This document shows positions 1 through 64,000 of a DNA stretch of 64,000 nucleotides, in pieces (position 1 is the first letter of the stretch; each line of letters begins with the position of its first letter). The stretch is from Wenjunlia vitaminophila DSM 41686 (lineage in GTDB: Bacteria > Actinomycetota > Actinomycetes > Streptomycetales > Streptomycetaceae). Where the stretch lies: contig NZ_KB904635.1 of assembly GCF_000380165.1 (NCBI RefSeq), positions 210,484-274,483 on the forward strand, given 5' to 3'. Below the pieces are notes generated by a model. It did not search any database. It was not told where the DNA came from and saw nothing but the letters and a program-made list of their open reading frames with translations. The position numbers and the translations under genes are program-made.

Positions 1-4
1 GGCT

Positions 5-253
5 GAGGAACGCCGGCAGGGGCACCCCAAAGCGGCCGGCGGCGAGCGAACCCCAACAAGGGGCCGCAGTGTCGTGCACCTTCACCCCGACGACGCGCAG
101 ACGTGAGCGAGCCAAAGGCCGCTGCCCCTGCCGAAGAGACGAGGAGAAGGTCGCGAGGAACGAGCGACCGCACGACGAGGAACGCCGGCAGGGGCACCCC
201 AAAGCGGCCGGAGGCGAGCGAACACCAAAAGGCAGCCGGAGGCGAGCGAACAC
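5..253. repeat. Direct repeats in non-coding window edge
   Basis: A 47-base segment at 5-51 recurs at 177-223 with one mismatch (46/47). A shorter third piece, starting gccggaggcgagcgaac, follows at about 235-253. Between the copies, around 111-133, lies a stretch with an inverted version of the core (tgcccctgcc against ggcaggggca), so the RNA could fold back. The region lies just past the stop codon of the leftward L,D-transpeptidase gene. I see no convincing gene in it. It could be a duplicated 3' untranslated or terminator region, or the edge of a feature outside the window. Confidence 0.7.
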
Positions 254-258
254 AAGAA

Positions 259-1545
259 TTAGAGCGCGCTGCCCGCCTGCCAGTCAGCCCAGGACATGTT
301 CCACCCGTTGAGGCCGTTGTCCGGGGCGATGGTCTTGTCTGGGGAATTGACGACCTTCACCACGTCCCCGATCATCGACTGGCTGTAGAACCAGGCACCC
401 GCGGTGTTGGGGTCGCCGGCGCCCTTGACGTCCTCCAGGCCGACGCAACCGTGGCTGGTGTTGGTGTTGCCGAAGACGCCCCTGCCCCAGTAGTTGCCGT
501 GGATGAAGGTCCCCGAGGTGCTGAGCCGCATGGCGTGGGGCACGTCGGGTATGTCGTACTCACCCTCGAAGCCCACCGTGTCGCCGTTCATGCGGGTTTC
601 TTCGAACTTCTGGGAGATGACCATCTCGCCGTTGTAGGTCGGGTTCTCGGGGCTGCCCGCGGAGATCGGGATGGTGCGCAGCAGCTTGCCGTCGCGCATC
701 ACCTTCATCTGCTTGGTGGCGACGTCCACCGTGCTGACCTGGCTGCGGCCGACGGTGAAGCTGACGTCCTTGGACTGGGCCCCGTAGACCCCCTCCGACG
801 CCTCGACGCCCTTCAGCCGCAGCTTGAGGGTGACCTGGGAACCGGACTTCCAGTACTCCTGGGGGCGGAGGTCCAGGCGACTGTCGTTGAACCAGTGCCC
901 CACCACCTCCTGGCCGCTGCTCGAGGTGACGGTGATCCCCTTCTCCACCTCCGCGCGGTTGGCCACCGGCTTGGTGAAGTTGATCGACACGGGCATGCCC
1001 ACGCCGACGGTGGAGCCGTCCTCCGGGGTGAATATGCCGTAGACCGTGTTGGCCGCGGACAGGGTGGTGAAGGTGGTGTTCCTGGTTTCGTCGCGGCCCT
1101 CGGAGTCCTTGGCTATCGCGGTGAGCTGGTACTTGGTGGCCTCCGAGAGCTCATCGACCGGCTCCCAGCTCGTCTTGTCCGCGGACAGCTCGCCGGCCAC
1201 GGTCTTGCCGGAGTCCGCGGCGGTGAGGCTGACGGAGGCGAGCGTGCCCCGCTTCACCTGAACCTTGATGTCGCCGCTGGTGGCGACGTGGTCCGCGCCG
1301 TCCTTGGGGGTGATGGTGATCGCGGCCTGCGACTTCTGCTTGGCCGCCGCCGCGTCCGCCTTGTCCTGGGCCGCGGCGGCGGACGACCCGGAGTCGTCGT
1401 CATCGCTGCTGCTACAGCCCGTGAGGGCGAGAACCCCGCTCATCAGCAGCGCAGCCCCGATCAACACCTTGCGGGCCGGCCGTACCCGGACGGTCCGTGC
1501 GCCGCCGACCTTGCCGTCCGCGACCACAGTGCTCGCGACCTTCAC
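259..1545 (-). CDS. L,D-transpeptidase lipoprotein (YkuD domain)
   Basis: Predicted secreted, lipid-anchored peptidoglycan cross-linking enzyme that makes 3-3 bonds between stem peptides. The N-terminus has a basic segment, a hydrophobic core and the lipobox LALTGC, followed by a Ser/Asp/Ala linker. The middle looks like one or two Ig-like bacterial domains. The C-terminal third is a YkuD catalytic domain with the diagnostic HGN...SHGCVGL signature containing the catalytic His and Cys. About 428 residues is usual for actinobacterial Ldt proteins. I chose GTG at 1545, just after a GGGGGAG ribosome-binding site. A GTG at 1557 is also possible but would add a TTA codon. The gene faces away from the small surface-protein gene across a 450-base promoter region. 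The family assignment is firm; the exact start is not. Confidence 0.93.
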   Translation of the reverse strand: MKVASTVVADGKVGGARTVRVRPARKVLIGAALLMSGVLALTGCSSSDDDDSGSSAAAAQDKADAAAAKQKSQAAITITPKDGADHVATSGDIKVQVKRGTLASVSLTAADSGKTVAGELSADKTSWEPVDELSEATKYQLTAIAKDSEGRDETRNTTFTTLSAANTVYGIFTPEDGSTVGVGMPVSINFTKPVANRAEVEKGITVTSSSGQEVVGHWFNDSRLDLRPQEYWKSGSQVTLKLRLKGVEASEGVYGAQSKDVSFTVGRSQVSTVDVATKQMKVMRDGKLLRTIPISAGSPENPTYNGEMVISQKFEETRMNGDTVGFEGEYDIPDVPHAMRLSTSGTFIHGNYWGRGVFGNTNTSHGCVGLEDVKGAGDPNTAGAWFYSQSMIGDVVKVVNSPDKTIAPDNGLNGWNMSWADWQAGSAL

Positions 1546-1993
1546 TAACTCCCCCACTTCTTCATGCCCCTGAGCCTCACGCCCGTCCTCGCGTACGGCA
1601 CCTCAATGCCGTAGACCCTCGGACCGCGGTGGACACATCTCTGTCATGAGGAACTCGCGGTATTCCACTGCGGTTCCACCGCTCCGGACATTGTGGTAAA
1701 CATCACGCCCACAACCCCTGGCCAATGACCTTACGTCACAGCTTATCACTCTGAGTGACAAGACTGAAGAGGGTCCTTCCGATTTCCTGAGATTGCCCAG
1801 GCTCGGGATGGTGAAGATCACCGAGTCCGGGGCCGACCACCGCGACGCGCGCGGATCGCCACCGAACCGACGGGAACCCACACACCCGCTTTCCCCCACG
1901 ACAACCTGATCAGTACCATCGGAACGCACATCGACCTGGCTGCCTCCGGTCCGCGGGCCGGGCGCCAACTCCCGTGTCGGCAGGGGGATTCCC
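1546..1993. promoter_or_regulatory. Divergent intergenic region with short dyad
   Basis: About 450 bases between two divergent cell-envelope genes, with no coding potential I trust. It is visibly richer in A/T than the flanking genes near 1690-1790. A perfect dyad TCACTC-T-GAGTGA lies at 1746-1758 and is a candidate operator. No assignment to a known regulator is possible from sequence alone. Confidence 0.35.
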
Positions 1994-2335
1994 TTGGAAC
2001 TGCGCCGCCCGCTCACCGCCGCAGCGGCCTCCTCGTTGCTGGTCGCCCTGACGTTCGTCCCGTCCGCGTCGGCCGCCGACGACGAACCCTCACAGGTCCA
2101 GCGCGCGGCGGCGACCTCACAGTCCTCCTCTCGGACCATCTCGGAGACTCCGGACGGCGCCGCTGTCAGCACCGACGCCGCGGACACTGGCACCGGCAGG
2201 ACCGACTCCGACCTCAACCTCGCGGACACCGGCAGCATCGACACCGACCCCTACCTGTGGGGCGGTACCGCCTTCATCGGGGTCGGGGCGATCCTGGTGC
2301 TGTTCGCCCGTCGCCGGCAGTTCGGCGACCTCTGA
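1994..2335 (+). CDS. Small secreted protein with LAXTG sorting signal
   Basis: A 113-residue predicted surface protein. It has a signal peptide (residues about 1-27, ending ASA), a Ser/Thr/Asp-rich central part, and a C-terminal sorting signal: LADTG at about 76-80, a hydrophobic stretch at about 88-104, then RRR. LAXTG followed by a membrane segment and basic tail is the pattern recognised by class E sortases in streptomycetes, so the protein is probably linked to peptidoglycan. The start is TTG, chosen because AGGGGG precedes it with good spacing. No enzymatic domain is visible; with so short a body it may be a coat or adhesion peptide. It sits next to a peptidoglycan cross-linking gene, which may be coincidental. 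Confidence 0.75.
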   Translation: MELRRPLTAAAASSLLVALTFVPSASAADDEPSQVQRAAATSQSSSRTISETPDGAAVSTDAADTGTGRTDSDLNLADTGSIDTDPYLWGGTAFIGVGAILVLFARRRQFGDL

Positions 2336-2438
2336 CCAGCGGCTGACCGCAGGGCCGCGCACGCCCACCAGCGCGGGCCCCACCCGCGAACCCCCCGCCC
2401 ACGCGCACACCCGCCGAGCGGGACCGCGCCGAGCGGGA

Positions 2439-2465
2439 CCGGACCCACCAACGCGGTGGGCCCGG
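2439..2465. terminator. Stem-loop between convergent genes
   Basis: An 11-base stem (2439-2449 with 2455-2465, one mismatch) and a 5-base loop lie directly beyond the hutH stop codon and about 100 bases past the small surface-protein gene. There is no U-tract, as is common in actinobacteria. Probably a bidirectional terminator. Confidence 0.6.
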
Positions 2466-2466
2466 C

Positions 2467-4038
2467 TCAGGCCAACGGTCCCGTGACCGACTCGGCGGCC
2501 AGGACCAGGGCACCGGAGCGTACGAACTCCTCCGCCGCGGCCAGGTCAGGGGCGAGGAAGCGGTCCGGCCCGGCCCCGCCGCCCCCGGCCGCGAGCAGCG
2601 CCTCGCGGACGGCGCGGGATGCCGGGGCGGAGGCACGGGGCGCCGCCTGCTCCCGAAGCTCCAGGGCCCGCGCGGCGGCGACCAGCTCCACCGCGAGTAT
2701 CCGGGTCAGGTTGTCGGCGGCGGTGCGCAGCTTGCGGGCCGCCGACCACCCCATCGACACGTGGTCCTCCTGCATGGCGGAGGACGGGATGGAGTCCACC
2801 GAGGCGGGTACGGCGAGCCGCTTGTTCTCGGAGACCAGGGCCGCCTGCGTGTACTGGGCGATCATCAGTCCCGAGTCCACCCCGGGGTCGTCGGCGAGGA
2901 ACGGCGGCAGGCCGTGCGAGCGGTCCTTGTCGAGCAGGCGGTCGGTGCGGCGTTCGGCGATCGACCCGAGGTCGGCCACGGCGATGGCCAGGAAGTCCAG
3001 GACGTAGCCGACCGGCGCGCCGTGGAAGTTCCCGTTGGACTCCACCCTCCCGTCGGGCAGCACCACCGGGTTGTCGACGGCGGCGGCCAGCTCGCGTTCC
3101 GCGACCAGTCGAGCGTGGGCCAGGGTGTCCCTGCCCGCGCCGGCGACCTGGGGGGCGCAGCGGACCGAGTAGGCGTCCTGCACGCGGGGCGCGGGAGCCA
3201 CCCCGTCGAAGCCGACCTGGTGATGGCCGGTCAGCGCGGAGCCGTCGAGCACCCGCCGCATGTTCTCCGCGCTCGCCGCCTGCCCGGGGTGCGGGCGTAT
3301 GGCGTGGAGTTCGGGGGCGAGCACCCGGTCGGTGCCGAGCAGCGCCTCCAGGGTGAGCGCCGCGGTGATGTCGGCGCTGGTGAACAGCCGGGCCAGGTCG
3401 GCACAGGCCATGATCAGCATTCCGAGCATGCCGTCGGTGCCGTTGATCAGCGCCAGCCCTTCCTTCTCCCGCAGCGCCACCGGGGCGATCCCCGCCTCGG
3501 CCAGCAGCTCGGCCGCCTGGCGAACCGTTCCGTCAGGGCCCTCGGCCCGGCCCTCACCGGTCAGCACCAGGGCACAGTGGGCCAACGGCGCCAGGTCGCC
3601 CGAGCAGCCGAGCGAGCCGTACTCGTGCACCACCGGGGTGATGCCCGCGTTGAGCACCTCGGCCATGGTCTGCGCCACCACGGGCCGCACCCCGGTCCGG
3701 CCGGAGGCGAGGGTCTTCAGCCGCAGGAACATCAGGGCGCGCACCACCTCGCGTTCCACGGTGGGCCCCATGCCCGCGGCGTGGGAACGGATCAGCGAGT
3801 GCTGGAGCCGGGTGCGCATGGGGGCGCTGATGTGGCGCACGGCCAGCGCCCCGAAGCCGGTGGAGACCCCGTAGACCGGCTCGGGCCTGGCCGCGAGGGC
3901 GTCGACGGTCTCCCGGGAGGCGGCGATCTCGTCCAGGGCGGCGGCGGTGAGGGTGACCTTGGCCCCGCCCCTGGCGACGGCCAGTACCTCGTCCGCGGTG
4001 ACGCCCGAGTGACCGACCAGCACACTGTGCAGATTCAT
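2467..4038 (-). CDS. hutH: Histidine ammonia-lyase
   Basis: Converts L-histidine to urocanate and ammonia, the first step of histidine degradation, in the cytoplasm. The 523 residues match the family along the whole length: YGVSTGFG near the N-terminus, the cofactor-forming loop GSLGCSGDLAPLAH near residue 150, and the conserved NGTDGM, ESNGNFHG and QEDHVSMG segments. The methylidene-imidazolone cofactor normally forms from Ala-Ser-Gly. Here the tripeptide is Cys-Ser-Gly, which I recall is the normal Streptomyces form. I chose ATG at 4038, preceded by AGGGTG. An ATG at 4074 would add a poorly conserved extension containing TTA. The gene stands alone without other hut genes, as in streptomycetes. 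Confidence 0.96.
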   Translation of the reverse strand: MNLHSVLVGHSGVTADEVLAVARGGAKVTLTAAALDEIAASRETVDALAARPEPVYGVSTGFGALAVRHISAPMRTRLQHSLIRSHAAGMGPTVEREVVRALMFLRLKTLASGRTGVRPVVAQTMAEVLNAGITPVVHEYGSLGCSGDLAPLAHCALVLTGEGRAEGPDGTVRQAAELLAEAGIAPVALREKEGLALINGTDGMLGMLIMACADLARLFTSADITAALTLEALLGTDRVLAPELHAIRPHPGQAASAENMRRVLDGSALTGHHQVGFDGVAPAPRVQDAYSVRCAPQVAGAGRDTLAHARLVAERELAAAVDNPVVLPDGRVESNGNFHGAPVGYVLDFLAIAVADLGSIAERRTDRLLDKDRSHGLPPFLADDPGVDSGLMIAQYTQAALVSENKRLAVPASVDSIPSSAMQEDHVSMGWSAARKLRTAADNLTRILAVELVAAARALELREQAAPRASAPASRAVREALLAAGGGGAGPDRFLAPDLAAAEEFVRSGALVLAAESVTGPLA

Positions 4039-4100
4039 ATTCAGCACCCTAAACAGTGAATCGTCTAATGTCATCAGCCGTGCTGACCGGCGGACGGGGG

Positions 4101-5285
4101 TCACACCCGTGGCGCGTCCCGGTAGCGGCGGCGCTCCCGTTCGGGGCGTCCCGGTGCGGGCTCGGGCAGGTCCCGCACGCTGGTGTCCCGCCCCGCCCTC
4201 ACCGGGTGGGCGGAGCGGGCCTTCTTGGCGAGGTACTGCGCGGCGTCGGCCAGCCGGAACAGTTCCCCGGGGCCGGACACCGGGCCCACGTCCGCGGTGG
4301 AGGCCACGCCGCAGGCGACGCCGTCGGCGTAGGGCAGCAGCCGTGCCCTGCGGCACACCTCGTCCGCCACCCGCAACACCTCGTCGGGCGAGTGCCCCTC
4401 GGCGACCAGGCAGAACTCGTCCCCGCCGAGCCGCGCCACCACGCACCCGGTGAGCTTGGCCGCGCACAGGGACAGTTCGTGGGCGAAGCTGGCCAGCAGC
4501 TCGTCCCCGGTCTCGTGGCCGAACTCGTCGTTGACCGTCTTCAGCCCGTTGACGTCGCACATCCCCAGCGTCACCACGGTGCCGTCCGCCTCGTGCCGGC
4601 GCAGCGCCTCGTCCAGCCGGACGTCCACGGCGCGGCGGTTGGCCAGGCCGGTCAGCGGGTCGGTGAAGGCCAGCCTGCGGACCTCCGCCAGGTGCTCCGT
4701 CTGCGCGATGCCGGCCGCTATCAGGGACGCCAGCGCGGTGGCGAACTCCTCGTCGGCCCCGTCGAACACCGGCTGGGTGGGCCCCCGCGCCACATAGAGC
4801 TCCCCCCAGGCGAAACCGTGCAGCAGGATGGGCGCGACCAGGCAGCTCGAGCGTCCCCGCCGCCGCAGGGAGGCGATCCGCTGGTGGGTGTACGGGCCCG
4901 GGGCCCGGCCGGCCCCGTCGGCCGTCTCCACCCAGGCACGCGGCTCCGCGCCCTCGCTCCACCGTTGCCGCAGGAAGCGCACGACATCGGGGAAGTCGCC
5001 GATCGGGTAGGTCTCGTCGGGCGGCACCTCCTCCTCGTCCCAGGCGAGGTCGCCGCTGTTCACCAACACCCGCAGACGACCCCGTTCACGCTCCCAACGG
5101 GATATGGCGGCCATCGACCCGCCGAGCGCCAACCGCACCCGCTCCACCGCGGCCAGCACCGCCTGCAACGGGTCCCGGACCCCCGCCAGGGCGCGCGCCA
5201 GCTCCGCAACGGCCTGGAGCCGCTCGTCCGCAGGTATCCGGGCACGCGCCCCGTTCTCGTGCCCGTGGTCGATGGCGTCGCCCAC
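4101..5285 (-). CDS. GAF-GGDEF diguanylate cyclase
   Basis: Predicted cytoplasmic enzyme making cyclic di-GMP. Residues about 20-205 look like a GAF-type sensor domain. A GGDEF domain follows from about residue 215 (FTDPLTGLANRRA) with the intact active-site motif RLGGDEF. The RxxD inhibitory site expected a few residues before GGDEF is absent, so product inhibition through that site is unlikely. There is no EAL domain and no membrane segment. By position between hutH and an enoyl-CoA hydratase it corresponds to the cyclic di-GMP gene I recall as CdgE in S. coelicolor, but I give no symbol. The start is GTG with AGAGGG upstream. The basic Pro/Arg-rich tail after about residue 370 looks disordered. 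Confidence 0.9.
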   Translation of the reverse strand: MGDAIDHGHENGARARIPADERLQAVAELARALAGVRDPLQAVLAAVERVRLALGGSMAAISRWERERGRLRVLVNSGDLAWDEEEVPPDETYPIGDFPDVVRFLRQRWSEGAEPRAWVETADGAGRAPGPYTHQRIASLRRRGRSSCLVAPILLHGFAWGELYVARGPTQPVFDGADEEFATALASLIAAGIAQTEHLAEVRRLAFTDPLTGLANRRAVDVRLDEALRRHEADGTVVTLGMCDVNGLKTVNDEFGHETGDELLASFAHELSLCAAKLTGCVVARLGGDEFCLVAEGHSPDEVLRVADEVCRRARLLPYADGVACGVASTADVGPVSGPGELFRLADAAQYLAKKARSAHPVRAGRDTSVRDLPEPAPGRPERERRRYRDAPRV

Positions 5286-5512
5286 TGGTGGTGCCCTCTC
5301 GCTCCTCCGAGGATCTCCCGCTCACCCTAAGGCTAGGAAGGATGACCATATTTCGCCTTGTGTTCTTCCGAGCGACGGTTCGCCTCCTTCCCCTGGCAAC
5401 GGTCGCGCCAGCGTACGGGGGCGGGCGCCGGGGCGCGCGGGCACCGCACGCCACCTGGCCGGCGGCCCGCCCGGACCCGACGCGGCAAACGGGGTCGGAT
5501 ACGCCGGCCGGG

Positions 5513-6334
5513 CTACTCCCCCGGCCAGTCGGGGCGGCGCTTCTCGTTGAACGCGGCCACGCCCTCCCTGCGGTCGCCGGAGAACGCGGTGGTGCGCCAG
5601 GCCGCGTCCTCCACGTCGAGTCCGGTCCGCAGGTCCAGGCCATGCCCCAGGCGCAGCGCCCGCTTGGCCGCGCGCAGGCCGACCGGGGAGTTGGCGGCGA
5701 TCCTCCGTCCCAGGGCCAGGGCCTCCGGGACGTCCTGGCCCGCGTCCACCAGCACGTCCACCAGACCCAGGGCGTGCGCCTCGGCCGCCTCCACCCGACG
5801 GGCGGTGAAGATCAGCTCTGCCGCGCGGGCCGCGCCCACCCGGCGGGGGAGCAACTGGGTTCCGCCGCCTCCCGGGATCACCCCCACCGACACCTCGGGC
5901 AGTCCCACCACGGCCGTGCGGTCCGCCACGATCACGTCGCAGGACAGGGCCAGCTCGAACCCCCCGCCCAGCGCGAAACCGTGCACGGCCGCCACCGTGG
6001 GCACGGGCAGCTCCAGCACCCCGGTGTAGGCGGCGCGGGCGACCGGACGCTGACGGGACAGGTCCGCGTCGCTGAACCCGTTGCGTTCCTTCAGGTCCGC
6101 GCCGACGCAGAAGGCCCTCTCGTGCGAGGAGGTCAGCACCACCACGCGCACCTCGCGGTCCGCGGCCAGCGCGCGTGTGGCGTCCGCCAGCGCCTGGGCC
6201 ATCGCGGTGGAGATCGCGTTCATCGCCCCCGTGCGGTCCAGCAACAGCTCCGCCACGGTGCCGTGCCTGCGCACCACCACCCACTCACCGAAGCGGTCCT
6301 CAGCACCAGGAGCCCCGCTCGTCGGATCACTCAT
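5513..6334 (-). CDS. Enoyl-CoA hydratase/isomerase family protein
   Basis: A 273-residue crotonase-fold enzyme, probably hydrating a trans-2-enoyl-CoA in fatty-acid or amino-acid breakdown. It has the oxyanion-hole segments (CVGADLKER and GFALGGGFELALSCD) and the LPEVSVGVIPGGGGTQ block that carries the second catalytic Glu, so both catalytic glutamates are present. The start ATG at 6334 has GGAGG 8 bases upstream. It sits between the diguanylate cyclase and adenylate cyclase genes on the same strand but with sizeable gaps, so it is probably its own transcript. The acyl-CoA substrate cannot be told from sequence. Confidence 0.92.
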   Translation of the reverse strand: MSDPTSGAPGAEDRFGEWVVVRRHGTVAELLLDRTGAMNAISTAMAQALADATRALAADREVRVVVLTSSHERAFCVGADLKERNGFSDADLSRQRPVARAAYTGVLELPVPTVAAVHGFALGGGFELALSCDVIVADRTAVVGLPEVSVGVIPGGGGTQLLPRRVGAARAAELIFTARRVEAAEAHALGLVDVLVDAGQDVPEALALGRRIAANSPVGLRAAKRALRLGHGLDLRTGLDVEDAAWRTTAFSGDRREGVAAFNEKRRPDWPGE

Positions 6335-6516
6335 CCGCGACGCCTCCGCCGTCAGGCACCCGCTGGGCCGGCGGGGTCGCCACCCCCCAGCGAAGTGCAG
6401 CCGATTCACGATGATCCGCAGCCTAGAGGGACTTCCGCCCAACGGACTTGCGCGTCGATGGACCCGGGCCCGGAAGGTTTCCGGCCTGGCCCCGAAGCGG
6501 AACCGGGACGCCCCTT

Positions 6517-7896
6517 TCAGGCCTGCTTGCGCCGGGTGAGCAGCCAGGGTTCGACCAGGCCGAGCCCGCGCACCGGACGCCGCCACATGGGCTGGACCGA
6601 GAACCGGTAGCCGCTGTCGCCCTCCGCCCGCCCCCTGTCCCCCTCGGCCTCGCCCACCGGGGCGTCACCCCCGCGGCCCAGCGCGGCCACCATCTCGGCG
6701 TCCACCAGGATGTTGTCCTTGGGGGCTATCGAGGTGAGCCGGCTGGCCAGGTTGACGGTGGTGCCGAAGACATCGCCCATCCGGGTGGTCACGGTGCCGA
6801 AGGCCATCCCCACGCGGAGCGCCGGCATCGTCTCGTCGTTGCTCATCGTCTCGATCAACCGCAGCGCGATGTCACCGGCGACACCGGCGTCGTCGGCGAC
6901 GAACAGCACCTCGTCGCCGAGGGTCTTGATCAGGCGTCCGCCGTGCGCCGCCACCAGGTCGGCCGCCGTGGTCTCGAACGCCTCGACCAGCTCGCCCAGC
7001 TCCTCCTCCTCGAGCCGCTTGGAGAGCCGGGTGAAGCCGACCAGGTCGGCGAACGCCACGGCCAGGCTCCGGTTGACCGTCTCGTCGTCGTCCGTGGCCT
7101 GCACCACCCGCCCGGTCACCGCGGCCAACTGCCGTCGCCACACGTAGACCAGGAACTGCTCGAGCTCCGGCAGCAGCAGCTCGACCAGGGGGTACGCCAT
7201 CTCGGCGCGGCTCAGTCCGAGCTCGCTGGGGTCGGTGAGGCCGACCAGGAAGGAGTCGATCTGCCACTCGGCCAGCCGGGCGGTGGTCTGGCCGGTGGAA
7301 CGGGCCACCTGGATCGCCATCGGTTCGCTGAGCAGCCCGGCCTCCACCAGCCCCGCCAGTCGGCGCAGCGCGATCACGTCCGCCTCGGTGAGCGCCCGTG
7401 CCTGCCCGATGTCGGCAAACCCCATCGCTCGCCAGAAGCGGGAGGCCAGCTCCATCGGCACCCCGGCGGCGCGGGCCGCCTGGAACGGCGTGTAGTGGCG
7501 CGGGGCACCGAGGATGAGCTGCTCCAGGCGGAGCGCGATCGGGTCGTCCTCGGGCTGGTCCTCCGCCGGCGGGTGCCCCTGCGACGGGTCGGCCGGGAGG
7601 GGGCCGCCCTCATCGACCACGTCGGGGGTCGGGTCGTCGTGCGGGGCGTCGCCCCGGGTGGGGGAGCTGCCGGGACGGGCGCCGGTCTCGCGCTCGCCGT
7701 GGCCCCCGTCCCCGTCGGCGGTCCGGTCCGGGCCGCCCCCCGGGCCACCCGTACGGTCCGACGGTCGGTCACCCGCGGGACGCGGGTCATCCACCGGCCG
7801 GACGTCGCCGTGCCGGCGCCCGGTGGGGTCCTGTCCCGCGGGCCCCCCGTCGCCGCCGGGCGGCACCGCCCCGGTCCCCGCGTTCTCCGCTGTCAC
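6517..7896 (-). CDS. cya: Class III adenylate cyclase
   Basis: Makes cyclic AMP from ATP. The protein is about 459 residues. The first 110 or so are a low-complexity Gly/Pro/Asp-rich segment. A helical regulatory region follows (from LILGAPRHYTPFQAARAAG, with an adenylate cyclase regulatory-type domain through VYVWRRQLA). The class III catalytic domain starts at about residue 285: FADLVGFTRL supplies a metal-binding Asp, KTLGDEV carries the second Asp and the adenine-selecting Lys, and VFGTTVNLASRL carries the transition-state Asn-Arg pair. It closely resembles what I remember of Streptomyces Cya, including the end PVRGLGLVEPWLLTRR. I chose GTG at 7896 because GGGAG lies 6 bases upstream; an in-frame start at 8046 is less likely. 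Confidence 0.93.
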   Translation of the reverse strand: MTAENAGTGAVPPGGDGGPAGQDPTGRRHGDVRPVDDPRPAGDRPSDRTGGPGGGPDRTADGDGGHGERETGARPGSSPTRGDAPHDDPTPDVVDEGGPLPADPSQGHPPAEDQPEDDPIALRLEQLILGAPRHYTPFQAARAAGVPMELASRFWRAMGFADIGQARALTEADVIALRRLAGLVEAGLLSEPMAIQVARSTGQTTARLAEWQIDSFLVGLTDPSELGLSRAEMAYPLVELLLPELEQFLVYVWRRQLAAVTGRVVQATDDDETVNRSLAVAFADLVGFTRLSKRLEEEELGELVEAFETTAADLVAAHGGRLIKTLGDEVLFVADDAGVAGDIALRLIETMSNDETMPALRVGMAFGTVTTRMGDVFGTTVNLASRLTSIAPKDNILVDAEMVAALGRGGDAPVGEAEGDRGRAEGDSGYRFSVQPMWRRPVRGLGLVEPWLLTRRKQA

Positions 7897-8500
7897 CGCC
7901 CGCTCCCTGCGTCCGGCTTCCGCACTGCGTCCCCGTCGTTCCTGTCGTTCCCACGGTCCGGTCCGCGCCCCCGGGCCGGCGGGCGAACCGAAGCCGGCGG
8001 GAGGCTCCGTCGGCCCTCGCCGAGGACACCTCGCGGCCCCTCCCACCGCCCGGAACCGACCGGCACCGCCGCGGGGCGACCGGCCGGCCGCGTGCCGACG
8101 ACGTCCCGCCCGCCCCCGGAACCGGTGCGAAAGACCATGTCAGCGCTCCTCCTCCGGCCAGCTCGGCCACCGCCGGGAAGGTCGCCGAGACCGGCGCCGG
8201 ACGTCGCCGCGGGTGCGCCTCAACGATACGGCAGATGTGCCCCAGCTCACTCTTGACGGGTGTCGCCGCCCGTGCCGGCCGGGTGGGCGTCCACCGCCGT
8301 GGCCCCGCCCGTGACATGGGGGAACGGCAGGCGGGGAGGGGACCACGGGCGGGCGCGCGAGCGCGGTCCGAGCGGGGCACGAGCCCGGGCCGCGGTCCCG
8401 GACGGCGGGACCGCGACTCCGCCAGGCCCCGGGAGCCCACCCAGGCGCGTCGCGCGTTCCCGGCCCACGGCGGAACCGCGGCCGCCGACGGCCCGCGGGC
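7897..8500. other. Long gene-free gap upstream of cya
   Basis: About 600 bases between the biotin ligase stop and the cya start. It is extremely GC-rich, and all open frames in it encode Arg/Pro/Gly-rich strings with no recognisable protein pattern. The only noticeably less GC-rich patch is near 8220-8260, a reasonable place for the cya promoter. I cannot define a promoter or terminator convincingly. Confidence 0.5.
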
Positions 8501-9364
8501 TCAGCGGCTCGGGCGCAGGTGCACGATGTCACCGGCACCCACCACCCGCTGCCCCTCGTCGGTGGAGAGCACCAGCCGGCCGTCCCCGTCCACCGCCACG
8601 GCCTCGCCGACCAGGGAGTCACCGCCGGGCAGCTCGGCCCTGACCACCTGCCCCAGGGTGGCGCAACCCGCGACGTAGGCCTCGTGCAGCCGGGACCGGG
8701 TCGGGTCGCCGTCCTGTTCCCGCCACTGGACGTACCACTCGGCGAGGCGGCGCAGCACGGCGCGCAGCAGCGGGTCGCGGTCGGTGACCGGGGCGCCGGC
8801 GAGGGCCAGGGAGGCGGCCGTGGACATCGGCAGTTCCTCGGCCCGCAGGCTCACGTTGATCCCGATGCCGAGCACCACGGAGTGGCCGTCCACCCGCTCG
8901 GCGAGGATGCCGCCGACCTTGCGTGGCTCGCCGTCCACGGTGACCAGCAGGTCGTTGGGCCACTTCAGGGCGGTGTCCACCCCGGCGGCGCGGGCCAGGG
9001 CGGTGGCCGTGGCCACCCCGGCGAGCAGCGGCAGCCAGCCCCAGCGCTCCGCCGGGACCGGCTCGGGCCGCAACACCACGGAGAAGAACAGGCCGGAGCG
9101 CGCCGGGGCGGTCCACCGCCGGTCGAGGCGTCCGCGCCCCGCCGACTGCTCCTCGGCGACCAACACCGCGCCCTCCCCCACGGTGCCGGCACGGACCCGG
9201 TCGACCAGGTCGGTGTTGGTGGAGCCGGTGGTCGCGACCACGTCGACGCTGGTCCACAGGGCTGTCGGGTGGAGGAGTCGGCGGCGCAGCAACGCCTGGT
9301 CCAGCGGCGGCCGGTCCAGGTCGGACCAGCGGGAGCGCGGGTGGGGGTCGTTCGGAGTGGCCAC
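8501..9364 (-). CDS. birA: Biotin--[acetyl-CoA-carboxylase] ligase
   Basis: Activates biotin with ATP and attaches it to the biotin carboxyl carrier domain of acyl-CoA carboxylases. The 287-residue protein has the hallmark GRGRLDRRW segment (biotinoyl-AMP binding), the KWPNDLLV motif and a C-terminal SH3-like domain. It has no N-terminal winged-helix domain, so it is a monofunctional (class I) ligase and not a repressor. It is divergent from pccB, whose partner subunit accA2 carries the lysine it would modify. GTG at 9364 is the only sensible start and has at best a weak ribosome-binding site. Confidence 0.94.
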   Translation of the reverse strand: MATPNDPHPRSRWSDLDRPPLDQALLRRRLLHPTALWTSVDVVATTGSTNTDLVDRVRAGTVGEGAVLVAEEQSAGRGRLDRRWTAPARSGLFFSVVLRPEPVPAERWGWLPLLAGVATATALARAAGVDTALKWPNDLLVTVDGEPRKVGGILAERVDGHSVVLGIGINVSLRAEELPMSTAASLALAGAPVTDRDPLLRAVLRRLAEWYVQWREQDGDPTRSRLHEAYVAGCATLGQVVRAELPGGDSLVGEAVAVDGDGRLVLSTDEGQRVVGAGDIVHLRPSR

Positions 9365-9541
9365 CCGCCCAAGCCTAGGGGGAGGGTGGCGCGTTCTCGT
9401 CGCGCGGCGCACCCGCGACTGTGGCGGACGCCGCAGCGCCCCGCACACCTGCACGGATACGCTACGCAGAGTGCCCGTTCCCCGCCGCCCACCGGCGGCG
9501 CCCGTCGGACAGCACCCTGACAGAGCAGGAGAGTCGCCACG

Positions 9542-11146
9542 ATGGCCGAGTCGGAGACCGCCCCCCACCAGCCGGGCATCCACACCACCGCGGGCAAGAT
9601 CGCGGACCTGCGACGGCGGATCGAAGAGGCCACCCATGCCGGTTCCGCACGCGCCGTCGAGAAACAGCACGCCAAGGGGAAGATGACCGCCCGGGAGCGG
9701 GTGGCGCTGCTGTTGGACGAGGGGTCGTTCGTCGAGCTCGACGAGTTCGCCAGGCACCGTTCCACCAACTTCGGGATCGAGCGGAACCGCCCCTACGGCG
9801 ACGGTGTGGTGACCGGTTACGGCACCGTCGACGGCCGCCCGGTGTGCGTGTACTCGCAGGACTTCACGGTCTTCGGCGGGTCCCTCGGCGAGGTCTACGG
9901 CGAGAAGATCGTCAAGGTGATGGACTTCGCGTTGAAGACCGGCCGCCCGATCATCGGCATCAACGACGGTGGTGGCGCCCGCATCCAGGAGGGCGTGGTG
10001 GCGCTGGGTCTCTTCGGCGAGATCTTCCGCCGGAACACCCTGGCCTCCGGGGTGGTCCCCCAGATCTCCCTGATCATGGGCCCGTGCGCGGGCGGCGCGG
10101 TGTACTCGCCGGCCATCACCGACTTCGTGGTGATGGTGGACCAGACGTCCCACATGTTCATCACGGGGCCGGACGTGATCAAGACCGTCACCGGTGAGGA
10201 CGTCGGCTTCGAGGAGCTCGGTGGCGCCCGCACCCACAACGCCACCTCGGGCAACGCCCACCACCTGGCCGCCGACGAGAAGGAGGCGGTGGAGTTCGTC
10301 AAGGCGCTGCTGTCCTACCTGCCGTCCAACAACCTCGAGGAGCCGCCGGCGTTCCCCGACGAGGCGCCGCTCGAGGTGCTGGCGGAGGACCTGGACCTCG
10401 ACGCGCTCATCCCCGACTCGCCGAACCAGCCCTACGACATGCACCGGGTGGTCGAGCGGATCCTGGACGACGGCGAGTTCCTGGAGACCCAGGAGCTCTT
10501 CGCGCCCAACATCATCACCGGCTTCGGCCGGGTCGAGGGGCACCCGGTGGGCATCGTGGCCAACCAGCCCATGCAGTTCGCCGGCACCCTGGACATCGAC
10601 GCCTCGGAGAAGGCCGCCCGCTTCGTCCGCACCTGCGACAGCTTCAACGTCCCGGTGATCACGCTGGTGGACGTGCCGGGGTTCCTGCCCGGCACCGACC
10701 AGGAGTGGAACGGCATCATCCGGCGCGGCGCCAAACTCATCTACGCCTACGCGGAGGCCACCGTTCCGCTGATCACGGTGATCACCCGCAAGGCGTACGG
10801 CGGCGCCTACGACGTCATGGGCTCCAAGCACCTCGGCGCCGACCTCAACCTGGCCTGGCCCACGGCGCAGATCGCGGTGATGGGCGCCCAGGGTGCCGTC
10901 AACATCCTGCACCGTCGCACCCTGGCCGAGGCCGGAACCCCCGAGGAGGCCGAGGAACTGCGCCAGCGGTTGATCGCCGAGTACGAGGACGCGCTGCTCA
11001 ACCCGTACGAGGCCGCGGAGCGCGGCTACGTGGACGCGGTGGTCATGCCGTCGGAGACCCGGAGCCACCTGGTGAAGGCGCTGCGGACGCTGCGCAACAA
11101 GCGCGAGTCGCTGCCGCCGAAGAAGCACGGCAACATCCCGCTCTGA
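9542..11146 (+). CDS. pccB: Propionyl-CoA carboxylase beta subunit
   Basis: Carboxyltransferase subunit that moves CO2 from carboxybiotin to propionyl-CoA (and perhaps acetyl-CoA), giving methylmalonyl-CoA. The 534 residues show the two crotonase-like halves, with acyl-CoA pocket loops at [12 protein letters not shown] and [19 protein letters not shown]. The Asp in GGAYDVM is, as I recall, the residue that favours propionyl-CoA in Streptomyces PccB. The start ATG has GGAGAG 8 bases upstream. It forms an operon with the small epsilon subunit directly downstream and would work with the biotin carrier subunit encoded at 12907-14670. Confidence 0.96.
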
Positions 11147-11165
11147 GTACCTTCGAGGAGTGTTC

Positions 11166-11360
11166 ATGAACGTCGTGCGAGGCAACCCGACCCCGGAGGA
11201 ACTCGCGGCCCTGGTGGCCGTCGTGGCCGCGGCCCGGGCCAGGGCCGCGGCGGTCCCCGCCCGGGGTCCCGTCTCGGTGTGGGCCCAGCGCGCCCGCAAC
11301 ATCCGCCCGGTACCGCACCCGGGCCCCGCGGCCTGGCGCTCGTCCGCCTGGCCCCGGTGA
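11166..11360 (+). CDS. accE: Acyl-CoA carboxylase epsilon subunit
   Basis: A 64-residue protein beginning VVRGNPTPEELAALVAVVAA, the typical N-terminal helix of actinobacterial epsilon subunits, which bridge the alpha and beta subunits and raise activity. The tail is Ala/Arg/Pro-rich. It starts 19 bases after the pccB stop with GAGGAG 5 bases before its ATG, so the two are translated from one mRNA. It is so small and divergent that the call rests mainly on the N-terminal motif and position. Confidence 0.9.
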   Translation: MNVVRGNPTPEELAALVAVVAAARARAAAVPARGPVSVWAQRARNIRPVPHPGPAAWRSSAWPR

Positions 11361-11379
11361 CCCGGGGCGGTTCCGGGGT

Positions 11380-11422
11380 CCGTCACGGGCCGCGCCCCGC
11401 CCGGCGGCACGGCCCGTGACGG
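11380..11422 (+). terminator. Stem-loop after pccB-accE
   Basis: A 13-base perfect stem (11380-11392 with 11410-11422) with a 17-base loop follows the accE stop by 20 bases. Its core gtcacgggcc is the same as in the terminator after accA2, so the two may share ancestry. Confidence 0.6.
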
Positions 11423-11441
11423 CGGCCCCTACCCTGATCGC

Positions 11442-12062
11442 ATGACCGACCAACGCGTTCTCGTCCTGGCCTCGGCGTCCCCCGCCAGGCTCGCCCTGCT
11501 CCGCACGGCGGGCCTGGCACCCCACGTCATGGTGAGCGACGTGGACGAGGACGCGTACTCGGCCGCGACGCCGGGGGAATTGGCCGGGGTGCTGGCCGAG
11601 GCGAAGGCCGCCGCGGTGGCGGCACGCGCACCCGAGGGTGCCCTGGTGCTGGGGTGCGACTCGGTGCTCGACCTGGACGGGCGGGCACTGGGGAAGCCGG
11701 CTGACGCGGCGGAGGCCGTCGCCCGTTGGCGGCAGATGCGCGGCAGGTCCGGGGTGTTGCGCACCGGCCACTGCGTGATCGACACGGCCAACGGCGCGCG
11801 GGCGGTGGGCACCGCGGCCACCACGGTGCACTTCGGCACCCCGGACGACGCGGAGATCGCCGCCTACGTGGCCACCGGGGAACCCCTGCGCGTGGCGGGC
11901 GCGTTCACCCTGGACGGGCACTCAGGCCCGTTCATCGAAGGTATCGAGGGCGATCACGGCAACGTGATCGGGCTCTCCCTGCCGCTGCTGCGCCGGTTGC
12001 TGGCGGAGCTGGACGTGCGGATCACCGATCTGTGGCAGCGGCTCACGCCGGACTCGGCTTGA
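11442..12062 (+). CDS. maf: Maf-family nucleotide pyrophosphatase
   Basis: House-cleaning enzyme that hydrolyses non-canonical or modified nucleoside triphosphates such as dTTP/UTP analogues. At 206 residues it has the N-terminal [13 protein letters not shown] motif, the [11 protein letters not shown] segment with the metal-binding Asp, the GKPADAAEA segment and the RTGHCV block. The start ATG is about 20 bases after the preceding terminator, and no strong ribosome-binding site is visible. The last 20 bases overlap the 3' end of the opposite-strand membrane-protein gene. Placement between the carboxylase subunit genes matches streptomycetes. Confidence 0.93.
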
Positions 12063-12540
12063 CCGCGCCGGGGCTGTGGGCACCGGAGTCGCCGGGCCCG
12101 TCGGGGCCCTGGCTCCCGTCGTCCTTCCCCGCGCTCCCGGGTGCGGCGTCGACGTCGTCGAAGAACATGATGCTGAGCACCAGCGTCCCGAGCACCAGCA
12201 TCAGCCCGGTGAACGCCAACCAGCCGACCAGGCCCACCGCGATCGCCCCCAGCAGCCCGTGCACCACGGCGGTGAGGACCGTCAGCACCTGCCCGAGCCG
12301 GCCAGGGCTGGTCTCCCGCAGCGCCGCGCGCGCGAGCATCACCGCGACGCCCACCAGGAACAGCCCGGTGGCCCCTCCGAGCACCCAGGAGCCGACCGAC
12401 ATCACTCCCGGGTCGGAACCCCCGAGTGACATGTCCTGGCGATCCACCACGATCCCCAGCACCCAGGTCAGACCGGCGATCCCGAGCCCCTCGACCACCA
12501 GCAGCACCGCCGCCGCGATCATCACCGCTCTGCGCACCAC
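12043..12540 (-). CDS. Predicted four-helix membrane protein
   Basis: A 165-residue integral membrane protein of unknown function. There are four hydrophobic segments, at about residues 5-28, 50-70, 82-103 and 106-126, followed by an acidic, Gly/Ser/Asp-rich cytoplasmic tail. No known domain can be named. The start is GTG at 12540, after GGGTGG. Its 3' end overlaps maf by 20 bases on the other strand. A fair promoter sits 40-70 bases upstream. Conserved position next to maf suggests a real gene found across streptomycetes, not a spurious frame. Confidence 0.8.
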
Positions 12541-12580
12541 TCCACCCCCTGGGTGCCTAGTCGTTTTCGGACACCCCTGA

Positions 12581-12609
12581 AACCTACTAACGGGTAATGA
12601 ACGTCACAA
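12581..12609 (-). promoter_or_regulatory. Promoter of the membrane-protein gene
   Basis: Reading leftward, TTGTGA (12609-12604) and TAGGTT (12586-12581) are separated by exactly 17 bases, a reasonable housekeeping promoter. It lies 41-69 bases before the GTG at 12540. Confidence 0.5.
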
Positions 12610-12906
12610 GAGTCGTGCACGCAGAACCCCACGCGCACAGCCCTCCTCCGCAAACTTTACGGACTCCAGCAGTAGGAAGCCGACAAAGATTCCAGGGATG
12701 CACGAGAGCGGTCCGTTAGACATTACGGCGACGTGGGGCGTGCAGAAGCGGGTCATGACGCCCGACGTATCCTGGCAAAACAGGGCGTCCGCGCGCTCGT
12801 GCACCCGCGGGGTCGCCGACCGTGTGGGCAAGGCCACCTCCCCGGGTGGCTCGGCAGCACGTGTCGGCAGTACCTAAACTCACGTAGGTTCAAGAAGGGA
12901 GCCATC
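12610..12906. promoter_or_regulatory. accA2 upstream region with dyad
   Basis: Nearly 300 bases with no credible gene; it is more A/T-rich than its surroundings at 12600-12760. A short dyad ACCTA-N8-TAGGT at 12872-12889 lies 18-35 bases before the accA2 GTG and could be an operator or part of the promoter. A leftward 77-codon frame here has no protein-like features. Confidence 0.4.
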
Positions 12907-14670
12907 GTGCGCAAGGTGCTCATCGCCAACCGCGGGGAGATCGCGGTCCGCGTCGCTCGTGCCTGTCGGGATGCCGGGATCCACAGCGTTGCTGTCTACG
13001 CGGACCCGGACCGGGACGCGCTGCACGTCCGCGTGGCCGACGAAGCTTACGCGCTGGGCGGGGACACCCCGGCGGCCAGCTATCTGGACATCGCCAAGGT
13101 CCTCAAGGCGGCAGCCGACTCCGGGGCGGACGCGATCCACCCCGGGTACGGGTTCTTGTCGGAGAACGCGGAGTTCGCCCAGGCGGTGCTGGACGCAGGT
13201 CTGACCTGGATCGGCCCGGGGCCCGACGCGATCCGGGCACTCGGCGACAAGGTCGCCGCCCGGCACATCGCCCAGCGGGCCGGCGCCCCGCTGGTGGCCG
13301 GCACTCCGGACCCGGTCTCGGGTGCCGACGAGGTCGTGGCGTTCGCCACCGAACACGGCCTGCCGATCGCCATCAAGGCGGCGTTCGGCGGTGGTGGGCG
13401 CGGGCTCAAGGTCGCGCGCTCCCTGGAGGAGATCCCCGAGCTGTACGAGTCGGCGGTGCGCGAGGCGGTGGCGGCGTTCGGCCGCGGCGAGTGCTTCGTC
13501 GAACGCTACCTGGACCGTCCCCGGCACGTGGAGACGCAGTGCCTGGCCGACAAGCACGGCAACGTGGTGGTGGTCTCCACCCGTGACTGCTCGCTGCAGC
13601 GCCGCCACCAGAAGCTGGTCGAGGAGGCCCCGGCCCCCTACCTGTCCGACGCCCAGAACGCCGAGCTCTACCGGGCCTCCAAGGCGATCCTGCGGGAAGC
13701 CGGCTATGTGGGCGCGGGCACCTGCGAGTTCCTCGTGGGCCAGGACGGCACCATCTCGTTCCTCGAGGTGAACACCCGGCTCCAGGTGGAACACCCGGTC
13801 TCCGAGGAGGTCACCGGGCTCGACCTGGTGCGGGAGATGTTCCGGATCGCCGACGGCGAGGAACTCGGCTACGACGATCCCGAGGTCCGCGGCCACTCGA
13901 TGGAGTTCCGGATCAACGGTGAGGACCCGGGGCGCAACTTCCTCCCGGCCCCCGGCACCGTCGCCGTCTGGTCCCCGCCGTCCGGCCCCGGGGTGCGGTT
14001 GGACGCCGGCGTGGAGACCGGTTCGGTCATCGGCCCGGCCTGGGACTCCCTGCTGGCCAAGCTGATCGTCTCCGGCCGGGACCGCAACGAGGTGCTCCAG
14101 CGGGCCCGGCGCGCGCTGTCCGAGTTCTCGGTCGAGGGCATGGCCACGGCGCTGCCGTTCCACCGCGCGGTGGTCAGCGACCCGGCGTTCGCCCCCAAGG
14201 GCGACGAGCCGTTCGCGGTGCACACCCGGTGGATCGAGACCGAGTTCAACAACACCATCGCACCGTACGCCCCCACCGGTGTCGACTCCGGCGAGGAGGC
14301 CGAGGCGCGGGAGACCGTGGTGGTCGAGGTCGGCGGCAAGCGCCTGGAGGTCACCCTGCCGGCGGGGCTGGGCGCCGCCGCGGCACCGGTCGCCGGCGCG
14401 GGGAAGAAGGCTCCCAAGCGCAAGGCCTCGAAGAAGGCGGGCGCCGCGGCGTCCGGCGACTCGCTGGCCTCCCCGATGCAGGGCACCATCGTCAAGGTCG
14501 CCGTCGAGGAGGGCCAGGAGGTCGCCGAGGGGGACCTGGTGGTCGTCCTCGAGGCGATGAAGATGGAGCAGCCGCTGAACGCCCACCGCACCGGCACCGT
14601 GATGGCGCTGAACGCGGAGGTCGGGGCCACGGTCAGTGCCGGCGCGGTGCTCTGCGAGATCAAGGACTGA
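12907..14670 (+). CDS. accA2: Acyl-CoA carboxylase biotin carboxylase/carrier subunit
   Basis: The alpha subunit shared by acetyl- and propionyl-CoA carboxylases. Residues about 1-450 are the ATP-grasp biotin carboxylase domain, with the Gly-rich ATP loop (AAFGGGGRG), the lid and catalytic segments (EAPAPYLS and [20 protein letters not shown]). A Lys/Ala-rich linker follows near residues 500-520. The C-terminal carrier domain has EAMKME, whose Lys is biotinylated. At 587 residues it matches Streptomyces AccA2. GTG at 12907 is chosen because AGGGAG lies 5 bases before it. The substrate of birA and the partners pccB and accE are all encoded within 5 kb. Confidence 0.96.
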
Positions 14671-14689
14671 CGCCTGCGGCACACCGTTC

Positions 14690-14728
14690 GTCACGGGCCC
14701 CGGCGCCGAGCGCGCCGGGGCCCGTGAC
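14690..14728 (+). terminator. Perfect 17-bp terminator hairpin
   Basis: A perfect 17-base-pair stem (14690-14706 with 14712-14728) with a 5-base loop lies 20 bases after the accA2 stop. Very stable, no U-tract. It separates accA2 from the leftward DeoR-family gene and could serve both. Confidence 0.85.
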
Positions 14729-14800
14729 GTGTGGGACTTGTGGGACGTGTGGCTGGAACGATGGCGGGTGACGTGTGGCGGGGCCGCGGTGCCCGGCCGG

Positions 14801-15670
14801 TCAGCGCCGACGCGAGGGCAGGGGCTGCCGCCGCGGTCCCGGCACCGGCAGGTCCCCGCGACGACCCGCGGTCTCCACCGCCGACGAGACCGTCCCGGCC
14901 ACCTCGACCCGCACCCCGCGGTCCATCAGGGCCTGCAACTCGGCGGCGGCGCGGTCCTGCCCCGGGGGTGGCTCGTCCGTGACCAGGTGGGCGATCACGT
15001 CCGTGGGCACCGTCTGGAACATGGTGTCCGTGCCCAGCTTGGTGTGGTCGGCCAGCACCACCACCTCGGCCGCGGCGTGCACCAACGCCCGGTCCACGCT
15101 GGCCGAGAGCATGTTGGACGTGGAGAGCCCGCGCTCGGCGGTGAGCCCCGCCCCGGAGAGGAACGCCCGGCTGACCCGCAGCCCGTGCAGGGACTGCTCG
15201 GCGCCGCTGCCCACCAGTGCGTAGTTGCTCCCGCGCAGGGTGCCGCCGGTCATCACCACCTCCACCCGGTTGGCGTGCGCCAGCGCCTGCGCCACCAGCA
15301 GGGAGTTGGTAACCACGGTCAGCCCGGGCACCCGGGCGAGCCGACGGGCCAGCTCCTGGGTGGTGGTGCCCGCACCCACCACGATCGCCTCGCCCTCCCC
15401 CACGAGGCTCGCGGCCCGATCAGCGATGGCCGTCTTCTCCGCGGCGGCCAGGTGCGACTTCTGTGGATACGCGGACTCCCGAGTGAAGCCACCGGGCAGG
15501 ACGGCACCCCCGTGGCGTCGGTCGAGCAGTCCTTCTGCCTCCAGCGCCCGCACGTCCCGCCGTACGGTCACTTCGGAGGTCTGGACGACACGGGCGAGCT
15601 CCCGGAGCGACACCGCTCCGTTCGCCCGCACCATTTCCAGGATCAATTGGCGACGCTCTGCTGCGAACAC
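14801..15670 (-). CDS. DeoR-family transcriptional regulator
   Basis: A 289-residue sugar-responsive DeoR-type repressor. An N-terminal helix-turn-helix covers residues about 3-55 (RRQLILEMVRANG through TVRRDVRALEAEGLLDRRHGGA, the usual DeoR signature). A DeoRC sensor domain follows from about 75 to 235 with the GTTTQELARRL phosphate-sugar loop. The ligand is presumably a phosphorylated sugar. Its targets are unknown. Because it lies in the nucleoside/deoxyribose neighbourhood it could control those genes, but its own upstream region lacks the CTACGCG-type dyad found there. The start is GTG at 15670. The 150 bases upstream contain repeated GAAACTG/CTGAAAG-like pieces that might be its operator. 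Confidence 0.9.
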   Translation of the reverse strand: MFAAERRQLILEMVRANGAVSLRELARVVQTSEVTVRRDVRALEAEGLLDRRHGGAVLPGGFTRESAYPQKSHLAAAEKTAIADRAASLVGEGEAIVVGAGTTTQELARRLARVPGLTVVTNSLLVAQALAHANRVEVVMTGGTLRGSNYALVGSGAEQSLHGLRVSRAFLSGAGLTAERGLSTSNMLSASVDRALVHAAAEVVVLADHTKLGTDTMFQTVPTDVIAHLVTDEPPPGQDRAAAELQALMDRGVRVEVAGTVSSAVETAGRRGDLPVPGPRRQPLPSRRR

Positions 15671-15818
15671 GAAACTGACAGTAACTCGCGTGACCGTCTA
15701 CTTTCAGCAGTTTGCACCTATTACCGGAAGTTGTTCGCAGAGCCCGCCGAGAAGTGCTATACGTGCCAGAGGGTTGTCCTCGGCGCCCGTTCGTCCGGCG
15801 CACCACGGCCGTGACCGG

Positions 15819-17294
15819 TCAGAACTGCTCCTCCTGCGTCTTGCGGGTGTGCAACTGCCGCGCCACCTCGGCGATGGAGCCGGACAGCGAGGGGTACACC
15901 GTGAACGCCTTGGCCACCTGCTCCACCGTCAGGTTGTTGTCCACGGCGATCGAGATCGGGTGGATCAGCTCACTGGCCCGCGGCGCCACCACCACACCGC
16001 CCACCACGATCCCGGTGCCCGGCCGGCAGAACAGCTTCACGAAGCCGTCCCTGATCCCCTGCATCTTGGCCCGCGGGTTGCGCAGGAGCGGCAACTTGAG
16101 CACCGACGCCCGGATGCGACCGGAGTCCACGTCGGCCTGGCTCGCGCCGACCGTGGCGATCTCCGGGTCGGTGAACACGTTGGACGCCACGGTCTTGAGG
16201 TTGAGCGGCACCACCACGTCACCGAGGATGTGGTACATCGCGATCCGGCCCTGCATCGCCGCCACCGACGCCAGCATCAGCACACCGGTGCAGTCACCCG
16301 CGGCGTAGATCCCCTGCGCGGTGGTGCGCGAGACCCGGTCCGTCCAGACGTGCCCGGACTCCTTGAGCCTGACGCCCGCTTCCTCCAGACCGATCCCGGC
16401 CGTGTTGGGGATCGAGCCGACGGCCATCAGGCAGTGGCTGCCCCTGATCACCCGGCCGTCGGCCAGGGTCACCTCGACGCCGTCGCCGGGGGCGCGTCCC
16501 TCCCGGGACACGTAGTCGGAGATCCGCTTCACGCTCTGCGCCCGGGAGCGCGCCATCACGTTCATCCCCCGGCGCCGGAACACGTCCTCGAGCAGCGCCG
16601 CGGCGTCCGGGTCCTCACCCGGCAGCACCCGGTCCCTGCTGGAGACCAGGGTGACCTTCGAGCCCAGGGCCTGGTACGCCCCGGCGAACTCCGCGCCGGT
16701 CACGCCGGAGCCGACCACGATCAGCTCGGCCGGGAGCTCGTCGAGGTCGTAGACCTGGGTCCACGTCAGGATGCGCTCCCCGTCCGGCTGGGCGTCCGGC
16801 AGCTCCCGGGGGTGGGCACCGGTCGCGATCAGCACGGCGTCGGCGAGCAGCGTCTGCGTGGAACCGTCCGCCGCCCGCACCACCACCCGGCGCGTCCCGT
16901 CCGGCTCCTGCCCCGCGTCGAGCCGGCCGTGCCCGCGCACCACCCGGCCACCGGCCCGCAGCACCGACTGGGTGATGTCGTGGGACTGGGCCAGCGCCAA
17001 CCGCTTCACCCTGCGGTTGACCTTGCCGAGATCCACCCCGACGACCCGGGCGGACTGCTCTATCGGCGGGGTGTCGTCGGCAACGATGATCCCGAGCTCC
17101 TCGTAGGAGGAGTCGAACGTCGTCATCACCTCAGCGGTGGCGATCAACGTCTTGGACGGAACGCAGTCGGTGAGCACCGACGCGCCGCCAAGACCGTCGG
17201 AGTCAACGACCGTCACCTCCGCGCCGAGCTGCGCGGCGACCAGGGCCGCCTCGTATCCGCCAGGTCCGCCACCGACAATCACGATCCGAGTCAC
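15819..17294 (-). CDS. LpdA-like NAD(P)H-quinone dehydrogenase flavoprotein
   Basis: A 491-residue FAD/NAD(P)H enzyme of the two-dinucleotide-binding family (RIVIVGGGPGGYEA at the N-terminus, VVGSGVTGAEFAG near residue 190, GIYAAGDCTG near 320, C-terminal dimerisation domain). The region that forms the redox disulfide in lipoamide dehydrogenases reads GGASVLTDCVPSK: only the second Cys is present, and the C-terminal His-Glu dyad is not seen. It is therefore not a disulfide reductase. It matches what I recall of mycobacterial LpdA, a quinone reductase. GTG at 17294 gives the family N-terminus VTRIVIVGG; ATG at 17303 is possible. Confidence 0.88.
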   Translation of the reverse strand: MTRIVIVGGGPGGYEAALVAAQLGAEVTVVDSDGLGGASVLTDCVPSKTLIATAEVMTTFDSSYEELGIIVADDTPPIEQSARVVGVDLGKVNRRVKRLALAQSHDITQSVLRAGGRVVRGHGRLDAGQEPDGTRRVVVRAADGSTQTLLADAVLIATGAHPRELPDAQPDGERILTWTQVYDLDELPAELIVVGSGVTGAEFAGAYQALGSKVTLVSSRDRVLPGEDPDAAALLEDVFRRRGMNVMARSRAQSVKRISDYVSREGRAPGDGVEVTLADGRVIRGSHCLMAVGSIPNTAGIGLEEAGVRLKESGHVWTDRVSRTTAQGIYAAGDCTGVLMLASVAAMQGRIAMYHILGDVVVPLNLKTVASNVFTDPEIATVGASQADVDSGRIRASVLKLPLLRNPRAKMQGIRDGFVKLFCRPGTGIVVGGVVVAPRASELIHPISIAVDNNLTVEQVAKAFTVYPSLSGSIAEVARQLHTRKTQEEQF

Positions 17295-17408
17295 ATGCCC
17301 CATTGTCCCGCACCCGCCCGATGACTCCCCACCGCCCCGCAGGGCGAGCCCCCGGACGGCGCCTGGCCTGGAACAACCCCAGAAAGCCCTTGGCTACGCT
17401 TGGTTCCC

Positions 17409-17846
17409 ATGTCGCTCTACGCCGCCTACGCCGGCAATCTCGACGCCCGGCAGATGGCCCGCCGCGCCCCGCACTCCCCGCTGCGCAGCACGGGCTGGCT
17501 GAACGGCTGGCGCCTCACCTTCGGCGGCGAACAGCTCGGTTGGGAGGGGGCCCTGGCCACCCTGGTCGAGGACGAGCTCTCCCAGGTCTTCGTGGCGCTG
17601 TACGACGTGGCCCCGTTCGACCAGCCGTCCCTGGACCGGTGGGAGGGGGTGCCGCTCGGGCTGTACCGCCGCACCAGGGTCCGGGTGCACACGCTGGACG
17701 GCGACGTCCCGGCCTGGATCTACGTCCTCAACGACTACGAGGGCGGCCTGCCCTCCGCGCGCTACCTGGGCGACATCGCCGACGCCGCGGAGTCCGCGGG
17801 TGCGCCGCACGACTATGTCATGGAACTACGGAAACGTCCCTGCTGA
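17409..17846 (+). CDS. Gamma-glutamylcyclotransferase-like protein
   Basis: A 145-residue protein of the GGCT/AIG2 fold. The substrate loop reads YAAYAGNLD, matching the YGSN-type loop of the family, and the core has EGVPLGLYRRTRVRV. It may cleave gamma-glutamyl peptides to 5-oxoproline, but many actinobacterial members are uncharacterised. ATG at 17409 is chosen; a TTG nine bases earlier would add three residues. The last 21 bases overlap the 3' end of the opposing WYL regulator gene. In streptomycetes I recall this gene sitting next to purine nucleoside phosphorylase, so the genes from 17.8 to 23.5 kb appear inserted between the two. Confidence 0.82.
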   Translation: MSLYAAYAGNLDARQMARRAPHSPLRSTGWLNGWRLTFGGEQLGWEGALATLVEDELSQVFVALYDVAPFDQPSLDRWEGVPLGLYRRTRVRVHTLDGDVPAWIYVLNDYEGGLPSARYLGDIADAAESAGAPHDYVMELRKRPC

Positions 17847-18821
17847 CCGGTCCTCGTCCCCGGGCCGCCCCTGCCCGGCACCGCGCGAGCGCGCGAGGGC
17901 CCCGGTGAGCGAGGCGACGTGGGCGTCGAGGGCGTCGACCAGCGCGGGCGGGCCGAGGACGGTGAACCGCCAGGGCAGGCCGGCGAGCAACCTGGCCATG
18001 CCGGGAAGCTGTTCCACCCCACTGACCAGCAGCACCCCGCCGTCCGGGCAGGGCCGCAGCTCCCCGCTGGTGGCGGGCAGCCGGGCCCTGGCGGAGTCCA
18101 GGTCGGTGTCGAGCCACACCTCGGTCCGGTGGGCCCACCCTCCGAACGTCAGCGCGTGCAGCACGTGCGCCACCGGGTCGAAGTCCTCCGGTGGGGAGAA
18201 GGGGCGGGGCAGTTCCGCGGCGCCGGTCACCCGGTCGAGCCGGAACACGCGCACGGCGTCCCGCAGGTGGTCGTGGCCGACCAGGTACCAGCGGCGGGCG
18301 TGCACCACGAGCCCGAACGGGTCCACCTCGCGCGGCCCGGTCGAGTGCTCGATCCGCACGGTGCGACGTGCGCGCACGGCCGTGGCCAGGGTCAACGCCA
18401 GTTCCGGGTCGGGGGTCAGCGCGGCCGGGCCGGTCACGGAGGTCGCCGCGGCCAGTGTGTCCACCCGTTGCCTGAGCGCCGCGGGCAGCACCCGGTTGAG
18501 CTTGATCAGCGCCCGGTCGGCCGGGGAGGGCTCGCCGGCCCCCGCGCCCTCACCGGCGACGGCCAGCGCCGCGGCCACGGCCACGGCCTCCTCGTCAGCG
18601 AGCATCAACGGGGGCAGCCGGGCGCCGCGCGCCAGCCGGTACCCGCCGTACCGCCCGCGCACCGACTCGACGGGGACTCCGAGCTCGCGCAGCGCGGTGA
18701 CGTAGCGCCGCACCGCGCGGGTGTCCACCTCGAGCCGTCGGGCGAGTTCGTCGGCGGGGACCAGCCCGCGGTCCTGGAGGACCTCGAGCAGCGACAGGAC
18801 ACGGGTGGTCGGACGGGACAC
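17826..18821 (-). CDS. WYL-domain transcriptional regulator
   Basis: A 331-residue DNA-binding regulator. The winged helix-turn-helix lies at residues about 5-60 (VLSLLEVLQDRG, ELARRLEVDTRAVRRYVTALRELG, RGRYGGYRL). A WYL-type ligand domain follows from about 130 to 225, including WYLVGHDHLRDAVRVFRLDRV, and then a C-terminal WCX extension. The start is GTG at 18821, which falls just where transcription should begin from the promoter at 18829-18857, so the message is probably leaderless. It is divergent from the alpha/beta hydrolase gene at 18906, which is its likely target. Confidence 0.9.
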   Translation of the reverse strand: MSRPTTRVLSLLEVLQDRGLVPADELARRLEVDTRAVRRYVTALRELGVPVESVRGRYGGYRLARGARLPPLMLADEEAVAVAAALAVAGEGAGAGEPSPADRALIKLNRVLPAALRQRVDTLAAATSVTGPAALTPDPELALTLATAVRARRTVRIEHSTGPREVDPFGLVVHARRWYLVGHDHLRDAVRVFRLDRVTGAAELPRPFSPPEDFDPVAHVLHALTFGGWAHRTEVWLDTDLDSARARLPATSGELRPCPDGGVLLVSGVEQLPGMARLLAGLPWRFTVLGPPALVDALDAHVASLTGALARSRGAGQGRPGDEDRSAGTFP

Positions 18822-18828
18822 CCCCCAC

Positions 18829-18857
18829 AGCCTAATCCGGACAGAAACCGTCCACAA
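18829..18857 (-). promoter_or_regulatory. Leaderless promoter of WYL regulator
   Basis: Reading leftward, TTGTGG (18857-18852) and TAGGCT (18834-18829) are spaced by 17 bases. The GTG start follows seven bases after the -10 element. An inverted repeat GGAC-N7-GTCC at 18839-18853 lies inside the spacer and is a candidate operator for autoregulation and for the divergent hydrolase gene. Confidence 0.6.
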
Positions 18858-18905
18858 TCGCTCCTACCGTGAGACCGACGCACTCCAGCGGAAGGAATCC
18901 CGGTC

Positions 18906-19604
18906 ATGTCCACCATCGTTCTCGTCGGCGGCTCGTTCCTCGGCGCCTGGGCCTGGGAACGGGTCACCCCGGCCCTCGTCGACGCCGGCCACGACGTACA
19001 CCCGCTGACCCTCACCGGTTTCGGCGACCGCGCCCACCTGGGTTCCACGGCGACGACGCTCACCACGCACGCCACCGACATCGCCGCCGCGATCGAGGTG
19101 GCCGAGCTGCGCGACGTGGTCCTCGTCGCCCACTCCTACGGCGGCGCGCCGGCGACGATCGCCGCCAACCGGGTGCCCGACCGCATCGCCCGGATCGTCT
19201 ACCTCGCGTCCGTCCTCCCCCAGCCGGGCAGGACGCTGTTCGAGGCCGCCCCGCCCGGCTTCGAGGAAGCAGTCACCAGCACCGTCAGGGACGGCCTGAT
19301 CCCCGTGCTGAGCGACGAGATCATCGACGCCCAGTTCGGCGAGCACGGCCTCAGTCCGCAGGACCGCCGGTGGCTCCGCGCCCGGGCGGTCGGCCAGCCG
19401 GTCAACACCTACCGGGACCCGGCCCCCGACGACCTCGCCGCGGTGCAGCGGCTCCCCCGCACCTGGGTCGCGTGCACCGGCGACCCCGGCGACCCGCCCC
19501 ACCTCCCCGGCCACGACGTCGTCACCCTGGACTCCGGACACTGGCCCATGATCACCAAGCCCCGGGAACTCGCCTCGCTCCTCGACGAACTGGCCGGGGG
19601 CTGA
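18906..19604 (+). CDS. Alpha/beta hydrolase
   Basis: A 232-residue cytoplasmic hydrolase of the small esterase type (pyrethroid/salicylate esterase-like). Visible parts are the oxyanion segment VLVGGSFLGAWAW, the nucleophile elbow AHSYGG with Ser near residue 79, and the terminal SGHWPM with the catalytic His. The substrate is unknown. The ATG has GAAGGAA upstream. It is divergently transcribed from the WYL regulator across an 84-base region with an inverted repeat, a typical regulator-target pair. Confidence 0.88.
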   Translation: MSTIVLVGGSFLGAWAWERVTPALVDAGHDVHPLTLTGFGDRAHLGSTATTLTTHATDIAAAIEVAELRDVVLVAHSYGGAPATIAANRVPDRIARIVYLASVLPQPGRTLFEAAPPGFEEAVTSTVRDGLIPVLSDEIIDAQFGEHGLSPQDRRWLRARAVGQPVNTYRDPAPDDLAAVQRLPRTWVACTGDPGDPPHLPGHDVVTLDSGHWPMITKPRELASLLDELAGG

Positions 19605-19959
19605 CGCCGGGGGGCCACGTCGGTCGGCGCGCGGGGTGCCGCGGGCCGAGCCCCGGCCCGCTCCCGGATCACGGCCCCGCGACGCGCCGGGAGACGTCCG
19701 CCTCCCCGCGCGGGACGCGTGCGCCTTGTCCCCGTCCGGGCCGCGGCTGACGATGTTGCCCTGGCCACCGGGTTCCGCGAGCCGGACCGGACGCCGGCCC
19801 CGCCACCCCCGCGGCCCACCGTCGGCCGTCCGCCGTCCGCCTGGGAACGGCTGCCGGGCCCCGCTGCGGACCACGCTCGGTGACGGTGCCACGGCACCCG
19901 ACGGTGCCCGGCCCGCCCGGGGACTCCTGGTGCGCCCCCACACAACGAAGGAGCGGACG
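19605..19959. other. Gene-free interval
   Basis: 355 bases between the hydrolase and the cupin gene. The reading frames are Arg/Pro-rich and unlike proteins. I see no clear terminator or operator. Only the last 20 bases (AAGGAG before the cupin ATG) can be assigned. Confidence 0.5.
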
Positions 19960-20454
19960 ATGTCCTATCCCGAACCCCGTTACCTGGGCGACACCGGCGA
20001 GACCAACGCCCGGTTCCGACCGGCCGACACCCCGAGCGACCGCACCTCCCCCGCCGGCAACCGGACCCACTACCTGGCCACCAGTGCCTCCACCGGAGGG
20101 GAGTTCGGCCTGTACCGGGTGGATCTGGGCCCCGGGGCCCCGGGGCCCGGCACGCACTTCCACCGCACGATCTCGGAGTCGTTCTTCGTCCTGTCCGGGC
20201 AGACCCGGCTGTACGACGGGGAGCGCTGGATCACCGCACGTTCCGGGGACTTCCTGTACGTCCCGGTCGGCGGACTGCACGCGTTCCGCAACGAGTCGGA
20301 GGAGCCGACCTCGCTGCTGCTGCTCTACGCTCCGGGCGCGCCCCGGGAGGAGTACCACGAGCAGGTCGCCGAGATGGCGCGGCGAGGAGGGCCGGAGTTC
20401 GAGGAGTTCCTGGTCCGGCACGACACGTACTTCGTCGAGGGAGGCCCGGAGTGA
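19960..20454 (+). CDS. Cupin-domain protein
   Basis: A 164-residue single-domain cupin. Motif 1 is GTHFHRTISESFFVLSG with the metal-binding His-x-His and Glu; motif 2 is PVGGLHAFRN with the last His. All four metal ligands are therefore present and it probably binds a metal ion. The role is unknown; such proteins include small dioxygenases, isomerases and sugar-binding proteins. The start is ATG at 19960 with AAGGAG 7 bases upstream. It is followed by a convergent gene 48 bases away. Confidence 0.85.
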   Translation: MSYPEPRYLGDTGETNARFRPADTPSDRTSPAGNRTHYLATSASTGGEFGLYRVDLGPGAPGPGTHFHRTISESFFVLSGQTRLYDGERWITARSGDFLYVPVGGLHAFRNESEEPTSLLLLYAPGAPREEYHEQVAEMARRGGPEFEEFLVRHDTYFVEGGPE

Positions 20455-20502
20455 GGCGCCCCGGGGGGTGCCGCGGCCGGGGCCCCGCCGACGCCGTGCG
20501 CC

Positions 20503-20928
20503 CTACCCCCGGGACGGCCGCCGGGTGCGCATGGCCCTGACCACCCGCGCCGGTCCCTCGCCCCCGACCAGGCGTCGGTACTCCGCGGACTCCACGGGGC
20601 ACAGCGCCACCCGTTCGTGCTCGTCGAGCAGGAGCCCGAAGCCGTACTTCTTCGGCAGCGGAGAGGTTCGCAGGCAGGCCCTGGGTCTGGCGAAGAACTC
20701 GTCGCGCAGCGCCGTCCGCTCCGGCCCGGTGAGCCGGTCGGCGTCGGGCTGCCGCTCGAGCCAGGACAGGAACAGCACGTCGTCCTGGGTCAGCACGTGC
20801 GGCGCGCCGACGAGCAGTTCGTACTGGACGACGGCCACCGTCGGCACGCCGCCCCGGGGCAACGGAACGGTGCTCCTGGTGACCGGGGAGTCGGCCGACA
20901 CGGCGATCAGGGTCCAGCGGGGGCTCAC
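20503..20928 (-). CDS. DUF6157-like protein
   Basis: A 141-residue protein of unknown function. It has the pattern I associate with DUF6157: SPVTRSTVP, then a VAVVQYELL strand, LTQDDVLF, CLRTSPLPKKYGFGLLLDE and VESAEYRRL. No catalytic residues are known to me. GTG at 20928 has GAGGGG six bases upstream; a longer frame back to 20979 lacks such a site. The DUF3224 gene is 53 bases upstream on the same strand, so the two may be cotranscribed. Confidence 0.75.
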   Translation of the reverse strand: MSPRWTLIAVSADSPVTRSTVPLPRGGVPTVAVVQYELLVGAPHVLTQDDVLFLSWLERQPDADRLTGPERTALRDEFFARPRACLRTSPLPKKYGFGLLLDEHERVALCPVESAEYRRLVGGEGPARVVRAMRTRRPSRG

Positions 20929-20981
20929 GTCGCTCCCCTCGCCGGGTCCGGGGCGGTCGGTCCGTCCGGTGGCCCCCACGG

Positions 20982-21389
20982 TCAGTCCAGGTCGTAGTCG
21001 AAGGTGTACGGGGTGGAGGACACGCCGTGCCGCGCGGTGAAGTGTCCCTTCCCGCGGAGCCCGACGAGGTCGTCGGTCCCCGAACCGGGGACGACCTCGA
21101 AGGTACAGCGCACCGTTCCCCCGGCGTCGAACGAGCCCTGCTGGGAGAGGGCGAAGGTTCCCTTCCGCCCGTCCACGCTGCCGGTCAGCACCTCCATGCC
21201 GGCGAACGACCCGGTCGCCTCCGTCACGTACAGGATGGAGTACTCACAGGTGGTGCCGACGGCCCGCACGCCGCCGGAGAAGGTGTTGCTGACCGCCGCG
21301 TGGGCGAGGCGGGGGCTCCCCTCCTCCGGGCCGACCGGGCGCTCCTCCCAGTTGGCGAAGGTGAACTCGCCTGTGGTCTGCGTGGGCAT
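20982..21389 (-). CDS. DUF3224 family protein
   Basis: A 135-residue protein with the sequence style of DUF3224, a small beta-barrel related to the allene oxide cyclase-like fold: TGEFTFANWEERP, then the GSFAGMEVLTGSVDGRKGTFALSQQGSF hairpins and VVPGSGTDDLVGLRGKG. The function is unknown. ATG at 21389 is chosen with AAGGA upstream. It is divergent from the WYL regulator at 21491 across about 100 bases that carry a strong inverted repeat, so it is a likely target of that regulator. Confidence 0.8.
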   Translation of the reverse strand: MPTQTTGEFTFANWEERPVGPEEGSPRLAHAAVSNTFSGGVRAVGTTCEYSILYVTEATGSFAGMEVLTGSVDGRKGTFALSQQGSFDAGGTVRCTFEVVPGSGTDDLVGLRGKGHFTARHGVSSTPYTFDYDLD

Positions 21390-21450
21390 GAGTGGTCCTT
21401 TCGTCAGCCGCACGGTGCGGTCCTCGTGGGCCTGACCAGCCTAGGGACGG

Positions 21451-21473
21451 TACCTGACACCTCCTGTCAGGTA
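21451..21473. promoter_or_regulatory. Operator dyad TACCTGACA-N5-TGTCAGGTA
   Basis: A perfect inverted repeat with 9-base arms (21451-21459 and 21465-21473) and a 5-base spacer. It overlaps a possible -35 (CTGACA) and lies just before a possible -10 (GACAAT, 21479-21484) for the WYL gene starting at 21491. It is well placed to control both that gene and the divergent DUF3224 gene. Confidence 0.7.
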
Positions 21474-21490
21474 TGCGGGACAATGTCGTC

Positions 21491-22603
21491 GTGCGCGCTG
21501 ACCGGCTGATCTCCCTGCTCCTGCTGCTCCAGAACCGCGGCCGGATGACCGCCCCCGAGCTGGCCTCGGAGCTGGAGGTGTCGGTGCGCACCGTCTACCG
21601 GGACGTCGAGGCGTTGGGGGCGTCCGGGATACCGGTGCACGCCGAGCGGGGGCCGGAGGGTGGCTACCGGCTGCGCGAGGGTTTCCGCACCCGGCTCACC
21701 GGTCTCACCGACGCGGAGGCCGCCGCCCTCTTCCTCACCGGGACCTCGGGGCCGGCCCGCGACCTGGGCCTGGACACGGTGTTGGCCACCGCCCAGCTCA
21801 AGCTCCAGGCCGCCCTGCCGGCCGAGCTGGCGAACCGGACCCGACAGGTGCAGGACCGTTTCCACCTGGATGCCCCGGGGTGGTTCCGGGACGCCGACCC
21901 GGTGCCCTTCCTGGGGCCCGTCGCCGAGGCGGTGTGGGAGCAGCGGGTGCTGCGGACCCACTACCGCGCCTGGCGGGGCGAGGGGTGGCGGGAGCTGCAC
22001 CCCCTGGGCATGGTCCTCAAGAGCGGGATCTGGTACCTGGTCGCGCAGGGGGACAGCGGCATCCGCACCTACCGGGTCTCACGGCTCCTGGCCGTGGAGG
22101 CCACGGGGGACACCTTCGAGCGGCCGGCTGGCTTCGACCTCGCCGCCCACTGGGAGGAGTTCTCCCAGCGGCTCGGGGCCGCGCGGTACCGGGGCACGGC
22201 ACGGCTCCGCCTCTCGCCCCGCGGGCAGAAGCTGCTGCCCATGTGCTTCGGAGCCGTCGGCACCCGGGCCCTGGACACGGCGGGGACGCCGGACGACGGG
22301 GGGTGGGTGGAGGTGACGATGGCCGTGGAGACCACGAACGTCGCCGTGGGGGACCTGCTGCGCCTCGGCACCGAGGCCGAGGTGCTCGCCCCACCGGAGC
22401 TGCGGCGCGCCGTCGCGGACACCGTGGCCGGGCTCGCCGCCCGCTACGGCGCGGTCGACGCTCCGGGCGGACGGCACCACGGGGCGGACGGTCACGCGTC
22501 AGGTGGTCACACGTCAGACGGTCTCGCGTCAGAAGGTCACGCGTCAGGCGGCCGAGTGTCGGGTGGTCACCTGTCAGACGGTCACGTGTCGAGCAGACCT
22601 TAG
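21491..22603 (+). CDS. WYL-domain regulator with repeat tail
   Basis: A 370-residue regulator. A winged helix-turn-helix covers residues about 3-60 (RLISLLLLLQNRGRMTAPELA, then VRTVYRDVEALGASGIPV, GPEGGYRL). The WYL sensor domain (residues about 140-210) contains WYLVAQGDSGIRTYRVSRL and is followed by a WCX domain. After about residue 325 the protein ends in a Gly/His/Ser-rich tail built from seven 5-residue repeats. I chose GTG at 21491 (family start VRADRLISLLLLLQ) because the upstream ATG at 21473 lies inside the operator. The transcript is probably leaderless. The stop overlaps the end of the SRPBCC gene by 4 bases. Confidence 0.88.
   Translation: MRADRLISLLLLLQNRGRMTAPELASELEVSVRTVYRDVEALGASGIPVHAERGPEGGYRLREGFRTRLTGLTDAEAAALFLTGTSGPARDLGLDTVLATAQLKLQAALPAELANRTRQVQDRFHLDAPGWFRDADPVPFLGPVAEAVWEQRVLRTHYRAWRGEGWRELHPLGMVLKSGIWYLVAQGDSGIRTYRVSRLLAVEATGDTFERPAGFDLAAHWEEFSQRLGAARYRGTARLRLSPRGQKLLPMCFGAVGTRALDTAGTPDDGGWVEVTMAVETTNVAVGDLLRLGTEAEVLAPPELRRAVADTVAGLAARYGAVDAPGGRHHGADGHASGGHTSDGLASEGHASGGRVSGGHLSDGHVSSRP
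22490..22594 (+). repeat. Seven 15-bp tandem repeats in coding tail
   Basis: Seven in-frame copies of a degenerate 15-base unit (consensus ggtcacgcgtcaggn) encode G-H/L/R-x-S-G/D/E/S pentapeptides at the C-terminus of the WYL regulator. The copies differ at several positions, so the array is not freshly duplicated. Confidence 0.85.
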
Positions 22604-23061
22604 GGGTGCTGGGACCGCTGCCTGAGCTCGGTTTCCAGGGCGGCGAGTTGGGTGGTGGTACCCCGCTCCCGCCAGGCCGGCTCCTCCCTGCCGTCGAGGA
22701 AGGTGCCCTGCTCGGTGAGGACGATCCGGGTCCCCTCCGCCGTGGGGTGGAAGCAGACGGTGGTGATCGAGATGGTGCACAGGGCCTGGTCCTGGTGGAG
22801 GGTGCCGGAGTAGACGATCCGCTCGTTCTCGACGACGTCCTGGTAGCGGGCCTCGAAGGTGAGCGTGGAACCGTCCTCCCGGACCGCCCGGACCCGTTCG
22901 CACCCGCCGACCCGGAAGTCGAGTTGGTGCTCGTCGCCGGGTCGGCTGAACCAGCGCGCCTTGGCGCCCGGGTCCGCCCAGGCGGTGAACACCGTGTCGG
23001 GCGGGACGGGGTAGCGGCGCTCCAGGGTGAACCTGGCGTGGGTGACAGGGCGGTTGGTCAA
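22600..23061 (-). CDS. SRPBCC (AHSA1-type) protein
   Basis: A 153-residue START-like/AHSA1 fold protein: LERRYPVPPDTVFTAWADPGAKARWF at the N-terminus, then the beta-sheet segments DFRVGG, FEARYQDVVENERIVYS and the C-terminal helix. In bacteria such genes usually follow an ArsR-type repressor and may bind hydrophobic ligands. That is the arrangement here: the ArsR gene is 84 bases upstream on the same strand. Its 3' end overlaps the WYL regulator stop by 4 bases. Confidence 0.88.
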   Translation of the reverse strand: MTNRPVTHARFTLERRYPVPPDTVFTAWADPGAKARWFSRPGDEHQLDFRVGGCERVRAVREDGSTLTFEARYQDVVENERIVYSGTLHQDQALCTISITTVCFHPTAEGTRIVLTEQGTFLDGREEPAWRERGTTTQLAALETELRQRSQHP

Positions 23062-23145
23062 GGGGCGCTCCTCGCGTCGTGCCGCGGCCGGCTGTCCGGG
23101 TGCCGGGTGCCGGCTGGCCGACGGGGGCCAGCCGGGGGTGGCCGG

Positions 23146-23487
23146 TCACCGCTGGGGGCCTCCGGACCGTTCGGCGAGCTGGTCGCCGAGCCGGTCGAGG
23201 CGGTGTTCCCAGGTGGTGCGCTGGCGGACGATCCAGTCCTCGGCGAACCGGAGCGCCGCGGGCTCGATCCGGCAGGTGCGGACCCGGCCCACCTTCTCGG
23301 TGTGGACCAGCCCGCTGGACTCCAGCACCTTCAGGTGCTGCACCACCGCTGCCAACGACATCGGCAGCGGTCTGGCCAACTCGCTCACCGACGCTGGGCC
23401 TTTTATCAGATGTTCGACCATGGCTCGCCGGGTCGGGTCCGCAAGCGCCTGGAGTATGCGGTCCAGCGACCAGCTTTGGTTAAGCAC
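23146..23487 (-). CDS. ArsR-family repressor
   Basis: A 113-residue winged-helix repressor: LDRILQALADPTRRAMVEHLIKG, VSELARPLPMSLAAVVQHLKVLESSGLV and a basic wing. No Cys pair of the metal-sensing type is seen, so it is the non-metal subtype usually paired with an SRPBCC gene, as here. I chose GTG at 23487. An in-frame TTG at 23523 would also be possible but coincides with the -35 element of a good promoter whose transcript would begin about at the GTG, so a leaderless start is the best reading. An imperfect dyad TTAAGCA-CA-TGCTTGA covers the start codon. Confidence 0.88.
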   Translation of the reverse strand: MLNQSWSLDRILQALADPTRRAMVEHLIKGPASVSELARPLPMSLAAVVQHLKVLESSGLVHTEKVGRVRTCRIEPAALRFAEDWIVRQRTTWEHRLDRLGDQLAERSGGPQR

Positions 23488-23494
23488 ATGCTTG

Positions 23495-23523
23495 AGTTTG
23501 CCGAGTGACGAACCCTCAGTCAA
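23495..23523 (-). promoter_or_regulatory. Promoter of arsR-SRPBCC operon
   Basis: Leftward TTGACT (23523-23518), exactly 17 bases, CAAACT (23500-23495), then seven bases to the GTG at 23487. The imperfect dyad around 23480-23495 overlaps the transcription start, consistent with self-repression. Confidence 0.6.
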
Positions 23524-23675
23524 GCGACCACTTCACCATTCAGTCCCGCACACCACACCCCGGGGGCGCCTTCCGCGGCCCGCGAACCCCTTCCGCGGCC
23601 CGCCACCCGACCATGTCCGCGCCCGTGCGCGCCACCGCGCTCCGGCGACTCCGCGCGGCAACCCACCACCTCCTT

Positions 23676-23705
23676 CTACGCGCGTAGGCAGTAACGGGTT
23701 AGGCT
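23676..23705 (+). promoter_or_regulatory. CTACGCGCGTAG operator and -10 of PNP gene
   Basis: A perfect 12-base palindrome CTACGCGCGTAG at 23676-23687 precedes a -10 element TAGGCT at 23700-23705. Seven bases later comes the GTG start, so the transcript is probably leaderless and the dyad lies between the -35 and -10 positions. The same dyad is found before add and, with one change, before deoC. Confidence 0.75.
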
Positions 23706-23712
23706 CGGCGGC

Positions 23713-24534
23713 GTGAACGCTTCTGCTGACTCGGAGGACTTCTCCGACCCCCACGCCGCCGCCGATGCCGCCGCTGCCAGGCTCCGCGAGCTGACCGGTG
23801 CCGCGTCCCACGACGTCGCCCTGGTCATGGGCTCCGGCTGGGTCCCCGCCGCCGACAGCCTCGGCGCTCCCGACCACGACCTCCCGATGACCGACCTGCC
23901 CGGCTTCGCCAAGCCCGGGGTGGAGGGACACGCCGGACGCATCCGTTCGGTCGCCCTCGGTTCCACCCGGGCCCTGGTCTTCCTCGGGCGCACCCACCTG
24001 TACGAGGGCCGCGGCGTGGCCGCGGTCGCCCACGGAGTGCGCACCGCGGTGGCCGCCGGCTGCAAGACGGTGGTGCTCACCAACGGCTGCGGCGGACTGC
24101 GGGACACCTTCTCCCCCGGACAGCCCGTCCTGATCAGCGACCACATCAACCTCACCGGCGTGTCACCGATCGTCGGCGCCAACTTCGTGGACCTCACCGA
24201 CCTGTACTCCCCCCGGCTGCGCGCCCTGTGCCGGGAGGTCGACCCCAGCCTCGCCGAGGGGGTCTACGTGCAGTTCCGCGGCCCCCAGTACGAGACCCCG
24301 GCAGAGATCAGTATGGTTCGCGCCATAGGTGGCGATCTGGTGGGCATGTCCACCACCCTTGAGGCGATAGCCGCCCGCGAGGCCGGAGCCGAAGTGCTCG
24401 GCATCTCCCTGGTCACCAACCTCGCGGCGGGAATGACCGGGGAGCCGCTGAGCCACGAGGAGGTGCTGGAGGCCGGGCGCGGCTCGGCCACCCGGATGGG
24501 TGCCCTGCTGGGACGGGTGCTGGAACGCGTCTGA
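23713..24534 (+). CDS. Purine nucleoside phosphorylase (class II)
   Basis: Cleaves inosine and guanosine (and deoxy forms) with phosphate to the free base and (deoxy)ribose-1-phosphate. The 273 residues fit the trimeric class: the phosphate loop [14 protein letters not shown] with its catalytic His, TNGCGGL, the purine-binding Glu in QYETPAE and the Asn in VTNLAAG, a Glu/Asn pair that suits 6-oxopurines. The start is GTG at 23713, likely leaderless, under the CTACGCGCGTAG dyad. The mutase gene follows 119 bases downstream on the same strand. It acts after adenosine deaminase in purine salvage. Confidence 0.95.
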
Positions 24535-24653
24535 GTCCACCCGGTCCCGACCGTGACCGCCGTGCAACCGGGCGCACGCGGAACACCACTGGGGCAACGA
24601 ACGTGCCCGAACCAGAACACATGCCCAGAGCACACAGGACACAGGAGACGCAG

Positions 24654-26372
24654 GTGGGAACCGATCTGGCAGAACTGGCACGGGCCTGGTTGGCCGAGGA
24701 CCCCGACCCGCGGACCCGGGACGAGCTGAGCGCGCTGCTCACCGCCGCGACCGGCTCCCCGCCCGACGCCCGGGCCGAGGCGGAGCTGGCCGACCGGTTC
24801 GCGGGAACCCTCCAGTTCGGCACGGCGGGACTGCGCGGCGAACTCGGCGCGGGCCCCAACCGGATGAACCGCGTCGTGGTGATCCGTGCCGCCGCCGGGC
24901 TCGCCGCGTACCTGCGGCAGCGGGCGGAACCGGCCGGCGAGCCGGGGCTCGTGGTGGTCGGTTACGACGCCCGACACCGGTCCGCGGAGTTCGCCAGGGA
25001 CACCGTCGCGGTGATGGTCGGGGCCGGGCTGCGGGCCGCGTTGCTGCCCCGTCCGCTGCCCACCCCGGTGCTCGCGTTCGCCGTGCTGCACCTCGGGGCC
25101 GCGGCGGGGGTGATGGTGACGGCGAGCCACAACCCGCCGCAGGACAACGGGTACAAGGTGTACCTCGGCGACGGGATGCAGATCGTGCCCCCCGCGGACG
25201 CCCAGATCTCCGCCGCGATCGAGGCGGTGGGCCCGCTCGCCGGTGTCCCGCTGGCCGAGTCCGGCTGGGAGACGTTGGACGACGCCGTGGTCGAGGCGTA
25301 CCTGGACCGCGCCACCGACGTGGTGCACGGCGGCTCCTCCCGTGACGTCTCCGTGGTCTACACCCCCATGCACGGGGTGGGTGGTGAGGTCCTCACCTCC
25401 GCGTTCACCCGGGCCGGCTTCCCCGCGCCGGCGGTGGTGGCCGAGCAGGCGACCCCCGACCCGGACTTCCCGACCGTGGCGTTCCCCAACCCGGAGGAGC
25501 CCGGGGCGATGGACCTCGCGTTCGCCCTCGCCGAGTCGGCGGAGCCGGACATCGTGATCGCCAACGACCCGGACGCCGACCGGTGCGCGGTCGCCGTGCC
25601 CGTCCCGCCCGGGGCGCACGACGAGGGCGGGGGGCGGAAGTGGCGCATGCTGCGGGGGGACGAGGTCGGGGCGCTGCTCGCGGTGCACCTGGTGAGCAAG
25701 CACGTCGAGGGCACGTTCGCCACCTCCATCGTCTCCTCGTCGCTGCTCGCCCGGATCGCCACGGCCGCGGGCCTGGGGTACGCCGAGACGCTGACCGGTT
25801 TCAAGTGGATCGCCCGCACGCCCGAGTTGGCCTTCGGGTACGAGGAGGCACTGGGCTACTGCGTGGACCCCGGCGGGGTGCGGGACAAGGACGGCATCAC
25901 CGCGGCGCTGCTGGTCGCCGAGCTGGCCGCGGCCCTGAAGCACCAGGGACGTACCCTCACCGACCTGCTGGACGACATCGCGGTGGAGTACGGGCTGCAC
26001 GCCACCGACCAGCTCTCCGTGCGGGTGGCGGACCTGACCACCATCTCCAAGGCGATGACCAGGCTGCGGGAGTCCCCGCCGACCGAGCTCGCGGGGCTGC
26101 GGGTGACCGCGGCCGACGACCTGCGCGCCGGGGCGTTCGGCCTGCCCCCGACCGACGGACTGCGCTACCGGCTGACGCGGGAGGGTGAGGGACCGGCGGT
26201 GTCCTCCGCGCGGGTGGTGGTGCGGCCCAGCGGCACCGAGCCCAAGCTGAAGTGCTACCTGGAGGTGGTGATCCCGGTGACCGCGGCCAACGTCCTGGCC
26301 CCGTGCCGGGTTCTGGCCACGTCGGTGCTCGACGCGCTCAAGGAGGACCTGGCCACCGCGGCCGGGATCTGA
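24654..26372 (+). CDS. pmmB: Phosphohexomutase / putative phosphopentomutase
   Basis: A 572-residue member of the alpha-D-phosphohexomutase family: the phosphoserine loop TASHNPP near residue 160, the metal loop DPDADR near 305, the sugar-specificity loop GFKWIARTPELAFGYEEALGY near 385 and the phosphate loop RPSGTEPK near the end. Its length and the EEALGY segment fit the PGM2-like subgroup, which includes phosphopentomutases. No DeoB-type phosphopentomutase is in the window, so this enzyme, right after purine nucleoside phosphorylase, is a good candidate to convert (deoxy)ribose-1-P to the 5-phosphate. GTG at 24654 has AGGAG six bases upstream. The symbol follows the mycobacterial name; the substrate is inferred. 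Confidence 0.9.
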   Translation: MGTDLAELARAWLAEDPDPRTRDELSALLTAATGSPPDARAEAELADRFAGTLQFGTAGLRGELGAGPNRMNRVVVIRAAAGLAAYLRQRAEPAGEPGLVVVGYDARHRSAEFARDTVAVMVGAGLRAALLPRPLPTPVLAFAVLHLGAAAGVMVTASHNPPQDNGYKVYLGDGMQIVPPADAQISAAIEAVGPLAGVPLAESGWETLDDAVVEAYLDRATDVVHGGSSRDVSVVYTPMHGVGGEVLTSAFTRAGFPAPAVVAEQATPDPDFPTVAFPNPEEPGAMDLAFALAESAEPDIVIANDPDADRCAVAVPVPPGAHDEGGGRKWRMLRGDEVGALLAVHLVSKHVEGTFATSIVSSSLLARIATAAGLGYAETLTGFKWIARTPELAFGYEEALGYCVDPGGVRDKDGITAALLVAELAAALKHQGRTLTDLLDDIAVEYGLHATDQLSVRVADLTTISKAMTRLRESPPTELAGLRVTAADDLRAGAFGLPPTDGLRYRLTREGEGPAVSSARVVVRPSGTEPKLKCYLEVVIPVTAANVLAPCRVLATSVLDALKEDLATAAGI

Positions 26373-26431
26373 CGGACACCCGGACCCGCCGCCCCGGCAC
26401 GGCCTGACACCCCGGGGACGGACCAGACGAC

Positions 26432-26464
26432 GGGCGGGCGCGCCGCCAGACGACGCGCCCGCCC
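26432..26464. terminator. Stem-loop between convergent genes
   Basis: A perfect 11-base stem (26432-26442 with 26454-26464) and an 11-base loop lie between the mutase stop and the stop of the leftward rhamnosidase gene. Likely a bidirectional terminator. Confidence 0.7.
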
Positions 26465-26484
26465 ACCAGGCGTCGGCCCGGGTG

Positions 26485-28785
26485 TCACCCCAGGTGGGAG
26501 CGGAGTACGTGGTGGCCGGCCCCCACCGCGTCCACGTAGACGAACTCACCGTCGCTGCTGGCCCTGGCACCACCGACCGCCCGGGAGCCGTCCCAGACGG
26601 TGCGGCCGTCGAGGGTCACGCTGACCCGCTCGCCGCGGGTCGGGACGGCGAGCCGCCCGACGGTTCCGCTCGGGGCCGTGGCCTTCAGGACGACACCGTC
26701 GCGGCCGGCCCGCCAGGAGGCGCTGATGTTCCCGTGCGGGGTCGGCACCTCGCCCTGGGCCCAGGTCAGGTCACCGGTGTTCGGGACGATCGCGTACGAC
26801 GAGTACCCGGGTCCGGTCGGCTGCACCCCGAGCACCTGGGTAGTCAGGGCAACCGTCGGGCCGGACGCCCAGCCGTGGGCCAGGCTGGTGAACTGCTTGA
26901 TCCCCGGGTTCCCCGACGGGTCGGCCTTCTCCCAGAAGGTGCTGCCCGGGTCCTGGGAGAGCTGGTGGCCCCAGAACGTCCGCATCAGGTCCAGGGCGCT
27001 GTTGTCCACCTCGCCGCTGGAGTCGGTCGCCTCCAGGCGGGCGCTGGTCTCGAACCAGCTCGGCAGCGGCTCGTAGAACGGCCTGATGGACGCGTTGGGG
27101 GTGCTGGGCGACACGGTGTACGCGCCGTACGGACCCCAACTGTTGCGCCGCAGGTAGTCCAGTGCGCGCGTCGCCTGTTCGTCGTCGGCGACACCGGTGA
27201 GCACCGCGGTGGCGTTGGCGTCCTGGGGGTAGGCGCCGGGGATCTCCCGGGAGAGCCGGTACGCCCCGGTCTCCTCGTCCCACAGCTCCTCGTTGATGGC
27301 GTCCTTCACCGCGGCTGCCCGGGAGGCGTAGCCGGACGCGTCGGCCTTGTGGCCGGTGACCCGGGCGAGCCTCGCCATCTGCTCGAGGTTCCGGGCGTAG
27401 AGGGCGTTGATGTACGTCTCGTGTCCGCAGTCGCTGTAGCCGTAGTGGCCGCAGGAGCCGACCTCCTGGAACGAGATCAGGCCCTTCGGGTCGTCCGCGC
27501 GCACCCCTTCCAGCCAGGCCGTGGCCCTGGTGAGCTGGGGCCACCACCGCTCGACGTACTCCTGGTCGCCGGTGTACAGCCAGTGCGTGTACAGGTTGTG
27601 GATGAACCAGGTGACGTACTCGCCGTACACCCGCAGCTCGTTCTGGTTGTGCTGGCCGACCAGGCTGGCCGCGGGCACGTAGCCGTCGGGGAGCTGCTGG
27701 GCGGCGAGCGAGGACAGCGAGTTCTCCACCGCGGGGACGTCGTCGGTGCTCAGGTACGCGACGGGGGCCTGCACCGCGAGGTCGCCCTGCCAGACGATCC
27801 GGTCGCGCTTGCCGCCGTCGAAGATGACCGCCTCGTTCGGGTCGGCGTGCGGGACCTGCGCGTCCGCGTGGTCCGCCTCCCCCGGCTCGTACGGCCACTT
27901 CTTGGCGGTGTTGGACATCCAGGTGTTGAGCTGGACGGTGTAGGCGCCGGCGTACCAGATCTTGTTGAGTTCGTTGTCGCTGGACAGGAACCAGCCGTCG
28001 TAGGCCGCGGGGTTCTCCGCCTTGGGGACGGCGCCGAAGTCCAGCGACACGCCGTCGACGTCCACCCAGCCCTCCCCGTCGAGGAACAGGGTGGCGTAGC
28101 GGAACGCGCCGCGCAGTTGGGTGTCGGTCAGCGTGGCCGGCAGGTTCGCCGGGTCGATCTCCAGGGTGTGGCTGTCGTTGTCGTAGGTGTAGGGAACGCC
28201 CGGGTACCCGTTCCAGATGTTGGCGGTGTCACAGCCCGGTGCGTGGGCCGCCTGCCCGTTGTTGTCCTCGGGGTCGAACGCGGCGTACAACTGCGACTCG
28301 CTGAAGCAGACGTGCAGCTCGGGCGGTGTCTCGGAGGCCCCGGAGACCCGGACCTTGACGGTGCCGCCGACGTTCTTGCCGAAGTCCAGGGTGAGCAGCG
28401 GGGACAGGGTGCGGTCGCCCTTGCTCACCAGCCTGACCGGGGAGTCCCCGCCGCCGAGGGCCGCCTTCGGGTCGCCCTTGATCTCCCCGCCGCGCGGGTC
28501 GGCGGACAGCACCGACACCGGCTTGACGGTGCGTCCGGTCGGGGCGAGGACGTACGGCTGCCACTGCCCGGGGCGCGGCCGGTACCCGTCCTCAGCCCAG
28601 GGGCCCGACTGCTCCCCGGCCGCGGCGGCGCCGAACGTGCTGCTGGACTGGGTGCCGGTGGCCGCGGTCGCGGTCGGGGGCGTGGCGGACGCGTCCCAGA
28701 CGAATGGGGTGAGGACGCCGAGCAGCGCCACCGAGCTGGTGATCGTGGCCAGTCTGGTCCTGCGGTATCTCGCGGATGTCGTCAT
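26485..28785 (-). CDS. Secreted GH78-type alpha-L-rhamnosidase (copy 1)
   Basis: Predicted exported glycoside hydrolase releasing terminal alpha-L-rhamnose from plant or microbial polysaccharides. The 766 residues start with a signal peptide (positive MTTSARYRRTRLA, then a hydrophobic core). A beta-sandwich with LTLDFGKNVGGTVKVRVSG follows. The (alpha/alpha)6 catalytic barrel begins near residue 270 (IWYAGAYTVQLNTW), with the acidic stretch FDGGKRDRIVWQGD that carries the putative acid residues. A C-terminal beta-domain includes TPHGNISASW. ATG at 28785 has GGAGGG upstream. The paralogue at 28813 ends 27 bases before it, so the two form one operon. Confidence 0.88.
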   Translation of the reverse strand: MTTSARYRRTRLATITSSVALLGVLTPFVWDASATPPTATAATGTQSSSTFGAAAAGEQSGPWAEDGYRPRPGQWQPYVLAPTGRTVKPVSVLSADPRGGEIKGDPKAALGGGDSPVRLVSKGDRTLSPLLTLDFGKNVGGTVKVRVSGASETPPELHVCFSESQLYAAFDPEDNNGQAAHAPGCDTANIWNGYPGVPYTYDNDSHTLEIDPANLPATLTDTQLRGAFRYATLFLDGEGWVDVDGVSLDFGAVPKAENPAAYDGWFLSSDNELNKIWYAGAYTVQLNTWMSNTAKKWPYEPGEADHADAQVPHADPNEAVIFDGGKRDRIVWQGDLAVQAPVAYLSTDDVPAVENSLSSLAAQQLPDGYVPAASLVGQHNQNELRVYGEYVTWFIHNLYTHWLYTGDQEYVERWWPQLTRATAWLEGVRADDPKGLISFQEVGSCGHYGYSDCGHETYINALYARNLEQMARLARVTGHKADASGYASRAAAVKDAINEELWDEETGAYRLSREIPGAYPQDANATAVLTGVADDEQATRALDYLRRNSWGPYGAYTVSPSTPNASIRPFYEPLPSWFETSARLEATDSSGEVDNSALDLMRTFWGHQLSQDPGSTFWEKADPSGNPGIKQFTSLAHGWASGPTVALTTQVLGVQPTGPGYSSYAIVPNTGDLTWAQGEVPTPHGNISASWRAGRDGVVLKATAPSGTVGRLAVPTRGERVSVTLDGRTVWDGSRAVGGARASSDGEFVYVDAVGAGHHVLRSHLG

Positions 28786-28812
28786 CGGGTGAACCCTCCT
28801 CGGTTCGGTGGC

Positions 28813-31419
28813 TCAGCGGGTGGTGGCCGCAAGGCTGGTGTGACCGGTCACGCCGGACACCCGGAGGTAGCCGTCACGCAGTTCGACGCCGTCGCTGAGC
28901 GCCTCGCCGTCGCGCCAGACGACCTCGCCGTTGACCCGCAGCTCGGTGACGTCCTCGGCGGGCACCCCGGCGGTTCCGCTGGTGCCGGTCGGCGCGGAGA
29001 CCACGAGGGACATGGTGTGGCCGGTGAGCTTCCAGGCCGCTTCGATGTCGCCGTGCGGAGTGGGCACGACGCCCTGGGCCCAGCGCAGGTCACCACCGGG
29101 GTGCGGCAGGACGGAGAAGGACTCGAACCCCCCGGCGGTCGGGGTGACTCCGAGCACCTCGTTGGTGAGGAACGACGTCGGGGCCGCCGCCCAGCCGTGG
29201 GACAGGCTCGTGTAGGACCCGAGTTGGAAGCCCCCGGTCGGCGAGACGTTCTCCCAGAAGGTGCCGGGGTTGTCGCCGCCCAGCATGTGCCCCCAGGTCC
29301 GCTTCACCAGGTCGAGCGCCGCGTCGTTGCCGGCGTCGCTGTTCTGGTCGGCGTACGCCTGCAGCGCGTGGGAGGTGACGAACGGGCTGATGTACCGGGG
29401 CACCACGTCACCGGAGACGTCGTTGGTGAGGTCCCCGTACTTCCCGGCGAGTTCCTCCTTGAAGAACCGCAGCACCGCGTCGGCGCGGTCACCCGTGGCC
29501 ACCCCGGCCATCACCGCCATGGCGTTGCCGTCCTGGGGGTGTGCGGAGCTGCCGGGCTCGGTCACGTAGGCGCCGGCCGAGGCGTCCCAGAGCTGGGCGT
29601 TGACGGCCTTGGCCGTCCGCTCGGCCGCCGCCCGGTAGCTGCGCGCCAGGTCCTCGTCGCCCTCCACCGCCGCCGCCTGCGCGGCGAGCTTCAGCACGTG
29701 GACGTAGACGGCGTTGTCGTAGGTCTCCTTGCCGGCGTTGCCGTAGCCCCAGTGGCCCGAGGCCCCGTCCGGGACCACCAGCAGGCCGTCGTCGGCGACC
29801 AGCGACTCGAACCACGCCACGTTCTTCTTCAGGGTGGACCAGTAGCGGTCGAGGAAGGCGCGGTCACCGGTGTAGAGGTAGTGCTGCCACAGGTTGTGGA
29901 TCCACCAGGCCGCGTACTCCCCCCACGCCGGGTGGTAGCCCGTGCCCGGCAGGTACAACCCGGGCACCTGGCCCGAGGGGAACTGGCCCTTGGCCATGAA
30001 GCTGACGGCGTTGGCGGACGGGTCCGACTGGCCGGTGGTCAGGTACGACACCTCGTTGGCCACGGCGTTGTCACCGCCCCAGATCATCCGGTCCCGCTTG
30101 GCCCCGTCGCTGATGACCGTCGTCCCCTCGCCGATGACCTCGTCGTTGGTCACCGGTCCCGGCTGCGCCGGGTACGGGCGGCCGGTGGTCGGGTCGATGG
30201 TGGACATCTGCACGGTGTACGCGCCGGCGTACCACATCCGGTTCAGCGTCTGGTCGCTGGAGAGGAAGGCGCCCCGGTAGCCGCGCAGGTCGGGGTTGGT
30301 CGGATCGGCGGTGAAGTGCAGCCCGAGGTCGGACAGGTCCACCGAGCCGGAGCCGCTGAGGTACACCATCAGGTAGCGGAAGCCACCGCGGATCACCGGG
30401 TCGGAGACGGTCCTGGTCCCCTGCTCCAGGGGGAACGAGTGGGTTTCGGTCGCGATGTTCGGCGGGTCCTGGCTGAAGTCTGACTCCGTGGTCATGAACT
30501 GCTGGCTCTCGCTGAAGGCGAGGTTCAGCGTCGGGGCGCCACTGCGGGTGCGGGCGGTGACCTGGACCGTGCCACCGACCTCCTGGCCGAAGTCGTAGAC
30601 CACGTAGGGGCGGCCGTGGACGTCGGTCCGCAGGGAGGTGGTGCCGCCGCGGAAGGCCCCGTTGGGATTGCGCACGGAGCCGCCGTACGGGGCCGGTGGG
30701 GCCTGGCTGGCCTCGTCGCCGAGCACCCACACGTTGGCGATCCGGGCACCGGGCCCCGGGTCGTCCGCGTTGCGGAAGGTGATCCGGAAGTCCTCGGCGG
30801 AGCCGATCGCCTGCCGCGGCACGGTCACCTCGTAGTGCACCAGGCCGACCATGTCGTGCCACACGCCGCTCTGCCCGGTGTCCGGCCGGCGTTCGTGCAC
30901 CACCTCGCCGTTGACCAGGACCTGGTAGTGGGCGGTGGCGCTGCCGGCCTCCTCGATCCGCAGCCGGACGTCGCCGTCTCCGGACGGCGCCAGCATCCGG
31001 TAGCCGAACTCGGCACCCGGGACGTTGGGGCCGGCCTGGCGGACCACCGCGCCGTCGGTCTTCCTCGTCGTGCTCTGTCCCGCCCGGAGGTCGTGGCCTT
31101 CGGTCTCCGAGCCGGGGGAGGAAGCGGTGACGAAGTCCGTGTTGGCCACGGTCGCCTCGACGGCACGCCGCGGCAGCACCTGCCGGGAGGAGGGCGCGAG
31201 GTTGTACCGGTCGGCGGTGGAGATGCCGGGAAGCCCGAGGACGGCGCCGGGGGACCGCCCGTCGGTGACGGTCGGCCAGGCGGCGGCGGTGCTTCCGGGT
31301 GCGGTGGAGGCGACACCCGGGGTGCTCGCGGCGACCACCGCGGTCAGCGCGGCGAACCCGACCAGGGCGGTGGGCCAGGTGCGTCGCAGGAGGGGGTTCG
31401 TTCGTCTGGTGGGCGCCAT
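28813..31419 (-). CDS. Secreted GH78-type alpha-L-rhamnosidase (copy 2)
   Basis: An 868-residue paralogue of the downstream gene, with a signal peptide (MAPTRRTNPLLRRTW and a long hydrophobic core) and an extra N-terminal galactose-binding-like beta domain (residues about 100-240, VLVNGEVVHERRP). The common sandwich (VYDFGQEVGGTVQVTARTRSG) follows, then the (alpha/alpha)6 barrel (MWYAGAYTVQMST, SDGAKRDRMIWGGD) and the C-terminal domain (TPHGDIEAAW). The two enzymes share these motifs but only moderate overall identity, so the duplication is old and substrates may differ. The start is ATG at 31419 with GAGGAG upstream. This is the first gene of the pair. A LacI-like half-conserved operator lies 68-81 bases upstream. 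Confidence 0.88.
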   Translation of the reverse strand: MAPTRRTNPLLRRTWPTALVGFAALTAVVAASTPGVASTAPGSTAAAWPTVTDGRSPGAVLGLPGISTADRYNLAPSSRQVLPRRAVEATVANTDFVTASSPGSETEGHDLRAGQSTTRKTDGAVVRQAGPNVPGAEFGYRMLAPSGDGDVRLRIEEAGSATAHYQVLVNGEVVHERRPDTGQSGVWHDMVGLVHYEVTVPRQAIGSAEDFRITFRNADDPGPGARIANVWVLGDEASQAPPAPYGGSVRNPNGAFRGGTTSLRTDVHGRPYVVYDFGQEVGGTVQVTARTRSGAPTLNLAFSESQQFMTTESDFSQDPPNIATETHSFPLEQGTRTVSDPVIRGGFRYLMVYLSGSGSVDLSDLGLHFTADPTNPDLRGYRGAFLSSDQTLNRMWYAGAYTVQMSTIDPTTGRPYPAQPGPVTNDEVIGEGTTVISDGAKRDRMIWGGDNAVANEVSYLTTGQSDPSANAVSFMAKGQFPSGQVPGLYLPGTGYHPAWGEYAAWWIHNLWQHYLYTGDRAFLDRYWSTLKKNVAWFESLVADDGLLVVPDGASGHWGYGNAGKETYDNAVYVHVLKLAAQAAAVEGDEDLARSYRAAAERTAKAVNAQLWDASAGAYVTEPGSSAHPQDGNAMAVMAGVATGDRADAVLRFFKEELAGKYGDLTNDVSGDVVPRYISPFVTSHALQAYADQNSDAGNDAALDLVKRTWGHMLGGDNPGTFWENVSPTGGFQLGSYTSLSHGWAAAPTSFLTNEVLGVTPTAGGFESFSVLPHPGGDLRWAQGVVPTPHGDIEAAWKLTGHTMSLVVSAPTGTSGTAGVPAEDVTELRVNGEVVWRDGEALSDGVELRDGYLRVSGVTGHTSLAATTR

Positions 31420-31999
31420 GGACGTGGGCTCCTCGCGTCGGAGAGTGGGAGTGGTGGACCAGCGGATGGCGGGGAATCACCGGCAATTGAAACGTCTCAG
31501 TGGCCGGAAACATAACCCCGGGACCTACGCCTCACAAGATGCCTGCACGAAGAACTCCCCATCCCCCTCGCGGAGATAGCTTCCCAACCGGGGCATTCCC
31601 ACCATCGCAACCGGGTGTCTCAGCCACGACGCCACCCCCACCCTGAGGCCTGGACAGCACATGGAATGAATTGTTTCAATGACAGCCCACGTGCCCTCTC
31701 CACGAGGAGCGGAACCGGAGGGCCACCCTCCTGTCCCACGGCCACCACCTGCGCGGGGTGCCCGGCCCACACCTTCGTGCGATTGGCCAGCGGGAGCGCC
31801 AGGGAACACCGACCGTCTCGCCGCTCGGCTGCGACAGCGGAGGAGCATGCGTGTCAGGCAACAGGGCCCAACCGATCCGGCACGGAGCGTCACCGACCCA
31901 CTCCGCGTTGTTCCACGCGGCGCGTGACCACGCTACGGTCACCACATGTGTGGGTGCCCGGCCAGTGAGGGACCCGGCAACATCGCCAGAGGAGAGCGG
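31420..31999. promoter_or_regulatory. Divergent region with LacI-like box
   Basis: About 580 bases between the rhamnosidase operon and the STAND gene, clearly less GC-rich than the core genes. TTGAAACGTCTCAG at 31487-31500 resembles the LacI-family palindrome TTGAAACGTTTCAA (two mismatches) and is well placed for the rhamnosidase promoter. A second A/T-rich piece, ATTG-TTT-CAAT, lies near 31670-31682. Open frames in the region have no protein-like features. The STAND ribosome-binding site GAGGAG is at the right end. Confidence 0.5.
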
Positions 32000-34642
32000 A
32001 TGGCCCGAGCGAACCTGCGTGCCGCGTTCATGAGTGGAGTGACATCGACCATCACCGCGCAACAGGTGTTCACTGATCGCACGGACGAGACGGCCGCGTT
32101 CAACCGCTCACTGGTCGCGTTGCACCAGACACTGGACACGGCCGAGGTCTCGCCTGTGGTGGACCGAGTTCAGGGACGCCGCAACGTTCTGACGTTCTAC
32201 GGCGTGGGAGGCATAGGCAAGACCACTCTCTCGCACGAGTTGGAACGCCGTCTCCTGGCAGGAGAGGGTCTGGACGACGTCGCAAACGAGGAACAGAGCG
32301 AAGCGGTTTCCGTGCGTATCGACGTCTCAGAAGAAGGCGCCTCCGACTTGGAGAACCTGTTGCTGCGGCTGCGCGCCGGGCTGGGGCAGTTGGACAACGA
32401 GTGGCCGGCCTTCGATCTGGCGTTGGCGTCGTACTGGGTCCGAGCCCACCCGGGCGAGGCCTTGCAGGAGTTCCTTGACGCCTCACCAGCGACACGGCGT
32501 GCCTCGCGTGGGGTCCGGCTCGGCGAACAGATCGCGGGTAATGTCGCGCAGGCCCTTTCCTCGGACTTCGGCGGTCTGGCCGGGATGGCACAGCGAGCGG
32601 CGCTGGGCACGTATCGAGCGATCAGAGACCGGGTCCGCGAGGGCAGGCTGCTGTCCGAGTGCGAGCTGTTCGCCGAGTTGATCGAGGCGGAGGCCGACTA
32701 CGAGACGCTGTCGTTCTTCCCCTACCTGTTGGCCTGGGACCTGGAACGCAAGGTGCGCCGTCGGAACAAGCGCCCACGTATGTGCGTGTTCCTTGACACC
32801 TTTGAGGTACTCGGTGGTCAAGGTGACCGTACGGCTGAGCGGTACGTGCAGCGTTGCGTCTACCTCATGCCGAACGTGCTCTTCGTCATCACCGGCCGGA
32901 ACCGGGTGGACTGGGCAGACGGTGGTACCAGCGGAGAACTCGATTTCACCGGCCCCGAGCGCTGGCCGAACCTCCACTTCTCCAACCAGACCGCCGAGCC
33001 GCGCCAACACCTCGTCGGTTACCTTTCGGACTCGGACGCGGACAGCTATCTGCAGGAAGCACTGACCCAGGACGGCACGTCGGCCATCCCACCCGAGGTA
33101 CGCTCGCGAATCATCTCTGGCGGGCAGGGATTACCGCTCTATCTGGACCTGTCCGTGTCGCACTTCGTCGAGCTGCTTGCGCGGGGCAGTCAACCCGCGG
33201 TCGAACACTTCGGTGGGACGTTCACGGCCGTCGCCAAGCGGTCCATCAGGGACCTCCCCAGGGAAGAACGAGATCTGGTCCGCACCGCGGCACTCGTCGA
33301 CCGGGTGGATGCCGCGTTGTTGCGGGCCGGGCAACCCACCCTCTCGGACGGCAGTGTGGCACGGTTCCTCCGCAGACCTTTCCTCACCCATGACGACGCC
33401 TACGAGCTCCCGTACGCCCTGCACGGGGCGCTTCGAGCCGCCATCAGCGAGGCCGACCGTGGGCTCCCAGACGGCTGGTCGGACCGCGATCGCGCCGAGG
33501 TCGCCGCTCGGTTGCTACGCCGACTCGGGGAGCGGTCGCAGACAGCGACCGGGCGCGCCGCCGTGGCCCAGGCCCTCGAATCCGGCCTCAAGCTGTCGAG
33601 GGACCACGGGGTCTTCGATGACTGGATGGCCCGAGCCACCCAACATCTGGTGGAGGCGGGACAGTGGACAGCCATCGGTACGAACCTCGACGGCGGTCCA
33701 GCGGAACTCCCGGAGTTCCGTGCGATGCGCGCGGCGATCGAAGGGGTGTGGCTGCGCAGAACCGGTCGCGCGGTCGAGGCGGTCGAAGCGCTTGACGGAG
33801 CCGACGCGGACCTGGCGCCGGAGAGCCTTCCGGGCCAGCTCGTGCGACTGCACCTGGCCCATGCGCTACGCAACCAGGGCGACTACACACGGGCTGCGGG
33901 CATCTACCGCCAACTGCTCGGTGGCGAGTTCGCGACCGACGCGGACTACTGGCTCAGTGACTACGACTACCTCAACGGCCGCTTCACCACCGCGCTGTCC
34001 ACCCTCAGGAACCAGCGTGCGGGCGACGTGGCGCACGAGGGCGAGCGGCTCAGGCTCATCGGACACATCCTGAGGGTCAACGCCCGCTTCGATGACGCCG
34101 CCGCCTCCTACAACGAGGCGATCACTCTGGCCCGTAACGCGGACCTTGCCGCGGCGGAAGCCAAGGCGCTGGCCAATCTCGCCCAGACCGCGTGTTGGTC
34201 TGGGGACACCGCCACCGTGTCCAACGCGGCGGCCCGGGGGAGGGAACTGCTCGACCTGGTCCCCAATCCGGTCGAGCTGGTCAAGATCCGCTCTGCCGAG
34301 GCCGTGTGCTGGGCCATGGCCGACGAACTGGCCAAGGCCAGGGAAGCAGTCGCCGACACCCGCCGACTGGCAGACGCCATCAGCTACCGGGGCGGGCACA
34401 ACCTTGCTGACGTGGCCCAGGTCCTCATCGGCGTCTCCACCGGGGACCACGATGGCGCCCGACGAACTCGAGACGCTCTGGACGAACGGACCCGCGCCTC
34501 GGGCGGCAACATCTACTGGGTGTCCGTCGTCACCAGCTGGCTCGACGGCCTCGCATCAGCCGCCGCCTGGCACCCCACCATCGACTGGGTGGACGGCGCC
34601 GACGCTGCGCTCGGTCGTTGGGTCGCGGTGGTGGCCGCGTAG
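32000..34642 (+). CDS. STAND-type NTPase with TPR-like repeats
   Basis: An 880-residue protein with no signal peptide or membrane segment. A P-loop (GVGGIGKTT, residues 68-76) and a Walker B strand (CVFLDTFEV, about 261-269) define the NTPase. A NB-ARC-like GLPL motif lies at 377-380 and a winged-helix-like region follows. From about residue 560 to the end, helical hairpins such as GDYTRAAGIYRQLL and ARFDDAAASYNEAITLA look like TPR repeats. STAND proteins are ligand-triggered switches used in signalling, cell death and phage defence. Leu378 in the GLPL motif is encoded by TTA. ATG at 32000 has GAGGAG 5 bases upstream. The Gfo/Idh gene follows 35 bases later. No effector domain is recognisable at either end. 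Confidence 0.88.
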   Translation: MARANLRAAFMSGVTSTITAQQVFTDRTDETAAFNRSLVALHQTLDTAEVSPVVDRVQGRRNVLTFYGVGGIGKTTLSHELERRLLAGEGLDDVANEEQSEAVSVRIDVSEEGASDLENLLLRLRAGLGQLDNEWPAFDLALASYWVRAHPGEALQEFLDASPATRRASRGVRLGEQIAGNVAQALSSDFGGLAGMAQRAALGTYRAIRDRVREGRLLSECELFAELIEAEADYETLSFFPYLLAWDLERKVRRRNKRPRMCVFLDTFEVLGGQGDRTAERYVQRCVYLMPNVLFVITGRNRVDWADGGTSGELDFTGPERWPNLHFSNQTAEPRQHLVGYLSDSDADSYLQEALTQDGTSAIPPEVRSRIISGGQGLPLYLDLSVSHFVELLARGSQPAVEHFGGTFTAVAKRSIRDLPREERDLVRTAALVDRVDAALLRAGQPTLSDGSVARFLRRPFLTHDDAYELPYALHGALRAAISEADRGLPDGWSDRDRAEVAARLLRRLGERSQTATGRAAVAQALESGLKLSRDHGVFDDWMARATQHLVEAGQWTAIGTNLDGGPAELPEFRAMRAAIEGVWLRRTGRAVEAVEALDGADADLAPESLPGQLVRLHLAHALRNQGDYTRAAGIYRQLLGGEFATDADYWLSDYDYLNGRFTTALSTLRNQRAGDVAHEGERLRLIGHILRVNARFDDAAASYNEAITLARNADLAAAEAKALANLAQTACWSGDTATVSNAAARGRELLDLVPNPVELVKIRSAEAVCWAMADELAKAREAVADTRRLADAISYRGGHNLADVAQVLIGVSTGDHDGARRTRDALDERTRASGGNIYWVSVVTSWLDGLASAAAWHPTIDWVDGADAALGRWVAVVAA

Positions 34643-34677
34643 TGGGGCGCCCCGGCGAGCAAGGGAGAACGGTTGCC

Positions 34678-35637
34678 ATGACTCAGGCTGTGCGCGTCGG
34701 GCTGGTCGGGCTGGGCATCATCGCGGAGACGCATCTCGAAGTGCTGGCCGACCTGCCCCGTGTGGACCTGGATTTCACAGTCGATCCGTACGTGGCGGAG
34801 CCACCCGCATTCCGTGACAGAAAGCCACCGCACTACAAGAATCTCGTCGATGCTCTGGACGACCACCAACCAGATCTCATTGTGCTCGCCACCCCCACCA
34901 CCATGCACGCTGTCCTGGCGGCTGAGGCATTGGCTCACTCCGGGGCACGGGTCCTCGTTGAGAAACCGTTGGTGCACGATCTGGACTCGCTTCACCACCT
35001 GTCCTCACTGCGAGACACCGAGCGCGTGGACGAGCGCCTTTTCGTCGCACACCACTTCGCGTTCTCTCCGGAGGTGCGCTGGGCTGCCGAACTGATAGAC
35101 CGGCACCCTGAGTGGGGGCCGGTCACTGCGCTCACCTCAGCGTTCTACGATCCATACGTCCTGCGAGGCGAGCAAGCATTCACCTCGTACGTCTCCAGTT
35201 GGATGGACTCCGGCGTGAACCAGCTCAGCGTGCTGGCTCGCTTCGTGGAACCCATCGCACTGACCTCTGCCCAGTTTCGGGACGAGGGTGCGAGCGCCTG
35301 GTGTACCTGCGCCTATCGCTCACGTGGCGCGGAGGGTATCGCCAGGCTGCGAACCAGTTGGCTCACCGGGTCCAGCAGCAAGGAAACCGCCCTTGCCTTC
35401 GGGCGCTCGGGCGTTGACCTGTGGATTGATCACACCGCCATGACCGGGTTCGCCGCGCAGGGCAATCAGCTCCTCGCCACGCACGGCCATGACGGCCGCA
35501 CGCCTCGGAAGATCGCCCACTACCGACCGCTCTATGAGAGCCTGCTTTCCACTCGCCCGGACCCAGTGCTCAGCTTCGACACCGCGGTGACCATCACCGA
35601 GATACACCACGCCGACCCCGCCCCCGAGGTACCGTGA
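34678..35637 (+). CDS. Gfo/Idh/MocA-family oxidoreductase
   Basis: A 319-residue NAD(P)-dependent oxidoreductase. The N-terminal Rossmann fold reads RVGLVGLGIIAETHLEVL. The conserved VEKPLVHDLDSL (EKP motif, about residue 95) is present. The C-terminal alpha/beta domain would bind the sugar-type substrate; a catalytic Lys is available in EKP, and the following HHFAFSPEVRWA is typical of the family. ATG at 34678 has AAGGGAG about 11 bases upstream. Only 35 bases separate it from the STAND gene, so cotranscription is likely. Its role beside a STAND switch is unknown: it could be an unrelated sugar enzyme or an effector that consumes NAD(P). Confidence 0.85.
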   Translation: MTQAVRVGLVGLGIIAETHLEVLADLPRVDLDFTVDPYVAEPPAFRDRKPPHYKNLVDALDDHQPDLIVLATPTTMHAVLAAEALAHSGARVLVEKPLVHDLDSLHHLSSLRDTERVDERLFVAHHFAFSPEVRWAAELIDRHPEWGPVTALTSAFYDPYVLRGEQAFTSYVSSWMDSGVNQLSVLARFVEPIALTSAQFRDEGASAWCTCAYRSRGAEGIARLRTSWLTGSSSKETALAFGRSGVDLWIDHTAMTGFAAQGNQLLATHGHDGRTPRKIAHYRPLYESLLSTRPDPVLSFDTAVTITEIHHADPAPEVP

Positions 35638-35722
35638 CGCCGCCCCGCATGGCCGGAGCCAGCGGGCCTCGGAGGACTGCGGCGGACCGTCGATGCAGAC
35701 GGTTCAACTAGCATTCCCAGGC

Positions 35723-36526
35723 ATGGCGATGTTCGTGCACCTGACGTCGGCGGCGAACGCGTCGCGGATCCGACGGTCCGGAGTGCGGCCGGCCAGCCAC
35801 GGACAGGGCGGCACGCGCGGGGCGTACTGCTTCCCGGTGCTGCCGTCGTACACCCTCACCCACCAGTGGCTGCGTGAACTGGCCCGCTTCGGCCACCGGG
35901 GAAGGCTGGTGGCCGTCCACGTGCGGTTGGACGACGACCAGCGCGTGCTGGTCGGGCGTTACACGGACCGCACGCGGGGCGCCCAGTCCACGGTCACCGC
36001 GGCCGAGGCGGTGCGGCGGATCGCCGCGCTGGACGACCCACGGGGGTGGGAGGTGTTCGTACCCCGGGCGATCCGGCCGCGCGAAGTGCACCGGATCCGG
36101 CCCGTGCCGCAGGTGGTGGGCTGGCGGTACTACCCTGACGCCCACGGCGTGCGCCCCTGCACCTGCATGGGATGCCGGGTACGCGGGGAGTACGGTGCGC
36201 GCCGCCTGCGCGAGCGGTTGCCGCATCCGCTGGACGGTCCGCCGCCTCCAGCCAGAGTGCTGCTCGCCAGGGTCGCGGCAGCCGGTGATCCCGGAGACCC
36301 AGCCGTGTTGCGCGAGGCGTTGCACTGGTTCGGCATGCGTCGACGGGGCCCGCTCGCCCGGCTGGCCCGCCTCACCGCCCATCCCGACCCCGGCGTGCGG
36401 GAAGAACTGGTGTGGGCGGTCGCCCGCTGGTCAACCCCCGGGGTCAACGCGCTGCTCGACGCTCTCGCGGACGACCCGCACCCGGGCGTCCGGAAGGCGG
36501 TGGAGGCGGTCCGTGAGTCGCAGTGA
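35723..36526 (+). CDS. HEAT-repeat protein with possible ART-like N-domain
   Basis: A 267-residue protein of unknown function. The N-terminal 125 residues (MFVHLTSAANASRIRRSGVRP, later WEVFVPRAIRPREVHRI) have the H-x-T...N..I...G pattern and the late Glu-x-x-V strand seen in DarT/KptA-like ADP-ribosyltransferase folds; this is a tentative, pattern-level resemblance. Near residue 148 there is a Cys cluster, CTCMGCRVRGEYGARR, that could bind zinc. The last 90 residues look like HEAT repeats (TAHPDPGVREELVWAVARW, DDPHPGVRKAVEAVRES). The start is ATG at 35723, or 35729; no ribosome-binding site is visible and TAGCAT lies 8 bases upstream, so it may be leaderless. Confidence 0.7.
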   Translation: MAMFVHLTSAANASRIRRSGVRPASHGQGGTRGAYCFPVLPSYTLTHQWLRELARFGHRGRLVAVHVRLDDDQRVLVGRYTDRTRGAQSTVTAAEAVRRIAALDDPRGWEVFVPRAIRPREVHRIRPVPQVVGWRYYPDAHGVRPCTCMGCRVRGEYGARRLRERLPHPLDGPPPPARVLLARVAAAGDPGDPAVLREALHWFGMRRRGPLARLARLTAHPDPGVREELVWAVARWSTPGVNALLDALADDPHPGVRKAVEAVRESQ

Positions 36527-36550
36527 TCACTGGCCCCCGGAACCGACCAC

Positions 36551-37204
36551 CTAGGTGGCGGCCAGCAGCACCGCGAGGACCGCGGCCCCGGCCAGGGTCG
36601 GGCCGATGACCTCGAACGCCCAGCGGACGACCGCCTCGCCGGCGGCCTCCGGTCGGTCCCGGTTCCGCTCCAGGGTCTCCCGCAACTCGTCCACCGCGGT
36701 GTCCGACCACGCCTTGGTCGGGCTGTGCAGCGCGCCCCGGCTGAAGGCCGAGGTGGTGGTCCTTCCGTACGGGTCCTCGGTGGCGGCCCTGACCTGGTTG
36801 CGGCTGGCCCGTTTGCGCTGGCGCATCGAGACCGGGACGGCCCAGAGCTGGTACTTGCGGTCCTCGGTCAACGCCTCGACGGTGTACGCGGAGCGCAGGT
36901 CGGCCACGACCGACCAGGGCAGGGTGATCGTGCGGAACGGGTTCCGCACCACCATGCGTTCCTCCGACGCGAACACCGCGGGTCGCAGGGTGAACGCGAC
37001 GACGACCGGCGCGATCATCAGCAGCGACGCCAGCGCCAGCCAGGGCACCCGGCCCTCCCCGTGCAGCACCGCGTCGCCCACCAGCCAGCCGCCGACTGCG
37101 AGCAGCAGCACGCCGGTGATGATGCCGGACGTCGAACGGTAGGAGCGCGCCGCGTACACGGGCTCCGGGGTCGGCGTCCCGGGACGGTTGTCGGGGCTCG
37201 TCAT
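36551..37204 (-). CDS. PH-like-domain membrane protein
   Basis: A 217-residue protein with two adjacent hydrophobic segments near the N-terminus (about residues 28-46 and 54-73) and one at the C-terminus (about 195-216). Between them is a bacterial PH-like domain (VVRNPFRTITLPWSVVADLRSAYTVEALTEDRKYQLWAVPV). A basic, Ser/Thr-rich cytoplasmic stretch with PYGRTTTSAFSR follows. The function is unknown; it is conserved next to deoC in streptomycetes as far as I recall. ATG at 37204 has no clear ribosome-binding site, but CACAAT 8 bases upstream could be a -10 for a leaderless message. It is divergent from deoC, so the deoC operator region may serve both. Confidence 0.8.
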   Translation of the reverse strand: MTSPDNRPGTPTPEPVYAARSYRSTSGIITGVLLLAVGGWLVGDAVLHGEGRVPWLALASLLMIAPVVVAFTLRPAVFASEERMVVRNPFRTITLPWSVVADLRSAYTVEALTEDRKYQLWAVPVSMRQRKRASRNQVRAATEDPYGRTTTSAFSRGALHSPTKAWSDTAVDELRETLERNRDRPEAAGEAVVRWAFEVIGPTLAGAAVLAVLLAAT

Positions 37205-37314
37205 GAGATCCGATTGTGCCTGAACCCGGGCGGCGACCCCGACTCGACGGCATTGCGGTACCGCATCGATAACCGGTCGGGGAACGGTCGGTAGCCGCGG
37301 ACCTCCCCCTTCCG

Positions 37315-37333
37315 CTACGCGTGTAGATATGCT
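37315..37333 (+). promoter_or_regulatory. CTACGCGTGTAG operator and -10 of deoC
   Basis: The dyad CTACGCGTGTAG (37315-37326) differs by one base from the perfect CTACGCGCGTAG found before the purine nucleoside phosphorylase and add genes. It abuts a -10 element TATGCT (37328-37333). Six bases later is the GTG of deoC, so the mRNA is probably leaderless. Confidence 0.7.
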
Positions 37334-37339
37334 CGTCTG

Positions 37340-38338
37340 GTGAGCATGCCCACTGTTCCCGCATACGGCCCCGACGCGGCCGGCCGGCTGGCCGAGATGG
37401 CGGACGTCACCGCCTCGGACAGCGCCCTGCGCCGCTTCCTGCACGGGCTCCCCGGCGTCGACGCGGTCGGCCTCCAGGCCCGCGCCGCTGCGCTCGGCAC
37501 CCGTTCGATCAAGACATCGGCCAAGGCGTACGCCCTTGACCTGGCGATCTCCATGATCGACCTGACCACCCTGGAAGGCGCGGACACCCCCGGGAAGGTC
37601 CGGGCGCTGTCCGCCAAGGGCGTCCGCCCCGACCCGACCGACCCGACCGCCCCTTCGGTCGCCGCCATCTGTGTCTATCCGGACATGGTGCCCGTGGCCC
37701 GGAAGGCCCTGGACGGCACCGGGGTCAAGGTGGCCTCGGTCGCCACCGCCTTCCCCTCGGGTCGGGCCGGGCTCCCGGTCAAGCTGGCGGACACGGCCGA
37801 GGCCGTGTCCGCCGGAGCGGACGAGATCGACATGGTGATCGACCGCGGCGCCTTCCTCGCCGGCAGGTACCGCGAGGTCTTCGAGACGATCGAGGCGGTC
37901 AAGGCGGCCTGCCGCCGTCCCGACGGCACCTCGGCGCACCTGAAGGTCATCTTCGAGACCGGGGAGCTGTCCACCTACGACAACGTGCGGCGCGCCTCCT
38001 GGCTCGCCATGCTGGCCGGCGCCGACTTCATCAAGACCTCGACCGGCAAGGTCGCGGTCAACGCCACCCCACCGGTGACCCTGCTGATGCTGGAAGCGGT
38101 CCGCGACTTCCACGCCGCCACCGGGGTACGGGTGGGACTGAAGCCGGCAGGAGGCATCCGCACCGCCAAGGACGCCATCAAGTACCTGGTGCTGGTGAAC
38201 GAGACGGCGGGTGAGGCCTGGCTGACCGCCGACTGGTTCCGGTTCGGTGCCTCCAGCCTGCTGAACGACCTGCTGATGCAGCGGCAGAAACTGAGCACGG
38301 GCAGGTACTCCGGCCCCGACTACGTGACGGTGGACTGA
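37340..38338 (+). CDS. deoC: Deoxyribose-phosphate aldolase
   Basis: Cleaves 2-deoxyribose-5-phosphate to acetaldehyde and glyceraldehyde-3-phosphate, ending deoxynucleoside breakdown. The 332 residues form the class I TIM barrel. Schiff-base Lys lies in GADFIKTSTGK near residue 233, the second Lys in VGLKPAGGIR near 265, and the Asp in ADEIDMVIDRG. The length is that of the longer actinobacterial form, about 70-80 residues more than E. coli DeoC, the extra being mostly N-terminal. The start is GTG at 37340. The aldehyde dehydrogenase gene begins 4 bases after its stop, so the product acetaldehyde can be oxidised by the next gene in the operon. Confidence 0.96.
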   Translation: MSMPTVPAYGPDAAGRLAEMADVTASDSALRRFLHGLPGVDAVGLQARAAALGTRSIKTSAKAYALDLAISMIDLTTLEGADTPGKVRALSAKGVRPDPTDPTAPSVAAICVYPDMVPVARKALDGTGVKVASVATAFPSGRAGLPVKLADTAEAVSAGADEIDMVIDRGAFLAGRYREVFETIEAVKAACRRPDGTSAHLKVIFETGELSTYDNVRRASWLAMLAGADFIKTSTGKVAVNATPPVTLLMLEAVRDFHAATGVRVGLKPAGGIRTAKDAIKYLVLVNETAGEAWLTADWFRFGASSLLNDLLMQRQKLSTGRYSGPDYVTVD

Positions 38339-38342
38339 CGAC

Positions 38343-39773
38343 ATGGCATTCGAGTACGCACCCGCGCCGCAGTCCCGGGCGATCGTGGACATCGCCCCCT
38401 CCTACGGCCTGTTCATCGACGGGGAGTTCGTCGAGGGCACCAGCGGTGAGCTGCGCAAGACCATCTCCCCGGCGAGCGAGGAGGTCCTCGCCGAGTACAC
38501 CCAGGCCGGCGCCGAGGACGTGGACCGTGCGGTGCGCGCCGCCCGGCGGGCCTTCCCGGCCTGGTCCGCGCTCCCCGGGGCGGAACGCGCCAAGTACCTG
38601 TTCCGGATCGCCCGGATCGTGCAGGAGCGCTCGCGGGAACTGGCGGTGCTGGAGACGCTGGACAACGGCAAGCCGATCCGGGAGACCCGGGACTTCGACC
38701 TGCCGACCGTGGCGGCGCACTTCTTCTACTACGCGGGCTGGGCGGACAAGCTCCCGTACGCGGGGTTCGGCCCCGACCCCAGGCCGCTGGGGGTGGCGGG
38801 GCAGATCATCCCGTGGAACTTCCCGCTGATGATGCTGGCCTGGAAGATCGCCCCGGCGTTGGCCACCGGCAACACGGTGGTGCTCAAGCCGGCGGAGACC
38901 ACGCCCCTGTCCGCGTTGTTCTTCGCGGACGTGTGCCGCCAGGCTGGCCTGCCCAGGGGCGTGGTGAACATCGTCACCGGGGACGGCGCCACCGGTCGCG
39001 CCCTGGTGGAGCACCCCGACATCAACAAGATCGCGTTCACCGGCTCCACCGCGGTGGGCAAGGGCATCGCCCGCGCGGTCGCCGGCACCGACCGCCGGCT
39101 CTCCCTCGAGCTCGGCGGCAAGGCGGCGAACGTGGTCTTCGACGACGCCCCGATCGACCAGGCGGTGGAGGGCATCGTCACGGGCATCTTCTTCAACCAG
39201 GGCCACGTGTGTTGCGCGGGCTCCCGGCTGCTGGTGCAGGAGTCGGTGGCCGAGGAGGTACTGGAGTCGCTGAAGCGGCGGATGGCCACGCTGCGCGTCG
39301 GTGACCCCCTGGACAAGAACACCGACATCGGGGCCATCAACTCGGCCGAACAACTCGCCCGCATCCGGGCGCTCGCCGACACCGGTGAGGCCGAGGGCGC
39401 CGAGCGCTGGTCACCGGCGTGCGAGCTACCGGGTTCCGGCTTCTGGTTCGCGCCGACGCTGTTCACCGGCGTCACCCAGGCCCACCGCATCGCCCGGGAG
39501 GAGATCTTCGGACCGGTGCTGTCCGTGCTCACCTTCCGCACCCCGGCCGAGGCCGTGGAGAAGGCCAACAACACGCCGTACGGGCTCTCCGCGGGCGTGT
39601 GGACCGAGAAGGGCTCGCGCATCCTGTGGATGGCCGACCGGCTGCGCGCCGGTGTGGTGTGGGCCAACACGTTCAACCGGTTCGATCCCTCCTCGCCGTT
39701 CGGCGGGTACAAGGAGTCGGGCTACGGCCGCGAGGGCGGCCGACACGGTCTGGAGGCGTACCTCGATGTCTGA
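38343..39773 (+). CDS. Aldehyde dehydrogenase
   Basis: A 476-residue NAD(P)-dependent aldehyde dehydrogenase, complete with cofactor loops (IIPWNFPLMMLAWKIAPAL, FTGSTAVGKGIA), the catalytic Glu in LELGGKAAN, the catalytic Cys in the NQGHVCCAGSR block and EEIFGPVLSVLTF. Given its position 4 bases after deoC, acetaldehyde is the likely substrate, giving acetate. The next gene overlaps its stop by 8 bases and encodes a shortened family member, suggesting a two-protein complex. Confidence 0.93.
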   Translation: MAFEYAPAPQSRAIVDIAPSYGLFIDGEFVEGTSGELRKTISPASEEVLAEYTQAGAEDVDRAVRAARRAFPAWSALPGAERAKYLFRIARIVQERSRELAVLETLDNGKPIRETRDFDLPTVAAHFFYYAGWADKLPYAGFGPDPRPLGVAGQIIPWNFPLMMLAWKIAPALATGNTVVLKPAETTPLSALFFADVCRQAGLPRGVVNIVTGDGATGRALVEHPDINKIAFTGSTAVGKGIARAVAGTDRRLSLELGGKAANVVFDDAPIDQAVEGIVTGIFFNQGHVCCAGSRLLVQESVAEEVLESLKRRMATLRVGDPLDKNTDIGAINSAEQLARIRALADTGEAEGAERWSPACELPGSGFWFAPTLFTGVTQAHRIAREEIFGPVLSVLTFRTPAEAVEKANNTPYGLSAGVWTEKGSRILWMADRLRAGVVWANTFNRFDPSSPFGGYKESGYGREGGRHGLEAYLDV

Positions 39774-40758
39774 GAAGTCCCGGAAGGGCGCCAGGACCAG
39801 CAGCCGCGACAGGGCAGCCGGCGGGAACGGCGGCGACAGGGCGGGGACCGGCAGGACCGGGAGGACCAGCAGCGACGACAAGGCGGGGAAGACGGCGGTG
39901 CCCGAGCGGGTCAGCGTGTTCAAGACGTACAAGCTGTTCATCGGGGGGAAGTTCCCCCGATCCGAGAGCGGACGGGTGTACGAGGTGACCGACAGCAAGG
40001 GCACCTGGTTGGCCAACGCGCCGCTGGGCTCCCGCAAGGACGCCCGGGACGCGGTGGTGGCCGCTCGCAAGGCGTTCCCCGGCTGGTCCGGTGCCACCGC
40101 CTACAACCGCGGCCAGATCCTGTACCGGGTCGCGGAGATGTTGCAGGGCCGGGCCGACCAGTTCGCGGCCGAGGTCGCGGACGCCGAGGGCCTGTCCAGG
40201 GCCAAGGCCGCGGCGGTGGTGGACGCGGCCGTGGACCGCTGGGTCTGGTACGCCGGCTGGTCGGACAAGGTGGCCCAGGTCGCCGGGTCGGCTAACCCGG
40301 TCGCCGGCCCCTACTTCAACCTCTCCGTCCCCGAACCCACCGGGGTGGTCGCGGTGCTCGCGCCCCAGGACTCGTCGTTCCTCGGACTGGTCTCGGTGGT
40401 CGCACCGGTGGTGGTGACCGGGAACACGGCCGTGGTGCTCGCCGCCGAATCGGCCCCGTTGCCGGCGCTCTCCCTGGCCGAGGTGCTCGCCACCTCCGAT
40501 CTGCCGGGCGGCGTGGTGAACGTGTTGTCCGGCCGGGTCGCCGAGGTCGGCCCGCCCCTCGCCGGCCACCAGGACGTCAACGCCATCGACCTTGCCGGAG
40601 CCGCTGGCCAGCGGGCCGCCGAGCTGGAGGCGGCAGCGGCGGAGAACCTCAAGCGGGTGCTGCGGCCCGCCGGTACCGACTGGACGGCGGACCCCGGACC
40701 TGACCGCATGCTGGCGTTCCTGGAGACCAAGACCGTCTGGCACCCGATCGGCGTGTGA
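39766..40758 (+). CDS. Truncated aldehyde dehydrogenase-like protein
   Basis: A 330-residue protein. After about 45 disordered, basic residues comes the N-terminal half of an aldehyde dehydrogenase (YKLFIGGKFPRSESGRVYEV, PEPTGVVAVLAP, VVTGNTAVVLAAES, PGGVVNVLSGR). The sequence then ends near the equivalent of the LELGGK position, with KTVWHPIGV. There is no catalytic Cys, no EEIFGPV block and no C-terminal oligomerisation region, so it cannot be an active dehydrogenase on its own. The stop is followed within 10 bases by a perfect terminator, which argues against a frameshifted longer gene. ATG at 39766 has GGAGG nine bases upstream and overlaps the upstream gene. Perhaps a non-catalytic partner subunit. 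Confidence 0.85.
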   Translation: MSEKSRKGARTSSRDRAAGGNGGDRAGTGRTGRTSSDDKAGKTAVPERVSVFKTYKLFIGGKFPRSESGRVYEVTDSKGTWLANAPLGSRKDARDAVVAARKAFPGWSGATAYNRGQILYRVAEMLQGRADQFAAEVADAEGLSRAKAAAVVDAAVDRWVWYAGWSDKVAQVAGSANPVAGPYFNLSVPEPTGVVAVLAPQDSSFLGLVSVVAPVVVTGNTAVVLAAESAPLPALSLAEVLATSDLPGGVVNVLSGRVAEVGPPLAGHQDVNAIDLAGAAGQRAAELEAAAAENLKRVLRPAGTDWTADPGPDRMLAFLETKTVWHPIGV

Positions 40759-40764
40759 CCCACT

Positions 40765-40802
40765 GCTCCTCCCGCACCAGGGCGTGCCCGTGCGGGAGGA
40801 GC
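40765..40802 (+). terminator. Terminator of deoC operon
   Basis: A perfect 13-base stem (40765-40777 with 40790-40802) with a 12-base loop starts 7 bases after the stop of the truncated aldehyde dehydrogenase gene. It marks the end of the deoC transcript. Confidence 0.85.
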
Positions 40803-40886
40803 GCCCGGCCGCAACGGCCGCCCCACCGGCCCTGGCCGCACCCCGCGGCACGTGGACCGGGCGGCAGCAGGGCCACCGAGAGCCGC

Positions 40887-41699
40887 TCAGGCCGATGGGG
40901 TGAGCGGCCCGTTCGCCGCGACCTGACCCAGCGAACCCCCCTGCGTCAGCGGGTCGGTGACCAGCCTGGTGCTCACCGGCGGCAGGTCCCCCACCCGGGT
41001 CCCGACGGAGTTGCTCAGCGGATCGACGCCCGTCCCGGCCAAGGGGTTGGGCTTGAGGCCGCCCACCGGCGCAAGCGCCGCTGACACACCGGTGCGCACC
41101 CCCCGGCTGGCCCCGTCCACGCCGGTCGAAGCGGCCGGCGCGACCCGCGCCCCACCCCGCCGGGGAACCGGTGGGTGCCCGTCGGAACGCTCCCGGGGGC
41201 CCTGCCGCGCGACCGTGGGACCCGCAGCCGAACCGACACCGGCGAGCGCGGCGGGCCCGCCGCCGGTCCGCACCGGGGATTCCAGCTCCGGGCCGCGCTG
41301 GAGCTCGGGACCGCGGTACAGCGCCCCCGGGTGCCAGGGCGCCCGGTGCCTCTGCGTTCCCCGCGCGTGACGTCGCCGTACCTGATCCCGCCGTACCTGA
41401 TCCCGCTGTGCTTGGCCTTGCTGTGCCTGGCCTTGCTGTGCCTGGCCTTGCTGTGCCTGACCCCTTGCGTCCTGGCTCGGCGACACCCGCCCCAGCATTG
41501 CTGGCTCTTGGGCTTGCGGGGCCCCGGCCGGGGTGGGAGCCGGGTGCGCGGACGCCGCGACCGGCGGGGGGACCGCGGCGACACAGACCGCGGGCCCGGC
41601 GGCCAGGGCGACGCCGGCGGAGGACACCGCGATGGCGGCACGCACCAGGGCGCGGGGCAGAACGGGCTTACCAGGCTGGGCGTGGCGGCCCTGGGACAC
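40887..41699 (-). CDS. Secreted low-complexity protein with GQAQQ repeats
   Basis: A 270-residue protein with a signal peptide (a basic stretch, then AIAVSSAGVALAAGPAVCVAA) and an Ala/Pro linker. Tandem repeats GQAQQ x3, GQAQR and DQVRR follow (residues about 80-110), then an Arg/His-rich basic part and a Gly/Val/Pro-rich end. No domain is recognisable. Its GC pattern and signal peptide make it look like a true gene, but its function is unknown. I prefer GTG at 41699, which has AGGAGG 8 bases upstream; ATG at 41705 would leave only 2 bases. It is divergent from the uridine-kinase-like gene. Confidence 0.65.
   Translation of the reverse strand: MSQGRHAQPGKPVLPRALVRAAIAVSSAGVALAAGPAVCVAAVPPPVAASAHPAPTPAGAPQAQEPAMLGRVSPSQDARGQAQQGQAQQGQAQQGQAQRDQVRRDQVRRRHARGTQRHRAPWHPGALYRGPELQRGPELESPVRTGGGPAALAGVGSAAGPTVARQGPRERSDGHPPVPRRGGARVAPAASTGVDGASRGVRTGVSAALAPVGGLKPNPLAGTGVDPLSNSVGTRVGDLPPVSTRLVTDPLTQGGSLGQVAANGPLTPSA
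41377..41465 (-). repeat. 15-bp tandem repeats in secreted-protein gene
   Basis: Five complete and one partial copies of a 15-base unit; the three central copies (41107-type register: 41407-41421, 41422-41436, 41437-41451) are almost identical, encoding GQAQQ, and the two flanking copies are diverged, encoding DQVRR. The near identity of the centre suggests recent slippage. Confidence 0.85.
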
Positions 41700-41951
41700 G
41701 GACATATCCTCCTGCTTTCAGCGGTCGAGCACACTGCCACACTCAATGACTACTCACAGTAGCCGTTCGACTGCACGCACTCACTCAACCGCTCTCCATT
41801 TCCCCCGAAGGAGTAATGGAGCGCTACCGGACTACAGGGGCAGCGATTTGACCTTTTGCCCGCTATCGACACGATCTGTCCGATTGAACGGGCGAATCCA
41901 TGGAGAATTCACCAGGTCACCACGCAGGGTGATACTGCACACTGGTGTTCC

Positions 41952-42677
41952 GTGAACCTTCATCCCGTCGCCCGTGCGATTTTGCTGACCGGCCCGTCCG
42001 GCACCGGCAAGACCTCCCTCGCCGCGCGCACCGGTCTCCCGGTGCTGCGGCTGGACGACTTCTACAAGTGCGGCGGCGATCCGACCCTGCCGTCGTTGCC
42101 CGGCGGCGGCGTTGACTGGGACTCCCCGAGGTCGTGGGACGCCCGGGCCGCGGTGTCGGCGGTCAGCGCCCTGGCCCGCACCGGGCGTGCGGAGGTCCCG
42201 GTCTACGACATCGCGGCCAGCGCCCGCGTGGGGAGCACGGCCCTGGAGCTGAGCGGTCAGCCGGTGTTCGTCGCCGAGGGCATCTTCGCTGCGGAGATCA
42301 TTGACCGTTGCCGGGAGTTGGGGGTGCTCGCGGACGCGCTGTGCCTGTGCGGGCGCCCGTTCACCACGTTCCGCCGCAGGCTCGTGCGGGACCTGCGCGA
42401 ACGGCGCAAGCCAGCACCGTTCCTGCTGCGCCGGGGCTGGATGCTGATGCGGGGCGAGGAGGCGATCGTCGCCCGGCAGACCGCGCTGGGTGCGCGGCCC
42501 TGCGGCCGGGAGGAGGCGCTGCGCCGGGTGGACTCCGCGGTGCGCCGTTGGACGCTCTACGGGTCCCGACCGCACGTGGAGGGTCCGACCACCGAACTCC
42601 CCGACGCCGCCCAGCCGACGGTTCCCGCGCCGGCCCCGCAGCCGTCCTCCACCACCCCACAGCCGTCGGCGCCCTGA
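41952..42677 (+). CDS. P-loop kinase, uridine kinase-like
   Basis: A 241-residue P-loop protein: LLTGPSGTGKTSLAART (Walker A), VLRLDDFYKCGGDPTLP (the LDDFY motif of uridine kinases and related small-molecule kinases), a Walker-B-like VFVAEGIFAAEI, and an Arg-rich lid (RRRLVRDLRERRKP). The Pro-rich tail after about residue 215 is probably disordered. It may phosphorylate uridine or another small molecule, fitting the nucleoside theme, but the family is broad. The start is GTG at 41952 with no ribosome-binding site. Confidence 0.8.
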   Translation: MNLHPVARAILLTGPSGTGKTSLAARTGLPVLRLDDFYKCGGDPTLPSLPGGGVDWDSPRSWDARAAVSAVSALARTGRAEVPVYDIAASARVGSTALELSGQPVFVAEGIFAAEIIDRCRELGVLADALCLCGRPFTTFRRRLVRDLRERRKPAPFLLRRGWMLMRGEEAIVARQTALGARPCGREEALRRVDSAVRRWTLYGSRPHVEGPTTELPDAAQPTVPAPAPQPSSTTPQPSAP

Positions 42678-42716
42678 CCGCGGTGACCGCCGGCGACAGC
42701 GCCGGTCGGGGTCCGG

Positions 42717-43589
42717 TCAGGCGACGAGCTCGCCGAACGACCTCTGCTCGTCACCGGGGTTCAACTGCTCGTCGTCGCGCAGCCGGCGCAGCGAACGCCA
42801 GATGCTGCTCTTGACCGTGCCGACGCTGATCCCGAGTATGTCGGCGATCTCGGGGTCGGTGCGGCCCTCGTAGTAGCGCAGCACCAGCATGGTGCGCTGT
42901 GGCTCGGGCAGTTTGGCCAGCGCCTGCCAGAGCACCGCGCGCAGTTCCGTGCCGCGCATGGCGTCGCAGTCGCCCACGGTCTCGGGCAGTTCCTCGGTCG
43001 GGTACTCGTTGAGCTTGCGCCGACGCCAGGCCGATATGTGCAGGTTGGTCATGGTGCGGCGCAGGTAGCCGCCGACCGCGGCCTTGTCACTGATCCGGTC
43101 CCAGGCACGGTAGGTGCTGAACAGCGCGGTCTGGAGCAGGTCCTCCGCCTCGTGGCGGTCACCGGTCAGGTGGTAGGCGGTCGCGTACAGGGAGGCCCGG
43201 CGCTCCTCGACGTAGGCGGTGAAGTCCGCCTCGGCGTCGCCGCACCGCTGCCCGTTTCCCCCCGGAGCGGGCGCTGCCTGCCCGTACGCAACCGCGCTAC
43301 CCCCGTTTCCCCCGTTGCTCCCCCCGCGCTCGGCGTCGCCGGTCAGCGCGACCATGCGACGCGGTCGGACAGTGGTGCCGGCGGCGCCCCCCCGACGTCC
43401 GCCGGCACCACTCGCCTGGACACCCGGCACCACCCGGGGCTTGCCCGGGAGGACCACGTGGTTGTGCACCCGTCCGGTGCCACGAGCGCACCCCCGCCCG
43501 CCCGCGGCACCGGACTTCTCATCGGCCCGTCCGTGGGCGGCGCGCACATGACGGACTGCGGCGGTGTTTCCTACTTGCAGTGCGTTCAT
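42717..43589 (-). CDS. sigQ: SigE-family RNA polymerase sigma factor SigQ
   Basis: A 290-residue ECF-type sigma factor. The first 120 or so residues are a Gly/Ala/Arg-rich extension. Region 2 follows (SLYATAYHLTGDRHEAEDLLQTALFSTYRAWDRI) and region 4 (LPEPQRTMLVLRYYEGRTDPEIADILGISVGTVKSSIWRSLRRLR). It is divergent from the afsQ1-afsQ2 genes, the arrangement of sigQ in S. coelicolor, where this locus affects antibiotic production and development. ATG at 43589 (MNALQVGNTAAVRHV) fits the Streptomyces protein start and has GGGGG upstream. The upstream AfsQ1-type site at 43717-43732 suggests control by AfsQ1. Confidence 0.9.
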   Translation of the reverse strand: MNALQVGNTAAVRHVRAAHGRADEKSGAAGGRGCARGTGRVHNHVVLPGKPRVVPGVQASGAGGRRGGAAGTTVRPRRMVALTGDAERGGSNGGNGGSAVAYGQAAPAPGGNGQRCGDAEADFTAYVEERRASLYATAYHLTGDRHEAEDLLQTALFSTYRAWDRISDKAAVGGYLRRTMTNLHISAWRRRKLNEYPTEELPETVGDCDAMRGTELRAVLWQALAKLPEPQRTMLVLRYYEGRTDPEIADILGISVGTVKSSIWRSLRRLRDDEQLNPGDEQRSFGELVA

Positions 43590-43716
43590 GACGCGCCCCC
43601 GTTCCGGTGGTGCCGAGTGATCTCCCACAACGGCCGTGCTGGGTGTTTCCTTCCGGCAGTCCCCCGCCGTGGTCAACAAGCCTGTCGGAGCAGTTTCATA
43701 GCGCTGTCCGACGACT

Positions 43717-43732
43717 GTCACAGGCGCGTCAC
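43717..43732. promoter_or_regulatory. AfsQ1-type site GTCAC-N6-GTCAC
   Basis: The divergent sigQ/afsQ1 region contains GTCAC-AGGCGC-GTCAC, an exact match to the direct repeat GTnAC-n6-GTnAC that I recall as the AfsQ1 box. It lies 128 bases before the sigQ ATG and 125 bases before the afsQ1 ATG, so it could act on both promoters. Confidence 0.75.
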
Positions 43733-43857
43733 AGGGGCATCGGGGTCGGCGCACCACCCTCCGAGGGGCGGGATCAGCCGGTTTGTTGGCATATGCCGGG
43801 GTGTTCGCGGGGCGGCTCTCGACCAACTGTCGAAGCGAGCCATGGGTGTGGGACACA

Positions 43858-44544
43858 ATGAGCCCCGTGCCCTTCCTGTTGCTCATCGAGGACGACGACG
43901 CGATCCGCACTGGCCTCGAATTCGCGCTGAGCCGCCAGGGCCACCGTGTGGTGGCCGCGGCCACCGGCGAGGACGGCCTGGAGCGGCTGCGCGAGCAGCG
44001 TCCGGACCTGATCGTGCTTGATGTGATGCTGCCCGGAATCGACGGTTTCGAGGTGTGTCGTCGAATCCGCCGGACCGATCAGCTACCGATCATCCTGCTG
44101 ACCGCCCTCAGCGACGACATCGACGTGGTGGTGGGCCTGGAGTCCGGCGCTGACGACTACGTGGTCAAGCCGGTGCAGCCGAGGGTGCTGGACGCCAGGA
44201 TCCGGGCGGTGCTCCGCCGTGGGGAACGGGACAGTTCCGACTCCGCCGTGTTCGGCAACGTCGTCATCGACCGGTCCGCGATGACGGTCACCAAGAACGG
44301 CAACGACCTCCAGCTCACCCCGACCGAGCTGCGCCTGCTGCTCGAGCTGAGCCGCCGCCCCGGCCAGGCACTGTCCAGGCAGCAGTTGCTGCGCCTGGTG
44401 TGGGAACACGACTACCTCGGCGACTCCCGCCTGGTGGACGCGTGCGTGCAGCGTCTACGCGCCAAGATCGAGGACATCCCGTCGTCGCCCTCGTTGATCC
44501 GTACGGTGCGTGGGGTCGGGTACCGGCTGGACCCGCCCCAGTGA
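43858..44544 (+). CDS. afsQ1: Response regulator AfsQ1
   Basis: A 228-residue OmpR/PhoB-type response regulator. The receiver domain carries the acidic cluster EDDD, the phospho-acceptor Asp in LIVLDVMLPG and the switch Lys in DDYVVKP. The C-terminal winged helix (LTPTELRLLLELSRRPGQALSR through RTVRGVGYRL) binds DNA. It is almost the same as my memory of S. coelicolor AfsQ1. The start is ATG at 43858 with GGGAC just upstream; GTG at 43867 (the annotated Streptomyces style) is the alternative. Its stop overlaps the kinase start (GTGA). Confidence 0.93.
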   Translation: MSPVPFLLLIEDDDAIRTGLEFALSRQGHRVVAAATGEDGLERLREQRPDLIVLDVMLPGIDGFEVCRRIRRTDQLPIILLTALSDDIDVVVGLESGADDYVVKPVQPRVLDARIRAVLRRGERDSSDSAVFGNVVIDRSAMTVTKNGNDLQLTPTELRLLLELSRRPGQALSRQQLLRLVWEHDYLGDSRLVDACVQRLRAKIEDIPSSPSLIRTVRGVGYRLDPPQ

Positions 44545-46253
44545 GCGTTGCGGACACCGAGGAGACGAGCACCAGTGAGCGGCGGGGCAGCCGGTCCCTG
44601 ATATGGGCCAGCCGACTACTGCGGCTGACCAGCCTGCGCATCCGGCTGGTCGTGGTCTTCGGCGCGGTGGCGCTGACCGCGGCGGTCGCCGCCTCCGGGA
44701 TCGCCTACTGGCTCAACCGGGACGCCGTGCTCGGCCGGGCCCAGGTCTCCGCGCTCAACGACTTCCGCGACTCGCTCCAGGAGCGGGTGGGCGACCTTCC
44801 GCTGCATCCGCCCTGCTACACCCTGGAGGAGACCGCGCGGCAGCTCGCCGAACGCAGCAGCCAGGACTACGAGATCCTGCTGATCGACCAGGACCCGGAC
44901 GGCAACGACTGCGCCAAGAGCTCGGACCCCGACGCGTTCTCCATGGAGTGGGTGCCCGAACAACTCCAGCACGCGGTGGAGAAGAAGCGCCCCCTGGACC
45001 AGAGCAACGACTACCCGTACCACCTGTACTGGCAGCGGACCGTCCACGACGGTCAGCCCTACCTGGTCGGCGGGAGCAGGATCATCGGTGGCGGGCCCAC
45101 CGCGTACATGCTCAAGTCCCTGGACGCCGAGCGCGACGACATCGAGTCACTGGCCTGGTCCCTGGGGATCGCCACCGTGCTCGCGCTGGTCGGGGCCGCG
45201 TTGCTGGCCCAGGCGGCGTCCTCCACGGTGCTGCGTCCGGTGCAGCGGCTGGCCGACGCGGCCCGCCGGCTCGGCGAGGGACACCTGGACACCCGGCTGC
45301 GGGTGACCGGCGCCGACGAGCTGGCCGAGCTGTCCCGCACCTTCAACCAGACCGCCGCCGCCCTCCAACAGCGGGTCGAGGAGCTGAGCGCCCGGGAACA
45401 GGCGAGCCGCCAGTTCGTCGCCGACATGTCGCACGAGCTGCGCACCCCACTGACCGCGATGACCGCCGTGACGGAGGTGCTCGAGGAGGAGGCGGACACC
45501 ATCGACCCGATGATCGCCCCAGCCGTGCGCCTGGTGGTGACCGAGACCCGACGGCTCAACAACCTGGTGGAGAACCTCATGGAGGTCACCAGGTTCGACG
45601 CCGGCACGGCACGACTGGTCCTGGACGACGTGGACGTCGCCGACATGCTCCTGGCCTGCATTGACGCCCGTGCCTGGCTGGACGCGGTGCACGTGGACGC
45701 CCCGCGCGGCATCGTGGTCCGCCTCGACCCGCGCCGCCTCGACGTGATCCTCGCCAACCTCATCGGCAACGCCCTCAAGCACGGCGGCTCCCCGGTGCGG
45801 ATCACCGTGCGCACCGAGCCGGTGGACCCCGAGGACGTCAACGGGGCGTTCGCGACGGCGGACGCGGTGCTGGTCGTGGAGGTCTCGGACAGCGGGCCCG
45901 GCATCCCCGAGGAGGTGCTGCCCCACGTGTTCGACCGCTTCTACAAGGCGGACACCGCCCGGCCGCGGTCCGAGGGCAGTGGACTCGGCCTGTCCATCGC
46001 CATGGAGAACGCCCACATACACGGGGGAGTGATCAGCGCGGCCAACGCCCCTTCGGGCGGTGCCGTCTTCACCGTGCGGCTGCCCATCGGCGGCCCCACC
46101 CCTGGCACCCCGTCCGCAGTCGAGAAGCACGCGGAGGGTGGCGCGAGCGCGCACCGGGAACCCGGTGCCCCACAGCCCGGGGCGGCCGAGCCGCGGGGCG
46201 GGGAGGAACGGAACGCGGACCGCCCGGGGCAGCGGGGAGGTGACCGGCCGTGA
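44541..46253 (+). CDS. afsQ2: Sensor histidine kinase AfsQ2
   Basis: A 570-residue membrane kinase. The first transmembrane helix covers about 33-56 and an extracytoplasmic sensor about 57-195. The second helix lies at about 205-225, followed by a HAMP domain. HisKA has the phospho-acceptor His in DMSHELRTPL, and HATPase_c has LIGNALKHGG, DSGPGIPEE and GSGLGLSIA. The last 50 residues are Gly/Glu/Arg-rich. It overlaps afsQ1 by 4 bases (GTGA) and the next gene by 4 bases, so the three genes are translationally coupled. The signal it senses is unknown; in S. coelicolor the system responds to nitrogen-rich conditions. Confidence 0.93.
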   Translation: MSVADTEETSTSERRGSRSLIWASRLLRLTSLRIRLVVVFGAVALTAAVAASGIAYWLNRDAVLGRAQVSALNDFRDSLQERVGDLPLHPPCYTLEETARQLAERSSQDYEILLIDQDPDGNDCAKSSDPDAFSMEWVPEQLQHAVEKKRPLDQSNDYPYHLYWQRTVHDGQPYLVGGSRIIGGGPTAYMLKSLDAERDDIESLAWSLGIATVLALVGAALLAQAASSTVLRPVQRLADAARRLGEGHLDTRLRVTGADELAELSRTFNQTAAALQQRVEELSAREQASRQFVADMSHELRTPLTAMTAVTEVLEEEADTIDPMIAPAVRLVVTETRRLNNLVENLMEVTRFDAGTARLVLDDVDVADMLLACIDARAWLDAVHVDAPRGIVVRLDPRRLDVILANLIGNALKHGGSPVRITVRTEPVDPEDVNGAFATADAVLVVEVSDSGPGIPEEVLPHVFDRFYKADTARPRSEGSGLGLSIAMENAHIHGGVISAANAPSGGAVFTVRLPIGGPTPGTPSAVEKHAEGGASAHREPGAPQPGAAEPRGGEERNADRPGQRGGDRP

Positions 46254-46858
46254 GACCGCGTACGGCCGTGGTGGCGGCGACAGTGGCGGGTGTGGTGCTG
46301 GCGTCGGGCTGCGGCATTCGGGCCACCCGCGTCCCGGTGGACGCCGGGCCCGCTCCCAGCAGGTCCAGGTGCCTGGAGCCGGAGAAGTCGCCCTCGCCGT
46401 CCGCGTCCTCCCCCGCGACCCGCCCAGAAGACGACTTCCAGGTACACGACGCGGAGGTCTTCCTGGTCTGCAACGGGCAGGTCGCCGGGGTGCAGCGGGA
46501 GGGGAGCTTCCAGGGCGACTACCGCACGGTCGCCGGACTGCTGCTCGAACAGCTCAAGCTCACCCCGAACGGCAGCGAGGCCGACCTGGGCTACTCCACC
46601 AAGGTCCCCGCCGACCTGGAGCTGCTCTCGGCACGCGAGGGCGACCCGGTGGGCACCGTGCGGCTGAACCACCGGCCCGACCGGCTCCGGCCCCTGGCCC
46701 TGGGACAGATCGTGTGCACCCTGTCCCGGAACCTGTGGCGGGACGGTGCGGTCCCGCTCGCCGGTGGCACGGCGGACTCCCCGGTGCTGCGGTACACCTG
46801 CGACACGCAGATCCGCACCGAGCCGGGAACCGGAACGGAAGGCGACATTCCGCTTTGA
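46250..46858 (+). CDS. Lipoprotein coupled to AfsQ system
   Basis: A 202-residue predicted lipoprotein with an N-terminal signal and the lipobox LASGC near residue 21, then a Ser/Pro linker and a compact domain (FQVHDAEVFLVCNGQVAGVQREG through LSRNLWRDGAVPLAG) containing four or five Cys. Its GTG start overlaps the AfsQ2 stop by 4 bases, with GGGGAGG about 10 bases upstream. Being tied to a membrane kinase, it may modulate signal sensing, as accessory lipoproteins do in other streptomycete two-component operons. No domain name can be given with certainty; parts recall the GerMN-type fold. Confidence 0.8.
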   Translation: MRPRTAVVAATVAGVVLASGCGIRATRVPVDAGPAPSRSRCLEPEKSPSPSASSPATRPEDDFQVHDAEVFLVCNGQVAGVQREGSFQGDYRTVAGLLLEQLKLTPNGSEADLGYSTKVPADLELLSAREGDPVGTVRLNHRPDRLRPLALGQIVCTLSRNLWRDGAVPLAGGTADSPVLRYTCDTQIRTEPGTGTEGDIPL

Positions 46859-46866
46859 TGTGACGC

Positions 46867-47589
46867 GTGACTGGGCGTCCCGTACCGTGGCCGTCCGTGG
46901 CGACACGGAACCACAGGCCGGCACCTGGCGTCCTTCCCGGCGTGCAACGTGGAGGGTCCGGCACACGGGCCGGTACTGGATCAAGGACGGACAGCGACCG
47001 CGCCGCACCCGCGGTGCGGGTGCTCGGCGGCGCACTGCTGGCCTTCCACCTGTCACTGGTCTCCTGGCTCATGCTCCGCCCGCTCTCGGTGCCCTGGGTC
47101 TACAGCGCCAACGTCAGACCGCTGGCCACCATCGACCGCATCCTGCTCACCGACCCCGTCGCCGGCAGCCGCACCATCGGCACCGAACTGTTGCTGCTCG
47201 CGCCACTGGGGGTCCTGCTCCCCCTGCTGGCGGGGCGGCTCGACGCCTCCGCGCTCGGCTCGTTCACCCGGACGGTGTTCTGCGGTGCCGCGGTGTCGTT
47301 CGGTATCGAATGCTGGCAGACCCAGGTCCCGGGGCGGGTCTTCGACGTGGACACGGTGATCCTCAACGCCGTGGGGGTGGCGGTCGCACACCTGCTGGTG
47401 GTGCCGGGAACGAGGTCGAGACTGCGCCGTCGGCGCACCACCCGCCACCGTGTACCGCGGGACCTCGCGCCCGCCCCGGCGGCCACCCCGGTCGCCGCGC
47501 CGCCTCGGCCCGGGTCCCAGGACGTCCTGGCCGTGCGTGCGCCCGCCATCTCCTACGAGGTCGCGGCCCACCTGCACCGCGGGATGTGA
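46867..47589 (+). CDS. VanZ-family membrane protein
   Basis: A 240-residue protein whose core (residues about 50-180) has four transmembrane helices and the VanZ-like blocks NVRPLATIDRILL, ELLLLAPLGVLLPLLAG and FGIECWQTQVPGRVFDVDTVILNAVGVAVAHLL. VanZ relatives affect cell-envelope or glycopeptide susceptibility. The N-terminal 45 residues look unlike a protein domain, so the true start could be as far in as GTG near 47017. The C-terminal tail is basic and Pro-rich. It follows the lipoprotein gene by 8 bases. Confidence 0.8.
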   Translation: MTGRPVPWPSVATRNHRPAPGVLPGVQRGGSGTRAGTGSRTDSDRAAPAVRVLGGALLAFHLSLVSWLMLRPLSVPWVYSANVRPLATIDRILLTDPVAGSRTIGTELLLLAPLGVLLPLLAGRLDASALGSFTRTVFCGAAVSFGIECWQTQVPGRVFDVDTVILNAVGVAVAHLLVVPGTRSRLRRRRTTRHRVPRDLAPAPAATPVAAPPRPGSQDVLAVRAPAISYEVAAHLHRGM

Positions 47590-47804
47590 CCACCGCGGCG
47601 GTCCACCCGGACGCGCCCCGCAGTCGATCGCTCGCTCGGGGGATAGCCGGGGCATCCGGGGAAACCCTGACAGGACCGCGCGGTCTCCCTCACCGGTGTG
47701 GTACCGCGTCCGACGGATTGACGACCGGGTCCGTCGTCGGGGCCCACGGTGCCAAGCGGCCGTCGGGGCCGCGGCGCCGGCCGTGACACAACCGAGGAGT
47801 GCCC

Positions 47805-48002
47805 ATGTCCACCCTGGTCCGTCCACGCGACGACAGGCTGATCGCTGGTGTGTGCGCCGCGCTCGCCAGGCGCTTCGACGTCTCTTCCAGCACGGTCCGG
47901 GTGGTGTTCCTGGTCTCGTGCCTGCTGCCCGGACCGCAGGTACTGGTCTACCTGGCGCTGTGGATCCTGGTGCCGGACGAACGCCGCGCGACCGTCCCCT
48001 GA
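47805..48002 (+). CDS. PspC-domain small membrane protein
   Basis: A 65-residue protein made of a single PspC domain: RPRDDRLIAGVCAALARRFDV, then a hydrophobic helix (VRVVFLVSCLL and VLVYLALWILVP). The start is ATG with GAGGAG 5 bases upstream. Such minimal PspC proteins are common in actinobacteria and are assumed to act in envelope-stress signalling. A 19-base-pair terminator follows. Confidence 0.9.
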   Translation: MSTLVRPRDDRLIAGVCAALARRFDVSSSTVRVVFLVSCLLPGPQVLVYLALWILVPDERRATVP

Positions 48003-48076
48003 GCCGGCGGGCCGCCGCGCCCGCACCAACGCCAGCACCGAGACCGTTGGGCTCCGGCAGGCAGGGGTCCACACCC

Positions 48077-48123
48077 GCTGACCGCCGGACCGCCGCTCCG
48101 GAAGCGCGGCGGTCCGGCGGTCA
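48077..48123. terminator. Perfect 19-bp terminator hairpin
   Basis: A perfect 19-base stem (48077-48095 with 48105-48123) with a 9-base loop lies between the pspC stop and the stop of the leftward repeat-protein gene. It would serve both. Confidence 0.88.
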
Positions 48124-48145
48124 GCGAGGACTCGACGGAGCGTCG

Positions 48146-49372
48146 TCAGCGCCCCTGGCCACCGAGGCCGGGCAGCAGCGAGCCGGCCGCGCCGCGCGGC
48201 AGACGCGGGCCGTGGTTCCCGATCTGCCCCGCCGTCATCGCCTGGCCCCGCGCCGTCGGGGCGGCGGGAGCCATCTGGCCCGCCGTGTTCCGCGTCATCG
48301 TGGCGTGGGCGGCTGCCTTGGCCCGTGCCACCTCCAGCTTGTGCCGCGCCAGGGCGACGCGGTTGTCCATGTCGTTCCGGGCCATCGGCGCCCTGGCGAC
48401 CGGGGCCTGGGCCGGGGAGGTCTGGGCCGCCGGCACCTGGACCGGTGCCTGGACCGGTGCCTGGACCGCCGGCACCTTCACCGGGTTCCTGGCGGCCGGG
48501 GTCTTGATGGCCGGGGTCTTGGCGGCCGGGGTCTTGGCCGCGGGCATCTGGACGGCGGGGGCCTGCGCAGCCGGAGCCGTGACGGCGGGCCTCTTGACGC
48601 TCGGGGTCGTCACGGTCGGGGTCTGGGCAGCCGGAGCCTGGGCACCCAGGTCGTCCCGGCCCGCCGGGGCCTGCACCGCCGGAGCCTGGGCAGCCGGGGG
48701 CCGGACGGCAGGCGCCTGGGCGGCGGGGGCCTGCGCAGCCGGAGCATCAACAGCGGGAGCCTGGGCGGCCGGGGGCCGGACGGTCGGGGTCTGGGCGGCC
48801 GGAGCCTGGGCGGCCAGGTCCTGGCGACCGGCTGGAGCCTGGGCCACCGGCCCCTCCGCCGCTCCCGGGACTCCCAGGTCGTTCCGTGCCGCGGGGGTCT
48901 TGGCCGCCGTGTCCGGGGCCTGACCGTCGAAGGCCGGAAGGGTGTGCACGTCCCTGGCTGCGGGCGCCGCCTCGGCCGGGTCCCCGGCCGGCAGGGTGTG
49001 CACCGACCCGACCGGGAGCACCTTGCCCCTGGCCGCCCCGTCCACCTTGCCCTTGCCCGTCCGGTTCACCTTGCTGGCCTTGGTCGCCTTGCCGGCCTTG
49101 CCCTTGCTCACCTTGTGTGAACGGCCCTGGGCCTGCCCCTTGGCGCTCGGCAGGCTGACCACCCTCGCCGAGCCGTCGTTGAGCGCCTGCTGGATGGCGG
49201 CCATCAACTCGGCCATGCCCGGTGAGGCCTGGGCCGTGTGGCGCGCGGGGACGGCGGCGACGGCCGGGTCCGCCGGCGTGGCGGCGCTGGCCACACCGGC
49301 GGACCCGGTGGCGACGGCGATGCCGAGCACGGCGGCACCGGCGGTCTTCAGCATGCGGGACGGCTTCATCAT
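48146..49372 (-). CDS. Secreted Ala/Pro-rich repeat protein
   Basis: A 408-residue protein with a signal peptide (MMKPSRMLKTAGAAVLGIAVATGSAGVASA), a short helical part (PGMAELMAAIQQALNDGSARVV), a Lys-rich stretch (SHKVSKGKAGKATKASK), and about 220 residues of AQAPA/AAQTPTV/KTPAA-type repeats. A less repetitive C-terminal segment follows (NRVALARHKLEVARAKAAAHA). It resembles proline-rich cell-wall-spanning proteins, but there is no sorting signal or anchoring domain that I can see. The start is ATG at 49372 with GAGGAG 8 bases upstream. The function is unknown. It may be part of the AfsQ/SigQ neighbourhood. Confidence 0.75.
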   Translation of the reverse strand: MMKPSRMLKTAGAAVLGIAVATGSAGVASAATPADPAVAAVPARHTAQASPGMAELMAAIQQALNDGSARVVSLPSAKGQAQGRSHKVSKGKAGKATKASKVNRTGKGKVDGAARGKVLPVGSVHTLPAGDPAEAAPAARDVHTLPAFDGQAPDTAAKTPAARNDLGVPGAAEGPVAQAPAGRQDLAAQAPAAQTPTVRPPAAQAPAVDAPAAQAPAAQAPAVRPPAAQAPAVQAPAGRDDLGAQAPAAQTPTVTTPSVKRPAVTAPAAQAPAVQMPAAKTPAAKTPAIKTPAARNPVKVPAVQAPVQAPVQVPAAQTSPAQAPVARAPMARNDMDNRVALARHKLEVARAKAAAHATMTRNTAGQMAPAAPTARGQAMTAGQIGNHGPRLPRGAAGSLLPGLGGQGR

Positions 49373-49464
49373 CCGTGGTACTCCTCGATGGTTCCGGCTC
49401 GGCAGGGCGTCACCAGGCCGTCCGGCTGGGTGCGCCGGCCGGGCACGGTTCCACCCGTCGTGAC

Positions 49465-49501
49465 TGCGCAACGTAGTCATCCAGCTACTCATTGCGCAAC
49501 G
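49465..49501 (-). promoter_or_regulatory. TGCGCAACG direct repeats, promoter of repeat protein
   Basis: Two copies of TGCGCAACG (49465-49473 and 49493-49501) lie 28 bases apart about 95-130 bases upstream of the secreted Ala/Pro-rich gene. Reading leftward, they supply TTGCGC and TACGTT with an 18-base spacer, a plausible promoter. The internal TGCGCA dyads could be operator half-sites. Confidence 0.5.
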
Positions 49502-49581
49502 ACGACGCGCGGGCGGCCACACCGACCGTCACGCCCTCCCGCCGCGGCCGCCCCTCCTCCGGAACCCCTGGCGGCCCGCGG

Positions 49582-50733
49582 TCAGCGGAACAACCACTCC
49601 GCCTTGAGCTCGGCGTACCCGGGCTTGATCACATCGTTGATCATCGCTAGACGTTCATCAAAAGGAATGAATGCCGACTTCATCGCATTGACGGTGAACC
49701 ACTGCATGTCATCGAGCGTGTAGTGGAACGTCCGTACCAGGTGCTCGAACTCGGCGCTCATGCTGGTGCCGCTCATCAACCGGTTGTCGGTGTTCACGGT
49801 GGCCCGGAAGTGCAGCCGGCGGAGCAGTCCGATGGGATGGTCGGCGTACGACGAGGCGGCGCCGGTCTGGAGGTTGGAGGTGGGGCACAACTCCAGCGGA
49901 ACCCGCTTGTCCCGGACGTACGCGGCGAGCCGGCCCAGCGTCACCCCCCCGTCCTCGGCGACCTTGATGTCATCGATGATCCGCACGCCGTGGCCCAGCC
50001 GGTCCGCACCGCACCACTGGAGCGCCTGCCAGATGGAGGGCAGTCCGAAGCCCTCCCCGGCGTGGATCGTGAAGTGGTTGTTCTCCCGCTTGAGGTACTC
50101 GAAGGCGTCGAGGTGGCGGGTGGGCGGGAACCCGGCCTCCGCGCCGGCGATGTCGAACCCGACGACCCCGACGTCCCGGTAGCGGTTGGCGAGTTCGGCG
50201 ATCTCCAGCGAGCGCGCGGCGTGCCGCATCGCGGTGAGCAGGGCGCCCACCCGGATGCGGTGGCCTCTGGCCCGCGCGGTTCTCTCCCCTTCCCGGAAGC
50301 CCTCGTTGACCGCCTCGACCACCTCCTCCAGGGTGAGGCCGCCGTTCAGGTGCTGCTCGGGGGCGTAGCGGACCTCGGCGTAGACGACGCCGTCGGCCGC
50401 GAGGTCCTCGGCGCACTCGGCCGCGACCCGCACCAGGGACTCTCGGGTCTGCATCACCCCGCAGGTGTGCGAGAAGGTCTCCAGGTACCGCTCGAGCGAC
50501 CCGGAGTCGGCGGCCTCCCGGAACCACTCCCCGAGCCGCTCGGGATCGGTCTCCGGCAGCGCCTGGTAGCCGTTGGCCGGGGCCAGTTCCACGATGGTGG
50601 CGGGCCGCAGGCCACCGTCGAGGTGGTCGTGGAGCAACACCTTGGGGGCCCGGCGGACCTGCTCCGGGGTGGGCTTGGTGCGGGGGCCCTCGGCCGGGGC
50701 GCTGGACGTGGTGGTGGAGTCATGGCTCTGCAT
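49582..50733 (-). CDS. add: Adenosine deaminase
   Basis: Converts (deoxy)adenosine to (deoxy)inosine for purine salvage. The 383 residues form the metal-dependent TIM barrel: LLHDHLDGG supplies the first two zinc-binding His residues, TIHAGEGFG the third His and the catalytic Glu, RLGHGVRI the catalytic His, and [10 protein letters not shown] the last Asp. The last motif reads TDN where many others have TDDP, which I recall as the actinobacterial form. I chose ATG at 50733. There is no ribosome-binding site, and TACGTT six bases before it suggests a leaderless transcript. The product goes to purine nucleoside phosphorylase at 23.7 kb. Confidence 0.95.
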
Positions 50734-50741
50734 TGTTGAAA

Positions 50742-50761
50742 CGTAGTACCTACGCGCGTAG
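50742..50761 (-). promoter_or_regulatory. CTACGCGCGTAG operator of add
   Basis: A perfect palindrome CTACGCGCGTAG lies at 50750-50761, overlapped by a second dyad CGTAG-TAC-CTACG at 50742-50754. Together they cover the region between the -35 and the -10 (TACGTT) of a likely leaderless add promoter. The same palindrome controls the purine nucleoside phosphorylase promoter. Confidence 0.75.
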
Positions 50762-50831
50762 CACACATCCGCAACGCCTCCATCACCCCGGAAAACGGGG
50801 CCCGGCCCCCGGTCCCCGACCCGCGCGCCGG

Positions 50832-50877
50832 GGCGGGGGCCGTAGACCGGGGGCCGGGGGCCGTAGACCGGGGGCCA
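50832..50877. repeat. Tandem G-rich direct repeat downstream of phzF-like gene
   Basis: The unit gggggccgtagaccgggggcc occurs twice in tandem, followed by a ccagcagg doublet. Together with the C-rich stretch at 50800-50815 it can fold into a large hairpin. It sits between the add promoter and the stop of the leftward PhzF-like gene, so it may act as a terminator. Confidence 0.6.
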
Positions 50878-50897
50878 GCAGGCCAGCAGGCCGACGA

Positions 50898-51794
50898 CTA
50901 CTCCGGGATGCGGACCGCCGTTCCGGTCACCCGCACGCGCGGGTCACCGGGGCGCAGCTCGACCGTCAGCTCGCCGGGACGCCCCATGTCGTGCCCCTGG
51001 TGCAGGGTGAGGCGGGCGTCGGGGCGAACGAGGCCCAACTCGCGCAGGTAGCCCCCGAGGGCCGCGGCAGCGGCGCCGGTGGCCGGGTCCTCCACGACCC
51101 CACCCACCGGGAACGGGTCCCGGACGTGGAAGACGGTCTCCGACTCCCGCCAGACCAGTTGGAGCGTGGTCAGGTCGAGCCAGGCCATCAACGCGGCCAA
51201 CCGGTCGAAGTCGTAGTCGAGGTCGGCCAGCCGGTCCCGGGTGGCCGCGGCGACCACCAGGTGGCGGGCGCCTGCGTAGGCGATGCGCGGCGGCAGGGCG
51301 CCGTCCAGCTCCGCGGGGGACCAGCGCAGGGCGGCGAGCGCCTCGGCCAGCTCCGGCGCGCCGACCTCCTCGGTGTGCGGCTCGACGCTGGTCAGCGTCG
51401 CCCGCAGGGAGCCGTCCTGGGCGACCACCGACACCGGCACCGTGCCCACCGGTGTGGCGAAGAGGAACTCCCCGGGTCCTGAGCGGTCGGCCAGCGCGAC
51501 CGCGGACGCCACGGTGGCGTGTCCGCAGAACGACACCTCGGCCTTCGGGCTGAAGTACCGGACGGTGAAGGTCCGTCCGGCCACTCCGGCGCCGTCCGCA
51601 CCCTCGGGCCGCGCGGTCAGGAAGGCCGTCTCCGAATAGCCGACGCGGGACGCGACGGCGAGCATCGCGTCGTCGTCGAGCCCCGTCGCGTCGAGCACCA
51701 CACCGGCCGGGTTGCCGCCGGCCGGGTCGCCGGTGAAGGCCGCGTAGCGCAGCACCGTGGGAGGGGACGCCGACGGGTCTTGGTTCGCAGTCAT
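50898..51794 (-). CDS. PhzF-family epimerase/isomerase
   Basis: A 298-residue PhzF-type protein with two diaminopimelate-epimerase-like halves: GGNPAGVV, the catalytic Glu in [17 protein letters not shown] in the first half, and [16 protein letters not shown] in the second. PhzF itself isomerises an intermediate in phenazine synthesis, but most homologues, with no other phenazine genes nearby as here, have unknown substrates. The start is ATG at 51794 with a weak ribosome-binding site. Upstream lies a TnpB remnant. Confidence 0.88.
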
Positions 51795-52008
51795 GGTTGA
51801 TTCTCATTCGGCGGCGGGCCAGGGGGAAGGTGCACCCGATGTGGGCTCGGCCATGACGCCTGACGGGGGCCCCGCCGAGTGGCTGTCCTGCGGAGGTGGG
51901 CGACGGCCGGGGCCTCGCGACCCGGGATTCACCCTGCCGTCCGCACCTGGGAGAGTGCTGCCTTGACTGCTCCTCCGCCTGGGGGCGGGGCTTTCCTGGC
52001 TCGGGCTG

Positions 52009-52033
52009 CCTCCCGGAGCGGCGCTCCGGGAGG
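52009..52033. other. 11-bp hairpin downstream of TnpB remnant
   Basis: A perfect 11-base stem (52009-52019 with 52023-52033) and a 3-base loop lie about 40 bases past the recognisable end of the tnpB remnant. Subterminal hairpins and the guide RNA scaffold of IS200/IS605 elements occur at this place, so it may be what remains of the element's right end. It could also be a simple terminator. Confidence 0.45.
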
Positions 52034-52059
52034 TCTCGTTCCCTGGGCACCAGCCGGGG

Positions 52060-52240
52060 TGGGACCAGCCCGGGCGAGCGTCGTGCGGGGTTCTTGTCCC
52101 TGGGGGACACGGTTCCGCAGGTGGCGCAGGTGTGGGTGCGTTCCGAAAGAGGTAGGCGTGCTTGGTCCTCGCTCCGCACGACGCGCGGCCCTTGGTGGTG
52201 TGCGCGGGGTGCCCGAGCCGGCGGGCGGGGCGGCGGCGGG
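52060..52240 (-). pseudogene. TnpB (IS200/IS605) C-terminal remnant
   Basis: Leftward translation gives TTKGRASCGARTK in one frame and ARLPLSERTHTCATCGTVSPRDKN in the next. Together they read like the C-terminal zinc ribbon of a TnpB/OrfB protein (CxxC pair, LSER(T) segment, then RDxN with the last catalytic Asp). A frameshift separates the pieces, one Cys of the first pair is missing, and the upstream 300 codons are absent, so it is a decayed fragment. No TnpA transposase and no left end are visible. Confidence 0.6.
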
Positions 52241-52297
52241 CCGTCATCCGCGTACCCCCCACTGCCTGCCGCGGTGCCGCCACGGCATCATTCCAGC

Positions 52298-52456
52298 ATG
52301 GACGACGAGAAGCGGATCTCTCCCCGCCTGCCAACGGACCTCCATGCACGCCTCGTCGGGGCAGCCGGTACCGACCGGCGGTCCCCCAACTCCGGGATCC
52401 TCCACCTGCTCGAGGTCGCACTCGGCCCGACGGGTGGGGACGACCCGTCGCCCTGA
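52298..52456 (+). CDS. Small ribbon-helix-helix (Arc-like) protein
   Basis: A 52-residue protein: KRISPRLPTDLHARLVGAAGTDRRSPNSGILHLLEVALGP fits the ribbon-helix-helix fold of Arc/MetJ-type DNA-binding proteins (beta strand, helix, NSxILHLLE helix). Many streptomycetes carry similar orphan proteins annotated as Arc-family or antitoxin-like. There is no adjacent toxin gene that I can see. The start is ATG at 52298 with no clear ribosome-binding site. The Pro in the beta strand is unusual and the gene may be decaying. Confidence 0.6.
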   Translation: MDDEKRISPRLPTDLHARLVGAAGTDRRSPNSGILHLLEVALGPTGGDDPSP

Positions 52457-52665
52457 CGGCGATCGGCCGTTCCCCGCCCTGCTCCGCAAGGGTCCGATTC
52501 CTCCCCGGCCTCGAGGCCGGGACGTCCCCGGAGGAACCCGGTGACTCCACCCGCACCTGGACGCGCGGGCTCCCCGCGCCGGTGGCCGGGCCCGTGCGCA
52601 GGCAACCGGCGACTCGATTCCCCCACCAGCCGAAGCTGGCGCCGCTGCCCCGGAAAGAAGGACTG

Positions 52666-53418
52666 ATGGGATCCGACACGCTACCCACGCGAGGGGCACG
52701 GCTGGGCAGACCCGTCGGCGGTGCCCCGGCCGGCACCGTGCGCGGTGCCGTTCTCCTGCTGCCCGGCGGTGAGGTGATGGGCACCCGCAGGCCCACCGGG
52801 CTGGCCGCGGCGGCGCTGTGGCCGCTGGGCCGGTACCTGGCCCGGGCGGGCAGGAAGGAGGGGCTGGTCGGGCACATCGTGCACTACCGGCACAGCGGCT
52901 GGAACGGGGACAGCGCCCACCCGGCGCAGGACGCGGCGTGGGCCGTGGAGGAGGTCGTGCGGCGCTACGGCGACGTTCCCGTCTGCCTGGTGGGCATGGC
53001 GATGGGCGCGCGGGCCGCGCTGCGGGTGGCCGGGCACGAGGCGGTCGTCTCGGTGGTGGCGCTCGCGCCGTGGCTGCCGGTGGTCCCGGACCCCGATCCG
53101 GTCAGGCAGCTTGCCGGCCGCAAGGTGCTGATCGCCCACGGCACCAGGGACGCCGAGGCCGACCCCGAGCTCTCCTACCGCTTCGCCCAGCGGGTGAAGA
53201 AGGTGAACCCGGACATCTGCCGGTTCGAGGTGCACTCCGACGGTCACACGCTCTATCAGCACCGGCCCGAGATCTTCGCGTTGACCTCGGACTTCCTCCT
53301 GGGCACGCTCTTCGCCCAGCGGCTGTCCCGGCCGGTGGCGGACGCGCTGGCCGCGCCTCCGCCGCTGGGTCTGAGGATGCCGCTCGCCTCCGGCTTCGGG
53401 CGCAGTCTGCGCCCCTGA
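52666..53418 (+). CDS. Alpha/beta hydrolase-fold protein without nucleophile
   Basis: A 250-residue dienelactone-hydrolase-like protein: GTVRGAVLLLPGGEVMGTRRP, an HSGWNGDSAHPAQDAAWAVEEV cap, VALAPWLP, VLIAHGTRDAEADPE with the acid residue and EVHSDGHTLYQHR with the catalytic His. At the nucleophile elbow the sequence is VGMAMGARAAL, so the position that normally holds Ser or Asp is Ala. The protein is therefore either inactive as a hydrolase or works without that residue. ATG at 52666 has AAGGA upstream. It is an isolated gene. Confidence 0.82.
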   Translation: MGSDTLPTRGARLGRPVGGAPAGTVRGAVLLLPGGEVMGTRRPTGLAAAALWPLGRYLARAGRKEGLVGHIVHYRHSGWNGDSAHPAQDAAWAVEEVVRRYGDVPVCLVGMAMGARAALRVAGHEAVVSVVALAPWLPVVPDPDPVRQLAGRKVLIAHGTRDAEADPELSYRFAQRVKKVNPDICRFEVHSDGHTLYQHRPEIFALTSDFLLGTLFAQRLSRPVADALAAPPPLGLRMPLASGFGRSLRP

Positions 53419-53421
53419 AAG

Positions 53422-53475
53422 CGTCCGCCTGGACGCGTCCGCCCGGACGCGTCCGTCTGAACGGTCCGCCTGGCG
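53422..53475. repeat. 14-bp palindromic tandem repeats between convergent genes
   Basis: Three to four copies of a 14-base unit (cgtccgcctggacg and variants) occur in tandem. Each unit is itself a short hairpin, and adjacent units can pair alternatively. They lie between the hydrolase stop and the LysR stop and probably terminate both transcripts. Confidence 0.65.
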
Positions 53476-53526
53476 ACCGGTGGAACGCCCGGACCCGGCT
53501 GGGCCCGCCCCGGCCGAACCGTGTCG

Positions 53527-54483
53527 TCACCGCGCCGGTGGCGGTTCCGGTTCCCCGGGCAGCAGGCTTCCGCGACGGGCCAGCAGGAACCGCTTGAACG
53601 TCGCGACCGGAGGGGTGTCCGGCTGCCCCTCCCGCCAGGCGAGTCCGATCTGCCGCACCGCTCGGGGCGCGGTGACGGCGAGTTCCACCACGTTCGGCCG
53701 GGGCAGGACCGGCGGTGGCAGCAGGGCGACCCCGAGGCCCACCGCCACCAGGCCGCGCAGGGTCTCGGTCTCCTCCCCCTCGAACGCGATCCGGGGGGCG
53801 AAGCCGGCGTTGGCGCAGAGTTCGTCGGTGATCCGCCGCAGTCCGTAGCCGGTCTCCAGCACCACGAACGGGTCCTTCGCCACCTCTGCCAGCCGTACCC
53901 GCCGCCGTCCGGCGAGCCGGTGGCCGGCCGGGACCACCAGGTTCAACCGCTGTTCGTCCAGGCGTCGCACCGCCACCCTGGGGTCCTGCGGCAGCGGGGA
54001 GATCAGGCACAGGTCGAGGCCGCCCGCCAGCAGCCTGGCCACCATCGCGGCACCGTGGTCCTGCACCAACTGGAAGCGGATGCGGGGATTGGCCGCACGG
54101 AAGTCGTGGAGCAGCCCCGGCACCGTCTCGGGGCCGAGGGTGTGCAGGAAGCCGAACGACACCAGCCCGGTGGCCGGGTCGGCGTCCGCACGCAGGGCCT
54201 CCGCACCCCGCTCCACCTCGGCCAGCGCGCGTTCCGCCGAGGCCAGCAGCTCGCGGCCGGCCCGGGTGAGGCTCACCGCACGGCCGTGCCTGGCCAGCAA
54301 CGCCACCCCCAGCTCGGCCTCCAGACGGGCGATGGAGCGGCTGAGGGTGGGCTGGGGCATGCCGAGCAGCGCGGCGGCCCGGGAGACGTGCTCGGTGCGG
54401 GCGACGGCGACGAACTGGGCGAGTTGGGGGGCGAGGACCGTCGCCCACGAGCCGGACGCCAGTTCCACGGGTGTGGTGTGCAT
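53527..54483 (-). CDS. LysR-family transcriptional regulator
   Basis: A 318-residue LysR regulator. The N-terminal winged helix covers about residues 12-70 (QLAQFVAVARTEHVSRAAALLGMPQPTLSRSIARLEAELGVALLARHGRAV), and the periplasmic-binding-like effector domain follows to the end. ATG at 54483 has GAGGGAG 5 bases upstream. It is divergent from the MFS gene, with an 18-base palindrome in between, the classic layout in which a LysR protein controls a neighbouring exporter. The effector is unknown. Confidence 0.92.
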   Translation of the reverse strand: MHTTPVELASGSWATVLAPQLAQFVAVARTEHVSRAAALLGMPQPTLSRSIARLEAELGVALLARHGRAVSLTRAGRELLASAERALAEVERGAEALRADADPATGLVSFGFLHTLGPETVPGLLHDFRAANPRIRFQLVQDHGAAMVARLLAGGLDLCLISPLPQDPRVAVRRLDEQRLNLVVPAGHRLAGRRRVRLAEVAKDPFVVLETGYGLRRITDELCANAGFAPRIAFEGEETETLRGLVAVGLGVALLPPPVLPRPNVVELAVTAPRAVRQIGLAWREGQPDTPPVATFKRFLLARRGSLLPGEPEPPPAR

Positions 54484-54529
54484 GACTTCTCCCTCGGATC
54501 GACGCGCGGTGACCGCCCCTGACGAGCAC

Positions 54530-54547
54530 TCATGCATTAATGCATGA
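54530..54547. promoter_or_regulatory. 18-bp palindrome, LysR operator
   Basis: A perfect palindrome TCATGCATTAATGCATGA lies 47 bases before the LysR start and 56 bases before the MFS start. It is the only long A/T-rich dyad in this GC-rich neighbourhood and is very likely the LysR recognition site. Confidence 0.8.
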
Positions 54548-54602
54548 ATCACTGGTCAATGGTGGATTGGACCGCATCAATCGGCGCACCTACCGTCGAG
54601 GC

Positions 54603-55955
54603 ATGCCCAGTGACAGTACTGGGGCGCCCGTCACGACGGGCGCCCCCACCTCGTCGTTCCCGCGCACCTCGTCCCCGGTGTCCACCACCACCGCGGCGCC
54701 GGCGGTCCGCCGGGCGGCTGCTCCCGCCGCCACCCCGGCGCCCCCGAAGGACGGGCACCTTCCCGGCAGCCGCGGCTACCGCCGGGCCAACCTGGCGCTG
54801 TTCGCCGCGGGCGTCGCCACGTTCGCCCTGGTGTACGCGACGCAGGCCCTGCTCCCCGCGATCTCCGCGGACCTCGGGGTGTCCCCCGGCCGGGCCAGCC
54901 TGACCGTCTCCGCCACCACCACCGGCCTGGCGGTCGCGGTGCTGCCGCTGAGCGCCCTGTCCGAACGGTGGGGCAGGACCAGGGTGATGACGGCGTCGGT
55001 GTTCACCGCGGCGGTGCTGGCCCTGCTGGTGCCGTTCGCTCCCGACCTGACGAGCCTGGTCGTCCTGCGGGCCGTGCAGGGGATGGCGCTGGCCGGGCTC
55101 CCGGCGACCGCCCTGGCCTACCTCGCCGAGGAACTGCACCCGCGGGCGATCACCGCCGCCGTCGGACTCCACGTCGCCGGGAACAGCGTCGGCGGGATGA
55201 GCTCGAGGATCATCACCGGGACCGTCTGCGAGGGCTACGGCTGGCGTGCCGCGGTCGCGGTCGTCGGGGTGCTGTCCCTGCTGTGCGCGGTCGCGTTCCG
55301 CCTGCTCATCCCCCCGGCCGCCCGGTTCCAGCCGGCGCCGGTGCACCCCCGGGCCGTGTGGGACACCGTGCGGGGGCACCTCGCCAACCCGCTGCTGACC
55401 CGCCTGTACGCGATCGGGCTGCTGCTGATGACGGTCTTCGGCGGGGTCTACACGGTGCTCGGCTACCGGCTGCTCGCCGAACCGTTCGGCCTGCCGGAGA
55501 GCGTGGCGGGCCTGGTGTTCCTGGTCTACCTGGTCGGCACGGCCAGCTCGGCCGCGGCGGGGCGCCTGGCCGGCCGGCTGGGGCGCCGCGGCGCCCTCTA
55601 CACCGGCATCCTGACCGCCGCCGCCGGGCTGCTGCTCAGCGTCACCGACCACCTCGCCGCGGTGCTACTCGGCCTGGTGCTGATCACGGCGGGGTTCTTC
55701 ACCGCGCACACCGTCGCCTCCTCCTCGGTGAGCCGGGCCGTGGTCCGCGGCCGGGCCCAGGCCACGGCGTTGTACCTGACGGCCTACTACGTGGGCAACG
55801 GCATCGGCGGCACCCTGGGCGCCTCCACCTACCACGCCGCCGGCTGGAGCGGCACGGTCGCCATGGGCCTGACGGCGCTGACCGGGGCGGCGGGGATCAC
55901 CCTCTACGCCACCCGCCGGGCGGTGGCGGCCCAACGGGTGGCCAGGACGGCCTGA
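54603..55955 (+). CDS. MFS transporter (YnfM-like)
   Basis: A 450-residue major facilitator with 12 predicted transmembrane helices after a 55-residue Ser/Thr/Pro-rich cytoplasmic lead. The MFS signature after helix 2 is LSERWGRTRVM. It has the layout of the DHA1/YnfM-type drug or sugar efflux proteins that pair with a divergent LysR gene, as here. The start is ATG at 54603 without a good ribosome-binding site (GAGG is too close), so it may be leaderless or start further in. The substrate is unknown. It is convergent with the Uma2 gene with only 6 bases between. Confidence 0.9.
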   Translation: MPSDSTGAPVTTGAPTSSFPRTSSPVSTTTAAPAVRRAAAPAATPAPPKDGHLPGSRGYRRANLALFAAGVATFALVYATQALLPAISADLGVSPGRASLTVSATTTGLAVAVLPLSALSERWGRTRVMTASVFTAAVLALLVPFAPDLTSLVVLRAVQGMALAGLPATALAYLAEELHPRAITAAVGLHVAGNSVGGMSSRIITGTVCEGYGWRAAVAVVGVLSLLCAVAFRLLIPPAARFQPAPVHPRAVWDTVRGHLANPLLTRLYAIGLLLMTVFGGVYTVLGYRLLAEPFGLPESVAGLVFLVYLVGTASSAAAGRLAGRLGRRGALYTGILTAAAGLLLSVTDHLAAVLLGLVLITAGFFTAHTVASSSVSRAVVRGRAQATALYLTAYYVGNGIGGTLGASTYHAAGWSGTVAMGLTALTGAAGITLYATRRAVAAQRVARTA

Positions 55956-55961
55956 GGGCGG

Positions 55962-56552
55962 TCAGGGGAGCGGGAACTCACCGGTGTCGACGGCCAGCCC
56001 GAACGGTTCGGGCAGCGTGATCCGCTCCCCGTACTCGACCTTCGACAGCACGCGGTAGGTGCCGTTCTCCGGCTCGCCGTGGAGGGTGGCGACCGGGCAG
56101 CCGGAACGGCAGGGATCGAGGAGCAGGTAGAGCGGGACGCCGGCCGGGGCGTAGCCGTGCACCTTGGCGATCCGGTCGTTGTGGGCGTTGCCCGGGGAAG
56201 TGATCTCCACCACGAGCTCGGCCTCACTGGCCGGAACGTGGTGTCCCGGCCGCGCCACCACCGTCTCCGGCAGCACCACGAGGTCCGGGACGTAGAGCCC
56301 CTGACGACCGGGCACGGAGACACCCAGCGTCTGGTACGCGCCCCAGTCCCCCGGGATGACGGAGTACAACGACCGCTGGAGTCGCTGAGCCGTCGCACCG
56401 CGGTCGTTGGTGGGCGGCGGTGCCATGGTGACGATCCCCTCGACGACCTCCACCGTCCAGCCCTCGGGCCCGTCCGTCCGCTCCCAGACCCCGACGAGCT
56501 CCTCCCAGCCGGGGCCGTGCTCCAGCCGGTGCTCGGCGGCGAGTGCGCTCAT
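55962..56552 (-). CDS. Uma2 family endonuclease-like protein
   Basis: A 196-residue DUF820/Uma2 protein of the PD-(D/E)xK nuclease superfamily: VEVVEGIVTMAPPPTNDRGATAQRLQRSL, YVPDLVVLPE (Asp), VEITSPGNAHNDRIAKVHGYAPAGVPLYLLLD (Glu, and a Lys downstream). Uma2 genes are common in actinobacteria and cyanobacteria, usually in several scattered copies. Their biological role is unclear. ATG at 56552 has AAGGGAA upstream. It is a solo gene. Confidence 0.88.
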   Translation of the reverse strand: MSALAAEHRLEHGPGWEELVGVWERTDGPEGWTVEVVEGIVTMAPPPTNDRGATAQRLQRSLYSVIPGDWGAYQTLGVSVPGRQGLYVPDLVVLPETVVARPGHHVPASEAELVVEITSPGNAHNDRIAKVHGYAPAGVPLYLLLDPCRSGCPVATLHGEPENGTYRVLSKVEYGERITLPEPFGLAVDTGEFPLP

Positions 56553-56648
56553 GGGTTCCCTTCGCTCGGTGCGTCACCGAGCGAAGCACGCCCAACGGAC
56601 CCGGGCCGGCCCAACGGTGGGGGTTCGTCCCTTCGGGGGCCCGCCCGG

Positions 56649-57926
56649 TCAGGCGATCCGTTCGAGCACCGTCCCGCCCCGCTGGTGCTCGGTGCCGGGC
56701 GGGGAGACCACGACCCCGTCGGCGAGGGCCTCGAGGGCGTGCGGGAACCGCTCCGGGGTGTCGGTGTGCAGGGTGAGCAGCGGTTGCCCGGCACGGACCG
56801 CGGCGCCGGGCTTGGCATGGAGCTCGACGCCGGCGGCGAGCTGGACCGCGTCCTCCTTGCGGGCCCGGCCGGCGCCCAGGCGCCAGGCGGCGACACCGAC
56901 CGCGTAGGCGTCCAGCGTGGTCAGCACCCCGTCCCGGTCCGCGGTGAGCACGTGCTGCTCCCGGGAGGTGGGCAGCGGGGCGTCCGGGTCACCGCCCTGG
57001 GCGGTGACCATGCGGCGCCAGTGGTCCATGGCCGTGCCGTCCCGCAGCGCGTCGGCCGGGTCCTTCCCGGTGGCCCCCGCCGCGGCCAGCATCTCCCGGG
57101 CCAGGGCCAGGGTGAGCGCCACCACGTCGTCGGGGCCGCCGCCGGAGAGGACCTCCACGGACTCGCGGACCTCCAGGGCGTTGCCGGCGGTCAGCCCGAG
57201 CGGGGTGGACATGTCGGTGAGCAGGGCCACGGTGGGCAGCCCGTGGTCGTGGCCGAGTCCGACCATGGTGTGGGCGAGCTCCCGGGCGTCGGACAGGTTC
57301 TTCATGAACGCGCCGGAGCCCACCTTGACGTCCAGCACCAGCGCGCCGGTCCCCTCCGCGATCTTCTTGGACATGATCGAGCTGGCGATCAGCGGCATGG
57401 ACTCCACCGTGGCGGTGACGTCCCGCAGCGCGTACAGCTTGCGGTCCGCCGGGGCCAGGCCCTCCCCGGCGGCGCAGATCACCGCCCCGGCCTCGCGGAG
57501 CACGCCGAGCATCTCCTCGTTGGACAGGGAGGCCCGCCAGCCGGGGATGGACTCCAGCTTGTCGAGGGTTCCACCGGTGTGCCCCAGGCCGCGGCCGGAG
57601 AGCTGGGGGACGGCGGCGCCGCACGCCGCCACCAGCGGGGCCAGCGGCAGGGTGATCTTGTCGCCGACGCCGCCGGTGGAGTGCTTGTCCACGGTGGGCA
57701 GCGGCAGCCCGGAGAAGTCCATCCGCTCGCCGGAGGCGATCATGGCGGCGGTCCAGCGGGCGATCTCCTGGCGGGTCATCCCGTTGAGCAGGATCGCCAT
57801 GGCGAGCGCGGACATCTGCTCGTCGGCGACCTCGCCCCGGGTGTAGGCGTCGATCACCCAGTCGATCTGCTGGTCGCTGAGCCGGCCGCGGTCGCGCTTG
57901 GTGCGGATGACGGAGATGGCGTCCAT
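56649..57926 (-). CDS. deoA: Thymidine phosphorylase
   Basis: Cleaves thymidine and deoxyuridine with phosphate to the base and deoxyribose-1-phosphate. The 425 residues contain the family signature SGRGLGHTGGTLDKLESIPG, KHSTGGVGDK (phosphate loop), VGSGAFMK and a C-terminal pyrimidine nucleoside phosphorylase domain. ATG at 57926 is chosen because of AGGAAAG nine bases upstream. It is the last gene of the leftward uptake operon, 52 bases after cdd. The deoxyribose-1-P it makes needs a mutase, possibly the one at 24.7 kb, to reach DeoC. Confidence 0.95.
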   Translation of the reverse strand: MDAISVIRTKRDRGRLSDQQIDWVIDAYTRGEVADEQMSALAMAILLNGMTRQEIARWTAAMIASGERMDFSGLPLPTVDKHSTGGVGDKITLPLAPLVAACGAAVPQLSGRGLGHTGGTLDKLESIPGWRASLSNEEMLGVLREAGAVICAAGEGLAPADRKLYALRDVTATVESMPLIASSIMSKKIAEGTGALVLDVKVGSGAFMKNLSDARELAHTMVGLGHDHGLPTVALLTDMSTPLGLTAGNALEVRESVEVLSGGGPDDVVALTLALAREMLAAAGATGKDPADALRDGTAMDHWRRMVTAQGGDPDAPLPTSREQHVLTADRDGVLTTLDAYAVGVAAWRLGAGRARKEDAVQLAAGVELHAKPGAAVRAGQPLLTLHTDTPERFPHALEALADGVVVSPPGTEHQRGGTVLERIA

Positions 57927-57978
57927 GCGGTGTGCTTTCCTCACGTGGTGGCACCGGCGGGGCGCCCCGGTCGGGGCG

Positions 57979-58401
57979 TCAGCGGGCCTTGGAGTGGTCG
58001 GCGGCCACCAGGTCGGCGGTGCCGAAGGCGTCGGGCAGGATCTCGCTCATCGGACGGATGCCGCGCGGGGTGTCCACCAGCAGCTCCGGCCCGCCGTGCT
58101 CCCAGAGCAACTGCCGGCACCGGCCGCACGGCATCAACGGGTCACCGTCGCCGTTGACGCAGCAGAAGGCGGTCAGCCGGCCGCCCCCGGTGGCGTACAG
58201 CTCGGACACCAGGCCGCACTCGGCGCAGAGGGACACCCCGTAGGCGGCGTTCTCCACGTTGCAGCCCGCCACGGTCCTGCCGTCGTCCACCAGGGCGGCG
58301 GCACCCACCGGGAAGCCCGAGTACGGGGCGTAGGCGCGGGACATCATCTCCCGCGCCGCCGCCCGCAGACCGGCCCAGTCGACGGTTGGTCGTTGGTCCA
58401 T
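57979..58401 (-). CDS. cdd: Cytidine deaminase
   Basis: Converts (deoxy)cytidine to (deoxy)uridine. It is a 140-residue tetrameric-type enzyme with PVGAAAL, the catalytic and zinc site CAECGL (Cys and the proton-shuttle Glu), and PCGRCRQLLWEHGG (two further zinc Cys). The start is ATG at 58401, immediately after the permease stop with no gap, so it is in the same operon. Confidence 0.95.
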   Translation of the reverse strand: MDQRPTVDWAGLRAAAREMMSRAYAPYSGFPVGAAALVDDGRTVAGCNVENAAYGVSLCAECGLVSELYATGGGRLTAFCCVNGDGDPLMPCGRCRQLLWEHGGPELLVDTPRGIRPMSEILPDAFGTADLVAADHSKAR

Positions 58402-59694
58402 CTACGTGCCCTCTCCACGTCTGTAGGGGATGCCGTCGGCCTTGGGCATCCGTAGTCGCTGCGAGGAGAACGCGAGCACCAGCAGCGTGGTGAGGTACGG
58501 CGCGGCCTGGATGAACTCGGCGGGAACCTCGTCGGACAGCACGTACCACACCGCGGAGCCGGCTCCGAAGACCACGCTGAACGATGCCGCCAGATAGCTG
58601 CGCCGGTAGAGCTGCCAGAGGGCGAGCAGGACCAGCAGCACCGCCAGGAGCAGCAGCAGCGCCCGCACGTTGTCGTTGTTCCGCAGTCGGAGGCTGTCGG
58701 TGAAGCCGAACAGGCCGGCGCCCATGGCCAGGCCACCGGGCCGCCAGTTACCGAAGATCATCGCGGCGAGGCCGATGTAGCCGCGTCCGCTGGTCTGCCC
58801 CTCCCGGTAGAAGTCCGCGGTGACCTCGGCCAGGAAGACACCGCCGAGGCCGGCCAGCGCCCCCGACGTGATCACGCCGATGTACTTGTAGAGGTAGACG
58901 TTGACGCCGAGGCTCTCCGCGGCGACCGGTGCCTCACCGCAGGACCGCAGCCGCAGGCCGAACGGGGTGCGCCACAGCACCAGGAAGCTCAACGGGACCA
59001 GCGTCACCGCGATCACGGTGAGCGCGGAGATGTCCCTGACCAGGCCGCCGCAGAGCCCCGCGAGGTCGGAGACGAGGAACCAGTGCTCGCGGTTGATGTC
59101 GGTCAACCAGTCCGCGAGGTGGGGCACGGTCCAGCGGGGCAGCGGGTCGATGTTCGGGGACTGCACCGGGGTGCCGCCCTGGACCCCGTCGAAGGCCAGC
59201 CGGGACAGGTACTGGGTGGCCCCGCCGGCCAGGATGTTGATGGCCACACCGGAGATGATGTGGTTCACCCCGAAGGTGACGGTGACCACCGCGTGGGTCA
59301 GGCCGCCGAGCGCGCCCCCGAGGACGCCCACCAGCACGCCCACCCAGGGGCCCCACTGGTACCCGGCCCAGGCCCCACACCAGGTGCCCAGGATCATCAT
59401 GCCCTCGAGACCGATGTTGACCACACCGGCGCGCTCGGCCCACAGCCCGCCCAGGCCGGCGAGACCGACCGGGACGGCGAGCTGCAGCGCGGCGGCGGCC
59501 TGCCCGTCGGAGGTCAGGTCGTGCGCCCCGGTGACCACCCGGACGGCGGAGAACAGCACAAGACCGGCCGCCACCAACAGCAGCACCACGGGCAGGCTCA
59601 TCTGGCGGCGGATCGTCTTCCGCGCCGTCGGAGCCGCGGGAGCCTTGGGAGCCTTGGGGCTCGTGGTGGTCGTGGTCGTCGGCGTACTGGTCAC
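58402..59694 (-). CDS. Nucleoside ABC transporter permease (second)
   Basis: A 430-residue BPD_transp_2-type permease with about ten hydrophobic segments. It starts with a Thr/Pro/Ala-rich cytoplasmic stretch. Family markers include ERAGVVNIGLEGMMI, FGVNHIISGVAIN, TPFGLRLRSCGEAPVAAESLGVN (the coupling loop) and GRGYIGLAAMIFGNWRP. It would form the channel with the upstream permease for nucleosides delivered by the BMP lipoprotein. GTG at 59694 has GGAGG 7 bases upstream and overlaps the preceding stop by 4 bases. Confidence 0.93.
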   Translation of the reverse strand: MTSTPTTTTTTSPKAPKAPAAPTARKTIRRQMSLPVVLLLVAAGLVLFSAVRVVTGAHDLTSDGQAAAALQLAVPVGLAGLGGLWAERAGVVNIGLEGMMILGTWCGAWAGYQWGPWVGVLVGVLGGALGGLTHAVVTVTFGVNHIISGVAINILAGGATQYLSRLAFDGVQGGTPVQSPNIDPLPRWTVPHLADWLTDINREHWFLVSDLAGLCGGLVRDISALTVIAVTLVPLSFLVLWRTPFGLRLRSCGEAPVAAESLGVNVYLYKYIGVITSGALAGLGGVFLAEVTADFYREGQTSGRGYIGLAAMIFGNWRPGGLAMGAGLFGFTDSLRLRNNDNVRALLLLLAVLLVLLALWQLYRRSYLAASFSVVFGAGSAVWYVLSDEVPAEFIQAAPYLTTLLVLAFSSQRLRMPKADGIPYRRGEGT

Positions 59695-60815
59695 GCCGCC
59701 ACCTCCGTAACGTTGCGCCGCGCGGCCTGGGCGAGTTCCTCGCCCACGCGCTGTTGCTGGCGCCGCAGTCCGTAGCGGCGGACCAGCTCGTAGGCGACCA
59801 CCACGGAGATCACGATCAGGCCCTGCATGATCGTGGCGATCTCCTTCTCGAACCCGTTGAAGTCCAGGTTCGGCGCGGAACGGTCGAGGAACGCCCAGAG
59901 CAGCGCGCCGAAGGCGATGCCCAGGGGGTTGTTGCGGCCGAGCAGGGCGATGGCGATGCCGGTGAAACCGACACCGGCCGGGAAGTCCGCCACGCCGTAG
60001 GAGTGGCTCTCGCCGAGTAGCTGCGGCATGCCGATCAGCCCGGCGATGCCGCCGGAGAGCAGCATGCTGTACAGCACCATGCGTTTGGTGTCCACGCCAC
60101 TGGCGACCGCCGCGGACTCCGAGGCGCCGGCGGCCCGCAGGTCGAACCCGAAGGTGGTGCGGTTGAGCAGGTAGTGGAAGCCGATGCCGACGGCGACCGC
60201 GATGAAGATGAAGCCGTAGACCTCCATCGTCCGGCCGTCCACGTCCACCGGGATGCCGGGGAAGTCCGCCGAGTCGGCCAGCGGCTCGGTGGTCAGTTGG
60301 TCGCTGCCCTGGGGCAGCACGCCCAGCAGCGAGTCCCGCATCAGATAGGCGATCAGCGCCGTGGCCACGGCGTTCAGCATGATGGTGGAGACCACCTCGC
60401 TGACCCCGCGGTGGGTCTTCAGCACGCCCGCCACCCCGGACCAGACCGCGCCCACCAGGATCGCGGTGACCAGGATCAGGGTCATGTGCAACGGCCCGGG
60501 AAGGGTGACCGCGCCGCCGACCGCCGCGGCCAGCATGGCGGCGATCCGGTACTGGCCGTCCACCCCGATGTTGAACAGGTTCATCCGGAAGCCGATCGCC
60601 ACCGCGACGGCCGCCAGGTAGTAGGTGGTGGCCCGGTTGAGGATGAGCACCTGGGTGTCGGCGTTGGCCGAGTACTCGAGCATCAGCCGGAACGCCTCGA
60701 TCGGGTCCTTGCCCGAGGCCGCCACGATGCCCGAACTGAGCGCCATGGCCACCACGACCGCCAGAACGGGGGCGGCGAGCGCGAGGACCAGCTTCTCCTT
60801 GTCGATCCGCTTCAT
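59691..60815 (-). CDS. Nucleoside ABC transporter permease (first)
   Basis: A 374-residue BPD_transp_2 permease with about ten membrane segments: FRMNLFNIGVDGQYRIAAM, KTHRGVSEVVSTIMLNAVA, TTFGFDLRAAGASESAAVASGVDTKR and FTGIAIALLGRNNPLGIAFGALLWAFL are typical of the RbsC/YufP-like half. The ATG overlaps the ATPase stop by 4 bases (ATGA) and its own stop overlaps the next gene (GTGA), so the three transport genes are tightly coupled. Confidence 0.93.
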   Translation of the reverse strand: MKRIDKEKLVLALAAPVLAVVVAMALSSGIVAASGKDPIEAFRLMLEYSANADTQVLILNRATTYYLAAVAVAIGFRMNLFNIGVDGQYRIAAMLAAAVGGAVTLPGPLHMTLILVTAILVGAVWSGVAGVLKTHRGVSEVVSTIMLNAVATALIAYLMRDSLLGVLPQGSDQLTTEPLADSADFPGIPVDVDGRTMEVYGFIFIAVAVGIGFHYLLNRTTFGFDLRAAGASESAAVASGVDTKRMVLYSMLLSGGIAGLIGMPQLLGESHSYGVADFPAGVGFTGIAIALLGRNNPLGIAFGALLWAFLDRSAPNLDFNGFEKEIATIMQGLIVISVVVAYELVRRYGLRRQQQRVGEELAQAARRNVTEVAA

Positions 60816-62569
60816 CGCTCCTCCCCCGTGTCCGCGGCCGCGTCTGGGCCCGTGTCGGGGCCCGCGTCGGGGCTCGTGTCGGGGCCCGCGTCAGGGCCCG
60901 TGTCGGGGCTCGTGTCGGCGCCGGCCCCGCTTCCGGGAGCGGCCGTGCCACCGGAGGGCGGTGCGCCCTCGGGGGCCGTGCCGCCTTCGGTGTCGGCGTC
61001 GCCCGGCTCGTGGTGTTCCAGGTGGCCCGCGGCGGCCCCGGTCATCGCGCTGCCCAGTTCCTGGGAGGTGACGGTGGCCGGGTCGGCGTCGGCGACCAGC
61101 CGTCCCCGGTACATCACCCGGATGGTGTCGGACAGGCCGATCAGTTCGTCGAGGTCCGCGGAGATCAGCAGCACCGCGAGGCCCTCGCGGCGCGCCGCCC
61201 GGATCTGGTCCCAGATCTGGGCCTGCGCCCCGACGTCCACGCCCCGGGTCGGGTGCGCGGCGATCAGCAGCCTGGGGTGGTGGCTCATCTCCCGGCCGAC
61301 GATCAGCTTCTGCTGGTTGCCACCGGACAGCGACGCCGCGGTGACCTCGATGCCCGGGGTGCGCACGTCGTACTCCTCGACGATGCGCCGGGTGTCCGCC
61401 CGGGCCGCCCTGGGGTCGAGCCAGGGGCCCTTGCTGTTGGGGCTCTCCCCGACGTGGCCCAGGATGCGGTTCTCCCACAGCGGGGACTCGAGCAGCAGCC
61501 CGTGCCGGTGCCGGTCCTCGGGGATGTAGCCGACGCCGCCCTCGCGCCGGCGCCGGGTGGGCCACGCGGTCACGTCCTGCTCACCGAGGACCACCGTGCC
61601 CTCGTCGGCCGGGCGGGCACCGATCAGCACGTCGATCAGCTCCGTCTGGCCGTTGCCCTCCACCCCGGCGATGCCGAGCACCTCGCCACGGTGGATGGTG
61701 AAGGACACGCCGTCCAGCAGCCGGCGTCCGTTCTCGTCGCCGCCCAGGCCCAGCTCGGTGACGGTGAGCATCGGGGTGTCGGTGACGGTGGACTCGCGGG
61801 TCTGCGGGGACGGCAGTTCGCTGCCCACCATCAACTCGGCGAGCTGGCGGGCGTTGACGTCGCCGGGGAGCACCGAGGCGACGGTGGTGCCGCGCCGGAT
61901 GACGGTGATCTCGTCGGCGACCGACAGCACCTCGTCCAGCTTGTGCGAGATGAAGATGACGGTGAGTCCCTCGGACTTCAGCTCCCGCAGGTTCGCGAAG
62001 AGCGCGTCCACCTCCTGGGGGACCAGGACCGCGGTGGGCTCGTCCAGGATCAGGATGCGGGCCCCCCGGTAGAGGACCTTGAGGATCTCCACCCGCTGCC
62101 GGTCGGCCACACCGAGGTCCTCGACCAGGGCGTCGGGCCGGATGCCGAGGCCGTAGGCGTCGGATATCTCCCGCATCCTGGCCCGCGCGGCGTCGCGGAT
62201 GCCGTGCCGTTTCTCCGCGCCCAGGACGGTGTTCTCCAGCACGGTGAGGTTGTCGGCCAGCATGAAGTGCTGGTGGACCATCCCGATGCCCCGGGCGATG
62301 GCGTCGCTCGGGGTGTGGAGCGAGACCTGCTCGCCGTCGATGGCGATGGTGCCCTCGTCCGGCCGTTGCATGCCGTAGAGGATCTTCATCAGGGTGGACT
62401 TGCCGGCTCCGTTCTCGCCGACGATGGCGTGCACGGTGCCGCGGCGGACGGTGATGTCGATGTCGTGGTTGGCGACGACGCCGGGGAAGCGCTTGGTGAT
62501 GCCGTGCAGTTCGACGGCTGTGGGCGGACTGCCGGCGAGGCCGCCGGCGTGGGCTCCGTCGGCTTTGAT
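60812..62569 (-). CDS. Nucleoside ABC transporter ATPase (tandem domains)
   Basis: A 585-residue protein with two ABC ATPase domains, as in RbsA/YufO. Domain 1: ELHGITKRFPGVVANHDIDI, Walker A GENGAGKST, signature LGVADRQRVEI and Walker B LILDEPTAVL. Domain 2: an altered P-loop GVEGNGQTEL (the Walker A Lys is absent, as is usual in this subfamily), signature LSGGNQQKLIVGREM and LLIAAHPTRGVD. The tail is 12-bp repeats coding for PDTGPDAG-type peptides. No ATG, GTG or TTG is available at the N-terminus: the first canonical start is GTG at 62434, inside domain 1. I place the start at ATC 62569 because GGAGAG lies 6 bases upstream and all of domain 1 follows. Confidence 0.9.
   Translation of the reverse strand: MKADGAHAGGLAGSPPTAVELHGITKRFPGVVANHDIDITVRRGTVHAIVGENGAGKSTLMKILYGMQRPDEGTIAIDGEQVSLHTPSDAIARGIGMVHQHFMLADNLTVLENTVLGAEKRHGIRDAARARMREISDAYGLGIRPDALVEDLGVADRQRVEILKVLYRGARILILDEPTAVLVPQEVDALFANLRELKSEGLTVIFISHKLDEVLSVADEITVIRRGTTVASVLPGDVNARQLAELMVGSELPSPQTRESTVTDTPMLTVTELGLGGDENGRRLLDGVSFTIHRGEVLGIAGVEGNGQTELIDVLIGARPADEGTVVLGEQDVTAWPTRRRREGGVGYIPEDRHRHGLLLESPLWENRILGHVGESPNSKGPWLDPRAARADTRRIVEEYDVRTPGIEVTAASLSGGNQQKLIVGREMSHHPRLLIAAHPTRGVDVGAQAQIWDQIRAARREGLAVLLISADLDELIGLSDTIRVMYRGRLVADADPATVTSQELGSAMTGAAAGHLEHHEPGDADTEGGTAPEGAPPSGGTAAPGSGAGADTSPDTGPDAGPDTSPDAGPDTGPDAAADTGEER
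60840..60911 (-). repeat. 12-bp tandem repeats in ABC ATPase tail
   Basis: Six 12-base units (60840-60911), alternating gtgtcggggccc-like and gcgtcggggctc-like, code for the acidic 4-residue repeats GPDT/GPDA/SPDT at the C-terminus of the ATPase. They are mostly identical in sequence, so probably made by slippage. Confidence 0.85.
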
Positions 62570-62904
62570 GGCGCACTCTCCAGGGGGTGGCGGGACGGGG
62601 CGGGTCAGGGTGCCTTGGCCGGGCAGCGCCGGCCCCGGCGCCCGGGCGGACCGGAGTCGAGCGGCGGACGTGGAGTCAACCGTCTGGGGAACGGCGGTGG
62701 TTCACGAGGGGACCGGGTTCCCGGCCGGTCTCCCGGTCGGGGCCGGGGCGTGCGCCGGGGCCCGGAGGAGGGGGACCGCCGCTCCTCCGGGCCGGTCCTG
62801 GGTGCCGGGGGTGCGGCGGGGGCCCGCCGCCGTGACGCCGAAGTCAGCCGTGCGGAGTGCCCGGGGCAGGTGGCGGTGCGTCGCGCCCCGGGCTCACCTG
62901 GGGC
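62570..62904. other. Gap between BMP gene and ABC ATPase gene
   Basis: 335 bases without a credible gene; the reading frames are Gly/Arg-rich strings. The region has several G/C-rich inverted segments that could attenuate transcription so that more lipoprotein than transporter is made. This is a common arrangement in binding-protein ABC operons, but I cannot pick a specific hairpin with confidence. Confidence 0.45.
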
Positions 62905-63954
62905 CTACGGCTTGTCGTTCACCTTGAGCTCACCGGAGATGATCTTCTCCTTGGCCGCCTCGATCTTCGTCACTGTCTCCTTCTTGGCGGCGAAGTCCGG
63001 GTTGGACACGGAGAAGCCCACACCGTCGTCCTTCAGGGAGAACTCGTGCACCCCGGTCATCGGCTTCTTGTCCTCCACGACGCTCTTGATGAAGTCGTAG
63101 ACGGCGCCTGAGCAGTTCTTGGTCGCCGAGGTGAGGATGACGTTCTTGTAGGCGGCCAGGCTCTTCTGGTTGTACTGGTCCTGGTCCACGCCGATGGCCC
63201 ACTTGTTCTTGGCCTGGGAGATGGTCTTGATCGCGCCGTCCCCCGAGGCGCCCGCGGCGGAGTAGATCACGTCCGCGCCGCTGTCCAACTGGCCCTTGGC
63301 CGCGTTGGCGCCCTCAGCCGGGTCACCGAAGCCCTTGCTGTAGTTCGGCGGGCTCGCCAGGTACTTGACCAGCACCTTGGTTCCCGGCTTGGCGTACTCC
63401 ACGCCCTGCCGGTACCCCGCCTCGAACTTCTCGATCAGCGGCATCTTCACCCCGCCGATGAAGCCGACCTTTCCGGTCTTGGTCTCCAGCGCCGCCGCCA
63501 TGCCGACGAGGAACGAGCTCTGTTCCTCGGTGAAGACCAGGTTGGCGATGTTGTCGCCGGTGTTGTCCGAGGCGTCCACCACCGCGAAGCTGGTCTTGGG
63601 GAACTGGTCGGCCACCTTCTTGACGGACTTGGAGTAGACGGCGCCGACGCCGATGACGGGGTTGTACCCCTCCTTGGCGAGCTGCGTCAGCCGCTGCACC
63701 TTGTCGTCCTCGGACTCGCCATCGCGGGGCGTCAGGGCCTTGCCCTTGATGTCGAACTCCTTCATCGCCTTCTCCATACCGGCGTATGAGGCGTCGTTGA
63801 AGGAGTTGTCTCCGCGGCCTCCGACGTCGAAGGCCAGGCCTATGCCCTTGTCCTTGGAGCCGCTGTCGTCGGAGCTGCTGCCGCCGCAGGCGGTAGCGGT
63901 GAGCGCGAGCGCCCCAGCGATCGTCACCGCGGCGAGCTTGGTTACCTGGCGCAA
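62905..63954 (-). CDS. BMP-family nucleoside-binding lipoprotein
   Basis: A 349-residue basic-membrane-protein-type (PnrA-like) substrate-binding lipoprotein. The signal peptide ends in LTATAC-GG (lipobox Cys at about residue 23). The mature part has GLAFDVGGRGDNSFNDASYAGM, VGAVYSKSVKKVADQFP, FIGGVKMPLIEKFEAGYRQGVEYA and VIYSAAGASGDGAIKTI, typical of nucleoside binding. It is the receptor for the downstream ABC permease/ATPase set. The start is TTG at 63954 with GGGGGA eight bases upstream. In S. coelicolor I recall two adjacent BMP genes here, so a second copy may lie just beyond the window. Confidence 0.93.
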   Translation of the reverse strand: MRQVTKLAAVTIAGALALTATACGGSSSDDSGSKDKGIGLAFDVGGRGDNSFNDASYAGMEKAMKEFDIKGKALTPRDGESEDDKVQRLTQLAKEGYNPVIGVGAVYSKSVKKVADQFPKTSFAVVDASDNTGDNIANLVFTEEQSSFLVGMAAALETKTGKVGFIGGVKMPLIEKFEAGYRQGVEYAKPGTKVLVKYLASPPNYSKGFGDPAEGANAAKGQLDSGADVIYSAAGASGDGAIKTISQAKNKWAIGVDQDQYNQKSLAAYKNVILTSATKNCSGAVYDFIKSVVEDKKPMTGVHEFSLKDDGVGFSVSNPDFAAKKETVTKIEAAKEKIISGELKVNDKP

Positions 63955-64000
63955 CGGGTTTTCCCCCTCTGTGCATAGCGCGCCGTGGCGGCGCTGGTCG

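What the first reader, a model, noticed from the sequence alone, without database searches (positions are those of the whole stretch)
39766..40758. Non-catalytic half aldehyde dehydrogenase coupled to an active one
The second gene overlaps the complete aldehyde dehydrogenase by 8 bases and keeps only the N-terminal cofactor half, ending before the catalytic Cys. A perfect terminator starts 7 bases after its stop, so it is not simply a broken longer gene. A catalytically dead partner in a deoC operon is an unusual arrangement and may scaffold acetaldehyde transfer.
Basis: partly seen in the sequence, partly recalled or inferred. Interest (0 to 1): 0.52.

Follow-up and report, generated by a model that had tools for sequence, protein, structure and literature searches.

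The report
Split aldehyde dehydrogenase 16, dead half
An aldehyde-burning enzyme known elsewhere as one long two-part protein is here made as two separate proteins, one active and one inactive, and each half has lost parts that the other keeps, so the inactive half is probably a working partner rather than a broken gene.

Summary
In detail: a 330-aa ALDH-like gene (39766-40758) overlaps the active ALDH by 8 bases, downstream of deoC. It is not a truncated ALDH. Its best solved relative is the C-terminal pseudo-domain of bacterial ALDH16 (6mvr, residues 497-766 of 767); the active ALDH's best relative is the N-terminal domain of the same chain. The two genes are a split ALDH16. The protein does not just stop before the catalytic Cys: it skips the catalytic domain and resumes with the C-terminal oligomerisation strand. 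Of 178 actinobacterial loci examined with the ALDH found, none is fused; 7 of 7 Pseudomonadota loci examined are fused; deoC is the neighbour in both. In 246 Actinomycetes genomes 139 have both halves, 3 only the dead one, 0 only the ALDH. Loss is reciprocal: the active ALDH mostly lacks the oligomerisation hairpin and C-terminal strand that ordinary ALDHs have and the dead half keeps. Best explanation: the dead half is a structural subunit completing the ALDH assembly, in a heteromer that oxidises DeoC's acetaldehyde; complex and substrate are inferred. New variant of a known kind. Acetaldehyde scaffolding is untested.

The parts
37340..38338 (+). deoC, deoxyribose-phosphate aldolase (332 aa, GTG start)
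   Evidence: TIGR00126 deoC, 173.5 bits against cut-off 117.3; Pfam DeoC
38343..39773 (+). active ALDH subunit, counterpart of the ALDH16 N-terminal domain (476 aa); catalytic Cys290, general base Glu256; shortened oligomerisation hairpin, no C-terminal strand
   Evidence: best PDB hit is ALDH16 chain residues 11-474; residue columns; hairpin and tail lengths
39766..40758 (+). inactive subunit, counterpart of the ALDH16 C-terminal pseudo-domain (330 aa; conserved domain from about residue 48)
   Evidence: best PDB hit is ALDH16 chain residues 497-766 of 767, whole-chain E 4.7e-58, that stretch alone 2.8e-44; tree support 1.0 with fused C-terminal domains
39766..39773 (+). 8-base overlap ATGTCTGA of the ALDH stop and the second start, candidate translational coupling
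   Evidence: sequence; by a rule preferring ATG, an 8-base ATG overlap in 88 and a 4-base overlap in 40 of 177 split loci, no chance control
40708..40755 (+). C-terminal oligomerisation strand retained in the inactive subunit (..MLAFLETKTVWHPIGV)
   Evidence: profile of 32 ordinary ALDH C-termini matches it, p 0.003 against 300 shuffles; 167 of 176 pseudo-subunits at p <= 0.01
40765..40802 (+). perfect 13-bp inverted repeat after the stop, possible terminator without a U-run

Best explanation
The two genes encode a split ALDH16. The upstream product is the catalytic subunit, which has lost the parts that ordinary ALDHs use to assemble (the oligomerisation hairpin and the C-terminal strand). 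The downstream product is a pseudoenzyme subunit that has lost the catalytic domain and NAD-contact residues but keeps those parts. The pseudo-subunit binds the catalytic subunit as the C-terminal domain of ALDH16 binds its N-terminal domain, giving a heteromer, most likely two of each, that mimics the classical ALDH tetramer. Overlapping genes may help balanced output. With DeoC it takes deoxyribose-5-phosphate to glyceraldehyde-3-phosphate plus acetate. Shown: homology, gene order, co-occurrence, reciprocal losses, purifying selection. Inferred: physical complex, stoichiometry, dependence of activity on the partner, acetaldehyde as substrate.
For: Each half hits the corresponding half of the same solved ALDH16 chain best; Foldseek with a moderate model ranks three bacterial ALDH16 entries first. 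Tree of the shared region: active ALDH groups with fused N-domains (0.995), dead half with fused C-domains (1.0). The same deoC neighbour in fused (7 of 7) and split loci (80 of 80 named, 53 of 60 unnamed; deoC found in 36 of 40 more, within 210 bp in 33). Co-occurrence 139 both, 3 dead half only, 0 ALDH only, 104 neither of 246. Hairpin 11 residues in 161 of 178 partner ALDHs, 19-20 in 28 of 32 ordinary ALDHs, 22 in 175 of 175 dead halves. Residues after the C-terminal Tyr column: 9 or fewer in 153 of 178 partners, 10 or more in 30 of 32 ordinary ALDHs, median 12 in dead halves. Strand-profile median scores: ordinary 24.2, dead half 17.5, partners -5.1. dN/dS median 0.19 for the dead half, 0.15 for the ALDH (700 pairs). 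Distances of the two halves stay correlated after removing deoC (r 0.57; 0 of 2000 permutations, 95 loci).
Against: No complex was modelled or measured. The AlphaFold model of the dead half is only moderate (mean pLDDT 65.9; residues 1-66, 129-143, which hold the hairpin, and 277-283 below 50), so arm geometry rests on homology. Reciprocal loss has exceptions: 3 of 178 partners have a 20-residue hairpin, 25 of 178 have 10 or more residues at the C-terminus, and 2 of 32 ordinary ALDHs have a 9-residue hairpin. Fused status was checked in 7 loci only, from plasmid records. The paper on the ALDH16 structure was not held; its assembly is known here only from a review passage. One divergent dead half (L148) has no ALDH beside it, and a second copy in G183 (L147) lies beside a mere ALDH fragment.
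Confidence: 0.8

Rival explanations
1. The dead half is a scaffold that docks DeoC onto the ALDH and channels acetaldehyde.
For: deoC is the conserved neighbour in split and fused loci; dead-half distances also correlate with deoC after removing ALDH (r 0.41).
Against: No test of docking was made and none of the results points to it; shared operon membership and common descent can explain the correlation; the conserved features of the dead half match the ALDH assembly arm. It does not exclude the best explanation and could hold on top of it.
Confidence: 0.12
2. It is a decaying truncated paralogue without function.
For: It lacks the catalytic domain; a few loci look decayed or orphaned (L188, L148, L147).
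Against: 61 of 61 family genomes; kept in 20 genomes of 1.2-2.2 Mb of one family, though at least one genome of that family (G084) lacks it; dN/dS about 0.19; the TVWHP end motif in 79 of 79 named and 50 of 58 other complete copies.
Confidence: 0.02
3. It is a regulatory subunit that senses a nucleotide or metabolite through its Rossmann fold.
For: The fold is kept and a Gly of the nucleotide loop is kept in 173 of 175.
Against: The column of Asn169 is Asn in 2 of 175 dead halves and that of Lys192 is Lys in none of 175; a review calls the homologous ALDH16 domain a non-functional cofactor binding domain.
Confidence: 0.08

Closest known systems
Bacterial ALDH16 (PDB 6mvr, 6mvs, 6mvt, 6mvu; LsALDH16 of Loktanella sp., the link of these entries to that name being recalled)
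   Same: Both halves match the corresponding halves of one 767-aa chain; no catalytic domain in the second half; fused relatives in Pseudomonadota also follow deoC directly.
   Different: Two separate overlapping genes; in the window the dead half begins with a low-complexity stretch of about 47 residues before the domain.
Human ALDH16A1
   Same: Named member of the ALDH16 family; described as a pseudoenzyme (PMC8160307 and PMC10650815, passages read).
   Different: There the protein is described as inactive; here one subunit keeps the catalytic Cys and Glu. Its two-domain fused layout is recalled, not tested.
Classical ALDH1/ALDH2-type homotetramers
   Same: Fold, catalytic residues of the active subunit, C-terminal strand of the dead subunit.
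   Different: Each classical subunit carries all three domains; here assembly and catalytic parts are divided between two proteins.

Membership tests
ALDH16 (bacterial, active type) | N-terminal ALDH domain with catalytic Cys and Glu | tested here: met
   Cys290 and Glu256 in the window ALDH; Cys in 174 of 178 partners (3 gapped, 1 Arg), Glu in 174 of 178
ALDH16 (bacterial, active type) | C-terminal ALDH-like pseudo-domain without the catalytic domain | tested here: met
   best hit is that domain, ending at residue 766 of 767; catalytic Cys column empty in 175 of 175
ALDH16 (bacterial, active type) | both domains group with those of fused ALDH16 in a tree | tested here: met
   FastTree local support 0.995 and 1.0, 76 sequences, 241 columns
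ALDH16 (bacterial, active type) | both domains in one polypeptide | tested here: not met
   separate overlapping genes in different frames; 0 fused of 178 actinobacterial loci with the ALDH found (138, 40; recounted). Hence 'split variant', not a plain member
ALDH16 (bacterial, active type) | dimer that mimics the classical tetramer | not testable with these tools
   known from a review passage only
Classical ALDH | oligomerisation hairpin and C-terminal strand in the active subunit | tested here: not met
   window ALDH: hairpin 11 residues (ordinary 19-20 in 28 of 32) and 3 residues after the Tyr column (ordinary median 12)

The most novel reading that the evidence does not exclude
An obligate two-protein ALDH in which active and dead subunits have degenerated reciprocally, and in which the dead subunit also docks DeoC, making a deoxyribose-5-phosphate to acetate complex. 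In many Streptomyces the dead subunit's added Gly/Ser-rich tail ending in Tyr would act in trans on DeoC, as the mobile C-terminal tail of E. coli DERA (recalled) acts in cis.
Probability: 0.07. Interest if true: 0.75.

Novelty: new variant of a known kind. Interest (0 to 1): 0.45.

Why it matters
The second domain of ALDH16 has no catalytic role and its purpose is not settled. A natural split form lets the two halves be expressed, mixed and mutated separately, so the role of the dead half becomes directly testable. It would give a function to many genes beside deoC: the fused relatives seen here are annotated only as 'aldehyde dehydrogenase family protein'. It is also a clear case of reciprocal loss that may have made two subunits depend on each other.

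Tried and rejected
Broken-gene reading: rejected on conservation, purifying selection and a common end point. Recent tandem duplicate of the neighbour: the halves share 33% identity, and the four ALDH16 domain groups do not form one clade in the tree, so the dead half is an old, separate lineage or a long branch. The promoter and terminator scan gave nothing useful. Structure of the dead half from a shallow alignment was only moderate. Literature: the listings (titles and abstract starts) show no split ALDH16, and I read passages of two reviews only; the library lacks most subscription journals, so this is weak evidence of absence. How RefSeq names the split genes was not checked.

Limits and rows dropped. 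The 80 named loci are the best 80 of a capped scan with patterns from the window protein, so they favour near relatives. Family and class tallies include the window's own genome, and in the large searches only the best 6-8 candidates per genome were scored. The partner set of 178 holds 3 rows cut at contig ends (hairpin 0: L239, L248, L251) and one ALDH fragment inside a contig (L147); other atypical hairpins are 6, 9, 10, 12, 14 and 20 residues. In one search, 95 loci passed the completeness filter. In one search, 8 of 79 genomes matched only through ordinary ALDHs (163 bits or less), leaving 71 of 296 with the dead half (330 bits or more). The start-overlap counts have no chance control. The rate correlation is weak evidence because deoC distances are a noisy stand-in for the species tree.

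Full report
What is there. In the window deoC (37340-38338), a complete ALDH (38343-39773) and a 330-aa ALDH-like gene (39766-40758) follow each other; the last two overlap by 8 bases in different frames. The window lies in a 6.4-Mb genome in which this gene has one copy; the other 11 matches are its neighbour and further ALDH-family genes, 35% identical or less. The family is very probably Streptomycetaceae: the closest named records are Streptomyces and allies. Upstream in the window are a PNP-family phosphorylase (23713-24534) and a PGM/PMM-family mutase (24603-26372), which fits deoxynucleoside breakdown ending in DeoC; that pathway reading is inference from family names.

What it is. In the PDB the 330-aa protein matches best a bacterial ALDH16 chain, E 4.7e-58 for the whole chain; the best stretch is its C-terminal part (497-766 of 767), 2.8e-44 on its own, and the next other ALDH has 9.9e-31 (entry titles). 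The 476-aa ALDH matches best the N-terminal part (11-474) of that same chain, E 1.7e-169. In a tree of the shared region the active ALDHs group with the N-terminal domains of fused ALDH16 (support 0.995) and the dead halves with the C-terminal domains (1.0), while all four groups together are not one clade. So the two genes are the two halves of ALDH16, encoded separately, and the dead half is not a recent copy of its neighbour (33% identity).

How widespread. It is in 61 of 61 genomes sampled from the family, 142 of 246 from the class at E <= 1e-32, and 71 of 296 from the phylum at 330 bits or more, with 8 further genomes matching only by ordinary ALDHs. It is kept in 20 genomes of 1.2-2.2 Mb in one family (f25), of which at least one other genome, G084, lacks it. 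The 80 named loci, the best of a capped scan, all have deoC-ALDH-dead half and none is fused. Of 60 further loci that I chose have the ALDH directly upstream, 53 the full triple, none is fused. The 7 exceptions: L171, L192 and L193 lie at contig ends; L139 and L153 have deoC further away; L147, a second copy in G183, has only an ALDH fragment and no deoC in the stretch; L148 is a divergent copy with neither gene. Of 40 loci chosen, 39 have the ALDH (in one, L232, 1.4 kb away), 36 have deoC, within 210 bp in 33, and none is fused; Nonomuraea (L205) is split too. In 7 Pseudomonadota plasmid loci chosen from the rows listed for 183 matching records, the two halves are one protein of about 770-800 aa, directly after deoC in all 7. 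The shared deoC neighbour supports common descent of the whole unit. Which form is older is not settled.

Co-occurrence. On the same 246 genomes, 139 have both halves, 3 only the dead half (G130 and G152, where the contig starts too close for the ALDH, and the divergent G222), none only the ALDH, 104 neither (ALDH threshold 1e-150; sets compared by reading the two lists).

Reciprocal loss. The dead half lacks the catalytic domain, but it does not simply end early: its last residues match the C-terminal oligomerisation strand of ordinary ALDHs (167 of 176 at p <= 0.01 against shuffles; the window at p 0.003). The active partner has mostly lost that strand: 9 or fewer residues after the conserved Tyr column in 153 of 178 (94 have 3), against 10 or more in 30 of 32 ordinary ALDHs and a median of 12 in the dead halves; where partners are longer, the end does not look like the strand as a rule, for strand-profile medians are 24.2 (ordinary), 17.5 (dead), -5.1 (partner). 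The partner also has a shortened oligomerisation hairpin: 11 residues in 161 of 178, against 19-20 in 28 of 32 ordinary ALDHs and 22 in 175 of 175 dead halves. Exceptions are 3 partners with 20 residues and 2 ordinary ALDHs with 9. Fused proteins show the same pattern, 9 in the N-domain and 19 in the C-domain, 7 of 7. That these segments form the ALDH oligomerisation domain is established knowledge of the fold (exact residues recalled). In the dead half the Asn169 column is Asn in 2 of 175 and the Lys192 column Lys in none of 175, and Cys302 and Glu399 have no counterpart, so it probably does not bind NAD in the usual way.

Function and mechanism. The dead half is under purifying selection (dN/dS median 0.19 in 700 random pairs of named loci, partner ALDH 0.15). 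A review passage says that in ALDH16 of Loktanella tertiary contacts mimic the quaternary contacts of other ALDHs and that two subunits mimic the classical tetramer (PMC8160307, passages). The simplest reading is that the two proteins associate as those two domains do, the dead one supplying the assembly arm, in a heteromer of probably two plus two. Overlapping genes (8-base ATG overlap in 88 and 4-base overlap in 40 of 177 split loci) would help balanced output. The substrate is probably acetaldehyde from DeoC. The complex, its stoichiometry, the dependence and the substrate are inferences. The predicted structure of the dead half is moderate (pLDDT 65.9, pTM 0.67); Foldseek ranks three bacterial ALDH16 entries first, with TM-scores of only about 0.58, so it adds little.

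Open point. In 66 of 79 named loci with a complete end, the dead half carries an extra tail after the strand that ends in Gly-Ser-(Ser/Ala/Gly)-Tyr; 13 of 79 and the window lack it. A similar tail occurs in one other actinobacterial family (L162) and in the fused protein of Paracoccus (L202). It resembles, from memory, the mobile tail of E. coli DeoC. DeoC beside the dead half mostly ends in Asp whether or not the tail is there. This is unexplained.

Verdict. Real, conserved and most likely functional; a split variant of a known family, not a new kind of system.

Noticed in passing
L038-L117 (66 of 79), L162, L202; absent in the window: Extra C-terminal tail of the dead half ending in Tyr, mostly Gly-Ser-(Ser/Ala/Gly)-Tyr, recurring in separate lineages including a fused ALDH16.
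   Followed up: partly
L188 (genome G015): Partner ALDH (49% identity) has Arg in place of the catalytic Cys and the dead half has lost its KTVWHP motif: the two halves seem to degenerate together.
   Followed up: partly
L148 (genome G222): Divergent dead half (41% identity) without ALDH or deoC found beside it.
   Followed up: no
L147 (genome G183, contig C168): Second copy of the dead half beside only a C-terminal fragment of the ALDH; the other copy in that genome (L146) has the full triple.
   Followed up: partly
genome G292, contigs C47, C58, C70: Three copies of the ALDH and dead-half pair, each at a contig end; real copies or an assembly effect.
   Followed up: no
window 23713-26372: PNP-family phosphorylase and PGM/PMM-family mutase upstream, fitting nucleoside breakdown into DeoC.
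   Followed up: partly
window 31946-34642: 898-aa open frame without a Pfam match between the mutase and deoC.
   Followed up: no
window 42717-44544: Sigma-70 family factor on the minus strand next to a response regulator on the plus strand.
   Followed up: no
window 41370-41470: Short repeats seen by eye in a minus-strand open frame (40887-41705), coding Gln/Gly/Ala-rich units.
   Followed up: no
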